A program made the translations under genes and the position numbers. A DNA stretch of 64,000 nucleotides from Qipengyuania marincola (GTDB lineage Bacteria > Pseudomonadota > Alphaproteobacteria > Sphingomonadales > Sphingomonadaceae): contig NZ_JARULC010000004.1 in assembly GCF_029688625.1 (NCBI RefSeq), positions 62,001 through 126,000 of the forward strand. The letters are read 5' to 3'. The notes under the pieces are model-generated. The model was given only the letters and a program-made list of their open reading frames with translations, did not search any database and was not told the DNA's origin. The stretch's first letter is position 1. Each line of letters begins with the position of its first letter. Shown here in pieces: positions 1-64,000 of the stretch.

Positions 1-437
1 GTGAGGAACTCTTCAGCGCGGCCACAACAGAGTTCAAGAATCTCGAATTCTTCTACTTTCACAACTGCCTGTATGAAGGGGTTTGGAAGGACAACAGCCG
101 GCGCTGGCAGGAGCGGACCAAGACATGGGACGTGCTCCACAAATATGGCCACGACTACAAGGTGATTTTCGTTGGCGATGCCGCGATGAGCCCTTACGAG
201 ATCACCCATCCCGGCGGCAGCGTGGAGCACATGAACGAGGAAGCGGGCGCGACCTGGATGCAACGCGTGGTGAATACCTACCCGGCGACCGTCTGGCTTA
301 ATCCGGTGCCGGAGAAGCAGTGGAGCTATTCGCAATCGACCAAGGTGATGAAGCACCTCGTTAACGACCGCATGTATCCCCTGACGCTGGATGGCCTTGA
401 CGATGCAATGCGTGAACTGAGCCGCAAACAGGGCTGA
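1..437 (+). CDS. VWA (CoxE-like) domain protein, C-terminal part
   Basis: The reading frame is already open at the window edge (first full codon at base 3) and ends at a TGA at 435-437, so only about 144 C-terminal residues are present. The residues KVIFVGDAAMSP followed by an aromatic-rich stretch with NPVP and a closing LxxAMxxL helix match the end of CoxE-like von Willebrand A proteins, which usually partner a MoxR-type AAA ATPase. The upstream ATPase cannot be seen here. The next gene starts four bases after the stop, suggesting one transcript. Family call is from recognition of the C-terminal pattern only. Confidence 0.7.
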   Translation, partial: EELFSAATTEFKNLEFFYFHNCLYEGVWKDNSRRWQERTKTWDVLHKYGHDYKVIFVGDAAMSPYEITHPGGSVEHMNEEAGATWMQRVVNTYPATVWLNPVPEKQWSYSQSTKVMKHLVNDRMYPLTLDGLDDAMRELSRKQG

Positions 438-441
438 CGGC

Positions 442-1284
442 TTGAAGCATTCACGTTTCGAGGCTTTTCGCCTCCGCCTCGAACGATACGACCCTGGCAC
501 CGGCTGGCGGCTGTGGCTTTACGAATTTCTGCTGTTCGGGTTCAAGCAGGCCTGGGCGTGCCTGTTCGGCGCTCTGATGCTCGGCTTGCTACTGGCAACG
601 CATTTCTTCTACCCGGACGATGCGCCGCTCTACCGCTATGATTTCATCACGCTTGGCGCCCTGGCGATCCAGTTGGGAATGATCGCCTTCCGGCTCGAAA
701 CTATCGCCGAGGCCAAGGTAATTCTGATTTTCCATGTCGTCGGCACGGTCATGGAACTGTTCAAGACAGCCGCGGGATCGTGGCTCTATCCCGAACCGAG
801 CCTTCTCAGGATCGGCGATGTCCCCCTGTTTTCGGGTTTCATGTACGCCTCGGTGGGAAGCTATATCGCCCGGGTCTGGCGGATCTTCGATTTCCGCTAC
901 GCGAACTATCCGGCGCGCTGGATGACGTATGGGCTTGCAGCGGCCATCTATGTCAACTTTTTCGCACATCATTGGCTGCCGGATGTCCGTGCGATGCTGT
1001 TCGTGGCGACCTTTGCGGCGTTCTGGCGCACGCGCATCTATTTTCGAAACTGGCGCGCATATCGCTGGATGCCCTTGCTGCTCGGGTTCTTCCTCGTCGC
1101 CCTATTCATCTGGGGTGCAGAAAATATCGCGACATTCGCTCGCGCCTGGTCCTATCCGGGCCAGGAGGATGGCTGGGAGATGGTAAGCCTTGCCAAGCTC
1201 GGCAGCTGGTTCCTCCTGATGCTGATCAGCTTCGTTCTCGTCAGCCTTGTCAATCCGTTGAAGACGCCGGATAATGAGACCTGA
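442..1284 (+). CDS. DUF817 family integral membrane protein
   Basis: A 280-residue hydrophobic protein with about seven to eight predicted membrane segments and conserved Trp/Tyr/Arg-rich loops (RRWRIF-type and FRNWRAYRWMP stretches), typical of the DUF817 (YoaT-like) family, whose function is unknown. The TTG at 442 is the chosen start because the protein then begins MKHSRFEAFRLRLERYD just after the upstream stop; no ATG gives a full-length product. It sits between a VWA protein and a small secreted protein with only short gaps, so co-transcription is likely. Confidence 0.75.
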   Translation: MKHSRFEAFRLRLERYDPGTGWRLWLYEFLLFGFKQAWACLFGALMLGLLLATHFFYPDDAPLYRYDFITLGALAIQLGMIAFRLETIAEAKVILIFHVVGTVMELFKTAAGSWLYPEPSLLRIGDVPLFSGFMYASVGSYIARVWRIFDFRYANYPARWMTYGLAAAIYVNFFAHHWLPDVRAMLFVATFAAFWRTRIYFRNWRAYRWMPLLLGFFLVALFIWGAENIATFARAWSYPGQEDGWEMVSLAKLGSWFLLMLISFVLVSLVNPLKTPDNET

Positions 1285-1295
1285 GGAGCAACGCA

Positions 1296-1688
1296 ATGCA
1301 GACTATTTCCCTTATTTCCGCGGCCCTGCTGGCCAGCGTCGCCTTGGCAGCGGACACCGATACCGCTCCGGAAGCCCCGGCCGACGCTGAAGCGCGACCT
1401 TGCGACGGTGCCTATCCAGTCTTCAATCCCGAAGGTTGCCCGGAGAAACCCATCACGCCGGCTGACGCCGAGGACATCATCTGTCGTGACAAGATACACC
1501 AGGTTCGCGATGCAAATGGCCAGCCGCAGCTCCGCCGGGATGCGGAGCAGCGCGAGGACGCCGCGATGATCAAGGCAGTCGACCAACGGATCGACGGCTG
1601 CAATGTGATGGTCATGCATCACGACACAACCGACATTCGCCCGCTTCCCAAACCGGATGGCGAGCCGAGGCTGGAGCCGGCCGGCTAG
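1296..1688 (+). CDS. Small secreted protein of unknown function
   Basis: 130 residues with a signal peptide of about 19 residues (hydrophobic core followed by AxA) and then a mature part rich in Ala, Pro, Asp and Glu containing four Cys (in PCDGAY, EGCPEK, IICRDK and DGCNVM), which could form two disulphides in the periplasm. The start is supported by GAGGAG nine bases upstream. It lies 11 bases after the DUF817 gene and is probably the last gene of that transcript. I do not recognise a family. Confidence 0.65.
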   Translation: MQTISLISAALLASVALAADTDTAPEAPADAEARPCDGAYPVFNPEGCPEKPITPADAEDIICRDKIHQVRDANGQPQLRRDAEQREDAAMIKAVDQRIDGCNVMVMHHDTTDIRPLPKPDGEPRLEPAG

Positions 1689-1698
1689 GCCCTGCTCG

Positions 1699-2991
1699 CT
1701 AGTCCTGCTTGTCGAGTTCCTCGTTGAGGCGCAGGCTGCAGCGCCAGAAGAAGAATGCCGGGATCAATCCGAGGAAGGCGGCCCCGTAAAGGACGTAGCG
1801 CACGCTCTCCTCGCCATATTCAGGCCGCAGGAAGTCCGACAGCATGCCGAAGAAAAGCGGGCCGAGTCCCAGCCCGATCAGGTTCTGAAAGAACAGCAGT
1901 ACCGCGGCGGCGATGGCGCGCGAGCGCAGCGGCACGAGGCCTTGCGCCGCGGAATAGGTCGGGCCGTAGTAGAGCGAATTGAGCAGGGTCGGCACGAACA
2001 GCAGGGCAAGGCCCGCCTGCCAGCTTTGCGCCTGATAGGCGAGGAAGGCGAGCGGCGCGGCAATTGCCATGCCAATGGCCGGCGCGGTCAGGACATGACG
2101 GCGATTCTTGGCACCAAAGCGGTCGGCGAGCCACCCGCCGAGCACTGTTCCGGCAATGCCCGCGGCGCCGTTGACGATACCGAACCAGAACCCGACCTCG
2201 CCCGGCGTCATTCCGTGGGTCCGCTGGAAAAAGATCGTCGTCCAGGTCGTCTTGCCATAAGCGAGGAATGCCGCAGCCGATCCCGCAACCAGCAGGAGGA
2301 CGAAGGCCCGTGACCGCATCACCCTGGCCATCGCCTGAAAGAAGGGGACGACGTCTTCCGTCCCGCGTTGACGCAACACTTCCAGGCTGTCCTTGCGGCG
2401 CGGTTCCTTGAGGACGAACCAAACCACCAACGCCAACGCGACGCCCGGCAGTCCGACGAACAGGAAGGCGCGCCGCCAGCCGACCCAGTCTGCCAACACC
2501 CCGCCGATCAGCATGCCCAGCAGCGTCCCGATGGGAATGCCGAGAGCATAAAAGGCAAGCGCCGAACTGCGCTTTTCAGGCGGGACCATGTCCGAAATCA
2601 GCGAATGGGCCGGCGGCGTGCAGCCCGCCTCGCCCACCCCCACCCCGATCCGGGCAAGCAGCAACTGGATGAAGTTTTGCGCCAGCCCGCAGAGCGCAGT
2701 CATGGCTGACCAGGTGGCCAGTGCCAGCGCGATCAGACGCGGACGATGCGTCGTGGGGCGATCGGAAAATCGCGCGATGGGCAAACCCAGCACTGTGTAG
2801 AACAGGGCAAATGCCAGGCCCGTCATCAGGCCGATCTGTGTGTCGCTAAGTCCCAGGTCGAGCGCGATAGGTTCGGCCAGGATGTTGACGATTTGCCGGT
2901 CGATGAAATTGAAGATGTAGACGATCAGCAGAATCCAGAGCGTCGCCCGCACCGAAGTCTGTGCGCCGCCAGTTTGTGCCGCTGTCGCCAT
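1699..2991 (-). CDS. MFS transporter, spinster-like
   Basis: 430 residues with twelve predicted membrane segments. The N-terminal block ILLIVYIFNFIDRQIVNILA with the following DLGLSDTQIGLMTGLAFALFY and the loop R-x-S-D-R are typical of the spinster-type Major Facilitator branch that is abundant in sphingomonads; substrate unknown. I start at the ATG at 2991, which has GAGG seven bases upstream, rather than at the 15-codon longer frame. It is on the same strand as the NamZ/DOMON pair but separated by about 130 bases, and converges with the small secreted protein gene. Confidence 0.8.
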   Translation of the reverse strand: MATAAQTGGAQTSVRATLWILLIVYIFNFIDRQIVNILAEPIALDLGLSDTQIGLMTGLAFALFYTVLGLPIARFSDRPTTHRPRLIALALATWSAMTALCGLAQNFIQLLLARIGVGVGEAGCTPPAHSLISDMVPPEKRSSALAFYALGIPIGTLLGMLIGGVLADWVGWRRAFLFVGLPGVALALVVWFVLKEPRRKDSLEVLRQRGTEDVVPFFQAMARVMRSRAFVLLLVAGSAAAFLAYGKTTWTTIFFQRTHGMTPGEVGFWFGIVNGAAGIAGTVLGGWLADRFGAKNRRHVLTAPAIGMAIAAPLAFLAYQAQSWQAGLALLFVPTLLNSLYYGPTYSAAQGLVPLRSRAIAAAVLLFFQNLIGLGLGPLFFGMLSDFLRPEYGEESVRYVLYGAAFLGLIPAFFFWRCSLRLNEELDKQD

Positions 2992-3124
2992 AAGAACCTC
3001 TCCCGAAGCGCGGGTATGCCCGTCACCCGAGAGCAAGCAACCCTATCGACAGGCGTTCGTCAAGCGATCTGCGACAAAACGGAACAATCGGTTTGGCGAC
3101 AGGCGCCTGCCGCCGGGGAATTGC

Positions 3125-4327
3125 TCAGCTGTACAGCAAATGCGGCGCGATGGTTTCGCGCCACGCCGCCTCGTCAGCGTCGGCCAGTGCGTCGAGGTCG
3201 CCCGGCTCAGCCTCGGCGTCATCCACCCATTCGCGCAATGTCGGACCGCCATTGATGACGTCGATCGCCAGTCGCTCGAGCTCGTATTCGTAGGGGAAGT
3301 CGCGCCACAGGTCGTAGTCGGGATAGAGCTTGCGGATCGCCTTGAACGCGAGGGCCTGCAGGCGCCAGGGGCGAAACTCGTGATGGTCGTGAAAGGGCCC
3401 CTCGGCATGAACCATCAATGCGTTGCACAATGTTCCGGCATGCTTGTGGAACGTCGGCTCGAACCAGCATTCGCGCAGCGCGCACCCGCGCAGCCACATG
3501 GGTGCCATGCGGTTCATCTCGCGCAATACGTCGCCTGCAGCAATATCTGGTGCGCCGAACAGCACTTCGAGCGGCCGGGTCGTCCCGCGTCCCTCGCTTA
3601 GCGTGGTGCCCTCCAGCATGACGGTGCCGGCATAGGCGCGCGCCATATTCAAATTGGCCGCATTGGGGCTGGGATTGATCCAGACGCGGTCCTTCGGCCA
3701 GCCGAACCCAGGCGCCTGTCCTGGCTTCCAGTCGACCATCTCGATTACGCGATAATCGAGATCGAGCTCGAAGTGATCCTTGAACCAGTGCCCCATCTCG
3801 CCCAGCGTCATGCCGTGGCGCATCACCATCGGCCCGGCGCCGACGAAACTTTCCTCACCCGGTTGCAGCAAGGTTCCTTCGACCGGTCCGCCGGCCGGAT
3901 TGGGCCGGTCGAGCACCCATACTGCCTTCCCGGCTTTTGCAGCCTCTTCCATCACATAGAGTAGCGTGGTGACGAAGGTATAAATACGGCAGCCGAGATC
4001 CTGCAGGTCGAACAGGAAGATGTCGGCACTCGACATCATCTGGCCGGTTGGCCGCCGCACTTCGCCATAGAGGCTGAAGATCGGAATACCGTATCGCGGA
4101 TCGGTTTCGTCCGCGGTCTCCACCATATTGTCCTGCTTGTCCCCCTTCAGCCCGTGTTGCGGCCCGAAGGCGGAGGTGACGCGAACGCCGCGTTGGATCA
4201 ACGCGTCGAGCGAATGGTCGAGCTGCGCCGTTACCGAGGCGGGGTGCGCGACCAGCGAGACTCGCTTGCCCTCCAGCGGTGCGCGCAATTCAGGTTCCGC
4301 CAACAGGCGATCAATGCCAAACTTCAT
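3125..4327 (-). CDS. NamZ-like (DUF1343) exo-beta-N-acetylmuramidase family protein
   Basis: 400 residues of the DUF1343/YbbC family; the characterised Bacillus member NamZ removes N-acetylmuramic acid from peptidoglycan fragments. Visible family features include LVAHPASV near residue 25, AFGPQHGLKGDKQDN, the PIFSLYG and DIFLFDLQDLGCRIYTF blocks, LDRPNPAGG, and NPSPNAANL. There is no signal peptide, so the protein is predicted to be cytoplasmic and would act on imported muropeptides. The ATG at 4327 overlaps the stop of the upstream DOMON-like gene (ATGA), indicating translational coupling. Enzyme activity is inferred from the family. Confidence 0.85.
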   Translation of the reverse strand: MKFGIDRLLAEPELRAPLEGKRVSLVAHPASVTAQLDHSLDALIQRGVRVTSAFGPQHGLKGDKQDNMVETADETDPRYGIPIFSLYGEVRRPTGQMMSSADIFLFDLQDLGCRIYTFVTTLLYVMEEAAKAGKAVWVLDRPNPAGGPVEGTLLQPGEESFVGAGPMVMRHGMTLGEMGHWFKDHFELDLDYRVIEMVDWKPGQAPGFGWPKDRVWINPSPNAANLNMARAYAGTVMLEGTTLSEGRGTTRPLEVLFGAPDIAAGDVLREMNRMAPMWLRGCALRECWFEPTFHKHAGTLCNALMVHAEGPFHDHHEFRPWRLQALAFKAIRKLYPDYDLWRDFPYEYELERLAIDVINGGPTLREWVDDAEAEPGDLDALADADEAAWRETIAPHLLYS

Positions 4328-4866
4328 CTGGCGGTCGGTGCCGCAAGCGCGAGTGTGAAGCAAGCCGGATCGTGGAAATCCGGCTCCTCGCTCGTGTGGG
4401 CAAGCGCCCAATAGCTTTTCGCCCCGCCCCTCTCCTCGATGACGCACGATATGCCGAGCGAACAGTCTTCCTCGGGCAATGCCTTCGTCGGGATCGCAGC
4501 GTCGAACAGCGCGAAGTTCGTCCCCGGACGGATGGTGCAGTCCAGCGCGTGCTCCACCGGATGGTTCCGCATGCCTTTACGCGGCGTATCGAAGGCGTAA
4601 GCGGCCCAGCGCTCCGACGGCGAAAGATTGAATTCGAGATAGGCGCTGGCCCCCTCGGGCTTGACGAACAGTTCGAAACACGTGGTCTGCCACAGCATGT
4701 CGGCGCGCTTCCTCCCGCCGAACGCGGGATAGACCACCTTGCCAGCCTGTTCGATGCGCCACCGGAAGCACAGCCAATTTGCGTCGTAGCTTACCAATCG
4801 TGCAGAAACTCTGCTTACCTCCGCAGGTGGAAACGCCGGATGGGGCACCAGTTCATGCGTTTTCAT
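4324..4866 (-). CDS. DOMON-like domain protein
   Basis: 180 residues with the beta-rich pattern of bacterial DOMON-like proteins: [11 protein letters not shown], then [35 protein letters not shown] and R-x-GMRNH. Such proteins are thought to bind sugars or haem, but this branch has no proven function. AAGGA lies seven bases before the ATG at 4866. Its stop overlaps the NamZ-like start, so the two products are probably made together, and a role in muropeptide handling is an inference from that. It diverges from tyrS with only 32 bases between the two start codons. Confidence 0.75.
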
Positions 4867-4898
4867 GGCAGTCCTTAGCTGCTAGCGCGCGCTCCACC

Positions 4899-6128
4899 AT
4901 GACCAGTTTCACATCCGATCTCCTGCGCAATCTCGACCAGCGCGGCTACATCCACCAGATCACCAACGCCGAGGCGCTCGACGCGCTCGCGGCCAAGGAG
5001 ATCGTGCCGGGCTATATCGGCTTCGATGCCACCGCGCCATCGCTGCATGTCGGCAGCCTCGTGCAGATCATGATGCTGCGGCGCTTGCAGCAGGCGGGCC
5101 ACAAACCGATCATCGTGATGGGCGGCGGAACGACCAAGGTCGGTGATCCGAGCGGCAAGGACGAGAGCCGCAAGATGCTCTCCGACGCCGATATCGAGGC
5201 CAATATCGCCGGGATCCGCAAGGTGTTCGAACGGCTGCTGGCCTTCGGCGATGGCCCTACCGATGCGGTGATGGTGAACAATGACGAATGGCTCAGCACA
5301 CTCGGTTACATCGAATTGCTGCGCGACGTGGGGCCGCATTTTACGATCAACCGGATGCTGACCTTCGATTCGGTCAAGCTGCGGCTCGAGCGCGAGCAGC
5401 CGCTGACCTTCCTCGAATTCAACTACATGATTCTTCAGGCCTATGATTTCCGCGAACTGGCGGAGCGCTATGACTGTCGCTTGCAGATGGGCGGTAGCGA
5501 CCAGTGGGGCAATATCGTCAATGGCATGGAGCTTGCGCGCAGAATGGACGGGCGCGAGCTGTTCGGACTGACGACGCCGCTGCTGACGACGGCTGACGGC
5601 TCGAAGATGGGTAAGACCGCGGCGGGCGCGGTGTGGCTTAACGAGGACCAGCTTTCGAACTACGATTTCTGGCAATTCTGGCGCAATACCGACGATCGCG
5701 ACGTTGGCCGCTTCCTGCGCTTGTTTACAGATCTCCCGCTGGATAAAATCGAACGGCTCGAAAAACTCGAAGGCGCCGAAATCAACCAGGCCAAGATCGT
5801 CCTCGCAAACGCGGTCACGACGCTTGTGCGCGGAGCGGATGCTGCCAAAACGGCGGAAGCAACCGCATCCCAGACTTTTGCTGCGGGCGGGTCCGGCGCG
5901 GATCTGCCCACCTTGGCAATCGGTGCCGAGGGCATGCGGATCGGAGCGGCGCTGACTGCGCTCGGTTTCACGGCATCGAATGGCGAAGCGAAGCGGAAGC
6001 TGGCCGAAAAGGCGGTAAGGCTCGACGACGTTATCGTGGACGATCCGGGCTATCTCGTCACAGTCGCAGAAGGGGCGGAAGCCAAGCTGAGTCTCGGCAA
6101 GAAGAAGCATGCGATCCTGCACCGTTGA
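4899..6128 (+). CDS. tyrS: Tyrosyl-tRNA synthetase
   Basis: 409 residues. Class I synthetase charging tRNA-Tyr. The HIGH-type motif appears as LHVGS at residues 49-53, the tyrosine-binding [11 protein letters not shown] block is present, the KMSKS-type loop is KMGKT around residue 236, and the C-terminal 60 residues form an S4-like RNA-binding domain ([15 protein letters not shown]). The ATG at 4899 fits the family start ([12 protein letters not shown]); the open frame extends 40 codons upstream but overlaps the divergent DOMON gene. A perfect 9-bp hairpin overlaps its stop codon. Confidence 0.97.
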
Positions 6129-6147
6129 CCGCCTTTCCGGCGGTCAA
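6125..6147 (+). terminator. Hairpin at the tyrS stop codon
   Basis: TTGACCGCC at 6125-6133 and its exact complement GGCGGTCAA at 6139-6147 enclose a five-base loop. The tyrS stop codon lies in the left arm. The following bases are A-rich rather than T-rich, so it may slow or stabilise the transcript end rather than be a classical intrinsic terminator. Confidence 0.55.
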
Positions 6148-6240
6148 TAAAAGCACAAAACCTGCGCGCCGATTTACCAAATATCAGCCTTTTTCGGCAA
6201 AGACTTTGAGCGATCGAAATTCTTGGAGGGATCGCCGGGT

Positions 6241-6579
6241 ATGAGTGCCGGAGCACAATTGAGCGTAACCGACCAGCGGCGCATGGCGCGCCATCCGGTC
6301 GATCACCCGGTTATTGCCGAACATTTCGGCCGGGGTGACCTGCGCCTTCACATCGCCAATCTCTCGGCAAACGGCTTTATGGTCGACAATGCCGATGGCC
6401 TTACGCGCGGTGAGCGTGTCATCATTCGCTTGCCGGTGATCGGAAGGATCGAATCCTACGTTATCTGGACCCGCGACAATCGCGCCGGTTTCCAGTTCGA
6501 GCGGATCATCCGGATGGACGATTTTCTAGCCTTGATCGACGAGCTTCAGCCCAACCCGCGCTTGCGCAAGCTTCGCTGA
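6241..6579 (+). CDS. PilZ domain protein
   Basis: 112 residues, essentially a single PilZ domain, which binds cyclic di-GMP in characterised members. The binding pattern is visible as DQRRMARH (RxxxR-type) near residue 12 followed by IANLSANGFMV (D/NxSxxG). The rest is the expected beta barrel (RGERVIIRLPVIGRIESYVIW). I start at ATG 6241; GGAGGG lies 12 bases upstream, and a TTG 18 bases earlier is the alternative. It has no fused output domain, so it probably works by partner binding. Confidence 0.8.
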   Translation: MSAGAQLSVTDQRRMARHPVDHPVIAEHFGRGDLRLHIANLSANGFMVDNADGLTRGERVIIRLPVIGRIESYVIWTRDNRAGFQFERIIRMDDFLALIDELQPNPRLRKLR

Positions 6580-6601
6580 GCCGAACCTATAGATAACAAA
6601 G

Positions 6602-6647
6602 CGCATGACAGGCGCGTCTTCACAAGCGAAGGCGCGCCTGTCATGCG
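6602..6647 (+). promoter_or_regulatory. Very strong hairpin just before the MFS exporter start
   Basis: A 15-base arm at 6602-6616 is exactly complementary to 6633-6647; a G-T pair and an inner CTTC/GAAG extend it to about 20 pairs with a six-base loop at 6622-6627. The arm ends six bases before the GTG at 6654, so it occupies the place where a ribosome binding site should be. No T-run follows. It could end the PilZ transcript, act as an RNA cleavage site, or control translation of the exporter. Confidence 0.7.
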
Positions 6648-6653
6648 TCTCGC

Positions 6654-7967
6654 GTGAGCGAAACCGACCAAAGCCTCTCTCCCGATACATCGCCGCTGCG
6701 CATAGCGAATTTCCGCGCCTATTGGCTGTCGCGGCTCAGCATGACGCTGGCGCAATATGCGATGATGCTGATTATCGGGTGGCAGACCTATAATATCGCC
6801 CGTGACGGCGGACTGAGCGTTGCGGAGGCATCCGGGCAGTTGGCGCTGATCGGGCTGCTCCAGTTTCTCCCGCTGTTCGTTCTGACCCCGTTCTCGGGCT
6901 GGGCGGCGGATCATTTCGATCGTCGCAATCTCGCGCGACTGACCATGATAGCGCAACTGGGCTGCGCCGTGGTGCTCGCGTGGCTGACCTGGCAGGACAC
7001 GATCTCCCTAGCCTGGCTCTACGCGGTTGCCATCGTCCTCGGCATCGTCCGCGCGTTCAATGGCCCTGCGCTCTCCGCCCTCGCACCCAATCTCGTACCC
7101 AAGGCGATCCTTCCCAACGCCATCGCCTTGTCGAGCATCGCCTGGCAGGTGGGGATGATCGTCGGGCCCGCGATCGGCGGCTACACCTATGCCGTGCTGC
7201 CTGCCCTGCCCTACGTCGTGGCTGCGATCCTTTTCATCGTTTCCATATCTGCCATTTCCTTCATCGGTGCCGTGCCCCAGCCTCCGCGCGAGGCCAACAA
7301 GCGACCGATCCACCAGATGGTCGAAGGCCTGCGCTACGTCGTGCGGAACAAGATGGTGCTTGGCGCGATCACGCTCGACCTGTTCGCCGTGTTTCTGGCT
7401 GGCGCGACGGCACTGTTCCCGGTTTATGCGCGTGACATCCTGGAGGTGGGCGAAACCGGTCTTGCCCAGTTGGCAATGGCGCCGGCGGTCGGCGCTGCCC
7501 TGACTGCGCTGTTCTTCTCCTTCCGCCCGCTCAGAACGAATGTCGGGCCGAAGATGCTTTGGGCCGTCGCCATATTCGGGCTCGCCACGGTGGTATTCGG
7601 CCTGTCCCGCTCCATGCCGCTCAGCCTCGCGATGCTGTTCATTGTGGGTGCCGCCGATATGTTCAGCGTCTACATCCGCCAGTCGCTCATCCAGCTTCAC
7701 ACGCCTGACGACAAACGCGGCCGGGTTTCCTCGGTCAGCCTGTTGACGATCAGCGCGTCCAACGAATTCGGCGATTTCTTTTCCGGTTCGCTCGCCTTCC
7801 TAATCGGGCCGGTCGCCGCCGTCGTCACGGGCGGCATCGGCGCGATCGTGACCGTAGGCCTCTGGTCTCGCGTGTTCCCGGTATTGCGCACCACGCGGAC
7901 CTTTGACCCGCCGGAAGAATTGTTGGAAACGACACCCGAAGAAAAGCTCAAGGAGCAGATCCCATGA
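6654..7967 (+). CDS. MFS transporter, enterobactin-exporter-like (MFS_3)
   Basis: 437 residues with about twelve membrane segments. The N-terminal [36 protein letters not shown] and [17 protein letters not shown] blocks are those of the EntS/MFS_3 branch of drug or siderophore exporters. Substrate unknown. Translation is assigned to GTG 6654 (MSETDQS); no ribosome binding site is visible because a 20-bp hairpin fills that region. Its stop overlaps the cysK start (ATGA), so it is the first gene of an exporter-cysK-hydrolase operon. Confidence 0.8.
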
Positions 7968-8881
7968 AAGCCGACTCCATCCTCGCTACAATTGGCAAGA
8001 CGCCTCACGTCCGCCTGTCGCGCCTGTTCCCCGATCACGAGGTCTGGGTGAAGAACGAGCGCGCGAACCCTGGCGGGTCGATCAAGGACCGCATCGGCCT
8101 CGCCATGATCGAGGATGCGGAAAAATCTGGCAAGCTCAAGGAAGGCGGCACGATCGTCGAGCCGACCAGCGGCAACACCGGCATCGGCCTTGCCATGACC
8201 GCAGCGGTCAAGGGATACAAACTGATCCTCGTCATGCCAGAGAGCATGAGCGTCGAGCGGCGCCGTCTGATGCTTGCCTATGGCGCGACCTTCGACCTGA
8301 CGCCCAAGGAAAAGGGGATGAAAGGCGCTATCGAGCGCGCGCAGGAACTGGTCGAGAAAATCGACGGTGCCTGGATGCCAAGCCAGTTCGACAACGAAAG
8401 CAACTGGAAGGTCCATGCGCGCACCACGGCACAGGAAATCCTCGAAGATTTTGCCGACAGCCCGATCGACGTAATGATCACCGGGGTCGGCACCGGTGGA
8501 CACCTGACCGGCTGTGCGGAAGTGCTCAAGGAAAAGTGGAGCGGGTTCAAGGCCTATGCGGTGGAACCGGCATTGTCGCCTGTCATTAGCGGCGGGCAAC
8601 CCGGCCCGCATCCCATCCAGGGAATCGGCGCGGGTTTCGTGCCCGATAACCTCCACACCCAGGCGATCGATGGCGCGATTCAGGTCGACGCCGAAGAAGC
8701 CAAGGAGATGGCCCGCCAGTGCGCGGCGAAGGAAGGGTTGCTGGTCGGCATCTCCAGCGGCGCAACGCTGGCTGCGATCGCCAGGAAGCTTCCCGATCTG
8801 CCCGCTGGCAGCCGGGTAATGGGCTTCAATTACGACACAGGTGAGCGGTACCTGTCGGTCCCTGACTTCCTGCCGGAGTGA
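7964..8881 (+). CDS. cysK: Cysteine synthase A (O-acetylserine sulfhydrylase)
   Basis: 305 residues. PLP enzyme making cysteine from O-acetylserine and sulfide. The PLP lysine is Lys41 in NPGGSIKDR, the phosphate and substrate loop [10 protein letters not shown] follows, [10 protein letters not shown] is the glycine-rich PLP-phosphate site, and [10 protein letters not shown] is the C-terminal cofactor block. It overlaps both neighbours by 4 and 1 bases, so it is translationally coupled to the exporter upstream and the hydrolase downstream. Coupling cysteine synthesis to an exporter may point to thiol or sulfur-compound export, but that is inference. Confidence 0.93.
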
Positions 8882-9576
8882 TGGGCGCCGAGCGGATAGG
8901 ATATGTTGACGGGGAAACGCCTCTGGAGGGCTTGCTCTTTCGTCCCACTGAGGCTCCTCGTGCAGCCGCAGCGGTCTTTCCGACCATAATGAATACGACC
9001 CCCGCGGTCGAAGCCAAAGCGCAGGCTCTGGCTGAGGCAGGCTATCTCGCGATGGTATGCGACCTTTATGGTCGGACACCTGCAGATTTTGCGCAATCGC
9101 AAGATTGGGCGGGCGAGTTGACGCGCAATGTCGAAATGCACCGTGCCCAGCTTTACGCAAGCCTCGCCGCGCTCCGAATCCGGGCGGAAGGCCTTCCGCT
9201 CCTTGCCATCGGGTTTTGCATGGGCGGTCAGGCTGTTCTCGAGCTGGCGCGATCAGGCGCCGACCTGCGGGCGGTGGCGAGTTTTCATGGGCTGTTGCAG
9301 ACACTGGCCCCGGCACAGCCGGACACGGTCCGCGCCCGCATTCTTGTATGCCACGGCTATGCCGACCCGCTCGTCCCGCGCGAACACGTGATCGCGTTCT
9401 GGGAGGAAATGGACCGGGCCGGCGCCGACTGGCACTTCCATGCTTATGGCAAGGTGAAGCACGGTTTCACCAACCCGAATCCACCGCCCGACAACGGTGT
9501 TGTGGATTATGACGCAAGCGCGGACCGGCAAAGCTGGGCTGCCATGCTCAACTTCTTCGACGAGGTGCTCGGCTGA
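8881..9576 (+). CDS. Dienelactone hydrolase family protein
   Basis: 231-residue alpha/beta hydrolase. The nucleophile is a cysteine (Cys113 in GFCMGG), as in dienelactone hydrolases, with the Asp in HGYADPLVP and the His in KHGFTNP completing the triad. The ATG at 8881 overlaps the last base of the cysK stop (TGATG). Nothing else from chloroaromatic degradation is nearby, so the true substrate is unknown. A bidirectional hairpin follows the gene. Confidence 0.85.
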   Translation: MGAERIGYVDGETPLEGLLFRPTEAPRAAAAVFPTIMNTTPAVEAKAQALAEAGYLAMVCDLYGRTPADFAQSQDWAGELTRNVEMHRAQLYASLAALRIRAEGLPLLAIGFCMGGQAVLELARSGADLRAVASFHGLLQTLAPAQPDTVRARILVCHGYADPLVPREHVIAFWEEMDRAGADWHFHAYGKVKHGFTNPNPPPDNGVVDYDASADRQSWAAMLNFFDEVLG

Positions 9577-9583
9577 AACTAGA

Positions 9584-9608
9584 AGGCCCGGACAAGCAGT
9601 CCGGGCCT
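9584..9608. terminator. Bidirectional hairpin terminator between convergent genes
   Basis: AGGCCCGGAC at 9584-9593 pairs perfectly with GTCCGGGCCT at 9599-9608 around a five-base loop. It lies between the hydrolase gene and the convergent acyl-CoA dehydrogenase gene, so it can serve both strands; the T content downstream is modest on either strand. Confidence 0.7.
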
Positions 9609-9630
9609 CCGATTCTATTGTCGAGTGAGG

Positions 9631-11436
9631 TCAGGCCGCTGTCGCGAAAGCTTCTTCGCCCAGTGCCATCATGCTCTCAGCGCCTGCTTCCAGCTTGCGG
9701 CGAAGCGCGCCGGCATCGGGCAGGAAACGGTCCATATAATAGCGCGCGCTGGCAAGCTTCGCTTCGTAGAAAGCTTTGTCGTCGCTACCGTCGGCAAGCG
9801 CTGCCTGCGCAGTCTTGGCCATGCGTAGCCACATCCAGCCGAGCGAGACGATGCCCATTATGTGCATGTAGTGATGCGCGCCCGCCCCAAGGTGGTTCGG
9901 ATTCTGCATGGCATTGTTCATGAACCACATGGTCGCAGCCTGCTGCTGGCCAAGTGCTTTCTCCAGCCGCTCCGCCATCGGCGCAAGAGCCTCATCGTTC
10001 TTGGCGGCGGCAATGTCCTCACCGACCGTTTTGAAGAAGGCCTGGATCGCGGCACCGCCCTTCTGGGCGAGCTTGCGACCGCACAGGTCCATGGCCTGAA
10101 CGCCATTGGTGCCTTCGTAGATCTGCGCAATGCGGGCATCGCGCACGAACTGGCTCATGCCCCATTCCTCAATATAGCCGTGGCCGCCGAAGACCTGCTG
10201 CATATTGGTCGCGACCTCATAGCCCTTGTCGGTGCCGTAGCCCTTGATGACCGGAGTCAGCAGGCCGATCATCATGTCGGCTTCCTCGCGCTCTTCCTCG
10301 GTCTGCGCCTTGTGCGTCAGATCGACCTGCAGCGCGCCCCACAGGCACAGCATGCGCATCCCTTCGGTGAAGGTCTTGGCGTCCATGAGCATGCGGCGCA
10401 CGTCGGGGTGGACGAAGATCGGATCTGCCTGCGCATCGGGATCGGCCGGACCGGTCAGCGCGCGGCCCTGGCGGCGATCAAGCGCATAGGCAACTGCGTT
10501 CTGATAGGACACCTCCGCCTGGCTCAGGCCCTGGATGCCAACGCCGAGACGCGCGGCGTTCATCATGATGAACATGGCGGCGAGGCCCTTGTTTTCCTCG
10601 CCGACGAGCCAGCCCTTCGCGCCGTCATAGTTCAGCACACAGGTGGAATTCGCATGAATGCCCATCTTGTGTTCGATCGAGCCGCACATCACGCCATTGC
10701 GCTCGCCCGGGGTCCCGTCTTCGTTGACGATGAACTTGGGGACGACGAACAGCGAGATACCCTTGGTGCTGTCGGGCGCGCCCGGGGTCTTGGCGAGCAC
10801 CAGATGGATGATGTTCTCGCTCATGTCGTGCTCGCCGGCCGAGATGAAAATCTTAGTGCCGGTGATCGCGTAGCTGCCGTCTGCCTGAGGTTCGGCCTTG
10901 GTGCGGATCATGCCAAGATCGGTGCCGCAATGCGGCTCGGTCAGGTTCATGGTGCCGGTCCATTCGCCCGAGACCATCTTGGGCAGGTATTTTTCCTTCT
11001 GTTCCTGCGACCCCTTGGCGATGAGCGCTGAAATTGCGCCATTGGTAAGGCCGGGATACATTCCGAAGGCCTGGTTCGCGCTCGAGATGAATTCCTCCAT
11101 CACGAAGCCGAGAACGTGCGGCATCCCCTGTCCGCCGAACTCTTCCGGGTGAGCCAGCGTGCCCCAGCCGGCTTCGCGGAACTGGTCGAATGCTTCCTTG
11201 AAGCCCTTGGGAGTGGTGACCGAGCCATCTTCGTGACGCGTGCAACCTTCCTGGTCGCCCGACTGGTTCAGGGGCGCGAGCACTTCGGCACAGAACTTGC
11301 CGCCTTCGTTGATGACCGCATCGGTCACATCGGGGCTGGCCATTTCGAACCCCGGCAGATTGCCGTAGTTGGCGAGGTCCAAAACTTCGTTGACGATAAA
11401 ACGCGTGTCGCGGGTCGGAGCGGAATAGATGGGCAT
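9631..11436 (-). CDS. Acyl-CoA dehydrogenase with C-terminal extension
   Basis: 601 residues, the length of the FadE-like acyl-CoA dehydrogenases with an extra C-terminal domain used in fatty-acid beta-oxidation. Visible blocks are MNLTEPHCGTDLG (FAD/substrate loop), GTKIFISAGEHD, QVFGGHGYIEEW and the catalytic-region stretch RIAQIYEGTNGVQAMDL. I start at ATG 11436 (MPIYSAPTRD); the frame upstream overlaps the MerR gene. It follows the MerR regulator by 40 bases on the same strand, so the regulator probably controls it. Confidence 0.92.
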   Translation of the reverse strand: MPIYSAPTRDTRFIVNEVLDLANYGNLPGFEMASPDVTDAVINEGGKFCAEVLAPLNQSGDQEGCTRHEDGSVTTPKGFKEAFDQFREAGWGTLAHPEEFGGQGMPHVLGFVMEEFISSANQAFGMYPGLTNGAISALIAKGSQEQKEKYLPKMVSGEWTGTMNLTEPHCGTDLGMIRTKAEPQADGSYAITGTKIFISAGEHDMSENIIHLVLAKTPGAPDSTKGISLFVVPKFIVNEDGTPGERNGVMCGSIEHKMGIHANSTCVLNYDGAKGWLVGEENKGLAAMFIMMNAARLGVGIQGLSQAEVSYQNAVAYALDRRQGRALTGPADPDAQADPIFVHPDVRRMLMDAKTFTEGMRMLCLWGALQVDLTHKAQTEEEREEADMMIGLLTPVIKGYGTDKGYEVATNMQQVFGGHGYIEEWGMSQFVRDARIAQIYEGTNGVQAMDLCGRKLAQKGGAAIQAFFKTVGEDIAAAKNDEALAPMAERLEKALGQQQAATMWFMNNAMQNPNHLGAGAHHYMHIMGIVSLGWMWLRMAKTAQAALADGSDDKAFYEAKLASARYYMDRFLPDAGALRRKLEAGAESMMALGEEAFATAA

Positions 11437-11476
11437 CTGCGTGTCCTTGGTTTGACAGGTTTTGGAGAGAGTGGAC

Positions 11477-11935
11477 CTATTCGAGTTCGAGCGACTCGAT
11501 CTGCTCGATGAAGTCCGCAAGTTCCTTGATCGAGCTATCTATGTCGGCGCGCTGTTCCTTCAGCTTGGCAACATGCGCCTTGCATTTCTCGACTGTGACG
11601 CGGCGCTGTTCCACGCGCCCGTCTCCGAGATCATAGAGGTCGATCATTTCGCGGATTTCGGTGAGCGAGAACCCGACATTCTTGGCACGCATGATCCATG
11701 CGAGCCGCGCGCGATCGCGTTTGGAATAAATGCGGGTGAGGCCGACACGGGATGGCGCGATCAGCCCCTCATCCTCGTAGAATCTCAAGGCACGCGCCGT
11801 GCAGCCGAATTCGCTGGTCAGATCGGAAATCGAGTATTGTTCGCGGCCGAACGCATCGGGCCGTTCGAGATGGGCGCCCGCATGGCGGCGTTCGCCGCTG
11901 CTGCGCTCAACATCCTTGGGAAGCGGCTGGGTCAT
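11477..11935 (-). CDS. MerR family regulator, likely of fatty-acid or branched-chain acyl-CoA degradation
   Basis: 152 residues. The N-terminal MerR winged helix appears as YSISDLTSEFGCTARALRFYEDEGLI followed by R-x-Y and IMRAKNVGFSLTEIREMIDLYD, then a coiled coil (residues about 105-150) for dimerisation. There is no C-terminal metal-binding Cys cluster, which fits the LiuR/PsrA-like acyl-CoA-responsive branch. It precedes the acyl-CoA dehydrogenase gene. AGGA lies eight bases before the ATG. A TTACGTAA palindrome lies just upstream of its start. Confidence 0.85.
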   Translation of the reverse strand: MTQPLPKDVERSSGERRHAGAHLERPDAFGREQYSISDLTSEFGCTARALRFYEDEGLIAPSRVGLTRIYSKRDRARLAWIMRAKNVGFSLTEIREMIDLYDLGDGRVEQRRVTVEKCKAHVAKLKEQRADIDSSIKELADFIEQIESLELE

Positions 11936-11941
11936 GCCGCG

Positions 11942-11970
11942 GTCCTACTCAACGTTTACGTAAGCGTCAA
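11942..11970 (-). promoter_or_regulatory. Candidate MerR operator and promoter
   Basis: On the minus strand TTGACG, a 17-base spacer and TAGGAC are followed almost at once by the regulator start codon. The spacer holds CGCTTACGTAAACG (11953-11966), an inverted repeat with a perfect TTACGTAA core. This layout is what MerR proteins bind, and resembles the ACGTAA-type sites of LiuR-like regulators. The -10 match is weak, and the site abuts the hisI stop. Confidence 0.5.
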
Positions 11971-12338
11971 GTGTTGACGGGTTGGAGAGTTCGGCCGCTG
12001 ACGACCCGGTAGAAACACGATTGCGCTCCCGTGTGGCATGTAGGGCCCGCCGGACTGCATCGGAGAACGAATGCGTCCTGGTCACAATCCACCAGCATTT
12101 CATCTACCCGGAGAACATTGCCGGACGTCTCGCCCTTCTTCCACAATCGCCCTCGCGACCGTGAGTGGAAGTGGGCCACTCCGCTCTCGATCGTCTTGTC
12201 GAGCGCCTCGGCGTCCATGAAGGCGACCATAAGGACTTCTCCGCACGCACTATCTAGGGCAACAGCCATAACCAAGCCGTTGGCATCAAATTTTGGCCTG
12301 AGCTCGCGCGTGGTTTCCTGCTTAGTCGATCCGGACAC
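11967..12338 (-). CDS. hisI: Phosphoribosyl-AMP cyclohydrolase
   Basis: 123 residues, the monofunctional HisI that opens the adenine ring in histidine synthesis. The blocks [43 protein letters not shown] and the zinc-binding GPTCHTG are all visible. The GTG at 12338 is preferred because AAGG lies seven bases upstream. It stands alone, away from other his genes, with a 348-base gap before comF upstream. Confidence 0.95.
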
Positions 12339-12686
12339 GCATCTACCTTTTCAAATTGTAAGAATACGACATGCTTGTTGCACGATAACCACAAAGGGGT
12401 TTCAAAATCGAGCCGCTTTCAGAATCGATATTCCATGAAGCGGCGACATAGTGAACATTCTTTCTTGCGAGCCACGTTGGTTCGCCCACCGGAGCATCGG
12501 TGCCGACAGAGCGCCAGGTTCATGGGGGTCCCGGATACGCAGCCGCGATGAGGGTTTTCGCGGCGCATCCGGATACGATGAGGGATGGACCGAGGTGCTG
12601 GCTGGGGGGCTGCACCGTTGTCGCAAGACCGGTCCGGTTTTATTCGTCACGTGGCGCCCGGGTCCGCAAGGATCCGGGCGTTTCAC
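12339..12686. other. 348-base intergenic region with short direct repeats
   Basis: I see no convincing gene here. CCGGATACG occurs at 12531-12539 and 12569-12577, and CGATGAGGG at 12546-12554 and 12576-12584, so the two units partly repeat. CCGCGA and TCGCGG between them can pair. The hisI promoter should lie at the low end, where the DNA is AT-richer, and the comF terminator lies at the high end. Confidence 0.5.
12655..12683 (-). terminator. Hairpin downstream of comF
   Basis: Eleven pairs (one G-T) formed by 12655-12665 and 12670-12680 close a four-base loop, GCAA on the plus strand. It begins seven bases after the comF stop. The T-run (TTT) lies on the plus-strand side, so its efficiency for comF is uncertain. 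Confidence 0.6.
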
Positions 12687-13454
12687 TTATGCAGCGCGTC
12701 CGGCTGCGTCTCTCGCCTCGTCCAGTACCCGCGCAAAGCAGGCGATGACGACACTTCTGGCGCCCGCTTTCTTCAACGCTTTCGTACACGCCAGCGAGGT
12801 CGCCCCGCTCGTAAGCACGTCGTCGACAAGCATTATGTCGGCGCCATCGACCGGCGGCTTTCTCGAAGTGCGGACTTCGATCGCGCCTGCCAAAGCCTTG
12901 CTGCGAGCCTTGCTTCCCAGGCCGCCAAGCGACGGTGTGGCTTTGCGCCGGACCAGCGCATCGACCGCCAGATCGCCATAACCCATGCCCGCGAGCTCTT
13001 GGGCAAGCAGCGCGGCCTGATTGTAGCCTCTTTGCCACAGGCGACCGCGGTGAAGCGGAACCGGAACGATAATGCGCGCGATTCCGTCAGCAGGCAGCCG
13101 CGCCGCGATCAATCGGGCAAGCAGCGGCGCCAGCGCAATCCGTCGGCCATGCTTCAGCGCGAGGATAAGCTTGCGTGACGTCTCACCATAGAGGGCGCCA
13201 GCGGCAATGCCGTCATGTAATGGAGGGTTGGAAAGGCAGGGCGCGCAGATCGCACCATGCGCTGGGCCGGCCTCGCCGAAGGGGCGCTGACATGTCGCGC
13301 ATGATGGCTCGCCCGGAATGCGCAGATCGCTCCAGCAATCGGTGCAAAGGCCGCCCTGCTCTCCAACACTCTCGCCACAGGCCGGACATCGCGGCGGGTA
13401 CACGAAGTCAACCAGTGGCGCGAGGCTCTCGGCGATAAGGCGTCTTGTCGACAT
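12687..13454 (-). CDS. ComF family protein
   Basis: 255 residues. An N-terminal zinc-finger region with repeated CxxC motifs (CPACGE, CTDC, CATCQ, CAPC) is followed by a phosphoribosyltransferase-type fold with PVPLHRGRLWQRGYNQAALLAQELA and the PRPP-binding IMLVDDVLTSGAT. In naturally competent bacteria ComF helps bring single-stranded DNA into the cytoplasm; in many others its role is not settled. Start ATG 13454. It diverges from the methyltransferase gene with 53 bases between. Confidence 0.88.
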   Translation of the reverse strand: MSTRRLIAESLAPLVDFVYPPRCPACGESVGEQGGLCTDCWSDLRIPGEPSCATCQRPFGEAGPAHGAICAPCLSNPPLHDGIAAGALYGETSRKLILALKHGRRIALAPLLARLIAARLPADGIARIIVPVPLHRGRLWQRGYNQAALLAQELAGMGYGDLAVDALVRRKATPSLGGLGSKARSKALAGAIEVRTSRKPPVDGADIMLVDDVLTSGATSLACTKALKKAGARSVVIACFARVLDEARDAAGRAA

Positions 13455-13507
13455 CCAAAGCTGATGCCCGCCTTGCACGGCCCGCGCAAGCGCGGCAGGG
13501 CGGCACG

Positions 13508-14262
13508 ATGGCCAGCAAGCCCCCTCCCCGCATCTTCTCCCGCGAGCGCCGGATCGCCGGACTCCGCCGTGCGCGCGTCCGGCAATCGCAGCGCGACGCG
13601 GCGCGCTATGTCCTGCAGGACATGGTTGAGGACGTGCTTGAGCGGCTTGAGTTCATGCGCCTTTCGCCGGGCCGCGCTTTGGTGGTTGGGGACTGGACCG
13701 GGACACTTGCGCTCTCGCTTAGGGGTTTGGGCGCGCCGGTGGAGGAGGCGGATGTTGCAACCCTCGACGAGGAAGCGCCCCTGCTTGGTGGACCGTACGA
13801 TCTGATCGTCTCGCTCGCCTCGCTCGACCGGGTGAACGACTTGCCGGGCGCGCTGCTTCATCTCCGGGGCGCGCTGGACGATGGCGGTATCCTGATCGCC
13901 AGCGTCGTCGGTGCCGGGAGCCTGCCCAACCTGCGGCGGGCGATGATCGCCAGCGAGCCTGACCGACCGGCCGCCCGGATGCACCCGCTGATCGACAATG
14001 CCGCTGCCTCAGCTCTCCTCCAGCGCGCGCTGTTCCGGCGTCAGGTAGTCGATGGGCGTTCGCTGAGCGTTTCTTACGCCAGCCTTGACCGCCTCGTGTC
14101 CGACCTGCGCGACCAGGGCCTCGGCAGTTCGCTCGCCAGCCCTGCCCCGCCGCTTGGCAGGACGGCGCTCGAGCGGGCGCGCGAAGCCTTCCTGCAAACC
14201 GCCAACAGCAAGGGCCGAGTGGTCGAAACCTTCGAGGTTCTCACGCTAACCGGTTGGCGCGA

Positions 14263-14266
<4 letters not shown>
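13508..14266 (+). CDS. SAM-dependent methyltransferase, NDUFAF5/BioC-like
   Basis: 252 residues. After a basic N-terminus (PRIFSRERRIAGLRRARVRQSQRDAARYV kind of stretch, split here across the first 45 residues), a class I methyltransferase core is visible: RALVVGDWTG (motif I) and YDLIVSLASLDRVNDLPGALL (motif IV) with ALDDGGILIAS. The pattern resembles NDUFAF5-type proteins, which hydroxylate or modify a complex I subunit, and BioC. The position opposite comF is common in alphaproteobacteria. Its TAG overlaps the convergent ppdK stop in a shared CTAG. Confidence 0.75.
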
Positions 14267-16926
<2,660 letters not shown>

Positions 16927-16986
16927 GCTATCGCCCGTCAAACTGAGACATGGACCGCATGTTACACAGTCCATTGGGTAAAAAAC

Positions 16987-19242
16987 TCATCCCTCGATAC
17001 GAGAGAAATCTGCGACTTTGTGCACTGCAGCACGGAAGCGCGCAAGCAGGTCGAGCCGGTGTGCCCGCTTGTTTTCTTCGTCCGCATTTACCGTCACTTC
17101 TTCGAAGAAACGGTCGATCGGACCGCGCAGGCCGGCAAGCGCCGCCATCGCCGCGCCGAAGTCCTCCGCTTCAATGGCTCGCGAAGCGGCCGGTTCCGAA
17201 GTGTCGAGCGCGTCCATCAGCGCCTTTTCGGCCGGTTCGGGCGTGTAGGAAAGCTCCTTCGCGTGGCGCTCGGACATCTTGGCGTCGATCACAGCCTTCA
17301 TGTCGGGATCGTCGACCAGGGCCAGCGGGTCTTCCTCGCCCGTGCGGGCGATCTCGCCTTCCGCGCCGTGCCAGTCTTCCTTCTTGAGGATATTGGCCGC
17401 CCGCTTGTAGCCTGCGAGCAGGTTGGCGCCGTCTTCGGTTTCCATGAAGGACTGAAGCGCTTTCACGCGGGCAAGCAGGCGGACGAGATCGTCCTCGCCC
17501 CCGAGCGCGAAGACCGCGTCGATGAGGTCGTGACGAACACCCGCCTCGCGTTGCTGGACCTTGAGGCGGTCTACGATGAACTGAACAACTTCGCTCGCGA
17601 CTGTCGACAGGTTTTGATTGTCCACCTCGACTGTCTGTTCGCGCGAGAGGCGGTCTTTGAACCCTTCACCATAGATACGCTCAAAAATAGCGAAGGAATC
17701 GGTCGCAGGCGACAAGATTGGAAGTTCTCTAACTGTCTTGAAAAGCGAAAACCGAAGCCCGTTTTCGAGTATCAAGCGGGAAACCCCGATTGCAGCCCTT
17801 CGCAGGGCAAATGGGTCTTTGGACCCGGTCGGCTTTTCCTCAATTCCGAAGAAGGCAGCTAGATTGTCGAGCTTGTCTGCCAAGCTGACCGCAATGCTCT
17901 CAGGTGCGCTAGGCACCTCATCACTTTGGCCGACAGGTTTGTAGTGGTCGCGGATGGCATTGGCCTCAACGTCGGAAAGACCTTCTGCCCTGGCGTAATA
18001 CCCACCCATCAACCCCTGCAACTCAGGGAATTCGCCGACCATCTCGGTTACCAAGTCAGCTTTGCAGACCAGCGCGGCATATTCTGCGCGGTCAGCGTCG
18101 GCGTTCGGAACGACTCTTTCTTCGCAAAACTCACGCGCCATGTTCGCAAGCCGCATACGCTTGTCGGCGACGGTGCCCAGCTTCTCGTGGAAGGTAATCC
18201 GCTCCAGACCCTTGGCGTGCTCGGCGAGGGTCTTCTTGCGGTCGACGTCCCAGAAGAAGCGCGCGTCGGACAGGCGGGCGGCGAGGACCTTGCGGTTGCC
18301 ATCCACCACCCGCGCGCCGCCGTCTCCCGCCTCGATATTGGCAGTGCAGATGAAGGCGTTCGCGAGTTCGCCCTGCGCGTCTACACAGACGAAATACTTC
18401 TGGTTCACGCGCGCGGTGAGTTGGATGGTCTCGGGCGGAACCTCAAGGAAGTCCTCCTCAAACCGGCCGAGCAGCGGGACGGGCCATTCGGTAAGGCCCG
18501 CGTTCTCGACCACTAGCCCCTCGTCCTCGACCAGCTTGAGGCCGGCTTCACTTGCCACCTTGGCCGCGCCCGAGCGGATCAGATCCTGCCGCTCCTCATG
18601 GTCGACGATCACGTGACCGGCGCGCAGCTTCATCGCATAGTCGTCGGCATTGCCGATGGTGATGTCGCCCGAGTGATGGAAGCGGTGGCCCAGCGTGACC
18701 GAGCCCGAGGTGACGCCATGCACCTCGCATTCGACCACCCCGTCACCCAGCAACGCGACGATCCCCGACAGCGGGCGAACCCAGCGCAAGGACTCGGTGC
18801 TGATCGAGGCAGCGCCCCAGCGCATCGACTTGGGCCAGCTGAAATCGCGGATGATTGCCGGAATGGCCTCGGCGAGAAGGTCCTTCGTCGCGCGGCCGGG
18901 GATGTTCTTTACGGCGAAATAGGTTTCGCGGCCCTTCACCTCGCGGACTTCGAGTTCACCCCTCTCGACACCCGCCTTGCGGCAGAATCCGTCGAGCGCC
19001 TGATCGGGCGCGCCGACCGGCGGACCCTTGAGTTCTTGGGTGACTGCCTCGGTCGCTTCCGGCAGGCCACGCGCGATCAGCGCAAGGCGGCGCGGGGTCG
19101 ACCAGACGGTGAGCTCGCCAGCCTCGACACCGGCTGCATCCAGCTCGCGGCGGAACAGTTTTTCGAGCTCGACACGCGCGCCGGCCTGCATGCGGGCGGG
19201 GATTTCTTCGCTGCGCAGTTCGAGGAGGAAGTCGGAGCTCAT
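16987..19242 (-). CDS. glyS: Glycyl-tRNA synthetase beta subunit
   Basis: 751 residues. Beta chain of the alpha2beta2 bacterial GlyRS. The N-terminus [17 protein letters not shown], the HHSGDITI region, [22 protein letters not shown] and [24 protein letters not shown] are characteristic, and the C-terminal anticodon-binding helical domain is complete. ATG 19242 overlaps the glyQ stop (ATGA), so the two subunits are made by coupled translation. Confidence 0.96.
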
Positions 19243-20138
19243 TTCGACCACTCCGGATATTTCTCGGCCCAACCGGCGGCTTCCTTGGCCATATGCGCTT
19301 CGCAGCTGCCGCGCGCGAGGTCGCGGACGCGGCCCATGTAGCTGGCGCGTTCCTGCACGCTGATTACGCCCCGCGCTTGCAGCAGGTTGAAGATGTGACT
19401 GGCCTCCACCGCCTGCTCGTAAGCCGCGATGGGCACTTCATTGGCGAGCGCATTCTTGCACTCTGCCTCGGCCTTGTTGAACAGGTCGAACAGCGCGTCC
19501 GTCTCGGCGACCTCGAAGTTCCACTTCGACATCTGCTTCTCGTTCTCGAGAAAGACGTCGCCATAGGTGACGCCCTGCCCGTTGAAATCGAGATCGTAGA
19601 CGTTGTCGACGCCCTGAATGTACATGGCAAGGCGTTCGAGCCCGTAGGTCAGCTCGCCCGCGACGGGCTTACAGTCGAAGCCGCCCATCTGCTGGAAATA
19701 GGTGAACTGGGTCACTTCCATCCCGTCGCACCAGACCTCCCAGCCCAGGCCCCATGCGCCCAGCGTCGGGCTTTCCCAGTCGTCTTCCACGAAGCGGATA
19801 TCGTGCTTCAATGGATCGATACCGATGACGCGCAGGCTTTCGAGGTAGAGGTCCTGGATGTCCGGCGGGCTCGGTTTCAGGATCACCTGGTACTGGTAAT
19901 AATGCTGCAGCCGGTTGGGGTTCTCGCCATAGCGTCCGTCGGTCGGGCGGCGACAAGGCTGCACGAAGGCCGCGTTCCACGGCTCCGGCCCGAGCGCGCG
20001 TAGGGTGGTCGCCGTGTGAAAGGTCCCCGCCCCCATGCGCATGTCATAGGGCTGGAGAATCAGGCAACCCTGCGCGCTCCAGAAATCGTGCAACGCAAGG
20101 ATCATGTCCTGAAAGGATTTACGCGGGTCTCGGTCCAT
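19239..20138 (-). CDS. glyQ: Glycyl-tRNA synthetase alpha subunit
   Basis: 299 residues, the catalytic class II chain. [60 protein letters not shown] and [19 protein letters not shown] are family hallmarks. I choose ATG 20138 (MDRDPRKS) over the TTG four codons upstream; neither has a strong ribosome binding site. It is the first gene of glyQS, with ppdK downstream. Confidence 0.96.
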
Positions 20139-20148
20139 GGAGCGGCGC

Positions 20149-20193
20149 AATGGCGCAAGGGCGAAAATGCGTCAATGGCGCAAGGCTTGCGCC
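20149..20193. repeat. Direct and inverted repeats upstream of glyQ
   Basis: AATGGCGCAAGG occurs at 20149-20160 and 20174-20185, 25 bases apart. The second copy is also half of a palindrome, GGCGCAAG at 20177-20184 and CTTGCGCC at 20186-20193. They fall in the presumed glyQ leader or promoter and could be an RNA hairpin or protein site. Confidence 0.5.
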
Positions 20194-20233
20194 CCGCAAA
20201 TGACAGGTCATCCAAACTTTTTGTCAGGTCTTA

Positions 20234-20262
20234 TTGACATGGTCAGCGAATCGCGACATAAA
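20234..20262 (+). promoter_or_regulatory. Sigma-70-type promoter of the UrcA gene
   Basis: A perfect -35 TTGACA at 20234-20239, a 17-base spacer and CATAAA at 20257-20262 (four of six consensus bases). A start near 20269 would leave a leader of about 63 bases before the UrcA start codon. This is the best promoter match seen in the window. Confidence 0.65.
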
Positions 20263-20331
20263 GTCAGCACAACCTGACACAAGGGAAGGTTGACCTACCA
20301 CTGGACCGAATATCCAAGCTGGAGCCTAGAC

Positions 20332-20649
20332 ATGAAAAAGACCGTTCTGATCGCCGCTGCCCTCGCCATCCTGCCCGCTCAGGCCATTGCGAGTGATATC
20401 CCTTCGATCAACGTCGATACCACCGGCCTCGATCTCGCATCGACCAAGGATCAGGATCGCCTCAACAGCAAGGTGGAACGCGCCATCCGCAAGGCCTGCA
20501 CTGTCGGTGGCAAGGGCCTGACGGTGCAAAATGCAGAGCAGGCCTGCCGCGCCGAGCTTCGCACCGCTGCCGACGCGGAGGTCCGCCTCGCCATCGCCGC
20601 CGCACGGCAGTCTCGCCTCGCCGCCCTCGAAATCGATCCGGGCGCCTGA
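20332..20649 (+). CDS. UrcA family protein
   Basis: 105 residues: a signal peptide of about 20 residues (MKKTVLIAAALAILPAQAIA), then a mature helical domain with two cysteines (RKACTVGG and EQACRAEL) in the UrcA pattern. UrcA proteins are small periplasmic proteins frequent in sphingomonads and caulobacters with no known function. Start ATG 20332 has GGAG seven bases upstream. It has its own strong promoter and is followed by a 13-bp hairpin. Confidence 0.8.
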   Translation: MKKTVLIAAALAILPAQAIASDIPSINVDTTGLDLASTKDQDRLNSKVERAIRKACTVGGKGLTVQNAEQACRAELRTAADAEVRLAIAAARQSRLAALEIDPGA

Positions 20650-20660
20650 GCCGACCATAC

Positions 20661-20695
20661 CGCCGGGGCGGCGTGCCCTACGCGCCGCTCCGGCG
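20661..20695 (+). terminator. GC-rich hairpin after the UrcA gene
   Basis: Thirteen pairs with one G-T join 20661-20673 and 20683-20695 around a nine-base loop. No T-run follows, so it may be a partial terminator that separates UrcA expression from the membrane-protein operon 20 bases downstream. Confidence 0.6.
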
Positions 20696-20714
20696 ACCTA
20701 ATCAAGAGAGTTCG

Positions 20715-21131
20715 ATGTCAAACCCATCCTTGACCAAGCGACAGAAACAGGTGCGCACGCACAATATCGCAACTGCGGTCGCACTGCTCGCGGTCGTCAC
20801 GATATTCGCCGCAAACCTGCTGGACAGCGAATTCGTGACCGAGCTTGGAATCCTCCTCATCCTCATCATGTTTGCGAGCATTCTCGTGATGTATCGGACG
20901 CGCAATGCCGATGAATACATCGCCTCGGTCTGGCGCGCCGGTACCAGTCTCGCATTCGTTTTCACCGCTGCGATCCTTTTGGTGACACCGCTCGTCTCCG
21001 GTTTCTACGCAGGGTACATGGGCGCGCATACCGGCACCGAATACGCGACTAGCGAAGCCAGCGGGTTCTTGACCGTCATCGCCAGTTTCTTCGTCGGCAA
21101 CGCCTGGGCCCGCATCCGCGGGACTGCCTGA
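20715..21131 (+). CDS. Four-segment membrane protein, DEY-loop family, member 1
   Basis: 138 residues with a basic N-terminus and four predicted membrane segments at about 17-36, 42-60, 75-97 and 115-130. The loop after the second segment reads RTRNADEYIASVWRAG (DEY at residues 66-68), a motif that recurs in the next two membrane proteins. AGAGAG lies about five bases before ATG 20715. I do not recognise a named family. It heads an operon that includes a tiny Xre regulator. Confidence 0.65.
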   Translation: MSNPSLTKRQKQVRTHNIATAVALLAVVTIFAANLLDSEFVTELGILLILIMFASILVMYRTRNADEYIASVWRAGTSLAFVFTAAILLVTPLVSGFYAGYMGAHTGTEYATSEASGFLTVIASFFVGNAWARIRGTA

Positions 21132-21143
21132 GGAGGTCTCGAC

Positions 21144-21611
21144 ATGCCTTTCGATCCGCAGGCCCCGAGCGAGCAGGACCGCTCCCGAACTCATGCCCTG
21201 ATCTGGTTCGGCGCCGCATGCACCCTCCTATCCCTCGTCAACCGCTTCCTGGGGATGGACAACATGATGGTTGTCATTGCCTATGGCGGCACCGCCGGAG
21301 GGCTTTTGCAAGCTGCGCTCAGCAGGGCCAGCGACGAATACCTTCGCGGACTCTACAATGTGGGTTGGCGAACCATGGGGACCGGTGTCGCTCTCTATTT
21401 GATGGCACTTTTTGTTTTCGCTGCTGGTGATCTGTCGAGACAGGCGGGGCATTGGGCCTCGAGCGGCACGAAACCGTCAGACAGCATGTTCGACATCAAC
21501 GGGTTTCTCGTCGATCCAATCTCGCTCTGCGTCATCCTGGCGATCCTCTTCTATGGCGGCTTTGCTTTCGCCTGGCTGCGCGATCGTTTCACCACGGAGA
21601 GCAGCGCATGA
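21144..21611 (+). CDS. Four-segment membrane protein, DEY-loop family, member 2
   Basis: 155 residues, four predicted membrane segments (about 17-35, 41-58, 78-95, 125-145). The loop after segment two reads LSRASDEYLRGLYNVGWR (DEY at residues 64-66), equivalent to the motif in the preceding protein. Start ATG 21144 has GAGGAGG eight bases upstream. Its stop overlaps the start of the Xre regulator (ATGA), so regulator and membrane protein are translationally coupled. Function unknown. Confidence 0.65.
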   Translation: MPFDPQAPSEQDRSRTHALIWFGAACTLLSLVNRFLGMDNMMVVIAYGGTAGGLLQAALSRASDEYLRGLYNVGWRTMGTGVALYLMALFVFAAGDLSRQAGHWASSGTKPSDSMFDINGFLVDPISLCVILAILFYGGFAFAWLRDRFTTESSA

Positions 21612-21805
21612 AAAACCGCCTGAAAGTCCTGCGCGCCGAGCGCGACTGGAGCCAGGCGGAGCTGGGTATGCATCTCGACGTGTCGCGTCAGGCGGTGAAC
21701 GCCATCGAGACCGGCAAGCACGACCCCTCGCTACCCCTCGCCTTCCGTATCGCCCGCCTGTTCGAAATGCCGATCGAGGAGATTTTTGATGACGAACTCG
21801 ACTGA
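21608..21805 (+). CDS. Small Xre-family HTH regulator
   Basis: 65 residues, almost nothing but one helix-turn-helix domain: MKNRLKVLRAERDWSQAELG, then VSRQAVNAIETGKHDPSLPLAFRIARLF and the closing EIFDDELD. This is the size and pattern of the YozG/YgzD-like regulators that sit beside membrane proteins in Bacillus and other bacteria. It overlaps the gene upstream by 4 bases and the next by 17, so all three are coupled. Probable autoregulator of this operon; the signal it senses is unknown. Confidence 0.85.
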   Translation: MKNRLKVLRAERDWSQAELGMHLDVSRQAVNAIETGKHDPSLPLAFRIARLFEMPIEEIFDDELD

Positions 21806-22442
21806 GATCGACGCTCCAGAGAACGACCAACCTTCTCCGTTCCGCCGCTGGCTGGGCGTGGGCACTCTGGGTTTTATCCTGATCGCATTGCTCGGCTTTG
21901 TCACCGGCGTGCTGATGTCTGCAGCCGAGAGAGGCGGATTTACGACGCGCGGCGGCGTGCTTCTGACGGTCGCGATCTTTTTGATTGCCCTATGCGCATG
22001 GGGTGTTGTCAGGCTTAAACCGGCAATACTGACCGGCGAACCTCAATCGAAGAAGACCAAACGCGCCAATTGGGTGCTTGTCGCCTGCGGCGTACTGGGC
22101 GGCGTTATAGGCCTCACGCTCTCGATCGCAGGGCTAGAAAACGGTGATTTCGGCGTCTTCAGTAACGGTCCGCTACCGCCGACGGTCGCGATAATCGTCG
22201 TGAGCGCCATCGCTTTGCTCACACCGCTTTTGAGCTTTTACTGGTACGCTAATGCCGACGAATTCGAGAAACGCGCCTCCGGCGATGGCGCCATAATTGC
22301 CATGTATGTCTATTCGGTGATCGCACCATGCTGGTGGCTGCTCGAACGCGCCGCCCTGATCCCGCCGCAGGAACCGATGATTGTGTACCTGCTTGTCATA
22401 ACCGTTTGGGGCCTTGTCTGGCTTTATCGAAAAGCCAATTAG
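21789..22442 (+). CDS. Six-segment membrane protein, DEY-loop family, member 3
   Basis: 217 residues with about six predicted membrane segments. The loop after the fourth reads WYANADEFEKRASGDG (DEF at residues 157-159), matching the DEY loop of the two membrane proteins upstream and recalling the DER/DEF loop of DUF2178-type proteins. Starts at ATG 21789 within the end of the Xre gene. It closes the operon; the next gene starts 30 bases later with its own lipoprotein signal. No function assigned. Confidence 0.65.
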   Translation: MTNSTEIDAPENDQPSPFRRWLGVGTLGFILIALLGFVTGVLMSAAERGGFTTRGGVLLTVAIFLIALCAWGVVRLKPAILTGEPQSKKTKRANWVLVACGVLGGVIGLTLSIAGLENGDFGVFSNGPLPPTVAIIVVSAIALLTPLLSFYWYANADEFEKRASGDGAIIAMYVYSVIAPCWWLLERAALIPPQEPMIVYLLVITVWGLVWLYRKAN

Positions 22443-22472
22443 CTCTTACTCGCTCTCACAGGAAACTCGTTC

Positions 22473-23393
22473 ATGAAAAAACTGCTTCTCGCCACCGCAC
22501 CGATCGCCTTTCTTCTTCAGGGATGCGCGACCTACTCGGGCGCCGATGCGTCCACGGCGGTCGAAACGGCACCAGTCGCGCAAGCCACCGGACAAGGCCC
22601 GGCCCTGTGGAAGGTCGCCGACGATGACACGACGATTTACCTGTTCGGCACCGTCCATGCGCTTCCCGATGGGGTCGAATGGTACAAGGGGCCGATCGCG
22701 ACTGCACTCGAAACGTCCGATACGCTGGTGACCGAATTGTCTGCGGACGCGACCAATGATCCGGCCTCGCAGCAGGCGGTCGCCCTGCAGGCCATGCTCC
22801 CGCCCGAAGACTCGCTGCGCGGGGTGCTGGGCGAGAAGCAGGCAGCCCGATATGAAGGCGCGCTCACCAAGCTGGGCCTGCCGGTCAATGCTTTCGATCG
22901 CTTCGAGCCGTGGTTCGCCGGCATGACGCTCGCCGTCCTGCCGCTGATGCAGCAGGGTTGGACCGCGGAGAGCGGCGTGGAGAAGGTAGTCGAAGGCCAG
23001 GCGAGCGAAACCGTGGCGCGAGAGGCGCTGGAGACGCTCGAATTCCAGATCGGCGTATTCGATAATCTCCCGCAGGAAACTCAGGTCGAGTTCCTGATGG
23101 CGACGGTCGACAACATGGATCAGGTTGTCCCACTGATGGACCAGATGCTTGCGGAATGGGTGGACGGCGATGCCGATGGCCTGGCCGAGCTTATGAACCG
23201 CAGCCTGACCGATCCGAAACTAGCCAAGGCGCTGCTGTATGATCGCAACGCCAACTGGGCCGAATGGATCGATACCCGGTTGGAAACGCCCGGCACCGTC
23301 TTCATCGCGGTGGGCGCAGGGCATCTCGCAGGCAAGAAAAGCGTGCAGGATTACCTCGCGAAGCGCAATATTGCAGTCACGCGGGTCCAGTGA
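22473..23393 (+). CDS. TraB/GumN family lipoprotein, copy 1
   Basis: 306 residues. A lipoprotein signal ends in the lipobox LLQGC (Cys18). The TraB/GumN fold is visible from WKVADDDTTIYLFGTVHALP and TLVTELS at the N-terminus to VFIAVGAGHLAGKKSVQDYL at the C-terminus, including the paired GTVH and GAGH motifs that are proposed to form a metalloprotease-like site. Envelope location is clear; substrate is unknown. A paralogue follows after 20 bases. Confidence 0.85.
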   Translation: MKKLLLATAPIAFLLQGCATYSGADASTAVETAPVAQATGQGPALWKVADDDTTIYLFGTVHALPDGVEWYKGPIATALETSDTLVTELSADATNDPASQQAVALQAMLPPEDSLRGVLGEKQAARYEGALTKLGLPVNAFDRFEPWFAGMTLAVLPLMQQGWTAESGVEKVVEGQASETVAREALETLEFQIGVFDNLPQETQVEFLMATVDNMDQVVPLMDQMLAEWVDGDADGLAELMNRSLTDPKLAKALLYDRNANWAEWIDTRLETPGTVFIAVGAGHLAGKKSVQDYLAKRNIAVTRVQ

Positions 23394-23413
23394 ACCGGCG
23401 ATAGGCTGCGGCA

Positions 23414-24295
23414 GTGTTCAGATCCTTTCTCAGCGCCTTCGCTTGCCTCGGTCTGTGCGTAGCTTGCTCGCCGACGGCGGACGAGGCTGAGGGCGCCCGC
23501 AGCTATCCGGCGCTGTGGCAGATTGCGCGTGAGGACGGGATGGTCGAAGGCTGGCTGTTCGGGACGGTCCATTCCCTGCCCGATGACATGGCATGGCGAT
23601 CTCCGCGCCTCGAGGAGGTGGTGCAGCAAGCCGACACGCTGGTCGTCGAAGTGGCGGACCTCGAGGATCGCGAGGCAATGGCCGCGTTGTTCGAAAGCAT
23701 GGCCTATGATCGCGTCGAGGGCCCGGTGCGGGATCGGGTCCGCGAGGATCTGCAGGATGAGTTCGACGCCCTGATCGTCAAGGCGAAGGTGCGCCGTGCA
23801 TACTTCGACTCAATGGAGAGCTGGGCTGCTGCTCTCGCGCTTGCACAGGCGGCCAATCCGAACCGGTCGGGCAGCGGGGCCGATCGCGAGCTCATTGCCG
23901 ACTTCGCCGACCGTCCCCTGGTGGAACTGGAGGGCGCGCGCGAGCAGTTGGAGATTTTCGACCGGCTGCCGCCACCGCAACAGCGCGACCTCCTCGATGC
24001 GGTGCTCGAGGAAGCAAGCGCACAGGATCGTACCCCGGGCCGGGTCGCAAACGTGTGGGGCGAGGGAAACATCGAGGAACTGGAGGCCCTGACGCAGGCC
24101 GGAATGCTGGCCGATCCCGAATTGCGCGCCGCGCTGCTGGTCGACCGCAACGAGGCCTGGGCGGCGAGGCTCGAGAACCTGCTGTCCGCCCCGTCCCGTC
24201 CGCTGATTGCCGTCGGCGCGGGTCACTTGCTCGGCGAAGCTGGCCTGCCAGCCTTGCTGCGGGAGCGCGGTTATGTGGTCACCCGTGTCGAGTAG
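23414..24295 (+). CDS. TraB/GumN family lipoprotein, copy 2
   Basis: 293 residues with lipobox CVAC (Cys18). Same architecture as the gene before: LWQIAREDGMVEGWLFGTVHSLPDD, TLVVEVADL, and C-terminal LIAVGAGHLLGEAGLPALL. The start is GTG 23414. The two copies are clearly related over their full length but diverged in the middle, so this is an old tandem duplication. Both would reside in the periplasm on a lipid anchor. Confidence 0.83.
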   Translation: MFRSFLSAFACLGLCVACSPTADEAEGARSYPALWQIAREDGMVEGWLFGTVHSLPDDMAWRSPRLEEVVQQADTLVVEVADLEDREAMAALFESMAYDRVEGPVRDRVREDLQDEFDALIVKAKVRRAYFDSMESWAAALALAQAANPNRSGSGADRELIADFADRPLVELEGAREQLEIFDRLPPPQQRDLLDAVLEEASAQDRTPGRVANVWGEGNIEELEALTQAGMLADPELRAALLVDRNEAWAARLENLLSAPSRPLIAVGAGHLLGEAGLPALLRERGYVVTRVE

Positions 24296-24437
24296 GCGCG
24301 CCGAATTGATGGCCCGCACGGGGCCCCGGGGCTTGCCTTTGCGGCGATAGCTGCTAAGCGCGCGCCTTCCGGCACCATGGTCATCCCTGGAGGCGTGGTG
24401 GACCGGGAGTATCAAATGCATTCGAAAGGTATGTGAC

Positions 24438-25139
24438 ATGAGCGACGCTCTGACCCTGCCGGCCGAGGCGCGCGAACGGGCTGGCAAGGGAGCCTCTCGT
24501 CAACTGCGCCGCGAAGGCCGCGTTCCCGCCGTGATTTATGGCGGTAAGGAAGAACCCACCCTGATTCACGTGGAAGCGAAGGAGCTAGTCCGCCAGCTCG
24601 GCACCGGCCACTTCATGAACTCGATCGTCGAGATCGAGCTTGACGGCAAGAAGGTCCGAACGCTTCCCAAGGACGTCGCCCTGCACCCGGTCAACGACCG
24701 GCCTGAGCATGTCGATTTCTTCCGCCTCGCCAAGGGCGGCAAGATCGAAGTCTCGGTCCCCGTCGTCTTTCTCAACGAAGAAGCTTCGCCCGGCCTCAAG
24801 AAGGGTGGCGTGCTCAACGTCGTCCGTCACGAGCTGGAGCTGGTGTGCGACAACGACAAGATCCCGAGCGAGATCGAGATCGATGTCACCGGCAAGGAAG
24901 TGGGTGATTCGATCCACATCAGCGAAGTGACCCTGCCTGCAGGCAGTGAGAGCGCGATCACCGATCGCGACTTCACCATCGCGACGCTGGTCGCACCTTC
25001 GGCCCTCAAGAAGAGCGAAGGCGCGGAAGGCGCTGAAGAAGAACTCACCGGCGAAGATATGGAACCGGGCGAAACCGCTGCTACCGAGCAGGGCCCGGAC
25101 GCCGATGCTGCCGAAGAGCAGGAAGCGAAGAGCGAGTAA
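24438..25139 (+). CDS. rplY: 50S ribosomal protein L25/general stress protein Ctc
   Basis: 233 residues: an N-terminal L25 5S-rRNA-binding domain ([51 protein letters not shown]) plus the Ctc-type beta domain, ending in a low-complexity acidic tail rich in Glu and Ala. This long form is normal in alphaproteobacteria. AAAGG precedes ATG 24438. Paired with pth downstream as usual, but separated from it by a strong terminator. Confidence 0.95.
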
Positions 25140-25168
25140 CTCGCCTCGCGCATTGACGCAAAAAGAGG

Positions 25169-25204
25169 AAACGCCGGTCCGGTTTCGGGCCGGCGTTTTC
25201 TTTT
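25169..25204 (+). terminator. Intrinsic terminator after rplY
   Basis: AAACGCCGGTCC (25169-25180) pairs with GGGCCGGCGTTT (25187-25198) with one G-T, followed by TTTTCTTTT across 25196-25204. This is the most convincing Rho-independent terminator in the window. Confidence 0.85.
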
Positions 25205-25230
25205 GGCCGAAGCAAAGCTAGAGGGCGCGG

Positions 25231-25800
25231 ATGCAGATATGGACCGGCCTCGGCAATCCTGGACCCAAATACGCACTGCACCGGCACAATGTCGGCTTCA
25301 TGGCGTGCGACGTGATTGGCGAAGTGCACGGCTTCGGCCCGGTGCAGCAGAAGTTCTCCGGCTGGGTTCAGGAAGGGCGCATCGGTACCGAAAAGATCCT
25401 TCTCCTCAAGCCCGCCACCTTCATGAACGAGAGCGGTCGCTCTGTTTCCGAGGCGCTGCGGTTCTACAAGCTGGAACCCGAAGCACTCACGGTCTTCCAC
25501 GATGAGCTCGACCTGGCTCCGTTCAAGGTGAAGGTCCGCGATGGCGGCGGTCTGGCGGGGCACAACGGACTGCGCTCGATCAACCAGCATATCGGCCCGG
25601 ATTTCCGCCGGGTGCGCATCGGCATCGGCCATCCCGGCCATAAGGACCGGGTGACCGGTCATGTGCTGGGCAACTACGCCAAGGCCGAAATGGACGATCT
25701 GGCGGAAATGCTTGCCGCGATCGCCGCCGGGGCGCCGTGTCTCGCTGTCGGTGAGAATGCCAGGTTCATGAGCGACTTCGCCTTGCGCATGCAGGCGTAA
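25231..25800 (+). CDS. pth: Peptidyl-tRNA hydrolase
   Basis: 189 residues. Recycles peptidyl-tRNA released from stalled ribosomes. The active-site residues are visible: Asn9 in GLGNPG, catalytic His19 in HRHNVGF, the FMNESG loop, DELDLAPFKVKVRDGGGLAGHNGLRS (written in parts: DELDLAPF, then GGGLAGHNGL), and RVRIGIGHPG. GAGGG precedes ATG 25231. It is transcribed after the rplY terminator, so a separate promoter or read-through is needed. Confidence 0.95.
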   Translation: MQIWTGLGNPGPKYALHRHNVGFMACDVIGEVHGFGPVQQKFSGWVQEGRIGTEKILLLKPATFMNESGRSVSEALRFYKLEPEALTVFHDELDLAPFKVKVRDGGGLAGHNGLRSINQHIGPDFRRVRIGIGHPGHKDRVTGHVLGNYAKAEMDDLAEMLAAIAAGAPCLAVGENARFMSDFALRMQA

Positions 25801-25934
25801 GGAGGCGCCGAGTCAACGCGCGCCAGACCTGTTCCCAATTGAGACACGGCGGTCTGGCCGCTGGCGAACTGCGGTTTTGCGTGACAGTGAGGCCAAATCA
25901 ATTATTCACCTCGAATGACGACGGGGATTTTGCC

Positions 25935-26678
25935 GTGAATTTCAAGCGACTCATTGTGAATGCCCTGGCCGCGATCGGGCTGACCGCAGCCGCGCCGGCA
26001 TTTGCCGAACCGATCCTGCTGGATGCGGACAGCGTGGGCGAAAGCTTCACGATCTCCTTCGACGGCTTCGTGGATGGCGGCCCGTCGATCGACGGCCTGG
26101 GCTCGGAACTGACCCTGACGCTCACCGGGGTGGAACACGGCACCTATACTTTCGATTATGCGCTGACCAATGTCGGCGTCGGCGGTGATCACATCGACTC
26201 GCGTGTGTCTGGCTTCGCCTTCAACACCGATCCCGAGATCGCTTCGGCCACGAGCACCGGCGCCTATCGCTACACGAATACCAACTCGAACTATCCGAAC
26301 GGCATCGGCACGGTCGACGTGTGCTTCCAGGCGCGCCGCACCGGCAGCTGCGCTGGCGGCGCTTCGGGTGGCGTGTTTGAGAACAACACCGGCACCGGGA
26401 CGCTCAGCCTGAATTTCGGCACTGCCCCCGCGCAGCTTACGCTCGACGATTTCTTCGTCCGTTACCAGTCGGTCAGCGGCATCGACGGGGTGACGTCGGC
26501 CAGCGGTCGCCAGACCTCGACCACCAGCGGTGGAACGACCACCGGCGGCTCTACCAGCGGGATCGATGTTCCCGAACCCGGCATGATGCTGCTCTTCGGC
26601 CTCGCGGTATTGGGTCTTGCGATCGGTACGCGCCGTCGCCGCATCCAGCATGCACCTGCGAGCCTGGCCTACGCCTGA
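25935..26678 (+). CDS. PEP-CTERM sorting domain protein, possibly cistern family
   Basis: 247 residues from GTG 25935 (GGGGA upstream). A signal peptide of 24 residues ends AFA. The mature domain is beta-rich, with TNTNSNYPNGIGTVDVCFQA, and is followed by a Thr/Ser/Gly linker and the PEP-CTERM tail: PEP at residues 213-215, a hydrophobic helix and RRRR. Such tails are recognised by exosortase (XrtA/EpsH), which is not in this window. Unusually, 11 residues continue after the basic cluster. The cistern-family assignment is from memory of its pattern and less sure. Confidence 0.75.
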   Translation: MNFKRLIVNALAAIGLTAAAPAFAEPILLDADSVGESFTISFDGFVDGGPSIDGLGSELTLTLTGVEHGTYTFDYALTNVGVGGDHIDSRVSGFAFNTDPEIASATSTGAYRYTNTNSNYPNGIGTVDVCFQARRTGSCAGGASGGVFENNTGTGTLSLNFGTAPAQLTLDDFFVRYQSVSGIDGVTSASGRQTSTTSGGTTTGGSTSGIDVPEPGMMLLFGLAVLGLAIGTRRRRIQHAPASLAYA

Positions 26679-26681
26679 TTG

Positions 26682-26742
26682 TTGAGCCCCTCGGCTCAAA
26701 TATTGGCGGCGCGAGACCTCGGTTTCGCGCCGCCTTTCTTTT
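26682..26742 (+). terminator. Two tandem hairpins with T-run after the PEP-CTERM gene
   Basis: TTGAGCC/GGCTCAA (26682-26688 and 26693-26699) forms a first hairpin. A second, GGCGGCGCGA at 26705-26714 with TCGCGCCGCC at 26725-26734, is followed by TTTCTTTT. The second is a clear intrinsic terminator for the plus-strand transcript. Confidence 0.82.
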
Positions 26743-26813
26743 GCCGCGACCTGCCAGGATACGAGGCTCCCATCGGGCGGGAGGCCCAAACCACGAGCGC
26801 GTAGCGAGCCTCG

Positions 26814-28337
26814 CTAGCCGCGCACTGCCTCGTCGAGATGGCGCCTGATCGTCGGATTATCGGGCGCCAGCTCCGCCGCACGCCGCAACATCTCGAGCCC
26901 GCGTGCCCTCGAACCGGTCTGGACCAGCAACCATCCGGCTGTGTCCAGAATGCTGGCATTGTCGGGTTCCATCCGTGCTGCTTCCAGGGCCAGCTTCAGC
27001 GCTTCGTCGCGCTTGCCCTGCCGATCCTTGGCGAAAGCAAGATTGTTCAGCACCATCGCATTGCTGCCGCCCGTGCGCGACAGAATGCTCTCATAGCGCG
27101 TCTCGGCAACGCTCCACTGCTCGTTGCGCAGGGCCTGGTCGGCCTTGGCCAGCTCTCCACCGATCCATTCTGCAGAGGGGCGATCCACGCGACGTGCGAA
27201 TTCCACAGCGGAGTCGCTGCCAGCTTCCTTCGCCGCTCGTGCCGCGAGGCGCAGCTCGGCTGGCGTCGCATCGGGACGACTGGCGAGCGGCCGGATCGTG
27301 GCAAGCGCATCGTCTGAATTGCCGGCTGCAAGCTGCGCGCGCGCAACCAGTGTACGCAGCGGACGCGAATAGGGCTGACGATTCAGCTCCGGCTCGAGCA
27401 CGCCCAGGGCGACGGCAGGCTGTCCGATTTCAACGAGCGATTCTCCATAGATCGCGACGAGTCCCGTGCCGTCTCTCAGATCGGCTTCGTGCGGCTGCAG
27501 GAGCTTGCGCACCCGCTGCCATTCGCCCTGCCCCGCGGCGATCCGTGCATCGAGGAAGGCCACGCCGCGATCATCGGGTGCCTCACTGGCAAGATCGGCC
27601 GCGATCGCCGATGCCTCGTCGAACCGCTCGAGCCGGGCGAGCGTGTTGGCTTTGCCGAGCCTGCCGTCGAAATTGGCCGGATGGAGTTCCAACGCGCGAT
27701 CATAGGCCCCGAGGGCCGATCGCAGGTTGTTTCTGCGGGTTTCGATTTCGCCCCGCACGAGATGAGCCTCGACTAGCTTCGGCTCTTCCTTGGCGGCGCT
27801 CGCCACCAGATCACCGGCCTTGTCGAGATCGCCGCGCGCCAGTTCGAAGCGAGCGTAGGAAGCCAGCAGCCGTGCATTCGCCCCTTCCCGCGCCGCGCCT
27901 TGCGCAAAAGCTTCTGCAGCCGCGTCGAACTTCTCCTGTCCCACGAAGGCCAGCGCCCTGATCCGGTCCGCCGCCGCGATATCCATCCCCTCAACCGCGG
28001 CGAGCGCCTCGTCGAACCGCCCGCGCAGAACGTCGGTCTCCGCGCGCATCAGAACGACCCGATCCTGCCGTGCGAACGCGTCCGACAGTGCATCGAGCGA
28101 GGCCGCCGCACCCTCGCCATCGCCGAGCGCGATCTGCGAGCGGGCCAGCAACAGCCGCATCTCGTCATTGCCCGGCGCATCCTTGAGGCCGGCGATCAGC
28201 GAGATTCGCGCGGCGCGAAAATCATTGGCGGCAAAAGCTTCTTGCGCGTCGGCGAAACGCGTTTCGGGGCTAGGAGAACATGCCGCCAGCGCGCCGGCAA
28301 GGAGAAGGGTCGAAGCAAGTTGGCGTGTCCGGATCAT
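26814..28337 (-). CDS. TPR-repeat lipoprotein
   Basis: 507 residues. The signal peptide ends in lipobox LAAC (Cys20). The remainder is a solenoid of about a dozen tetratricopeptide-like repeats, for example AYDRALELHPANFDGRLGKA and ALEAARMEPDNASILDTAGW. AGAGGGAGG lies just before ATG 28337. It faces the PEP-CTERM gene and resembles, at about half length, the PrsT TPR lipoproteins of exosortase systems; that link is inference. Its TAG lies in a 15-base palindrome (26802-26816). Confidence 0.75.
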   Translation of the reverse strand: MIRTRQLASTLLLAGALAACSPSPETRFADAQEAFAANDFRAARISLIAGLKDAPGNDEMRLLLARSQIALGDGEGAAASLDALSDAFARQDRVVLMRAETDVLRGRFDEALAAVEGMDIAAADRIRALAFVGQEKFDAAAEAFAQGAAREGANARLLASYARFELARGDLDKAGDLVASAAKEEPKLVEAHLVRGEIETRRNNLRSALGAYDRALELHPANFDGRLGKANTLARLERFDEASAIAADLASEAPDDRGVAFLDARIAAGQGEWQRVRKLLQPHEADLRDGTGLVAIYGESLVEIGQPAVALGVLEPELNRQPYSRPLRTLVARAQLAAGNSDDALATIRPLASRPDATPAELRLAARAAKEAGSDSAVEFARRVDRPSAEWIGGELAKADQALRNEQWSVAETRYESILSRTGGSNAMVLNNLAFAKDRQGKRDEALKLALEAARMEPDNASILDTAGWLLVQTGSRARGLEMLRRAAELAPDNPTIRRHLDEAVRG

Positions 28338-28449
28338 GGCCTCCCTCTAGGACAAATCTCCTAAGACTTCACTGAAAACCGCTTGCGCACGGCAGCCTTC
28401 CAAACTGCAGCCCGCATGCTAGTCTGCTGCGCTGCAAAAGGAGACCGCA

Positions 28450-29445
28450 ATGCCCGATATCGACCGCCGTTCCTTGCTCGCCGGTGCCGCCGCGACCGGC
28501 GTAGCACTTACCGCCGCCAACAGTGCGCTTGCCCAGACGATGGCCGTGCCTGCGCGCATGGAGGGAAAGAGCATCCTTGTGACCGGCTGTTCCTCGGGCT
28601 TCGGACGTCTCATGGCCGAGGATTACGCGCGCAAGGGTGCCAAGGTCTTCGCCACCATGCGCAACCTGCCGCGCCCCGAAGCGGAAGAATTGCGCGCGCT
28701 GGCGAAAAGCGAGAATCTCGATCTGCATGTCATCGAGATCGATGTCACCGACGATGCCCAGGTCGCCGCTGGAGTGGCCGAGGCCGAGCGCATTGCAGGA
28801 GGTGGCCTCGACGTGCTGGTCAACAATGCCGGTATCGGCATTTCCTCGCCGGTCGAGGTGCAAGACATGCAGGCGACGCAGCTGATTTTCGACACCAATG
28901 TCTTCGGCTGCCATCGTATGGCTCGCGCGGTTCTGCCGGGCATGCGCGCCAGGGGCTCAGGCCTGATCGTGCCGATTTCAAGCCAGCTAGGACGCGTCAT
29001 CGTGCCCTATTCCGGGCATTACTCGGCGACCAAGTTCGCGCTCGAAGCGATGAGCGAGCAGCTGGCCTACGAGCTTGTGCCGCATGGCATCGACGTCGCG
29101 ATCATCGAACCCGGCGGCTATCCGACCGAGGTCTGGGTCAACCGCAATATCTATTCGGGCCAGCTGAAGGAGCGCGCCGCTGAAATCCACACGAGTGGCT
29201 ATCCCCAAATCGTTGCGCGCATGGGCGAGGAGGACGGGACGACCAGAACGGCCGATCCGATGGATGTGCCCAACGCCATCGCCGCGATCATCGCGATGCC
29301 GCCGGGAACACGCCCGCTGCGCACGCCCGTCCATCCCGGCAACAAACCGCAAGTGCCGATCAACGAGGTGAGCTCACGGGTGCAGGTCGATTGGCTCGGC
29401 CAGTCACCTTTCGGACCGCTGATTACTGCGGTCCATAACGTCTGA
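28450..29445 (+). CDS. SDR family oxidoreductase with Tat signal
   Basis: 331 residues. The N-terminus carries a twin-arginine signal (DRRSLLAG at residues 5-12, hydrophobic core, cleavage after about residue 28). The rest is a classical short-chain dehydrogenase: TGCSSGFG cofactor motif from residue 45, NNAGIG, PISSQLG with the catalytic Ser, and YSATK with the catalytic Tyr/Lys. A Tat signal would place this NAD(P)-dependent enzyme in the periplasm after folding. AAGGAG precedes the ATG. Substrate unknown; it diverges from the TPR gene. Confidence 0.82.
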   Translation: MPDIDRRSLLAGAAATGVALTAANSALAQTMAVPARMEGKSILVTGCSSGFGRLMAEDYARKGAKVFATMRNLPRPEAEELRALAKSENLDLHVIEIDVTDDAQVAAGVAEAERIAGGGLDVLVNNAGIGISSPVEVQDMQATQLIFDTNVFGCHRMARAVLPGMRARGSGLIVPISSQLGRVIVPYSGHYSATKFALEAMSEQLAYELVPHGIDVAIIEPGGYPTEVWVNRNIYSGQLKERAAEIHTSGYPQIVARMGEEDGTTRTADPMDVPNAIAAIIAMPPGTRPLRTPVHPGNKPQVPINEVSSRVQVDWLGQSPFGPLITAVHNV

Positions 29446-29509
29446 CGCTCTGGCCTTCTGCGAGTTGCGCGTCTAAGGGCGCGCGCACACACTTTTTCCG
29501 GAGTCATCG

Positions 29510-30610
29510 ATGGGTTTCCGCTGCGGGATCGTCGGCCTGCCGAATGTCGGCAAGTCCACCCTTTTCAACGCCCTTACCGAAACGCAGGCCGCGCAGGCTG
29601 CGAATTATCCCTTCTGCACGATCGAGCCCAATGTCGGCCAGGTCGCGGTGCCCGACGAGCGGCTCGATGCGATCGCGGGCATTGCGAATTCGGCGAAGGT
29701 CGTCCCGACGCAGCTGGCCTTCGTGGACATCGCGGGCCTGGTGAAGGGCGCGAGCAAGGGCGAAGGTCTGGGCAACCAGTTTCTCGGCAACATCCGCGAG
29801 GTCGACGCCATCGTCCACGTCCTGCGCTGTTTCGAGGATGACGATATCCAGCATGTCGCGAACAAGGTCGATCCGATTGCCGATGCCGAAGTCGTCGAAA
29901 CCGAGCTGATGCTTGCCGATCTCGAGAGCCTGGAAAAGCGCGTGCCCGCTGCTGCCAAGCGCGCCACAGGCGGCGACAAGGAAGCGAAAATTATGGCCAG
30001 CGTCCTCGGCCAGGCACTCGATCTCCTGCGCGACGGAAAGCCAGCCCGGCTGACCGAGCCCAAGGATGACGAGGAGGCACGCCTGTTCCGGCAGGCGCAG
30101 CTGCTTACCGCCAAGCCCGTGCTGTATGTGTGCAACGTTGCCGAGGAGGATGCCGCGAAAGGCAATGCCTTGTCCGAACTCGTCTTCGAGAAGGCCCGGG
30201 CCGAAGGGGCGGAAGCCGTAGTCGTCTCGGCCGCCATCGAAAGCGAGCTGGTCGGCATGCCGCAGGAAGATCGCGCGGAGTATCTTGCCGAACTGGGCCT
30301 CGACGAGTCGGGCCTCAGCCGGGTCATCCGCGCTGGCTACAAGCTGCTTGGACTCAAGACCTTCTTCACCGCAGGCCCTAAGGAATCGCGCGCCTGGACC
30401 TTTCCCGATGGCGCGAAGGCCCCGCAGGCGGCCGGCGAGATCCACACCGATTTCGAACGCGGTTTCATCCGCGCCGAAACCATTGCCTATGACGACTACG
30501 TCTCGCTCGGCGGCGAAGCCGGGGCCAAGGATGCCGGCAAGTTGCGGCAGGAAGGCAAGGACTATGTCGTTCAGGACGGCGACGTGATGCTGTTCAAGTT
30601 CAACGTCTGA
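29510..30610 (+). CDS. ychF: Redox-regulated ATPase YchF (Obg-like)
   Basis: 366 residues. P-loop GLPNVGKSTLF, switch region NYPFCTIEPN, DIAGLVKGASKGEGLGNQFL (G3 region), and the C-terminal TGS domain (RAWTFPDGAKAPQAAGEIH, then DVMLFKFNV) are all visible. YchF/OLA1 proteins hydrolyse ATP and associate with ribosomes. GGAG lies eight bases upstream of ATG 29510. The phosphodiesterase gene begins eight bases after its stop. Confidence 0.96.
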   Translation: MGFRCGIVGLPNVGKSTLFNALTETQAAQAANYPFCTIEPNVGQVAVPDERLDAIAGIANSAKVVPTQLAFVDIAGLVKGASKGEGLGNQFLGNIREVDAIVHVLRCFEDDDIQHVANKVDPIADAEVVETELMLADLESLEKRVPAAAKRATGGDKEAKIMASVLGQALDLLRDGKPARLTEPKDDEEARLFRQAQLLTAKPVLYVCNVAEEDAAKGNALSELVFEKARAEGAEAVVVSAAIESELVGMPQEDRAEYLAELGLDESGLSRVIRAGYKLLGLKTFFTAGPKESRAWTFPDGAKAPQAAGEIHTDFERGFIRAETIAYDDYVSLGGEAGAKDAGKLRQEGKDYVVQDGDVMLFKFNV

Positions 30611-30618
30611 GGTTCGCG

Positions 30619-31881
30619 ATGAAGCAGGTTGCGGCAGCCTTCGCTCTTTGTTTCGCCAGCCTTGCGGCAGGCTGCACCACCGTAACCGACGCGCAGGTCG
30701 CCAGCGTGTCCGTCGAACATCGCGAGCCGGTGACGATCCTCGTCTCGATCGACGGCTTTCACCCCGATTACCTCGACCGGGGTCTGACGCCGACCTTGTT
30801 GCAGCTGGCGCAATCGGGCGTGCGCGCGGCGATGCAGCCATCCTTCCCCAGCAAGACCTTTCCCAATCACTGGACGCTGGTGACAGGTCTCGTTCCCGAT
30901 AATCACGGGATCACCGCCAATCGCATGGAGGACCCGGGGCGCCCCGACGAGGCGTTCACGATGGCCAATGTCGATCCCTGGTGGTGGTCGGATGCCCGCC
31001 CGATCTGGGTCGATGCGGAACAGGCAGGGATACGCAGCGCGGCAATGTTCTGGCCCGGATCTGCCGTGCCGTGGGGCGGGACCGCGCGCCGCTATGGCCC
31101 GGTCGACGATGGCGCCATGCCGAGCGACTGGCAGGCGTTCAGCATGCAGGTGTCGAACACCCAGCGCGTGAACAGCGTGCTGGACTGGCTGCGCCGCCCT
31201 GCCGAAATCCGGCCTGAGTTTGTCACGCTATATTTCGACACGGTCGACAGCGCCGGTCATGGTGGTGGTCCGCAAAGCGAGGAAGTGAACGCCTCACTGC
31301 GCGACATCGACCGGCATATCGCAAATCTCGTTGCGGGGCTCGACACACTGGACCAGCCAGCGAATCTCGTGATCGTCTCGGATCACGGCATGGCCGCCAC
31401 GAGTTCGGAGCGGGTCATCGCGCTTGCCGATTTCGTCGATCCTTCGCTCTATCGCATGGTCGAGGGCGGGCCTTACGCGACATTCGAGGCGACCGAGGGT
31501 AACGCTGCCGCTTTCGAACAGGCGCTGCTGACCGACCACGAACACATGCAGTGCTGGCGCAAGGGCGATATTCCGGAGCGGTTCGATTACGGTACGCACC
31601 GGCGTATTCCGCCCTATCTTTGCCTTGCCGATATCGGATGGACGATTTCGACGGAGCGGTCCGACAGCAGCTGGACAGGCGGAACGCATGGCTATGATCC
31701 GGCAGCGCCGGAAATGGCCGCGCTGTTCATCGCAAACGGCCCTGCGTTTGCCAGCGCTCGCGTTCTGCCAGGTTTCAGCAACACGGCAATCGAGCCGCTC
31801 TTGCGCGAGCTGATCGGGCTCCCGCCCCGCGCGAGAGCCGATGGCAGCATCGATCCGCTGCGCCCGGCGCTGGCGGATTGA
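30619..31881 (+). CDS. Ectonucleotide pyrophosphatase/phosphodiesterase-like lipoprotein
   Basis: 420 residues of the alkaline-phosphatase superfamily (NPP type). Lipobox LAAGC gives Cys19 as lipid site. Metal-binding Asp in VSIDGFHPDY, nucleophile Thr80 in SKTFPNHW, YFDTVDSAGHGGGP, IVSDHGMA and GTHGYDP carry the remaining metal ligands. Members cleave phosphodiester bonds of nucleotides or lipids; the actual substrate is not clear here. GAGG precedes the ATG. Probably co-transcribed with ychF. Confidence 0.88.
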   Translation: MKQVAAAFALCFASLAAGCTTVTDAQVASVSVEHREPVTILVSIDGFHPDYLDRGLTPTLLQLAQSGVRAAMQPSFPSKTFPNHWTLVTGLVPDNHGITANRMEDPGRPDEAFTMANVDPWWWSDARPIWVDAEQAGIRSAAMFWPGSAVPWGGTARRYGPVDDGAMPSDWQAFSMQVSNTQRVNSVLDWLRRPAEIRPEFVTLYFDTVDSAGHGGGPQSEEVNASLRDIDRHIANLVAGLDTLDQPANLVIVSDHGMAATSSERVIALADFVDPSLYRMVEGGPYATFEATEGNAAAFEQALLTDHEHMQCWRKGDIPERFDYGTHRRIPPYLCLADIGWTISTERSDSSWTGGTHGYDPAAPEMAALFIANGPAFASARVLPGFSNTAIEPLLRELIGLPPRARADGSIDPLRPALAD

Positions 31882-31940
31882 TATCGGAACGGATTGCCAC
31901 CACCCGCCGTTAGCACCTGAGAACAACAGGGAGCTGCCAC

Positions 31941-32765
31941 GTGGTCGATAAGTCGGAGAAGTTCAATTGGTTGGTGCGCGTAGGCTATTTCAGCCGCGCG
32001 ATCCTCTATTTCGTCCTCGGGCTGATCGCGCTCACGAGCGCGCAGAAGATCGCAGAGGGGACGAACGGCATCTTCCAGGCGATCCAGGATTTTCCTCTGG
32101 GCACAGCAATCCTGTGGATCATGGTGGTGGGCCTTATCGCCTATGCCTTGTTCCGCTTCTGCTCGCTTTTCTTCGATATCGAGAACAACGGCTCTGATGC
32201 GAAAGGTTGGGGCAAGCGCCTCGGCCATGCCGGCAGCGGTGTCGCTCACCTCGCCCTCGCCTATTCGGCGTACAAGTTTGCCACCAGCGACACCGGCGGT
32301 TCGGGCGGCGGTAGCGGCGGGAGCGGCGGCGGCGGCGCGCAGGAAGCGGCGTCGGGCGTTCTCTCGTTCGAGTTTGGCGGCATTGTGCTCGGCCTGCTCG
32401 GAGTGGCGCTGTTCATCGCTGCTTTCCACCAGGCGAAGAAGGGCGTGACCGGCAGTTTCATGAACCGCATCAGCGCGCAGGCGCCTGATGCTACGCGCTG
32501 GCTCGGTGGAGCGGGCTTCCTCGCGCGCGCAGTGGTTTATACCGTCATCGGGTGGTCGCTGTTTCAGGCCGGCTTCATGTCGGGCGGCGCGGACCAGATC
32601 AAGACGCTCGGCGATGCCGTTGCGAGCCTTGCCGGTGACGGATGGATCTTCACGCTGACTGCCCTCGGCCTGCTCCTCTTCGGCCTCTTCAGCCTGGTGC
32701 TCGCGCGTTACCGGATCATTCCCGATCTCGACTCCGATGCCGGAGTGCCGAAGTTCAGGGCCTGA
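31941..32765 (+). CDS. DUF1206 membrane protein
   Basis: 274 residues made of three related units, each of two membrane segments (starting VRVGYFSRAILYFVLGLIAL, LGHAGSGVAHLALAYSAYKF and LGGAGFLARAVVYTVIGWSL), the DUF1206 architecture. The second unit is split by a Gly/Ser-only linker of about 14 residues. GTG 31941 follows a GGGAG. Family function is unknown. The short gap downstream contains the promoter and metal-type operator of the glutaredoxin fusion. Confidence 0.82.
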   Translation: MVDKSEKFNWLVRVGYFSRAILYFVLGLIALTSAQKIAEGTNGIFQAIQDFPLGTAILWIMVVGLIAYALFRFCSLFFDIENNGSDAKGWGKRLGHAGSGVAHLALAYSAYKFATSDTGGSGGGSGGSGGGGAQEAASGVLSFEFGGIVLGLLGVALFIAAFHQAKKGVTGSFMNRISAQAPDATRWLGGAGFLARAVVYTVIGWSLFQAGFMSGGADQIKTLGDAVASLAGDGWIFTLTALGLLLFGLFSLVLARYRIIPDLDSDAGVPKFRA

Positions 32766-32766
32766 C

Positions 32767-32793
32767 TTGAAACATACCCCCCGGGGGTATAGT
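32767..32793 (+). promoter_or_regulatory. Promoter with CsoR-type metal-sensor operator
   Basis: TTGAAA (32767-32772) and TATAGT (32788-32793) flank a 17-base palindrome, ATACCCCC-C-GGGGGTAT at 32774-32790. G-tract palindromes of this kind are the known sites of CsoR/RcnR/FrmR-family repressors, which respond to copper, nickel, persulfide or formaldehyde. The spacer of 15 bases is short. The operator would block the promoter of the gene starting 12 bases later. Confidence 0.75.
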
Positions 32794-32801
32794 TTAAGAC
32801 C

Positions 32802-33539
32802 ATGACCCAGACCGCGAAACTTTATCGCATGGTGATGGACAAGCATGTCTGTCCCTACGGTATCAAGTCCAAATGGCTGCTCGAGAGCAAGGGGTTCGAG
32901 GTGGAAGACCACCATCTCGAAACCCGTGAGCAAACCGATGCTTTCAAAGCGAAGCACGGCGTCGAAACGACGCCGCAGACTTTCATTGGTGGCGAACGCA
33001 TCGGCGGCTACGACGCGCTGCGTAAACACTTCGGTGAGGCGAAGGAAGACAGCGGCAAAAGCTACACGCCCGTCCTCGCCGTGTTCGCGGTGGGTGCCGC
33101 GCTTGCGGTGGCGCTCAGCCTGTTTGTCTATCAAACGCCCCTAACCGTCCGCACGGCAGAATGGTTCGTGGCGTTTTCCATGGCCATGCTCGCCATGCTC
33201 AAACTTCAGGATGTCGAGCAATTCTCCACCATGTTCGTCGGCTATGATCTTCTGGGAAAGCGGTGGGTTCCCTACGCCTATGCCTACCCCTTTCTCGAAG
33301 CGACCGCCGCGGTTCTGATGGCGGGGCGGATACTCCCGTGGATTTCGATTCCGGTTGCGCTGTTCATCGGCACTATCGGCGCCGTCAGCGTGTTCTACGC
33401 CGTTTATGTCCAGAAGCGCGACATCAAATGCGCCTGCGTTGGCGGCTCTGGTAACGTGCCGCTCGGCTTCATATCGCTCAGCGAAAATCTCGCGATGATC
33501 GGCATGGGCATCTGGATGTTGCTTCGTCCGATGATCTGA
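32802..33539 (+). CDS. Glutaredoxin-MauE/DoxX-like membrane fusion
   Basis: 245 residues. Residues 1-85 are a glutaredoxin with a monothiol-like CPYG site (Cys17) and TTPQTFIGG, the cis-Pro glutathione loop. Residues 90-245 form a four-segment MauE/DoxX-like redox membrane domain with a CAC motif at 210-212. MauE-type domains help pass electrons for disulphide chemistry. The CsoR-like operator in its promoter suggests metal- or sulfur-stress induction. Start ATG 32802. MaoC follows after 14 bases. Confidence 0.82.
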   Translation: MTQTAKLYRMVMDKHVCPYGIKSKWLLESKGFEVEDHHLETREQTDAFKAKHGVETTPQTFIGGERIGGYDALRKHFGEAKEDSGKSYTPVLAVFAVGAALAVALSLFVYQTPLTVRTAEWFVAFSMAMLAMLKLQDVEQFSTMFVGYDLLGKRWVPYAYAYPFLEATAAVLMAGRILPWISIPVALFIGTIGAVSVFYAVYVQKRDIKCACVGGSGNVPLGFISLSENLAMIGMGIWMLLRPMI

Positions 33540-33553
33540 TCCAACGCTGGGGC

Positions 33554-34018
33554 ATGATCTATTTCGAGGATATCGAGGTCGGCAGCCGCCAGTCGTTCGG
33601 ACGTTACGAGGTTACGCGCGAGGAAGTGATCGACTTTGCTTCGAAATACGATCCACAGCCATTCCATCTGGATGACGAGGCAGCCGCGCAGACCCATTTC
33701 GGACGAATTTCCGCCAGCGGGTGGCATACCTGCGCAATGACCATGGCGATGCTGGTCGCGAACCTGAAAGCCACCCGTCAGGCTGGCCTCGGCTCTCCGG
33801 GGGTCGATCAGTTGCGCTGGGCCAAGCCAGTCTATCCCGGAGACACGTTGCGCTGCGAGAGTGAAGTCCTGGAAAAGCGGCGTAGCAGGTCGCGGCGCGA
33901 GATGGGCATATTCAAGAGCCGGACCACAACCTTCAACCAGCATGACGAGATCGTGCTCGACATGATCAGCAATGGCCTCATCCGCGTGCGTGATGAGGAT
34001 GCCCCGATCAAGGATTAG
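33554..34018 (+). CDS. MaoC family dehydratase
   Basis: 154 residues with a single hot-dog fold. The hydratase motif is clear in FASKYDPQPFHLDDEAA with the following FGRISASGWHT, and KPVYPGDTLRCESEV is the typical central strand. Such proteins hydrate enoyl-CoA esters. It lies one base from the convergent lipoprotein gene. Context gives no specific pathway. Confidence 0.88.
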   Translation: MIYFEDIEVGSRQSFGRYEVTREEVIDFASKYDPQPFHLDDEAAAQTHFGRISASGWHTCAMTMAMLVANLKATRQAGLGSPGVDQLRWAKPVYPGDTLRCESEVLEKRRSRSRREMGIFKSRTTTFNQHDEIVLDMISNGLIRVRDEDAPIKD

Positions 34019-34019
34019 G

Positions 34020-34505
34020 TTACGCGCCGCACTGCACGATACCGGTCGCCTGATAGACAGTGCGGTCCTGGGGATCGAAGACTGTGAGCTCGCCCGAATA
34101 ATCGCTCGTTTCATCCCCACTCGGCGCGCCGCTTTCCTCGTCGATCGTCAAGCGGAAAGAGTAGGTCGTGCCGTCATATTCGCTGCGCGCCAGATAGGGT
34201 AGTTCCGCACTACCGGTGTCGGCTGCCAGCTCGACGATCGCATCTTCGAGTTTGAGATAGCCGGTTTCCGCCATGGCGATGGCGACAGCCCCGAGACCCC
34301 CGCCATCGGGCGCGAAACTGCAGCCGGCTCCGTAAAGATCGTTGGCCTCGATATCGGGATAGAGGATCGGTTGGGGTTCAATGGAAAGCGGCGGCGGCGA
34401 CTGCGTGGCCTCCACCTCGGCGATCGCGGCCTGGCGCTCTTCCTCGGTCGGTTCGGACGAACAGGCCGCCAGCGCCAGCAATGCCATGGGTATTGCGATC
34501 CGCAT
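34020..34505 (-). CDS. Lipoprotein of unknown function
   Basis: 161 residues from ATG 34505, which overlaps the mutL stop by one base (TGATG). The signal peptide ends LAAC (Cys15). The mature part contains one further Cys pair (GCSFAPDGGG and VQCGA) and a beta-rich segment, GTTYSFRLTIDEESG. I recognise no family. Its coupling to mutL is probably positional, not functional. Confidence 0.7.
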   Translation of the reverse strand: MRIAIPMALLALAACSSEPTEEERQAAIAEVEATQSPPPLSIEPQPILYPDIEANDLYGAGCSFAPDGGGLGAVAIAMAETGYLKLEDAIVELAADTGSAELPYLARSEYDGTTYSFRLTIDEESGAPSGDETSDYSGELTVFDPQDRTVYQATGIVQCGA

Positions 34506-36307
34506 CAATGCCTCCCGAACAGTTTCTCGACGTCTTCCATGGACAGTTTGACCCATGTCGGACGCCCGTGGTTGCATTGACCCGAACGCGGCGTGCGCTC
34601 CATTTCGCGCAGCAATGCATTCATCTCATCGACGCGCAGTGTCCGCCCCGCCCTCACCGATCCGTGACAGGCCATCGTGGCGAGAACGAGGTCGAGTTTC
34701 TCGCCGAGCAGGAGCGGATCGCCGTTGAGCGCCAGATCATCGTCGATATCGCGCAACAGCTTTTCCGGATCGGTCCTGGCGATGGCATGCGGCATCGCGC
34801 GCACGAGCATGGCGGAGGGACCGAACCTCTCGATCCCGAGACCCAGTTCGGCAAGCTTCGGCGCTGCCTCCTCAAGCCGGTCGCAAGCAGTTTCCTCGAG
34901 TTCAACGACTTCGGGTATAAGCAGGGCCTGTTCGCGCTTCACTGCGTCTTCCGCCCCTGCGGCGCGCAGCCGTTCAAGGACGAGGCGTTCGTGCGCCGCG
35001 TGCTGGTCTACCAGGACGAGGCCGTCGCTTGCTTCCGCCACGATATAGGTATTGGCAACCTGCCCGCGAGCAATACCGAGGGGAAAGTCGTGATCGGCGG
35101 CCGAAATCGGAATCGCTTCTTCGGCTCGTCCACGCGGCGCGGCCATGACCCCGGCATCCGCTCCATGCCAGGGGGTGTTTGGCTCCGCGACGCGCCGTGA
35201 TGGCTCGTTCCAGTCGCGCCCGGAGAAGATCGAGCGTAACGCCGGGCTCGCCTCTTCCTGCATCGGCTCGGACTGCCACCGCGCCATTGCGCCCGCGTCC
35301 GGTGTCTGCGCGCTGCGCTTGTCACCGGTCGCCAGAGCCTGACGGAGGCCCGACACGATGAAGCCCCGCACACCCTGCGCATCACGAAACCGGACCTCGG
35401 TTTTGGCCGGGTGGACGTTCACGTCCACATCTTCAGCGGGAATCTCCAGGAACAGCGCCAGCACAGCGTGCCGGTCGCGCGCAAGCATGTCGGCATAGGC
35501 ACCGCGCACTGCCCCTGTCAGCAGGCGATCCTTCACCGGTCGGCCGTTGACGAACAGATACTGGTGATCAGCGATCCCGCGATTGTAGGTCGGCAGCCCT
35601 GCAACGCCGGTCAGCCGCATCGCGCCGCGTTCCATGTCGATCAGGACCCCGTTGTCCTTCAACTCCCGCGCGACGATCTGCGCCACGCGATCGTGCGCCG
35701 CGTCGCCAGCCTGCAGGGCGATGATGCGCCGGTCGCCATGATCCAGAGTGAAGGCGATGTCGGGGCGGGCCATCGCGAGCCGCTGGACGACATCCTTGCA
35801 TGCGGCATACTCGCTGCGCGGGGTGCGCAGGAACTTGCGGCGTGCGGGAATCTTGCCGAACAGATTCTCGACCCGGACCCGCGTGCCGGGTGGCAGGGCG
35901 GCCGGACCTTCTGCAATCATCGTTCCATGGTCGACGACGCGCTTCCACCCCTCGGCCGCACCCTGCGGCCGGCTTTCGAGAGTAAAGCGCGCGACGCTGG
36001 CAATGCTCGGCAGCGCCTCCCCGCGAAAGCCCAGGGTCGTCACCTGCTCGATTGCCTCGTTCGGCAATTTCGAGGTGGCGTGACGCTCGAGCGCCAGGGC
36101 CATTTCTTCAGGAGCCATGCCGCAGCCGTCGTCGGTGACTTCGAGCGCGGTCAGGCCGCCGTCGACCAGTTGAACCGCGATTCTGCCGGCACCCGCGTCG
36201 ATCGCGTTCTCGACCAATTCCTTCAAAGCGGACGATGGCCGTTCGACGACTTCGCCCGCAGCGATGCGGTTCACCAGCGTATCGGGAAGACGGCGAATGT
36301 GCGGCAT
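34505..36307 (-). CDS. mutL: DNA mismatch repair protein MutL
   Basis: 600 residues. The GHKL ATPase is complete: LVNRIAAGEVVERPSSALKE, ENAIDAGA, VTDDGCGM and TLGFRGEALPSI. The C-terminal half carries DQHAAHERLVLE, the DQHA(X)2E(X)4E metal-binding motif of MutL proteins that nick DNA themselves, as expected in organisms without MutH. ATG 36307 is the start; it diverges from mreB with about 190 bases between. Confidence 0.96.
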   Translation of the reverse strand: MPHIRRLPDTLVNRIAAGEVVERPSSALKELVENAIDAGAGRIAVQLVDGGLTALEVTDDGCGMAPEEMALALERHATSKLPNEAIEQVTTLGFRGEALPSIASVARFTLESRPQGAAEGWKRVVDHGTMIAEGPAALPPGTRVRVENLFGKIPARRKFLRTPRSEYAACKDVVQRLAMARPDIAFTLDHGDRRIIALQAGDAAHDRVAQIVARELKDNGVLIDMERGAMRLTGVAGLPTYNRGIADHQYLFVNGRPVKDRLLTGAVRGAYADMLARDRHAVLALFLEIPAEDVDVNVHPAKTEVRFRDAQGVRGFIVSGLRQALATGDKRSAQTPDAGAMARWQSEPMQEEASPALRSIFSGRDWNEPSRRVAEPNTPWHGADAGVMAAPRGRAEEAIPISAADHDFPLGIARGQVANTYIVAEASDGLVLVDQHAAHERLVLERLRAAGAEDAVKREQALLIPEVVELEETACDRLEEAAPKLAELGLGIERFGPSAMLVRAMPHAIARTDPEKLLRDIDDDLALNGDPLLLGEKLDLVLATMACHGSVRAGRTLRVDEMNALLREMERTPRSGQCNHGRPTWVKLSMEDVEKLFGRH

Positions 36308-37543
<1,236 letters not shown>

Positions 37544-37555
37544 GGGGAGTTCAAG

Positions 37556-38446
37556 ATGGCGCCGACAGGCCAACGGCGCTCGGGCTATTCGCGAAGGGCG
37601 CAGTACAATCTCTTCACCGGCTACATCATAGCCGGCATCGGCGCCCTGATCGGCGCCGTTCTGCTTGCGCTGTCCTTTTTCCAGCCCCAACTGTTCGGCG
37701 GCTTGCGCGGTGCGGCGGCCGACACCGTATCCCCCGCCACTCAGACATCCGCGACCGTCAGGACCGGGTCCAAAAGTATCTGGGACTCGGTCAGCGGCTA
37801 TTATCGCGCGGGCTCCAAGAACGCCGAGCTGAAGCGGGAGATGGAGATCGCCCGAATCCGCCTGGCCGAGGCGGCGGCGGTAAAGAGCGAGAACCAGAGG
37901 CTCAAGGCCCTGCTGGGCTTGCAGGATGGTGACGTCAAACCGGTCGCGGTAGCGCGCCTGGTCGGCTCCACCGCATCGAGCACGCGGCGGTTCGCCTATG
38001 TCGGTGCGGGCAAGGATCAGGGCGTCGAGATCGGAATGCCGGTTCGCTCGCCCCGCGGCGTGGTGGGCCGCGTTCTCGAAGTGGCCAATGACAGCGCGCG
38101 AATCCTGCTGCTGACCGACACGGAAAGCGTCCTCCCGGTGCGCCGCGCGTCCGACGAGACTGTCGCCTTCGCCGAGGGGCGCGGCGATGGCCTCTTGCGC
38201 ATCCGGCTGATCAATCTCGGGATCAACCCGCTCGAAGTGGGCGACATGTTCGTGACCAGCGGCGCCGGAGGCTTTTATCGGCCCGGTGCTGCCGTGGCGA
38301 TCCTGGTTGAAAAGACCGACGATGGCGGGCTGGCGCGCATGGTCAGCGATCCGGCCGCGACCGACTTCGTGTCAGTCGACCCGATCTTCGAACCCGAAGC
38401 TGTCGTAGCCGTGCAGACCCCCGCGGAAACGGAGCTGGACGAATAA
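37556..38446 (+). CDS. mreC: Cell shape-determining protein MreC
   Basis: 296 residues: one membrane anchor at about 22-44, a coiled coil around 85-115 (LKREMEIARIRLAEAAAVKS), and the periplasmic beta-barrel domain (VGAGKDQGVEIGMPVRSPRGVVGRV, quoted in part: DQGVEIGMPV). It links MreB to the penicillin-binding proteins. GGGGAG precedes ATG 37556, and its TAA overlaps the mreD start (TAATG). Confidence 0.93.
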   Translation: MAPTGQRRSGYSRRAQYNLFTGYIIAGIGALIGAVLLALSFFQPQLFGGLRGAAADTVSPATQTSATVRTGSKSIWDSVSGYYRAGSKNAELKREMEIARIRLAEAAAVKSENQRLKALLGLQDGDVKPVAVARLVGSTASSTRRFAYVGAGKDQGVEIGMPVRSPRGVVGRVLEVANDSARILLLTDTESVLPVRRASDETVAFAEGRGDGLLRIRLINLGINPLEVGDMFVTSGAGGFYRPGAAVAILVEKTDDGGLARMVSDPAATDFVSVDPIFEPEAVVAVQTPAETELDE

Positions 38447-38997
38447 TGGAGCGGATCGACCCGCGCGCGCGCAGCGATGCCTATGGCAACCGGATCAATC
38501 GTTCGCATTCGGCCCTGCTGGCCAACATCGTTCCCTGGGCGTCGATCCTGCTGGGGTCGATCCTACCCCTGTTTTTCATTGCCAGCGCCCTGCCGATCAT
38601 GCCGCCGGTGGGCTTTCTTCTCCTGCTGGGCTGGAGACTGGTGCGGCCCGGACTGCTGCCGGTGTGGGCGGGTCTTCCGCTGGGCATGTTCGATGACCTC
38701 TTTAGCGGGCAACCCTTCGGCTTCGGCATCCTGACCTGGTCGCTGGCGCTGATCGCTATCGAACTTATCGAGACCCGCTTGCCCTGGCGATCCTTCTGGC
38801 AGGATTGGTTCACCGCCGGTATAGTGACAACGGTCTATCTGATCGCCGGGTGGTTGCTTTCCGGCGGCTCGCCCACGCTCCATTCTCTCGTCGCTCTAGT
38901 GCCGCAACTCGTGCTTTCCATTTTGCTCTTCCCTGTTCTTGCCCGTCTCATTGCGAGGCTTGATCAGTTTCGTCTGCATCGCTGGAAGAGCCTGTGA
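38446..38997 (+). CDS. mreD: Rod shape-determining protein MreD
   Basis: 183 residues, five to six membrane segments, with the PMPP-like IMPPVGFLLLLGWRLVRPGLLP and AGLPLGMFDDLFSGQPFG (parts: PLGMFDDLFSG) signature of MreD. It completes the MreCD membrane module. Both ends overlap neighbours (TAATG and TGATG), so the operon is translated as a chain. Confidence 0.9.
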   Translation: MERIDPRARSDAYGNRINRSHSALLANIVPWASILLGSILPLFFIASALPIMPPVGFLLLLGWRLVRPGLLPVWAGLPLGMFDDLFSGQPFGFGILTWSLALIAIELIETRLPWRSFWQDWFTAGIVTTVYLIAGWLLSGGSPTLHSLVALVPQLVLSILLFPVLARLIARLDQFRLHRWKSL

Positions 38998-41117
38998 TGG
39001 GCCGACTCTCCAAGAAAAACCGTCGGCGCGATCATGTCAGCCAGACGACGCTGGACAATGCCTTCGATAGGCGGACCTTCACGATCGGGACAGCGATGGG
39101 CGGGATCGGTATCCTGCTTGCAGCCCGTATGGGCTACATCGCGATCGCGGAGAACGAGAGATACGAGCTCGAAAGCGAGAGCAATCGCGTCAACTTGTCG
39201 CTGATCCCGCCGCGGCGTGGCTGGCTGCTCGATCGCAACGGAGCGCCGCTTGCCTCGAACCGCGCCGACTTCCGCGTCGATATCATCCCGGACCGCACGC
39301 CTGATCCCAATCATACGGTCGCTGTGCTTACGGACATTCTCGATCTCGACGAGAACGCGGCCGCCGACGTGCGCAAGCGAATTGAGGATTCGCCCGGCTT
39401 CCAGCCCGTCGAAGTTGCCTCGGGCCTGAAGTATGACCAGTTCGCAGCCGTCAGCGTCCGTCTGCCTGACCTGCCCGGGGTTGTGCCGCAGCGCGGATTT
39501 TCCCGCTTTTATCCCACCGGGCCATCGGTCGGCCATCTGATCGGCTATGTCGGGCCCGCCAATGCCGAGGAATACGAAGCGCAAGACCGCAATCCGCTGC
39601 TTGTTACGCCCGGATACAAGATCGGCAAGGATGCGCTGGAACAACAATTCGAGCAGGAATTGCGCGGCATTCCCGGGGCCCGGCGGGTGGAAGTCACCGC
39701 ATCCGGTCGCATCGTACGCGATCTCGAAACGCGCGAAGACGTTCAGGGTGATCCCGTTCGCCTGACGATCGATGGCCCGCTGCAGGATTATGCAGCGCGC
39801 CGCATCGGGCTGGAAAGCGGGTCTTGCGTGGTCATGGACTGCGAGACGGGGGACATACTGTGCATGTCCTCCATGCCGAGTTTCGACCCCAACAGCTTTT
39901 CTCAGGGCATCGGACGTGTCGAATATGCCATGCTGCGCGATGACGAGCGCGTGCCACTGCGAAACAAGGTTCTCAAGGGCCTCTATCCGCCCGGCTCGAC
40001 GGTCAAGCCGATGCACTGCATGGCTTTCCTCGATGCCGGCGTGAAGCCGGAAGAAACTATCATCTGTGGCGGTGGTCGTCGGATCGGCAACCGCTTCTTC
40101 AATTGCTGGAGCAATCACGGTTCGGTCGATATGGCCAAGGCCATCTACCAGAGTTGCGACAGCTATTTCTATCATTTCGCCCAGCAGGTCGGCTTCGACC
40201 AGGTCGCGAAATGGGCACATAAGATGGGCCTTGGTGAAGAATTTCCGCTTCCGGTTACCAGCCAGTTCTACGGCACCGTGCCCGATCCGGCCTGGAAAAA
40301 GAAGAAGTTCGACCAGGAATGGCAGCCTTACGACACGGTCAATTCGTCGATCGGCCAAGGTTACTACCTTACCAGCCCTCTCCAATTGGCAGTGATGAGC
40401 GCGCGCCTGGCGACAGGCGATAAGGTCATGCCGCGCCTGCGATTGACGGACGACAAGCCCCGTTTCGAGCATTTCGATTTCAGCCCCGAGGAAATCGGAT
40501 ATGTCCGCCAGGCGATGAGCGATACGGTCAACGGGCCGGGGACCGCCGGTCGTGCGCGGTTGCCGTTCGACGACATCAAGATGGCCGGGAAAACCGGCAC
40601 GGCTCAGGTCGTGTCGCTGAGCATTTCGGACGGCAAGACCGGTCCGTGGAAGTACCGCGACCATGGCCTGTTTGTGTTCTTCGCCCCGTTCGACAAACCC
40701 AAATATGCCGGCGCGGTGGTAATCGAGCATGGCGGGGGCTCGGGTGCAGCCTATCCGATCGCGCGCGACGTGATGACCTTCATGTTCGACCCGGCCAAGG
40801 GCATGGAGGCCCTGCGTCCGCTTGAGGAGCAATGGGGCGGCACGGCGCAGGAGCGCCTCGATGCGAAATATCGCGCCTATGCCGCGGCGGCGGGAGAAGC
40901 GGTCCCGCCAGTGCCCGAGCGCGACGAAGATATCTTCGACCAGGTCGAAGCCGAAGCACGCGTCGCTGCCCGCCAGCCCGAAGCTATTGCGCGGGAAACC
41001 AATCCCTCGCGTGTCGACACCCGGTCAGCAGAGGAAGTTTCCGAAGCCACTGCTTCCGCGCGCCCGACTTCGCCCGACAGTGTTACGCAGGGCCCCGCCC
41101 CGGATAATCCTGAGTGA
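38997..41117 (+). CDS. mrdA: Penicillin-binding protein 2
   Basis: 706 residues. Elongasome transpeptidase: N-terminal anchor near 30-50, pedestal domain (PPRRGWLLDRNGAPLASN), and transpeptidase domain with catalytic Ser334 in PPGSTVKPM, SCDSYFYHF (SxD/N) and KTG at residues 532-534. It has a C-terminal tail of about 90 residues after the catalytic domain, rich in Ala, Glu, Arg and Pro, longer than in Escherichia coli. Start ATG 38997; RodA starts on its stop (GTGA). Confidence 0.95.
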   Translation: MGRLSKKNRRRDHVSQTTLDNAFDRRTFTIGTAMGGIGILLAARMGYIAIAENERYELESESNRVNLSLIPPRRGWLLDRNGAPLASNRADFRVDIIPDRTPDPNHTVAVLTDILDLDENAAADVRKRIEDSPGFQPVEVASGLKYDQFAAVSVRLPDLPGVVPQRGFSRFYPTGPSVGHLIGYVGPANAEEYEAQDRNPLLVTPGYKIGKDALEQQFEQELRGIPGARRVEVTASGRIVRDLETREDVQGDPVRLTIDGPLQDYAARRIGLESGSCVVMDCETGDILCMSSMPSFDPNSFSQGIGRVEYAMLRDDERVPLRNKVLKGLYPPGSTVKPMHCMAFLDAGVKPEETIICGGGRRIGNRFFNCWSNHGSVDMAKAIYQSCDSYFYHFAQQVGFDQVAKWAHKMGLGEEFPLPVTSQFYGTVPDPAWKKKKFDQEWQPYDTVNSSIGQGYYLTSPLQLAVMSARLATGDKVMPRLRLTDDKPRFEHFDFSPEEIGYVRQAMSDTVNGPGTAGRARLPFDDIKMAGKTGTAQVVSLSISDGKTGPWKYRDHGLFVFFAPFDKPKYAGAVVIEHGGGSGAAYPIARDVMTFMFDPAKGMEALRPLEEQWGGTAQERLDAKYRAYAAAAGEAVPPVPERDEDIFDQVEAEARVAARQPEAIARETNPSRVDTRSAEEVSEATASARPTSPDSVTQGPAPDNPE

Positions 41118-42232
41118 GCGGCATCGTCCCGGATCCGATAGCCCGCCAGCCCTGGCGGATGCTTTTCCCGTTATTCGTGCTCATCGGGTTCGGCGCGCTG
41201 GTGCTGTATTCGGCAGCAGGTGGATCGTGGACCCCTTACGCATCTTCGCATGTCGTGCGCTTTCTCGTTTTCCTGCCGATGGCTTTCGTCATCAGTCGGT
41301 TCACGCGCGAGCTGGCGCAATTCTTTGCGTTCCCGATTTATGCGGTCATCATCATTATGCTGATGGCTGTCGAAGCGATCGGCTTCGTCGGCGGGGGCAG
41401 CCAGCGATGGCTAGACCTTGGTTTCATGCAGCTGCAGCCGTCGGAGCTGATGAAGCCGGGCCTCGTCCTGGTGCTGGCACGATTCTATGCCAATCTGCCC
41501 ATCGGCCTCATCCCGACCTGGCGTTCGGTGGTGCCAGCCGCCGCGCTCATCGGCTTTCCCGTAGCGCTGGTTCTTCTTCAGCCCGACCTCGGCACCTCGC
41601 TGGCCCTGGCCTTCGGGGGTGCGACGGTCATGTTCGTTGCGGGACTTCCCTTGCGCTGGTTCCTCATGGCCGGCGCGGCTGCGGCCGTCCTCGCACCGCT
41701 CGCTTTCTTCTTCGGCCTTCAGCCATACCAGCAACGCCGCGTATTTACCTTTCTCGATCCCGAGAACGATCCTCTGGGCGACGGCTACCATATCACCCAG
41801 TCGAAGATCGCGATCGGCTCGGGCGGGCTGAGTGGCAAGGGTTTCAACGAAGGCTCGCAAAGCCACCTGAACTACCTGCCTGAACCGCAGACGGATTTCA
41901 TTTTTTCGACGATGGCCGAAGAATGGGGCTTCATCGGCGGGCTTGTCGTCATCGGCGCTTTCGCTATGATTTTCAGCTGGGGGCTGAAAGTCGCGCGGGA
42001 TAGCCAGGACAGGTTCGGCAAGCTGCTCGCCACGGGCATGACGGCGACGATCTTCTTCTACGTCGCCATCAATCTGATGATGGTAATGGGGCTTGCTCCA
42101 GTCGTCGGTATCCCCCTGCCTTTCATGAGCCACGGCGGCAGTTCGATGATGACCAACATGATCTGTATCGGATCGCTGATGATGGTTGCCCGCTGGAACC
42201 GCAAGGCGCCGAGAACCGGGCTGATCTCTTAA
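41114..42232 (+). CDS. rodA: Peptidoglycan glycosyltransferase RodA
   Basis: 372 residues, ten membrane segments, SEDS family. GGGSQRWLDLGFMQLQPSELMKPGLV (parts: GSQRWLDLG, QPSELMKPG), LIGFPVALVLLQPDLGTSL with the catalytic Asp, LPEPQTDFIFSTMAEEWGF and GIPLPFMSHGGSS are all present. It polymerises glycan strands as partner of PBP2. The GTG start at 41114 overlaps the mrdA stop. Last gene of the operon; it converges on the LuxR gene six bases away. Confidence 0.95.
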   Translation: MSGIVPDPIARQPWRMLFPLFVLIGFGALVLYSAAGGSWTPYASSHVVRFLVFLPMAFVISRFTRELAQFFAFPIYAVIIIMLMAVEAIGFVGGGSQRWLDLGFMQLQPSELMKPGLVLVLARFYANLPIGLIPTWRSVVPAAALIGFPVALVLLQPDLGTSLALAFGGATVMFVAGLPLRWFLMAGAAAAVLAPLAFFFGLQPYQQRRVFTFLDPENDPLGDGYHITQSKIAIGSGGLSGKGFNEGSQSHLNYLPEPQTDFIFSTMAEEWGFIGGLVVIGAFAMIFSWGLKVARDSQDRFGKLLATGMTATIFFYVAINLMMVMGLAPVVGIPLPFMSHGGSSMMTNMICIGSLMMVARWNRKAPRTGLIS

Positions 42233-42238
42233 ATCCTG

Positions 42239-42949
42239 TCAAAGGCGCACGAGGTTCATTTTCAGCGCCTTGACCACTGCCCCGATCCGGGTGCTGGTAT
42301 CGAGCTTGTCATAAAGGCGCTTGGTGTAAGTCCTCACCGTGTCGGGCGACAGGTTGAGGATCGTACCGATGTCGCCGATCGACTTGCCACGCATGAGCCA
42401 TTCGAGCACTTCGGATTCGCGATCCGATAGTGACGGTTCCGCGTTGTTCCGAGCGAGTAACCGACTAACCCGTTTCTGCGCGGCCTGCGCAACAGCCCTG
42501 ATCTCGCGCGCCGCATCCACGTCCTCGGGCTCCATAACGCGGCCGAAATCATAACTTGCATAGGCCTCGCGTCCGCCAGCACCATAGAGCGGCACGCCGA
42601 AACCATGAACCAGGCCGTGTTCGCGCATCGCGCTGAAATAGGCTTCCTCCTCGGGTGTGTTCTCTTCCAGCGCGATGGCATCGAGCCAGCTCATTGCTTC
42701 GCCGTGACGAAGCGTGCGCGCCGGTATCGGGTCGTGACGGCGAAACTCGCAGTCCTGGTAGAGCGTCAGCCATTCGCCCGAAAATCCTTCGGCGTAAATC
42801 GTTGTGCTTTCCGATACCGGCGCATCGAGGACCGGTGTGAAATGGTAGCTCTGGCGCACCACCCCGCGCGAACGCGCGAAATCGCGGACGAAGATCAGCA
42901 GTTCGCCAACGTCGTCCAGCTTTTCGATTTGCTCCAATGCAGTCTTCAC
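42239..42949 (-). CDS. LuxR-type autoinducer-binding regulator (solo)
   Basis: 236 residues from GTG 42949 (GGGGAG upstream; a longer frame exists, with ATG 42988 as alternative). The N-terminal domain keeps the acyl-homoserine-lactone pocket residues: Trp60, Tyr64, Asp73-Pro74 and Trp88, with GLVHGFGVPLYG. The C-terminal GerE helix-turn-helix reads LSDRESEVLEWLMRGKSIGD and VRTYTKRLYDKLD. No luxI synthase is visible in the window, so it is a candidate solo receptor. Confidence 0.85.
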   Translation of the reverse strand: MKTALEQIEKLDDVGELLIFVRDFARSRGVVRQSYHFTPVLDAPVSESTTIYAEGFSGEWLTLYQDCEFRRHDPIPARTLRHGEAMSWLDAIALEENTPEEEAYFSAMREHGLVHGFGVPLYGAGGREAYASYDFGRVMEPEDVDAAREIRAVAQAAQKRVSRLLARNNAEPSLSDRESEVLEWLMRGKSIGDIGTILNLSPDTVRTYTKRLYDKLDTSTRIGAVVKALKMNLVRL

Positions 42950-43073
42950 GGCGCACTCTCCCCAGCGCAGGGAACGTCCCCCGACCATGCGACTTTCGGG
43001 AGGCCGACGGGCAAAATACATGCGCGCTCTGGATCGAGCAACACAGCCGATCGACAAGCGAAAGGCCGCCTCG

Positions 43074-43379
43074 GTGACAGATTTTAAGTCTCTTGCGTCC
43101 TCAACCCTCCGGCTGGCGCAAGGCAATGATGGTGATCGCACCGCTTGCGGTCTGGTGATCGATGCCCTGAGCGGTGCTTACGAGCATGGAAAGGTGCTAA
43201 CGATCTGGGAGTTGCGGACGATCACTGGTCTGCCATTGCATGAGGTTTTCGCCGCAATTCGCACGCTGGAATTTGGCGGCATCGTGTCGATCGAGCAGAA
43301 CCGCGAGGATCCGTTTGCGGCAACCGTGCACCCTGCCCGCCTGCCACAAGCTTCCGCGGAGGACGGTGGCGGACAATAG
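43074..43379 (+). CDS. Small winged-helix-like protein of unknown function
   Basis: 101 residues from GTG 43074 (GAAAGG eight bases upstream). The middle, VLTIWELRTITGLPLHEVFAAIRTLEFGGIV (parts: TIWELRTITGLPLHEVF), reads as a winged helix: recognition helix followed by a short wing (SIEQNREDPF). I do not recognise a family. It diverges from the LuxR gene with 124 bases between and may be its partner or target. Confidence 0.55.
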   Translation: MTDFKSLASSTLRLAQGNDGDRTACGLVIDALSGAYEHGKVLTIWELRTITGLPLHEVFAAIRTLEFGGIVSIEQNREDPFAATVHPARLPQASAEDGGGQ

Positions 43380-43394
43380 TCCGGCAAAAAGCCC

Positions 43395-43422
43395 TTCCAA
43401 TCGCGAATAGGCCCGCTATATG
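43395..43422 (+). promoter_or_regulatory. Candidate tRNA-Lys promoter
   Basis: TTCCAA (43395-43400), 16 bases, then TATATG (43417-43422), followed by a GC-rich stretch as in stringently controlled stable-RNA promoters. The -35 match is poor; position 55 bases before the tRNA is the main support. Confidence 0.4.
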
Positions 43423-43477
43423 AGCGCCTCGCCCGAGTCGGGGCAGCCCTCCACGGGCACGCGGCAGGCCGCAGAGT

Positions 43478-43553
<76 letters not shown>

Positions 43554-43604
43554 TTTCTTCCCTTTCTTTAGACTGGACCCACCGCGGCTGCGTCCCGTTG
43601 CCGG

Positions 43605-43653
43605 GCATCACATTTGATGTGCTGCAGGCCTTTCCTGTCACATTACGATGTGA
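43605..43653 (+). promoter_or_regulatory. Tandem inverted repeats upstream of HTH-ribBX
   Basis: Site 1: CACAT-TTG-ATGTG at 43609-43621, extended by outer GCA/TGC to 43605-43625 with one mismatch. Site 2: TCACAT-TACG-ATGTGA at 43638-43653. Half-sites are identical and the centres lie about 30 bases apart, three helical turns. Site 2 ends 12 bases before the start codon. The best candidate binder is the HTH domain of the gene that follows. Confidence 0.75.
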
Positions 43654-43665
43654 TACCGGCGGTGC

Positions 43666-44904
43666 ATGAACACGATTGAAAAGGTCCGCACCCTCGTATC
43701 GCAAGGCCTAATGACCCGCGCCGGGCTGGCCCGCGCTGCCGGGCTTCATGCCAATACGCTGAGGGACTGCACGGACGACAGCTGGAATCCCACGGCCGAG
43801 ACGCTGGCCAAGCTCGAAGGATTTCTCGAGGCGAATGACGAGACGCCCGTCATCGTCGGCGCGGAAGAGATCATCAACGAGGCGCGCAATGGCCGCATGT
43901 ATATTCTCGTTGATGACGAGGATCGCGAGAACGAAGGCGATCTGATCATCCCGGCGCAAATGGCGACGCCCGACGCGATAAACTTCATGGCGACGCATGG
44001 TCGCGGACTCATCTGCCTCGCGCTGGATCGCAAGCGGGTCGAGGCGCTGGGCCTCGAACCCATGAGCCGCGACAATCGCGAAAGCATGCAGACCGCCTTC
44101 ACCACTTCGATAGAGGCCAAGACGGGCGTCACGACAGGTATCAGCGCGGCCGACCGGGCGCGCACCGTTTCGGTTGCGATCGATGCCGGCAAGGGGCCGG
44201 ACGATATCGTGACGCCAGGCCACGTATTCCCGCTCGCCGCCCGTGATGGCGGCGTTCTGGTCCGCGCCGGACATACCGAAGCGGCAGTGGACATCTCCCG
44301 CCTTGCCGGGCTCAATCCCGCCGGTGTCATCTGCGAGATCATGAACGAGGACGGCACCATGGCGCGCCTCGATGATCTCGTCAGTTTTGCACGCAAGCAC
44401 GATATGAAGATCGGCACGATCCGGGACCTGATCGAATATCGCATGCGCAACGACCATCTTGTCGAACGCATCGCGGAGGACAAATTCGAATCCGACTATG
44501 GCGGCGCGTGGCGGATGATGACCTATCGCAACACCGTCGACGGCAGCGAATCCTACGTCCTCCAGAAGGGCGAGGTGAAGACGGGGGAACCCACCCTCGC
44601 CCGCGTTCATCCGATCTCGATTTTCGACGATGTGCTCGGTAAGCCGGGCGCGCGCAAGCGGACACTGCAGCGCGCGATGCAGGCAGTCGGCGAACACGGC
44701 TCCGGCGTCATTGTGATCATCACCGGCCGCCCGGCGACAGGCTACGGTGAGAGCGAGGCGGAACGCAATGTCGGCATCGGATCGCAAATTCTCGCCGATC
44801 TGGGCATCGAGGACATGATCCTGCTCAGCAATTCGCAGCCCAACGTTGTCGCGATCGAGGGCTACGGCCTCACCATCGTCGACCATCGTCCCATTCCGGA
44901 GTGA
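43666..44904 (+). CDS. ribB: HTH-RibBX: 3,4-dihydroxy-2-butanone 4-phosphate synthase with N-terminal HTH and degenerate RibA-like tail
   Basis: 412 residues. Residues 1-55 are an Xre-like HTH ([20 protein letters not shown]). Residues about 62-265 are DHBP synthase with [11 protein letters not shown] at 83-93 and HTEAAVD at 203-209, making the four-carbon riboflavin precursor from ribulose 5-phosphate. Residues 300-412 align with GTP cyclohydrolase II, but its zinc cysteines and the RQEGRGIG loop are missing, so that activity is unlikely; such RibBX fusions are known in proteobacteria. The HTH is the unusual part. ribH follows after a five-base gap. Confidence 0.92.
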
Positions 44905-44909
44905 CCCCC

Positions 44910-45329
44910 ATGGCCAAGTTCCTGATTGTCGAAGCGCGTTTCTACGACCACCTCAACGACATGCTTATCGCTGGCGCACGGGCTGCGTTGGAGCAAGCGG
45001 GTCATGATGTAGAGGTCCTGACGGTGCCGGGTGCACTCGAAATCCCGGGCGCGATCGCAATGGCGGCTGAAAGCGGGGGCTATGACGGTTTTGTCGCCAT
45101 CGGCGTGGTCATTCGCGGCGAGACCTATCATTTCGAAATCGTGGCTGGTGAAAGCGCTCGCGGCATCATGGCGCTGACCATGGATGGCATCGCGATCGGG
45201 AACGGGATCCTGACGGTCGAAAACGAGGAGCAGGCTCTGGTCCGCGCCGATTCCGCCCAGAAGAACAAGGGTGGCGAGGCAGCGATGGCTGCGCTTGCCT
45301 TGCTGGACCTGCACGACCGCTTCGGCTGA
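44910..45329 (+). CDS. ribH: 6,7-dimethyl-8-ribityllumazine synthase
   Basis: 139 residues. Condenses the RibB product with the pyrimidine intermediate, the penultimate riboflavin step. Family blocks: [37 protein letters not shown] with the catalytic His, and [17 protein letters not shown] 44910 with GGAG upstream is preferred to the GTG that overlaps the ribB stop. Operon partner of HTH-RibBX. Confidence 0.95.
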
Positions 45330-45333
45330 CCGA

Positions 45334-46164
45334 ATGGTCGAAATCGCCGCGCTCATGATGATCGCGAGCGGGGCAATCCACGCTGTGGTCAATGCCGTGC
45401 TCAAGTCCGGCGAGGACAAGCTGGCAAGCCGCGCGCTGATCGATCTCAGCGGCGGCCTGCTGGTCTTGCCTGCAATCTTCTTCGTTGCACCGCCCGACGG
45501 TGCATGGGGCTGGTTGTTTGGTTCCCTTCTGGTCCATGCCATCTACTTTCTCGCCTTGGTCAAGGCGTTCGAGGTGGCGGACATGAGCGCCGCCTATCCG
45601 GTCATGCGCGGCACCGCGCCTGTTTTTGCCGCCATGGGCGCAGTCGCGTTTCTCGGGGACGGCGTGACCGTGCCGGTCGCGCTGGGCATGGGACTTGTGA
45701 CCACCGGAATCTTCGTGAGCATCATCGGGCGCAATCTTACGCTCCCGGCCCTGTCGTACTCCCTGCTGACCGGGCTCGCCGTCGCCTGCTACACCGTGCT
45801 TGATGCAGGCGGGGTGCGCAATGCGCCGACACCTTTCAGCTATATCGCCTGGGCATTTTTCATTCTGGGTGCGGTGATCGGCGGCGTATTCGGCGCGTGG
45901 CGCGGGCGCGCCTTTGTCCACTATGCGAAAGCGAACTGGCGAAGTTGCGGTACAGCAGGGATGGCCGGAGTGGTCAGCTACGGCTTGGCAATGCTCGCCT
46001 TTTCCGTCGGTGACCTGCCGCGCCTCGCCCCGTTGCGCGAAAGCTCGATCCTCTTTGCCCTGGCAATCGCTATCCTGTTCCTAGGCGAGCGACCCGAGCG
46101 AATGAAAATTGTCGGCGGCGCGATCATTTTCGCAGGGGTCGTGATCCTGCTGCTGGCGCGCTAG
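45334..46164 (+). CDS. EamA/DMT family transporter
   Basis: 276 residues, ten predicted membrane segments in two EamA repeats. The pattern KAFEVADMSAAYPVMRGTAPVFAAM in the first half and RESSILFALAIAILFLGERP in the second is characteristic of drug/metabolite transporters (RhaT-like signature). It starts four bases after ribH and may move riboflavin, a precursor or an unrelated metabolite; the context is the only hint. Its TAG shares CTAG with the convergent gene. Confidence 0.82.
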   Translation: MVEIAALMMIASGAIHAVVNAVLKSGEDKLASRALIDLSGGLLVLPAIFFVAPPDGAWGWLFGSLLVHAIYFLALVKAFEVADMSAAYPVMRGTAPVFAAMGAVAFLGDGVTVPVALGMGLVTTGIFVSIIGRNLTLPALSYSLLTGLAVACYTVLDAGGVRNAPTPFSYIAWAFFILGAVIGGVFGAWRGRAFVHYAKANWRSCGTAGMAGVVSYGLAMLAFSVGDLPRLAPLRESSILFALAIAILFLGERPERMKIVGGAIIFAGVVILLLAR

Positions 46165-47252
46165 GCAGCACCGTCGAGAAACTCATCGAGGCCCAGCGGC
46201 GAGAACGGCCCGATGATCAGTTGCTCGAACACCCCGATACCCTCCTCTCCGGCATTGCCGGTGACGCGAACGGGGATCTGTACATGCAGGTTCTCGGGCT
46301 GCAGTGGATCGATCGAAGCGAGATCGATATCCTCGCGTGCGACCTTGATCGGGCCATGGTAGAGGCCATGGCCCCATTCGGGATGGGTATAGCCCAGCCC
46401 CTTCATCTGGAAACGCCCCAAAGGCTCCAGTGTGACCTGCTCGGGGGCGCCGGGAAGCGCAAGGGACAAGGTCCCGCCGCTCGGCCAGCGCGTTCTTGCC
46501 GTAAGCCGCGTGCGCATGCCTCCGTGTCCTTCACGCAGTTCAGAGGCTTCGCTGCCATCCTCGGCCCAGGCCGCGCGCGTATTCCACGCTCTTCCGTGCG
46601 AGTCATTATTCACGTGGAAGAACAGGCTGCCGTTCTCGAAATTGATCGGCGTCCACTGCCAGAAAAAGCCGGGAAGCGGGTGCCCCGGCATGGGCTGGAG
46701 ATCGCGTGTGCCGACGGGGCGGACACCCCAACTGCGGTCGCGGGTTCCCGTCGTGCCCTCTGCCAAATCGCGCCGGTCGCCATCGACGTCGATCCAGCCC
46801 GCATAGCGCCCGTTCTGGGTCATGCGCGTATAGTCCATGAAAGCGCGCGGCCCGATGCGATGCGTGAAGCGCGGCTCTTCGATCGGATGGGCGCGACCGG
46901 AGAAGGTTAGATCGGCCGAAATACCGTCGAAATCATCGACGACGAGCCGGAGTGCTTGCAGCGGTTCGACGATCTCGATGCGGATCGGCCCGGCGATCAG
47001 GTCCATTCGTTCCATGCCCAGTTCGCGGCTCGCATGAATGCAGTGCTGAACTCCGTCGCGGACGACGTTGAAGTGCGCGTCGATCACGTCGAGATGCGGA
47101 TAGACCCCCAGCGCCGCGGCGAAAAAGCCACTTCCGTCGGGCGCATAGCCATTGAAGAAATAGCGATCGTAGAAATTGCGATCGGTGCCGGAATAGGCGA
47201 CCGGCTCGGCAGTCTGGTGAAGCGGGAATTCGTCGCCGCGGGACAAGACCAT
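46161..47252 (-). CDS. CrtC-like/DUF7064-type protein of unknown function
   Basis: 363 residues without signal peptide or membrane segment. Trp/Phe-rich, beta-dominated sequence (FFWQWTPINFENGSLFFHVN, RSWGVRPVG, YTHPEWGHGLYHG) resembling the lipocalin-like hydroxyneurosporene-synthase (CrtC) superfamily and the DUF7064/7065 group. The start overlaps the stop of the kinase gene (TGATG), so the two are expressed together. Pairing with a CHK/EcKL kinase suggests a steroid or lipid-like small molecule, which is inference. Confidence 0.6.
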   Translation of the reverse strand: MVLSRGDEFPLHQTAEPVAYSGTDRNFYDRYFFNGYAPDGSGFFAAALGVYPHLDVIDAHFNVVRDGVQHCIHASRELGMERMDLIAGPIRIEIVEPLQALRLVVDDFDGISADLTFSGRAHPIEEPRFTHRIGPRAFMDYTRMTQNGRYAGWIDVDGDRRDLAEGTTGTRDRSWGVRPVGTRDLQPMPGHPLPGFFWQWTPINFENGSLFFHVNNDSHGRAWNTRAAWAEDGSEASELREGHGGMRTRLTARTRWPSGGTLSLALPGAPEQVTLEPLGRFQMKGLGYTHPEWGHGLYHGPIKVAREDIDLASIDPLQPENLHVQIPVRVTGNAGEEGIGVFEQLIIGPFSPLGLDEFLDGAA

Positions 47253-48301
47253 CAGATCGTCTCCTTCAGGGCTGCAAGGCTGTCATGCGCGATTGCGAGG
47301 GAACAGGCCCCGCGCGCCATCGAAAGAAAGTTCGCATCGCCGCGTTCTGTTCGCTTGACGAAGGCCGCGCTGAATACGGCGGTCGATACGCCGTGCAGAA
47401 TTCCGCGGCGATAATCCTCGTGGATTTCCCTGCGTGACAAAGCCACGCCTCGCTGCGCCATTTGCGAAAGCCAGAGGTCGAGCAGTTCCTCCTCATGCCG
47501 ACGCCACATCGTCTCTCCCAGACCGCAACCCATCAGATAGCCAATGTCGGTCATCGCCTTGCCAGCAGCTACGGTCTGCCAATCGAGAATTGCGATAGGT
47601 TCTGCCCCGCCGCGAATATCGAACAGCATATTGTCGAGGCGGAAGTCGCCGTGAACCACGCATTGGATGTCTGGCTCGCGGTGGAAATATATCGGGGCCA
47701 GCTCGGAGAGTTCATCGCACAGGGCCATATGATCAGCGGGGAGGGTATCGGCGTACCGATCACGAAACACTGCCTGGGCCTGCGGATACAGGGTGGCAAC
47801 CGTCGCCCCGAGGTCGTCCGCCGGCTGAATCCATTCCGCTTCGAGTATATCCGCCCTTCCCCAACTCAGCGCATGGATCGCTGCGGCCTGCCGGATGGCC
47901 TCTTGCGCTCGCTCCAGTGAGGTACCTGCGATCTGGTCGCCCTGCTCGGCCGGCCCGAGGTCTTCGAACAGCATCGCGAACTCGCTGCCATCGGCAGTGA
48001 CGTCGGCGAAATGGACACGGGGAACGCGCACCGCGAGATGCGGCGCAGCATGACGGTAGAACTCCACCTCCTTGCGATAGAGGCCGAACGTCGTGGCGGT
48101 GGCCCTGCTCGCTTCGTCGGCAGCACTGAACTTGCCAGCCATCGTGAACGGCTCGCCTTCGCCTGCGATAAAGAAACGCACGCTGTCGCCAACCTGCCCC
48201 GTACCGATCGCTTCCCAGCGAACGCTGTCGATCCGCATGCCGAGCACTTCGCCCAGCCATTGCGCGGTCACCTCGTCCGGATGGACAGGAAAATCTGCCA
48301 A
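47252..48301 (-). CDS. Phosphotransferase (EcKL/APH-like kinase)
   Basis: 349 residues from a TTG at 48301, chosen for the GGAGAGGGG directly upstream; another TTG lies five codons earlier. Aminoglycoside-phosphotransferase fold: N-lobe MAGKFSAADEAS, catalytic HGDFRLDNMLFD and ILDWQTVAAG metal site. The CVVHGDF/GDFRLDN pattern and length match the ecdysteroid-kinase-like group that phosphorylates small hydroxylated lipophilic molecules. Coupled to the CrtC-like gene. Confidence 0.8.
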   Translation of the reverse strand: MADFPVHPDEVTAQWLGEVLGMRIDSVRWEAIGTGQVGDSVRFFIAGEGEPFTMAGKFSAADEASRATATTFGLYRKEVEFYRHAAPHLAVRVPRVHFADVTADGSEFAMLFEDLGPAEQGDQIAGTSLERAQEAIRQAAAIHALSWGRADILEAEWIQPADDLGATVATLYPQAQAVFRDRYADTLPADHMALCDELSELAPIYFHREPDIQCVVHGDFRLDNMLFDIRGGAEPIAILDWQTVAAGKAMTDIGYLMGCGLGETMWRRHEEELLDLWLSQMAQRGVALSRREIHEDYRRGILHGVSTAVFSAAFVKRTERGDANFLSMARGACSLAIAHDSLAALKETI

Positions 48302-48379
48302 GCCCCTCTCCCACAAAGAGCAGTCCTGGAACGCTAGCTGCTACGAGGCGTCGTGACAATCAGCAGCGAAAGGTCAGCC

Positions 48380-50004
<1,625 letters not shown>

Positions 50005-50106
50005 CTATGCGTCGGAACATCGCGGCGCAAGTTGCGTTGCACAAAGGAACTCCCGGTCCAGAGCCGACTGGGGGGTTGTTTACGAATAGAGGGGAAGGAC
50101 GAAATA

Positions 50107-50742
50107 ATGGCCGAAACCACCGGAAACGGCGCACCGAAGAAGCGCAAGAGCCCCGCCAAGAAAACACCCGCTGCCGCAAAGCCCCGCAAGACCGTGGCGA
50201 AGACGGCCACCGCGAAGGAGACAACACCCGTGACCGACACTGCACACACCACCACGCCGACATCCGACAATCGCGCCGAGGCGAAGTCGCGCTTCAACGC
50301 CGCGCTCGAAGAAGCGAAGGCTGGTGCTGCCGCGCTCAAAGCCGAAGGGCGGGAGCGTGCCGGTGCCTATCGCGCACAGGCCAAGGGCAAGGGCGACGAT
50401 TGGGTTGCGGATGCCAAGGCCTATGGCGAAGACGCCAAGGTCAAGGGCCGCGAGCTTGCCACCGAAGGTAAGGTCAAGGCCAGCGAAGGTATGCGCTCGC
50501 TCAGCCGAGTAGTGAACGAGAATGCATACCAGGTGGATGAGAAGCTGGGCGCGAAATACGGCGACTATGCTCGCACCGCCTCCAAATCGCTCGACGATTA
50601 CGCCGCGAAGCTCGACGAGAAGAGCGTAGACGATCTGGTCGAGGACGGCCGCGAATTCGTTCGTCGCAGTCCGGGCAAGGCGCTTGGTATCGCCGCAGTC
50701 GCCGGCTTCTTCCTGTCGCGCCTCTTCGGCCGTTCGCGCTGA
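50107..50742 (+). CDS. ElaB/DUF883-like protein with histone-H1-like N-terminus
   Basis: 211 residues. The first 50 residues are Lys/Ala/Pro-rich with KKRKSPAKK-type repeats, like bacterial H1-like proteins. The rest is helical and amphipathic, ending in a C-terminal membrane segment (GKALGIAAVAGFFLSRLF) followed by basic residues, the ElaB/YqjD/DUF883 signature; in Escherichia coli these tail-anchored proteins bind ribosomes. GGAAGGA precedes ATG 50107. First of four genes. Confidence 0.7.
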   Translation: MAETTGNGAPKKRKSPAKKTPAAAKPRKTVAKTATAKETTPVTDTAHTTTPTSDNRAEAKSRFNAALEEAKAGAAALKAEGRERAGAYRAQAKGKGDDWVADAKAYGEDAKVKGRELATEGKVKASEGMRSLSRVVNENAYQVDEKLGAKYGDYARTASKSLDDYAAKLDEKSVDDLVEDGREFVRRSPGKALGIAAVAGFFLSRLFGRSR

Positions 50743-50764
50743 ACGCCGGGGCGCGGGGGCAAGA

Positions 50765-51196
50765 ATGAGGGACGACGACAGCGATCGGGAGGCCGGAGAA
50801 TATTCCGGCCCCCTCGACACGCCTGACGACTATGAACCCGAGGAGCAGGTGCAGGGCCACTCTGATCCATCACTCATGGATGACGTGGTGGCCTTGTTCG
50901 AGGACGGCAAGACGTATGCCGAAGCCGAAATTGCCTATCAAAAAAGCCGCGCCGGGTTTGCCGCCAATCAGCTTAAGGGGGCTGTGGCCCTCATTTTCGC
51001 CGCGTTTGGCGTATTTCACCTCGCCCTCATTGCCCTGGTCGTGGGTCTCGTTATCGCTCTGGTGCCCATCATCGGCCCGTGGGCCGCTACCGGTCTTGTC
51101 ACGCTGGCGCTGATTATCGCCGGCGTTATCTTGCTACGGGTGCTGAAGGGACGGATCGATGCGATCCGTGACGCCTATTCGGAGAACGACCGATGA
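50765..51196 (+). CDS. Phage-holin-family (YqjE-like) membrane protein
   Basis: 143 residues: an acidic N-terminus, an amphipathic helix (DVVALFEDGKTYAEAEIAYQKS) and two membrane segments at about 78-100 and 105-125. This is the DUF1469/YqjE pattern, placed in a holin superfamily by name only; no phage genes are nearby. Between ElaB-like genes this is the usual yqjD-yqjE-like arrangement. Its stop overlaps the next start (ATGA). Confidence 0.7.
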   Translation: MRDDDSDREAGEYSGPLDTPDDYEPEEQVQGHSDPSLMDDVVALFEDGKTYAEAEIAYQKSRAGFAANQLKGAVALIFAAFGVFHLALIALVVGLVIALVPIIGPWAATGLVTLALIIAGVILLRVLKGRIDAIRDAYSENDR

Positions 51197-51513
51197 GTGA
51201 TCGCCGCGCCCGTATGCTCGAAGATCGTTATTTGCGCGACAGTGCCCGCGCGCTCGTCGAGGCGGATTTCGAGAACCTTAAGGCGGATCTCGATCACAAA
51301 GGTCTGGCGACGCGTGCACTCGACACCTTCAAGGACGGGGCGGTCGACATATACGAGGAAGCCGTCGATATGGCCGATGACAACAAGGGTGCTCTCGCTG
51401 CGCTGCTTGCTGCCGTGGTCGTGTGGTTCGCGCGCAATCCAATCCTCGATCTGTTTGGTATGGGCAAGGACGACGACACGGATGATGAGCGCGCCGAACC
51501 GGCGGAACAATGA
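51193..51513 (+). CDS. Small tail-anchored protein in the ElaB/YqjE operon
   Basis: 106 residues: a charged helical region with RARMLEDRYLRDSARALVEADF, one membrane segment at about 66-82 (GALAALLAAVVVWFARNPIL) and an acidic tail. It occupies the position of YqjK in the yqjDEK order but I do not see clear YqjK homology. Overlaps the YqjE-like gene by four bases. Confidence 0.6.
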   Translation: MSDRRARMLEDRYLRDSARALVEADFENLKADLDHKGLATRALDTFKDGAVDIYEEAVDMADDNKGALAALLAAVVVWFARNPILDLFGMGKDDDTDDERAEPAEQ

Positions 51514-51560
51514 TTGCGCCTCGCCCGTTCTAACTCCGAACACTAAATGCGGAGAAATCC

Positions 51561-52094
51561 ATGTCCGAGACAGCCGAAAACACCAACGTCACCCCTATCA
51601 GCGCCGACAGCCAGCTGAGCGATGAACAGAAGCGCGCGCAGCTTCGCAAGAAGATCGAAGCCGGCGAGAAGCGCAATGCAGAACGCAGCTTCGCCGATCA
51701 AGCGAAGGACGTGGCCGATAGCGCAGTCGAATTTACCAAGAAGCATCCGTTTGCCGTCGTTGGCGGTGCCATCGTCATCGGACTTGCCATCGGTGCAATG
51801 ACGCGTCCGGGACGTCGCTTGAGCCGCCGCGGTGGCGCACTTGCAACCCTCGCATTCGATAGCCTGCTCGCATATGGCGCACGCGCAATCGATGGCGCTG
51901 CAAATGCTGCTGAGTATGCCGGTGATCGGCTCGAAGATTTCGGCGATAGCGCTTCCACTACCGCACGTGGATTGCGTCGTGACGCAGCCTATCGTTTCGA
52001 TGTAGCCAGCGATGCGCTCAAGGCGAATTCGCGCAAGGCCGCCCGGGTTGGCTCACGCAATGCCCGCTCGCTGAAGACTCGTTTCGGTTACTGA
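51561..52094 (+). CDS. DUF883-like membrane-associated helical protein
   Basis: 177 residues. SFADQAKDVADSAVEFTKKHPFAVVGGAIVIGLAIGAM gives, in its first part, an amphipathic helix and then one membrane segment at about residues 65-82, the DUF883 pattern, here placed centrally. The C-terminal half is a long Ala/Arg-rich helix with repeated aromatic and Arg residues. GGAG lies upstream of ATG 51561. Last gene of the operon, followed by a strong terminator. Confidence 0.65.
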   Translation: MSETAENTNVTPISADSQLSDEQKRAQLRKKIEAGEKRNAERSFADQAKDVADSAVEFTKKHPFAVVGGAIVIGLAIGAMTRPGRRLSRRGGALATLAFDSLLAYGARAIDGAANAAEYAGDRLEDFGDSASTTARGLRRDAAYRFDVASDALKANSRKAARVGSRNARSLKTRFGY

Positions 52095-52116
52095 TAACCT
52101 TCAAACCGATGCCAAT

Positions 52117-52150
52117 GCGGCGCGGCAGGCTTGCCTGTCGCGCCGCTTTC
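52117..52150 (+). terminator. Hairpin terminator after the ElaB/YqjE-like operon
   Basis: GCGGCGCGGCAGGC (52117-52130) pairs with GCCTGTCGCGCCGC (52133-52146) with one G-T, 14 pairs in all, then TTTC. The loop is very short unless the innermost pairs open. Confidence 0.72.
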
Positions 52151-52197
52151 GCTATGGGGCCGAGGCAATCTCCCTCCCCATCTGAGAAAGCGGTTCC

Positions 52198-52428
52198 ATG
52201 GAAGAGAAAGAAGCCAAGCAGACACTGTACCTGGTCATGGGCGGCCGCGTGACCGATCCGCGCGACGTGACTTTTGCCGATCCTGAAAGCATCCACGTCG
52301 CCGGCGTATTCAGCGATTACGACTCGGCGGTCGATGCATGGCGCGCCAATGCGCAGCGCACGGTCGACGATGCCGAGATGAAATACGTCGTGGTCCACCT
52401 GCACAAGCTACTCGATCCCGCCGCCTGA
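52198..52428 (+). CDS. DUF4170 domain protein
   Basis: 76 residues: YLVMGGRVTDPRDVTFADPESIHVAG followed by YDSAVDAWRANAQRTVDDAEMKYVVVHLH (parts shown: LVMGGRVTDPRDVTF, DAWRANAQRTVDDA), the complete DUF4170 domain of alphaproteobacteria. Function unknown. The acetyltransferase gene begins nine bases after its stop. Confidence 0.85.
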   Translation: MEEKEAKQTLYLVMGGRVTDPRDVTFADPESIHVAGVFSDYDSAVDAWRANAQRTVDDAEMKYVVVHLHKLLDPAA

Positions 52429-52437
52429 AAAACCCGC

Positions 52438-52914
52438 ATGGCCTATGCGATCCGTCCGTTTCGCGATGACGATGCGGAGGCGGTGGCTGACGTCTGCGCC
52501 GCGGCAATCGAGGCTATCGGTCCACGCGCCTATTCGAAAAAGCAGGTCGCTGCGTGGCGCGCGCGCCATCCGGGTGCGCAACGCTATCGCGATCTAGCCG
52601 CAGAAGGCGCAGAGATTATCGTCGCCGTCGACGACGCAGGCAATCCGGTCGCATATGCATTGCTTGAGCGCGATGGGCATCTGGACCATCTCTACAGCCA
52701 CCCGGATCACACGCGGCAGGGCCTGGCGGATCAGTTACTGGCCGAAGCCGAAGTACTTGCGCGCAAATGGGGCGAGGAGCGACTTTACACCGAAGCAAGC
52801 GAGCTCGCCCGCCCGGCTTTCGAGCGGGTCGGCTACGCGGTGACGCACAAGCGAGAATTCGAGATCGACGGCGTAGCGATCCACAATTGGGCCATGGAAA
52901 AGGCGCTGGACTGA
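52438..52914 (+). CDS. GNAT family N-acetyltransferase
   Basis: 158 residues. GNAT fold: IRPFRDDDAEAVADVC at the N-terminus, DHLYSHPDHTRQGLADQLLAEAE as the acetyl-CoA-binding motif A (R/Q-x-x-G-x-A), and a C-terminal ASELARPAFERVGY strand-helix. Substrate unknown. It converges with greA across 22 bases. Confidence 0.88.
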   Translation: MAYAIRPFRDDDAEAVADVCAAAIEAIGPRAYSKKQVAAWRARHPGAQRYRDLAAEGAEIIVAVDDAGNPVAYALLERDGHLDHLYSHPDHTRQGLADQLLAEAEVLARKWGEERLYTEASELARPAFERVGYAVTHKREFEIDGVAIHNWAMEKALD

Positions 52915-52936
52915 CAGCACCTTTTCCGCCGCGCGC

Positions 52937-53404
52937 TCAGATGAACTCGATCTTCTCGATCAGGTAGAACTTGTCGCCCGAAGGAACGGTGACCTCGACC
53001 TCTTCTTCGACCTGCTTGCCGATGAGCGCGCGGCCGATGGGCGAATTGTAGCTGATCCGGCCTTTCGATGCGTCCGCCTCGGTCTGGCCCACGATCTGGT
53101 ACTTGATCGGCTTGTCGTCCTCGTCGAGCAGAGTGACGGTCGCACCGAAGATCACCTTGTCGCCCGACAAGGTCGAAGGATCGATGATCTGCGCACGGCT
53201 GACCTTGTCCTCCAGCTCGGCAATTTGTGCCTCGACCTGACCCTGTCGTTCCTTAGCGGCGTGATACTCCGCGTTTTCCGACAGGTCGCCATGCGCGCGT
53301 GCTTCCTCGATCGCGTCGACGATCAGCGGGCGTTCCGCACGCAGCGTCTTGAGATCGGCAGTGATCTTTTCGTAGCCTTCGGCCAGCATCGGCACCTTTT
53401 CCAT
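52937..53404 (-). CDS. greA: Transcription elongation factor GreA
   Basis: 155 residues. N-terminal coiled coil carrying the acidic tip ([14 protein letters not shown]) and C-terminal FKBP-like domain ([20 protein letters not shown] in part). Rescues backtracked RNA polymerase by stimulating RNA cleavage. AAGGA precedes ATG 53404. It is downstream of carB on the same strand, separated by a large hairpin. Confidence 0.96.
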
Positions 53405-53439
53405 GGCGCGCGTCCTTCCTGTTCTCCCCTCCCCTTTTT

Positions 53440-53493
53440 CGACAATTCGAACCCGGCCCGCCGTTCTGCGGGGCCGATCGGGTTCGAATGTCG
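53440..53493 (-). terminator. Long imperfect hairpin between carB and greA
   Basis: The outer arms, 53440-53455 and 53479-53493, pair over 15 bases with one bulged A; inner GC-rich bases add a second helix. On the minus strand it follows the carB stop by 22 bases and precedes greA by 36. It is followed by purines, not T, so it may be an attenuator, processing site or weak terminator. Confidence 0.6.
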
Positions 53494-53514
53494 GGAGGAA
53501 ATCGCGTTAATCTG

Positions 53515-56500
53515 TCAGCTATAATAGTCCTGCAGCGAACGCACTTCAAGCTGCTCCGGTGAAACCTCCGCAATCGCGCGCGCGGCGGCGAGGCTGGCGG
53601 CGGCGGTGGTGTAATACGGCAGCTTCTTCTCGAGCGCGGCTTCGCGGATGGACTGGCTGTCGAGCAGCGATTGCCAGCCTTCGGTGGTGTTGAAGATGAG
53701 CGCCACCTCGCCGTCGATGATCGCATCGACGATATGCGGACGCCCTTCGGCCACCTTGTTCACCTGCTCGACGTCGAGACCGCGATCCGCAAGGAAGCGA
53801 TGCGTGCCACCGGTCGCGATGACGCGGAAGCCATGCTCGAGCAAAGTTTTCACTGCCGGCAGGATCACTTCCTTGTCGCTATCCTTGACCGAGACGAACA
53901 GCGTTCCCTCGCGCGGCGGGACCATACCTGCGCCCAGCTGCGACTTCAGGAAGGCGGCGGGGAAATCGCGATCGATGCCCATCACCTCGCCAGTCGACTT
54001 CATCTCCGGGCTGAGCACTGGGTCGGCACCGGGGAAACGCGCGAAGGGGAAGACGGCTTCCTTCACCGCCATATGCTTCGGACGGATGTCGAAGGGTTCG
54101 AACTCGTGCAGGCCCTCGCCCGCCATAACGCGCGCGGCAATCTTCGCGATCGGCCGGCCAATCGCCTTGGCGACGAAGGGCACGGTGCGGCTCGCGCGAG
54201 GGTTGACCTCGATGAGATAGACCTCGCCTTCCTTGACTGCGAACTGCACGTTCATCAACCCGCGCACCTGCAGCGCTTTGGCAAGCGCCTCTGCCTGGCG
54301 CTCCATCTCGGCGATGATATCGTCCGGCAGGCTGTAGGGCGGAATGGTGCAGGCGCTGTCGCCCGAATGGACGCCGGCCTCTTCGATATGCTGCATTACG
54401 CCCGCGATGCGGACCTCGAAACCATCGGCCACCACATCGACATCGCATTCCACCGCATCGCGCAGATACTGGTCGACCAGCACGGGGCTGTCGCCGGATA
54501 CGTTCACCGCAGTGGCAATGTAGTCGTCGAGCTGCGCTTCGCTGTCGACGATCTCCATCGCGCGGCCGCCTAGGACGTAGCTCGGGCGCAGCAGCACCGG
54601 GTATCCGATACGCGCAGCCACGGCAGCAGCTTCGTCGCGACTGCGGGCGATGCCATTGTCAGGTTGCTTCAACTTGAGCTTGTTGACCAGCTTGGCGAAC
54701 CGCTCGCGGTCCTCGGCCAGGTCGATCGCGTCGGGGCTCGTGCCCAGGATCGGGATGCCCTCCCGCTCCAGCGCATTGGCGAGTTTCAGCGGAGTCTGAC
54801 CGCCGAACTGGACGATCACGCCGACGACTTCGCCCTTCGACATTTCGACGCGCAGGATCTCGAGCACGTCTTCCTCGGTCAGCGGCTCGAAGTAGAGGCG
54901 GTCCGACGTGTCGTAGTCTGTCGAGACAGTTTCCGGATTGCAGTTGACCATGATGGTCTCGAACCCTGCCTCGGCCAGCGCGAAACAGGCGTGGACGCAG
55001 CAATAGTCGAACTCGATGCCCTGCCCGATCCGGTTCGGGCCGCCGCCGAGAATGACGATCTTCTTGCGGTCGGACGGGTCGGCCTCGTCTTCGGGCTCGC
55101 CGAAAGTGGGGGCCTCGTAAGTCGAGTACATGTAGGGCGTGATTGCCTCGAACTCGGCGGCGCAGCTGTCGATGCGCTTGAAAACCGGAAAGACGCCGAG
55201 TTTGTGGCGCAACTGACGCACCTCTTCCTCGCTGGTCGCCCCGGCCATGGCGCGCAGGGCGTCGTGAAGCAGGCCCGAGCTTTTCGCCCGTGTCTCGCCC
55301 AGCCCGCCGGCCACGCCGACGGAACGCACCGCGAGTGTTGCAAGCCGCTTGTCGGAAAAGCCCATTGCCTTGAGGCGGCGCATCTCGTCGGCGCTATTGG
55401 GCAGGCCATTGTGGCCGATCATCTTCTCTTCGTAGATGATCGCTTCGATCTGCCGCAGGAACCAGGGGTCGAAACCGGTGATCTGGGCGATTTCCTCGAC
55501 CGTGAACTCTTCGCGGAAGGCCTGCGCGATCTTGAGGATGCGGTCGGGGCGGCGCTGGCTGAGCGCGGCGGTGATCTTCTCCTTCGAAACGCCTTCCAGC
55601 TCGGGCACGCGATTGAAGCCGTCGAGCCCCGTTTCCAGGCCGCGCAGCGCCTTTTGCATCGATTCCGCAAAGCAGCGACCGATCGCCATCACCTCGCCGA
55701 CCGACTTCATCGCGGTCGAGAGGTCCGGCTTCGATCCCTTGAACTTCTCGAAAGCGAAGCGCGGGATCTTGGTCACGACATAGTCGATGGTCGGCTCGAA
55801 CGATGCCGGGGTCGCGCCGGTGATCTCGTTCTGGATTTCGTCCAGCGTATAGCCCACGGCCAGCTTCGCCGCGACGCGGGCGATGGGGAAGCCGGTAGCC
55901 TTGGAGGCCAGCGCCGAGGAGCGCGAGACGCGCGGGTTCATCTCGATCACGATCAGGCGGCCATCCTTGGGATTGACTGCGAACTGCACGTTCGAACCGC
56001 CTGTTTCCACACCGATTTCGCGCAGCACGTTGATGCTGGCGGTGCGCATGATCTGGTATTCCTTGTCGGTCAGCGTCAGCGCCGGGGCGACGGTGATGGA
56101 ATCGCCCGTGTGCACGCCCATCGGATCGACGTTCTCGATCGCGCAGATGATGATGCAATTGTCCTTGCGGTCGCGCACCACCTCCATCTCGAACTCCTTC
56201 CACCCGAGGAGCGATTCCTCGATCAGGACTTCGGTGGTGGGCGAGGCATCGAGGCCCTCGCGCACGATCTTCTCGAATTCGGCCTTGTTGTAGGCGATGC
56301 CGCCGCCGGTGCCGCCCAGCGTGAAGCTGGGGCGGATGATCGCGGGCAGGCCGGTGCGTTCGAGCACTTCATAGGCCTCGTCCACGGTATGTGCCACGCC
56401 GCTGCGCGCGCTTTCGAGGCCGATGCTGTCCATCGCCTCGCGGAAGCGCTGCCGGTTTTCGGCCTTGTCGATGGCGTCGGCCTTGGCACCGATCATCTCG

Positions 56501-56862
56501 ACGCCGTATTTCTCCAGCACGCCCATCTCGTCGAGCTTGAGCGCGCAGTTCAGCGCCGTCTGCCCGCCCATCGTGGGTAGCACCGCATCGGGCCGCTCCT
56601 TCTCGATGATCTTGGCGACGATTTCCGGCGTGATCGGTTCGATATAGGTTACGCCGTCCGGCCCGCCGTTTTCGCCCGCGACCATTTCCGGATCGGTCAT
56701 GATCGTGGCCGGGTTGGAATTGACCAGGATGACCCGGTAGCCCTCCTCCTTCAGCGCCTTGATCGCCTGCGTGCCGGAATAGTCGAACTCGCAGGCCTGG
56801 CCGATGATGATCGGGCCAGCGCCAATGACGAGGATAGAGGAGATGTCAGTGCGTTTGGGCAT
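53515..56862 (-). CDS. carB: Carbamoyl-phosphate synthase large subunit
   Basis: 1115 residues. Two homologous ATP-grasp halves: [20 protein letters not shown] in the first and [20 protein letters not shown] in the second, each with ATP-binding and E[14 protein letters not shown] / [10 protein letters not shown] motifs, then the C-terminal MGS-like allosteric domain. Makes carbamoyl phosphate for arginine and pyrimidines with CarA. Its ATG lies one base after the stop of the unknown gene upstream and has no clear ribosome binding site, so it depends on coupling. Confidence 0.97.
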
Positions 56863-56863
56863 T

Positions 56864-57379
56864 CTAGAGCCAATCTTTCATAATCGCGATGCTAATTGCG
56901 CCGATGGTTATTGCGACGATAACGCCAACCCAACCAGCCCAAGCTATTTCGGGTTTATCTGATTTTTGGGGGTGGGAACTCAGATTGTTTTCGACATTTA
57001 CGACGACTTGTGGCGTAGTCTGAATGTCGTTCCCTGAGGTTTTTATGCTCTTGGCATGTGACGGAATGAGATCGCTCAATTCTGCGCGAGAAGCCTTCCA
57101 AACTGTATGCTCGTCCGTATCTTCGCGCTCGAATGCGCGTTCAGCTGTTGCCAGCCCTGCCCGGGTCACCTGATATCCTGACGCCCTCCAATTATCGAAA
57201 TTTGAGCTGGCAAGACCAAGCGATACAAGGTGATTAAGTGATATTTTCGCACGTGCGTCCGTAGTCGCAGGATGAAATTTCGCAGCAACTTGCTTTGCTG
57301 TGATGGGACGCCCTGTTGTTTCAGCTTCCTCAACGAGAATTAGCAAACACGCACTGTCCATGTCCGCAAGCGACGCCAC
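56864..57379 (-). CDS. Winged-helix protein with C-terminal membrane anchor, inserted in carAB
   Basis: 171 residues from a GTG at 57379 that overlaps the carA stop (TAGTG); ATG 57361 is the alternative. Residues about 10-75 look like a winged helix ([20 protein letters not shown], then [16 protein letters not shown] as wing). A polar linker follows, and the C-terminus is one membrane segment ([19 protein letters not shown]). G+C in the 60-base lines at 56941 and 57181 is 23 and 27, far below carA and carB. Probably acquired by transfer; no known function. Confidence 0.65.
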
Positions 57380-58554
57380 TAAAGCATTCCCACAAATTTC
57401 TCGAACAGGTAGAAACTGTCCTGCGGGCCGGGGCTCGCTTCCGGGTGATACTGGACCCCGAACGCCTTCTTGCCCTTGATCGAAATGCCGCAATTGGTGC
57501 CGTCGAACAGCGAGACGTGGGTCTGCTCAACCTCGGGCGGCAGCGTGTCGGCATCGACCGCGAAGCCGTGGTTCATGCTGGTGATCTCGACCAGCCCCTC
57601 GCTCTCGCCCCACTCGCCCCCGACGCGCTGCACAGGGTGGTTGGCGCCGCGGTGGCCCTGAAACATCTTGGCGGTCTTCGCCCCTGCCGCGAGGCCGAGC
57701 ATCTGGTGGCCGAGGCAGATGCCGAACAGCGGCACATCCGCGTCCAGCAGTCCCTTGATCACCGGCACGGCATACTCGCCCGTCGCCGCCGGATCGCCCG
57801 GGCCGTTGGAGAGAAACACGCCATCGGGCTTCAGCCGCATGATCTCGTCAAGCGAAGTGCGCGCGGGCACCACCGTCACCTTCGCGCCCGCTTTCATGAG
57901 GTTGCGGAAGATATTGTCCTTCGCGCCGTAATCGATCGCGACCACATGCGGCTTCGCATTGTCCGCCTTCGCGTAGCCGGTACCGAGCTGCCAATAGCCG
58001 CCCTGCCAGTCCTCCAGCACGCCGCGCGTCACGCCGGGAACGAGGTCGAGGCCTTCCAGCCCGCTCCATTCCGCTGCCTGGGCCTTCAGCGCCTTCACAT
58101 CGAACTGCCCGCGCGGGCTATGCGCGATCACTGCGTTCGGCGCGCCCGACAGGCGGATGCGGCGCGTCAGCGCGCGAGTGTCCACGCCCGACAGGCCTAT
58201 CTTGCCATGGCTCACGCACCATTCGACGAATTCGTTCTGTGCGCGGAAATTGGAATGCGGGGTCACCGCCTGGCGCACCACCAGCCCGACTGCGCCGAGG
58301 CCGCGGCTTTCCACATCCTCTTCGTTCGCGCCGACATTGCCGATATGCGGGAATGTGAAGGTGACGATCTGGCTGTCGTAGGAGGGATCGGTCATCACCT
58401 CCTGGTAGCCGGTCATGGCGGTGTTGAAGCACACCTCGCCCACGGCAGAGCCGGTCGCGCCGAAGCCCTTGCCCCAGATGCAGGTGCCGTCCGCGAGAAC
58501 GAGCACGCCCGTCGCGTCTTTGGGTTGCGCGTGCGAAAATACGGGCAGGGCCAT
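57379..58554 (-). CDS. carA: Carbamoyl-phosphate synthase small subunit
   Basis: 391 residues. N-terminal CPSase domain (FNTAMTGYQEVMTDPSY) and C-terminal class I glutamine amidotransferase with nucleophile Cys280 in GICLGHQML and the His-x-Glu of QYHPEASPGPQD. It supplies ammonia to CarB. A weak promoter candidate, TTGACG-17-TAGCCG, lies on the minus strand at 58628-58600. It diverges from yqeY. Confidence 0.96.
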   Translation of the reverse strand: MALPVFSHAQPKDATGVLVLADGTCIWGKGFGATGSAVGEVCFNTAMTGYQEVMTDPSYDSQIVTFTFPHIGNVGANEEDVESRGLGAVGLVVRQAVTPHSNFRAQNEFVEWCVSHGKIGLSGVDTRALTRRIRLSGAPNAVIAHSPRGQFDVKALKAQAAEWSGLEGLDLVPGVTRGVLEDWQGGYWQLGTGYAKADNAKPHVVAIDYGAKDNIFRNLMKAGAKVTVVPARTSLDEIMRLKPDGVFLSNGPGDPAATGEYAVPVIKGLLDADVPLFGICLGHQMLGLAAGAKTAKMFQGHRGANHPVQRVGGEWGESEGLVEITSMNHGFAVDADTLPPEVEQTHVSLFDGTNCGISIKGKKAFGVQYHPEASPGPQDSFYLFEKFVGML

Positions 58555-58703
58555 GGGCTCTCCGAGTCAGGGGTTTCCGGCGATGTCGCTAAGCCCCACC
58601 GGCTAAGCGCGCTTGCGCATCCCGTCAAGCGGAACACTTGGCTTTGCGCCAGCTTGTTCTACATGAAGCGCCAACCATCCACAGTTTAGCGTTACGAGGC
58701 CCC

Positions 58704-59156
58704 ATGCTCCGCGAGAAGATCCAGACCGAAACCGTCACCGCCATGAAGGCGAAGGACAAGGAGCGCACCGCCGCGCTGCGCCTGATCGGGGCCAAGATCA
58801 AGGATCGGGACATCGAGCTGCGGACCTCGGACAAGAAGCCCGAGGACGACGAGCTGGTCACCGACGTGTTGATGAAGATGGCCAAACAGCGCCGCGAATC
58901 GATCGCGATGTACGAGGATGGCGGCCGCCAGGAGCTGGCCGACAAGGAAAAAGCCGAGCTCGTTGTGATCGAGGAATTCCTGCCCAAGCAGATGAGCGAG
59001 GACGAAACCCGCGCGGCGATCGCGCAGATCAAGTCAGACCTGAATGCGGAGGGCATGAAGGACATGGGCCGCGTGATGGGCGAGCTGAAAGCCCGCCACG
59101 GCGCCTCGCTCGACATGAGCCGGGCCAGCGGCCTCGTGAAGGAGTCGCTTTCGTGA
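58704..59156 (+). CDS. GatB/YqeY domain protein
   Basis: 150 residues. LREKIQTETVTAMKAKDKER at the N-terminus, LVIEEFLPKQMSE-like VVIEEFLPKQMSEDET and the C-terminal MGRVMGELKARHG are the YqeY domain, related to the tRNA-binding tail of GatB. Role not firmly known. GAGG lies six bases before ATG 58704. First of the group yqeY-lipoprotein-dnaG-rpoD. Confidence 0.88.
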   Translation: MLREKIQTETVTAMKAKDKERTAALRLIGAKIKDRDIELRTSDKKPEDDELVTDVLMKMAKQRRESIAMYEDGGRQELADKEKAELVVIEEFLPKQMSEDETRAAIAQIKSDLNAEGMKDMGRVMGELKARHGASLDMSRASGLVKESLS

Positions 59157-59851
59157 AGAGGCTCGCCCTGCTCGCCCTGCCCTTCGCCCTCGCCGCCTGT
59201 AGCGAGAGCGAGCCGGAGCCTGCGCCCACCCCCACCCCGACCGTTGCCGCACCGCGATTGCTGGTCGGCGCCGATCTGGACCTGTCGACGTTGGGCGCGA
59301 AAATCGTCGGCCCGCAAGGACCCGAGGTGGAGACGACGCTCAGCGCAGGCGGACGTCAGCTCGGCACGATGGTCAGTTACGTCGCCTGCCCCGAAGAGGT
59401 GACCGAGTGTGTGCCGGGCCAGCTGCCCGCCGATACGGTTTATACCTATGTGCATCAGATAACCTTGTCCGACGCCGATGAGGCGGAACCCGACGCGCAG
59501 CCAAGCGAGGGTCCGGAAGTCGTGGAAGCGCCCCCGACCCTGTTCCGCACCACGCAGCGCGCTCATGGCTTCAACCAGTCGATCGGATATTCGAAGGACC
59601 AGGCGCAAGCCGCGCTCGGCGATCCGGATGCAATCTCGATCAGCATCGACAATGGCAGCCTCATCTGGCGCGTGGTTGCCGGATCGGGCTGGCAACCGGG
59701 TTCGACCATCACCTTCTGGTGGCAGTCGACGCTTCCCCCGGCGGGCCCTGCCGATGCCTACCTGCTGGAGATCGACGGCGATCAGGCAAGCGCGACCGGA
59801 CCGTTTCCTGCCGAACCGGAAAATCCGGCAGACGGAGCTGCTGGCAACTAG
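59153..59851 (+). CDS. Lipoprotein of unknown function
   Basis: 232 residues from GTG 59153, overlapping the yqeY stop (GTGA). Lipobox LAAC (Cys16), then a Glu/Pro/Thr low-complexity linker of about 20 residues. The mature domain is beta-rich with two Cys in VACPEEVTECVPG, probably a disulphide. I recognise no family. It lies between yqeY and dnaG, 36 bases before dnaG. Confidence 0.7.
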   Translation: MKRLALLALPFALAACSESEPEPAPTPTPTVAAPRLLVGADLDLSTLGAKIVGPQGPEVETTLSAGGRQLGTMVSYVACPEEVTECVPGQLPADTVYTYVHQITLSDADEAEPDAQPSEGPEVVEAPPTLFRTTQRAHGFNQSIGYSKDQAQAALGDPDAISISIDNGSLIWRVVAGSGWQPGSTITFWWQSTLPPAGPADAYLLEIDGDQASATGPFPAEPENPADGAAGN

Positions 59852-59887
59852 CGATTCGGCGGACCGGGTAGTAGGGATTCTCGCCCT

Positions 59888-61744
59888 ATGGCCCTGTCAC
59901 CCCAATGGCTCGACGAACTGCGCGCGCGGACCACGCTGTCCGCAGTGATCGGTCGTACCACGCGGCTGTTGAAGGCGGGCCGCGAGTTCAAGGCCTGCTG
60001 CCCGTTTCACAACGAGAAAACGCCTAGCTTCTACGTCAATGACGAGAAGGGCTTCTACCACTGTTTCGGCTGCGAGGCGCATGGCGACGCAATCCGCTGG
60101 CTGACCGACCAGCGCGGCATGCCGTTCATGGAGGCGGTGAAGGAGCTTGCCGCCGAAGCCGGGATGGAGCTGCCCGCTCCCGATCCGCAGGCTGCCAAGC
60201 GCGCAGAGAAGCGCGCCAGCCTGCACGATGTGACCGCGGCGGCGCAGGACTGGTTCGAAAGTAATCTGCGCGGCAGCGAAGGTGCGGCTGCACGCAGCTA
60301 TCTTGCGAAGCGCGGGTTTACGGACGCCACGGTCCGCGAGTTCGGCTTCGGCTATGCTCCGGAGGACCGGCAGGCGCTCAAACGCGCGCTCGGCAAGTTC
60401 GACGAGGGCATGCTGTTTGATGCCGGCATGCGCATCATTGTCGAGGACAAGGAGCCCTACGATCGGTTTCGTGGCCGCTTGATGCTGCCGATCCACGATA
60501 CCCGAGGCCGGGTCATCGCCTTCGGTGGCCGGATCCTCGATGCGGAGGCCAATCCCAAGGCACCCAAATACCTCAACAGCCCGGATACCCCGCTCTTCGA
60601 CAAGGGCCGCACGCTTTACAACCTCCATCGCGCCGCGCCTGCCGCCCGCCAAAGCGGGCGGATGATTGTCGTCGAAGGCTATATGGACGCAATCGCGCTT
60701 GCCAATGCGGGTATCCGCGAAGCCGTGGCCCCGCTTGGTACGGCACTGACGGAGAACCAGCTCGGGTTGCTCTGGCGTCAGGTGGAACGCCCCATTCTGT
60801 GCTTCGATGGCGATAATGCCGGACAGCGCGCGGCTATGCGGGCCATAGGACGCGCGCTTCCCATGCTGCGCCCGGGTCATTCGTTGAGCATCGTGCGCCT
60901 GCCGACGGGCATGGACCCGGACGATCTCATTCGCGAGAAAGGCGTCGCGGCCCTTGAAGCCCTGCTTGAACGACCCGCGAGCCTGCTCGACACGTTGTGG
61001 GAGTTTGAGAAGGCCGCTGCTCCGCTGGACTCTCCCGAGGACAAGGCCGGCCTGAAGGCGCGCCTGCTCGATCATGTCGAAGCGATCCAGCATCCCGATA
61101 TTCGCTCGCTCTACAAACGCGAACTGCTCGAGCGCTTCTCCACCTTCGCTTTTCCCCCCCGGCCCCAGCGTGATTATGGTCCGCGCACAAATTGGAAGAA
61201 GGGGGACTGGAAACGCCCCCTCCCCACACTCTCTCCGGATGTCGCGAACCAGCTGAAACGCGCCATGGCGGGAGGATCGCGCGACATGTTTTCGCGCGCC
61301 GTCATCGCCGGCCTCGTGCGCTTTCCCGATCAGATCGCCAGGCACGAGGATGCGCTGGCCGATTTCGCCCGGAGTGACCAAAATGTCGGCCCTGCAATAG
61401 ATTTGTTGCTGGAGACCGCAGAAACGCTTGATTTGACCGGAGGATCGCCCATATCGCTCGAACGAGGCCTTCCCGCCCTGCCGGCAAAACCGAACTTCGC
61501 CTTCCTCGATGAAGGCACCGACCCGGATGAAGCGCGCGAGGATTTGGCCGAAGCTGTGTCGTTGCTGGTCGAAAGACCTGCGCTGGAGTCCGCCCTTGCG
61601 GAGGCTACGGCGCGTTTTGATCGCGACCCGGAAGGCTCCTTTGCCGAACAGGCCCGATTGCGTGAGCGCTTGCTGGCCCTTAACGAGCGATTGAAGCAGT
61701 TCGGGCGCAGGAAAGCGGCAGGGCCGGACGATTCGGATTCATGA
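59888..61744 (+). CDS. dnaG: DNA primase
   Basis: 618 residues. CHC2 zinc site with Cys38, His41, Cys59 and Cys62; Toprim core with VVEGYMDAIAL and CFDGDNAGQRAAMRAI metal-binding motifs; C-terminal helical region for helicase contact. Synthesises RNA primers at the fork. Followed by rpoD after 52 bases, the conserved macromolecular-synthesis order. rpsU is absent from the group. Confidence 0.96.
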   Translation: MALSPQWLDELRARTTLSAVIGRTTRLLKAGREFKACCPFHNEKTPSFYVNDEKGFYHCFGCEAHGDAIRWLTDQRGMPFMEAVKELAAEAGMELPAPDPQAAKRAEKRASLHDVTAAAQDWFESNLRGSEGAAARSYLAKRGFTDATVREFGFGYAPEDRQALKRALGKFDEGMLFDAGMRIIVEDKEPYDRFRGRLMLPIHDTRGRVIAFGGRILDAEANPKAPKYLNSPDTPLFDKGRTLYNLHRAAPAARQSGRMIVVEGYMDAIALANAGIREAVAPLGTALTENQLGLLWRQVERPILCFDGDNAGQRAAMRAIGRALPMLRPGHSLSIVRLPTGMDPDDLIREKGVAALEALLERPASLLDTLWEFEKAAAPLDSPEDKAGLKARLLDHVEAIQHPDIRSLYKRELLERFSTFAFPPRPQRDYGPRTNWKKGDWKRPLPTLSPDVANQLKRAMAGGSRDMFSRAVIAGLVRFPDQIARHEDALADFARSDQNVGPAIDLLLETAETLDLTGGSPISLERGLPALPAKPNFAFLDEGTDPDEAREDLAEAVSLLVERPALESALAEATARFDRDPEGSFAEQARLRERLLALNERLKQFGRRKAAGPDDSDS

Positions 61745-61748
61745 TTGC

Positions 61749-61767
61749 CGCGGAAGTGCACTCCGCG
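61749..61767 (+). promoter_or_regulatory. Hairpin in the dnaG-rpoD gap
   Basis: CGCGGA at 61749-61754 pairs with TCCGCG at 61762-61767 around AGTGCAC. It lies five bases after the dnaG stop and 30 before rpoD. It may be an mRNA processing or partial termination site, as in other dnaG-rpoD operons. Confidence 0.4.
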
Positions 61768-61796
61768 CGTAGCTAGAGATTGGGTTAACGCACCTT

Positions 61797-63827
<2,031 letters not shown>

Positions 63828-63859
63828 GCGCGAAGCCATAGCGGCGGGGAGGCCGGGTG

Positions 63860-64000
63860 ATGAAAAGCCTCGAAGCCGCGGGCGTTTACACCTACGCCGA
63901 CTACGACGAGAAACCCGATCCCAGCCACCGCCCAATGTATCTTGCGCCGGTGTTGGAAGCTTTGCGCGAGATACCGCCCGGATCGCGCGTTTTGGACGCA
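63860..64000 (+). CDS. SAM-dependent methyltransferase, N-terminal part
   Basis: The frame opens at ATG 63860 (GGGAGG about 8 bases upstream; an adjacent GTG is one codon earlier) and runs off the window after 47 codons. After YADYDEKPDPSHRPMYLAPV comes IPPGSRVLDA, the start of class I methyltransferase motif I. The family cannot be refined without the rest of the gene. Confidence 0.6.
   Translation, partial: MKSLEAAGVYTYADYDEKPDPSHRPMYLAPVLEALREIPPGSRVLDA

Follow-up and report, generated by a model that had tools for sequence, protein, structure and literature searches.

In the proteobacterial RibBX proteins described for Shewanella, Aeromonas and Bradyrhizobium, RibB and a degenerate GTP cyclohydrolase II domain form one fusion protein, and the Aeromonas gene lies in an operon with ribD, ribE and ribH, according to the portion of that account used here (PMC10012899). 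The archaeal protein RbkR is presented, in the section of its source that we draw on, as a riboflavin-pathway enzyme with an N-terminal helix-turn-helix (HTH) that is annotated as both gene regulator and enzyme (PMC8305020). A looser parallel is found in Wolbachia, where an excerpted study has standalone Xre-type factors co-regulating riboflavin biosynthesis (PMC3518464). According to the relevant part of a review, the FMN riboswitch is missing from some riboflavin genes and other regulation likely exists (PMC6041382).

The window, the whole stretch of 64,000 nucleotides from Qipengyuania marincola analysed here, encodes a RibBX protein with an HTH head that very probably acts as an autorepressing riboflavin enzyme: the head is Cro-like and phage-related, and the same promoter-operator module stands before its own gene (Table 1). 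Given a phage-type HTH head and the same switch sequence before its own gene, the enzyme probably reduces its own production, and HTH, operator and position together make autorepression the likeliest function.

Table 1 Features of the HTH-ribBX locus in the window
Feature	Position	Strand	Basis or remark
tRNA-Lys (CTT), directly upstream gene	43478..43553	+	Rfam match
Distal operator CACATTTGATGTG, CACAT-N3-ATGTG	43609-43621		pattern search
Inferred core promoter: TTTCCT, 17 bp with the proximal operator inside, TACCGG	43631..43659	+	inference
Proximal operator, longer palindrome TCACATTACGATGTGA, the exact conserved form	43638-43653		starts 28 bp before ATG
Proximal operator CACATTACGATGTG, CACAT-N4-ATGTG	43639-43652		pattern search
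HTH-ribBX open reading frame (ORF)	43666-44904	+	412 residues; ATG at 43666
HTH domain, residues 1-56, Cro-like	43666..43833	+	recognition segment HANTLRD
DHBP synthase (RibB) domain, residues 67-258	43864..44439	+	profile matches
RibX, degenerate GTP cyclohydrolase II part from residue 267	44464..44904	+	without C-x10-C-x-C zinc motif
ribH, lumazine synthase, likely co-transcribed	44910..45329	+	downstream in 74/97 HTH-ribBX loci
EamA-family transporter, close behind ribH	45334..46164	+	relative downstream in only 5/97 loci

The fusion of an HTH to DHBP synthase, proposed in an earlier note on this DNA, is borne out by the domain order, in which a degenerate GTP cyclohydrolase II part follows. 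HTH-RibBX has a complete DHBP synthase domain (PF00926, 281.7 bits; TIGR00506 over its cut-off), as expected of a RibB enzyme. The HTH of the window alone scores under the Pfam cut-offs; the HTH family profile, along its positions 4-52, matched solved structures of the Xre type (best E 4e-4), and a phage relative (L229) passes HTH_3.

Both inverted repeats that the earlier note had placed before the gene are present (two CACAT/ATGTG matches upstream of ribBX compared with a shuffle mean of 0.09; 0 of 100 shuffles with two), and its spacing was accurate, with centres given as about 30 bases apart lying 30.5 bp apart and 12 bases between the end of TCACATTACGATGTGA and the ATG. The two were also said to match, which is true of the half-sites, these being identical, and not of the spacers, of 3 bp in site 1 and 4 bp in site 2; in all 96 loci with no more than two mismatches, the best match was the one with a 4-bp spacer (ties counted as 4). 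Across the genome the short pattern by itself is not rare, occurring in three places, two of them at ribBX, compared with two for the reversed control; what carries the weight is the occurrence of two copies before a single gene, together with conservation. Two full operators are not a general rule, being present in 17 of the 97 HTH-ribBX loci, while the distal site was the only full site in 15 and orthologues mostly retain only a half-site at the distal position. What is conserved in site 1 is the right half (TGTG), placed 20 bp upstream of where site 2 begins, and this position at −20 from the proximal operator is kept in phages and orthologues. We placed the core promoter by analogy with relatives that have TTG at that position; the −35 and −10 of the window are weak by consensus, and no sigma-70-like site was found at this promoter. 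Among the 81 loci with a proximal site, the −35-like TTG had its first T (−7) in 47, its second T (−6) in 61 and its G (−5) in 32.

Conservation was assessed in a family sample of 119 genomes, 115 of which had a RibB match. An HTH-bearing RibB copy (HTH aligned from residue 7 or earlier) was present in 88 genomes, and 27 had HTH-less copies only; 87 of the family genomes and 10 named contigs gave 97 distinct HTH-bearing loci. Searched over the 120 bp upstream, these loci gave a best match to TCACAT-N4-ATGTGA with zero, one, two and three mismatches in 53, 29, 14 and 1 cases, the last being L141. An operator with at most two mismatches was thus found in 96/97 loci (shuffles 55/1940), and one with at most one mismatch in 82/97 (shuffles 7/1940); among HTH-less loci, searched over 320 bp, 1/104 reached two mismatches with other spacers allowed. 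Additional species from the genus of the window were also included, and all 12 carry the operator, 10 exactly and 2 with one mismatch. The earlier note had named absence of the repeats upstream of orthologues that keep the HTH as evidence against its reading; they are conserved there at the 96/97 just given, compared with 0/50 for the HTH-less copies in the tree comparison below. This presence in HTH-keeping orthologues and absence from HTH-less ones are strong comparative evidence, by which the predicted autorepression by the fused HTH is well supported.

The neighbouring genes were less uniformly kept. Only 6/97 loci had a recognisable tRNA 3′ end in the 300 bp upstream, and tRNA-Lys was rejected as a conserved part on that count. 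The earlier note had counted the EamA transporter in the operon; with a relative downstream in 5/97 loci compared with 74/97 for ribH, it was rejected as a conserved part as well. Farther upstream in the window lies the gene for a protein of the LuxR type (42239-43141, minus strand), which has both an autoinducer-binding and a GerE domain.

Mechanistically, two HTH heads held together by the RibB body, which we take to be homodimeric, would bind the proximal operator, and the distal site, about three helical turns upstream, may assist binding there. Bound HTH-RibBX would block RNA polymerase at the ribBX promoter, such that more enzyme would lead to less ribBX-ribH mRNA. Because the operator fills the gap between the −35-like TTG and the presumed −10, a bound repressor should exclude RNA polymerase. 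The sequences themselves show that the operator is conserved, that it co-occurs with the HTH, that its genomic location is near-exclusive and that its layout is common to phage operators; binding, repression, dimer geometry and capture from phage are what we infer from them.

The protein might also be a ligand-responsive sensor, in which RibX would bind flavin, GTP or a pathway intermediate and gate DNA binding, thereby replacing the FMN riboswitch; we consider this possible and somewhat doubtful. RibX is retained even though the C-x10-C-x-C zinc motif was found in 0/95 full-length HTH-RibBX proteins and the genome of the window encodes a separate RibA (L261) over the curated cut-off and with that motif, the X domain of Shewanella is reported, in the part of the source used here, to modulate RibB by an unknown mechanism (PMC10012899), and archaeal RbkR, as excerpted above, is a precedent for an enzyme-regulator fusion. 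There is also, as the earlier note stated, no FMN riboswitch upstream: RF00050 is absent from the window, and the aptamer was found in 0/119 family genomes under stricter filters that can lose weak matches (7/14 control genomes were positive), such that FMN riboswitch control of ribBX was rejected. However, HTH-less relatives also retain RibX, so RibX is not there for the HTH, and HTH-less sphingomonads likewise lack the riboswitch, so its replacement is not demonstrated.

The earlier note had missed that both the HTH and its operators have phage kin: on sequence grounds, the RibBX head is a relative of the Cro-like proteins that temperate phages encode. Three standalone HTH relatives in the family adjoin S24-type repressor ORFs, and two of these proteins also occur in IMG/VR contigs. 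Further phage relatives came from an HTH pattern search, the phage record of Pseudanabaena phage Pan3 and two protein scans. We tabulated 17 phage loci, omitting repeats of a contig or protein (L218, L220, L233, L235, L251, L252 and L256) and five more distant viral relatives that do not fit this layout cleanly (L221, L232, L234, L242 and L259); among the omitted repeats, the −29 operator is seen in L251 and L252. In 17/17 loci a repressor-like ORF in divergent orientation begins 30-84 bp upstream, and the divergent repressors tested matched Peptidase_S24 in 8/8 cases, 6/8 above the Pfam cut-off; that of Pan3 matches phrog_4, a transcriptional repressor. The Cro-like gene of Pan3 (ON968454.1; L214 4001-4189) is unannotated on its own strand, and the record has opposite-strand CDSs overlapping it.

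The operator starts 29 bp before the ATG in 16 of the 17 phage loci, with CACAT half-sites in 7 and GCATAT in 10 (one imperfect), and the proximal ribBX operator starts at −28 or −29 in 50/96 loci. TGTGA lies 20-21 bp before the proximal site in 43/96 ribBX loci, as in the CACAT-class phages, and the layout is common to phage and ribBX promoters: a half-site of the TGTGA type comes first, then TTG, then an operator within the spacer, with the ATG about 29 bp on. When the joint DNA pattern ATGTGAT-N7-TTG-N5-CACAT-N4-ATGTG was run over the viral collection, it matched 7 contigs (two near-identical pairs among them), all with an HTH ORF whose ATG lies 14 bp downstream; among the fetched loci it matched 7 distinct ribBX loci (L038, L041, L134, L139, L291, L305 and L323; L343 repeats L134). 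The pattern is doubled in 5/7 viral contigs within the stretch available, and these (L231, L235, L240, L360 and L361) hold two full promoter-operator copies, which in four contigs are separated by about 750 bp, as though the repressor gene lay between them. A rule by which CACAT operators go with R or Q as recognition residue, and GCATAT operators with L, Y or N, holds for the 17 phage loci (7 + 10) and fails for the near-identical L360 and L361, which have Y with a CACAT operator; it is therefore not claimed.

The HTH was also sought beyond the family. In an evenly drawn class sample, 12/385 genomes matched the HTH profile at E 1e-5; all four strong long-frame matches were in the sphingomonad family, two other families had standalone relatives, and the remaining matches resemble ordinary Xre proteins. 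In the order sample, 105/196 genomes matched, 102 of them within the sphingomonad family. Standalone relatives in other families (L269 in G392, L310 in G509) have CGCAT-N4-ATGCG-like operators in a similar layout, and an ORF carrying a second HTH lies in divergent orientation to L310. In two genomes from a different family of the order, the HTH found in RibBX is joined to CoaBC (L308, G527:C1:1171500-1175500; L309, G571:C294:1500-5500), with DFP and Flavoprotein domains in both and no CACAT palindrome seen in the 110 bp before either gene; these fusions suggest more than one recruitment of a phage-type HTH.

A single clade of HTH-bearing RibBX cores was rejected (AU p 1e-7), so losses or transfers occurred, and a single clade of their HTH heads was not (AU p 0.665). 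We give even weight for and against a scenario in which the family ancestor captured a temperate-phage cro with its promoter-operator and fused it to ribBX, leaving a central vitamin gene under a domesticated phage switch rather than a riboswitch for FMN, with the enzyme dimer supplying repressor dimerisation and with possible cross-talk between flavin synthesis and phages, resident or incoming, of the same operator class. That phages instead took HTH and operator from host ribBX seems unlikely to us. In the HTH tree, which was rooted at its midpoint and has no inferred root, the main phage clade falls nested beside the ribBX heads, as this reverse transfer would have it; but the standalone relatives are more diverse (CACAT, GCATAT and CGCAT operators) and occur in other families of class and order, whereas the ribBX heads have one specificity only and a single clade of them is not rejected. 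Since 63 columns leave the root unfixed, transfer from phage to host is the more economical reading and not a result.

We also located the operator genome-wide. The exact 16-mer occurs 50 times in 48/119 genomes (reversed control 0), and 46/50 sites lie within 150 bp upstream of HTH-ribBX. The other four are in a prophage of G017, as a tandem pair of an exact and a near copy on a stretch also found in an IMG/VR contig; before the terminase large subunit gene in G101; in G104, within a long ORF; and in G103 (L359 1930-1945), before the gene for a small membrane protein and about 1.5 kb downstream of ribBX. Prophage sequence holds two of these four. A protein similar to that small membrane protein is encoded in the window (48353-48637; weak PF04973 match, below cut-off). 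With the longer consensus, the sole site within two mismatches in the own genome is that of ribBX, and three mismatches gave two others compared with one in the control. A wider regulon was rejected on these counts (own genome at ribBX only; 4/50 exact sites elsewhere in the family), as was a CRP-type site, the CRP consensus having the opposite half-site order to CACAT...ATGTG.

The family's prophages encode repressors whose operators have the CACAT half-site too, and a separate host or prophage regulator could bind the ribBX operator, leaving the RibBX HTH with another role or none. This is improbable given how closely the site follows the fused HTH. In a tree comparison of 137 rows under one common 320-bp rule (87 with the HTH; 50 without, comprising 35 family copies and 15 from outside the family), TCACAT-N4-ATGTGA with at most two mismatches was present in 86/87 HTH-bearing and 0/50 HTH-less rows, and with at most one mismatch in 73/87 and 0/50. 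The HTH label changes 13 times on the RibBX tree, at least 6 of them on well-supported branches. For 6 supported independent pairs, almost all random pairings had the site with at most two mismatches change along with the HTH (median sign p 0.031, values up to 0.0625), and at one mismatch it tracked the HTH in 5.4/6 on average, a weaker result (median p 0.0625). Further, 99 of the 102 family genomes with an HTH-profile match had a single match at E 1e-5, and the recognition segment H-x-N-[TS]-L-R, including the recognition Arg, is retained in 97/97 HTH-RibBX proteins. The proposal of the earlier note that the HTH makes RibBX an enzyme-repressor of ribBX-ribH-EamA agrees with the operator tracking the HTH, except that EamA is not supported as a conserved part. 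Finally, inverted repeats near a start codon might work as hairpins in leader RNA, which is extremely improbable here because the outer bases are nearly fixed and do not covary (ACA and TG invariant, the next T in 96/96 aligned), the site lies within the presumed promoter spacer and occurs in phages too, and the tRNA was the sole Rfam match.

Our literature search, with most subscription journals outside its scope, found no title or abstract on an HTH-RibB fusion or phage-derived control of ribB. HTH-RibBX offers a concrete, testable answer to how sphingomonads control flavin synthesis without an FMN riboswitch, for 88/119 sampled genomes. If true, this would clearly exemplify how a core metabolic enzyme can recruit a phage regulatory module, protein and operator together, and phage counterparts of the ribBX module are still extant for direct comparison.

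In the protein of the window, as in other proteobacterial RibBX, a degenerate GTP cyclohydrolase II domain is joined to RibB, but the portion of the proteobacterial account used here mentions neither an HTH head nor operators (PMC10012899), both present at this locus. The HTH-less RibBX copies in our analysis are also without the operator. RbkR differs in its enzyme (riboflavin kinase), domain of life and HTH, and we know of no phage kinship for it. PutA, BirA and NadR unite enzyme and repressor in one protein, with known coupling to ligand or substrate; their folds are unrelated to that of HTH-RibBX. Phage Cro and its operators, with lambda as the point of comparison, are also similar: the HTH is probably of the small Cro/C1 type, and the phage relatives have a divergent S24-type repressor and operators just before their own gene. 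The standalone relatives are, as expected of Cro, small repressors divergent from an S24/CI repressor, whereas HTH-RibBX has no divergent S24/CI repressor upstream in the window, where tRNA-Lys lies instead, and its HTH is fused to an enzyme of about 350 residues with no repressor gene adjoining. HTH-RibBX is a relative of Cro, not a Cro.
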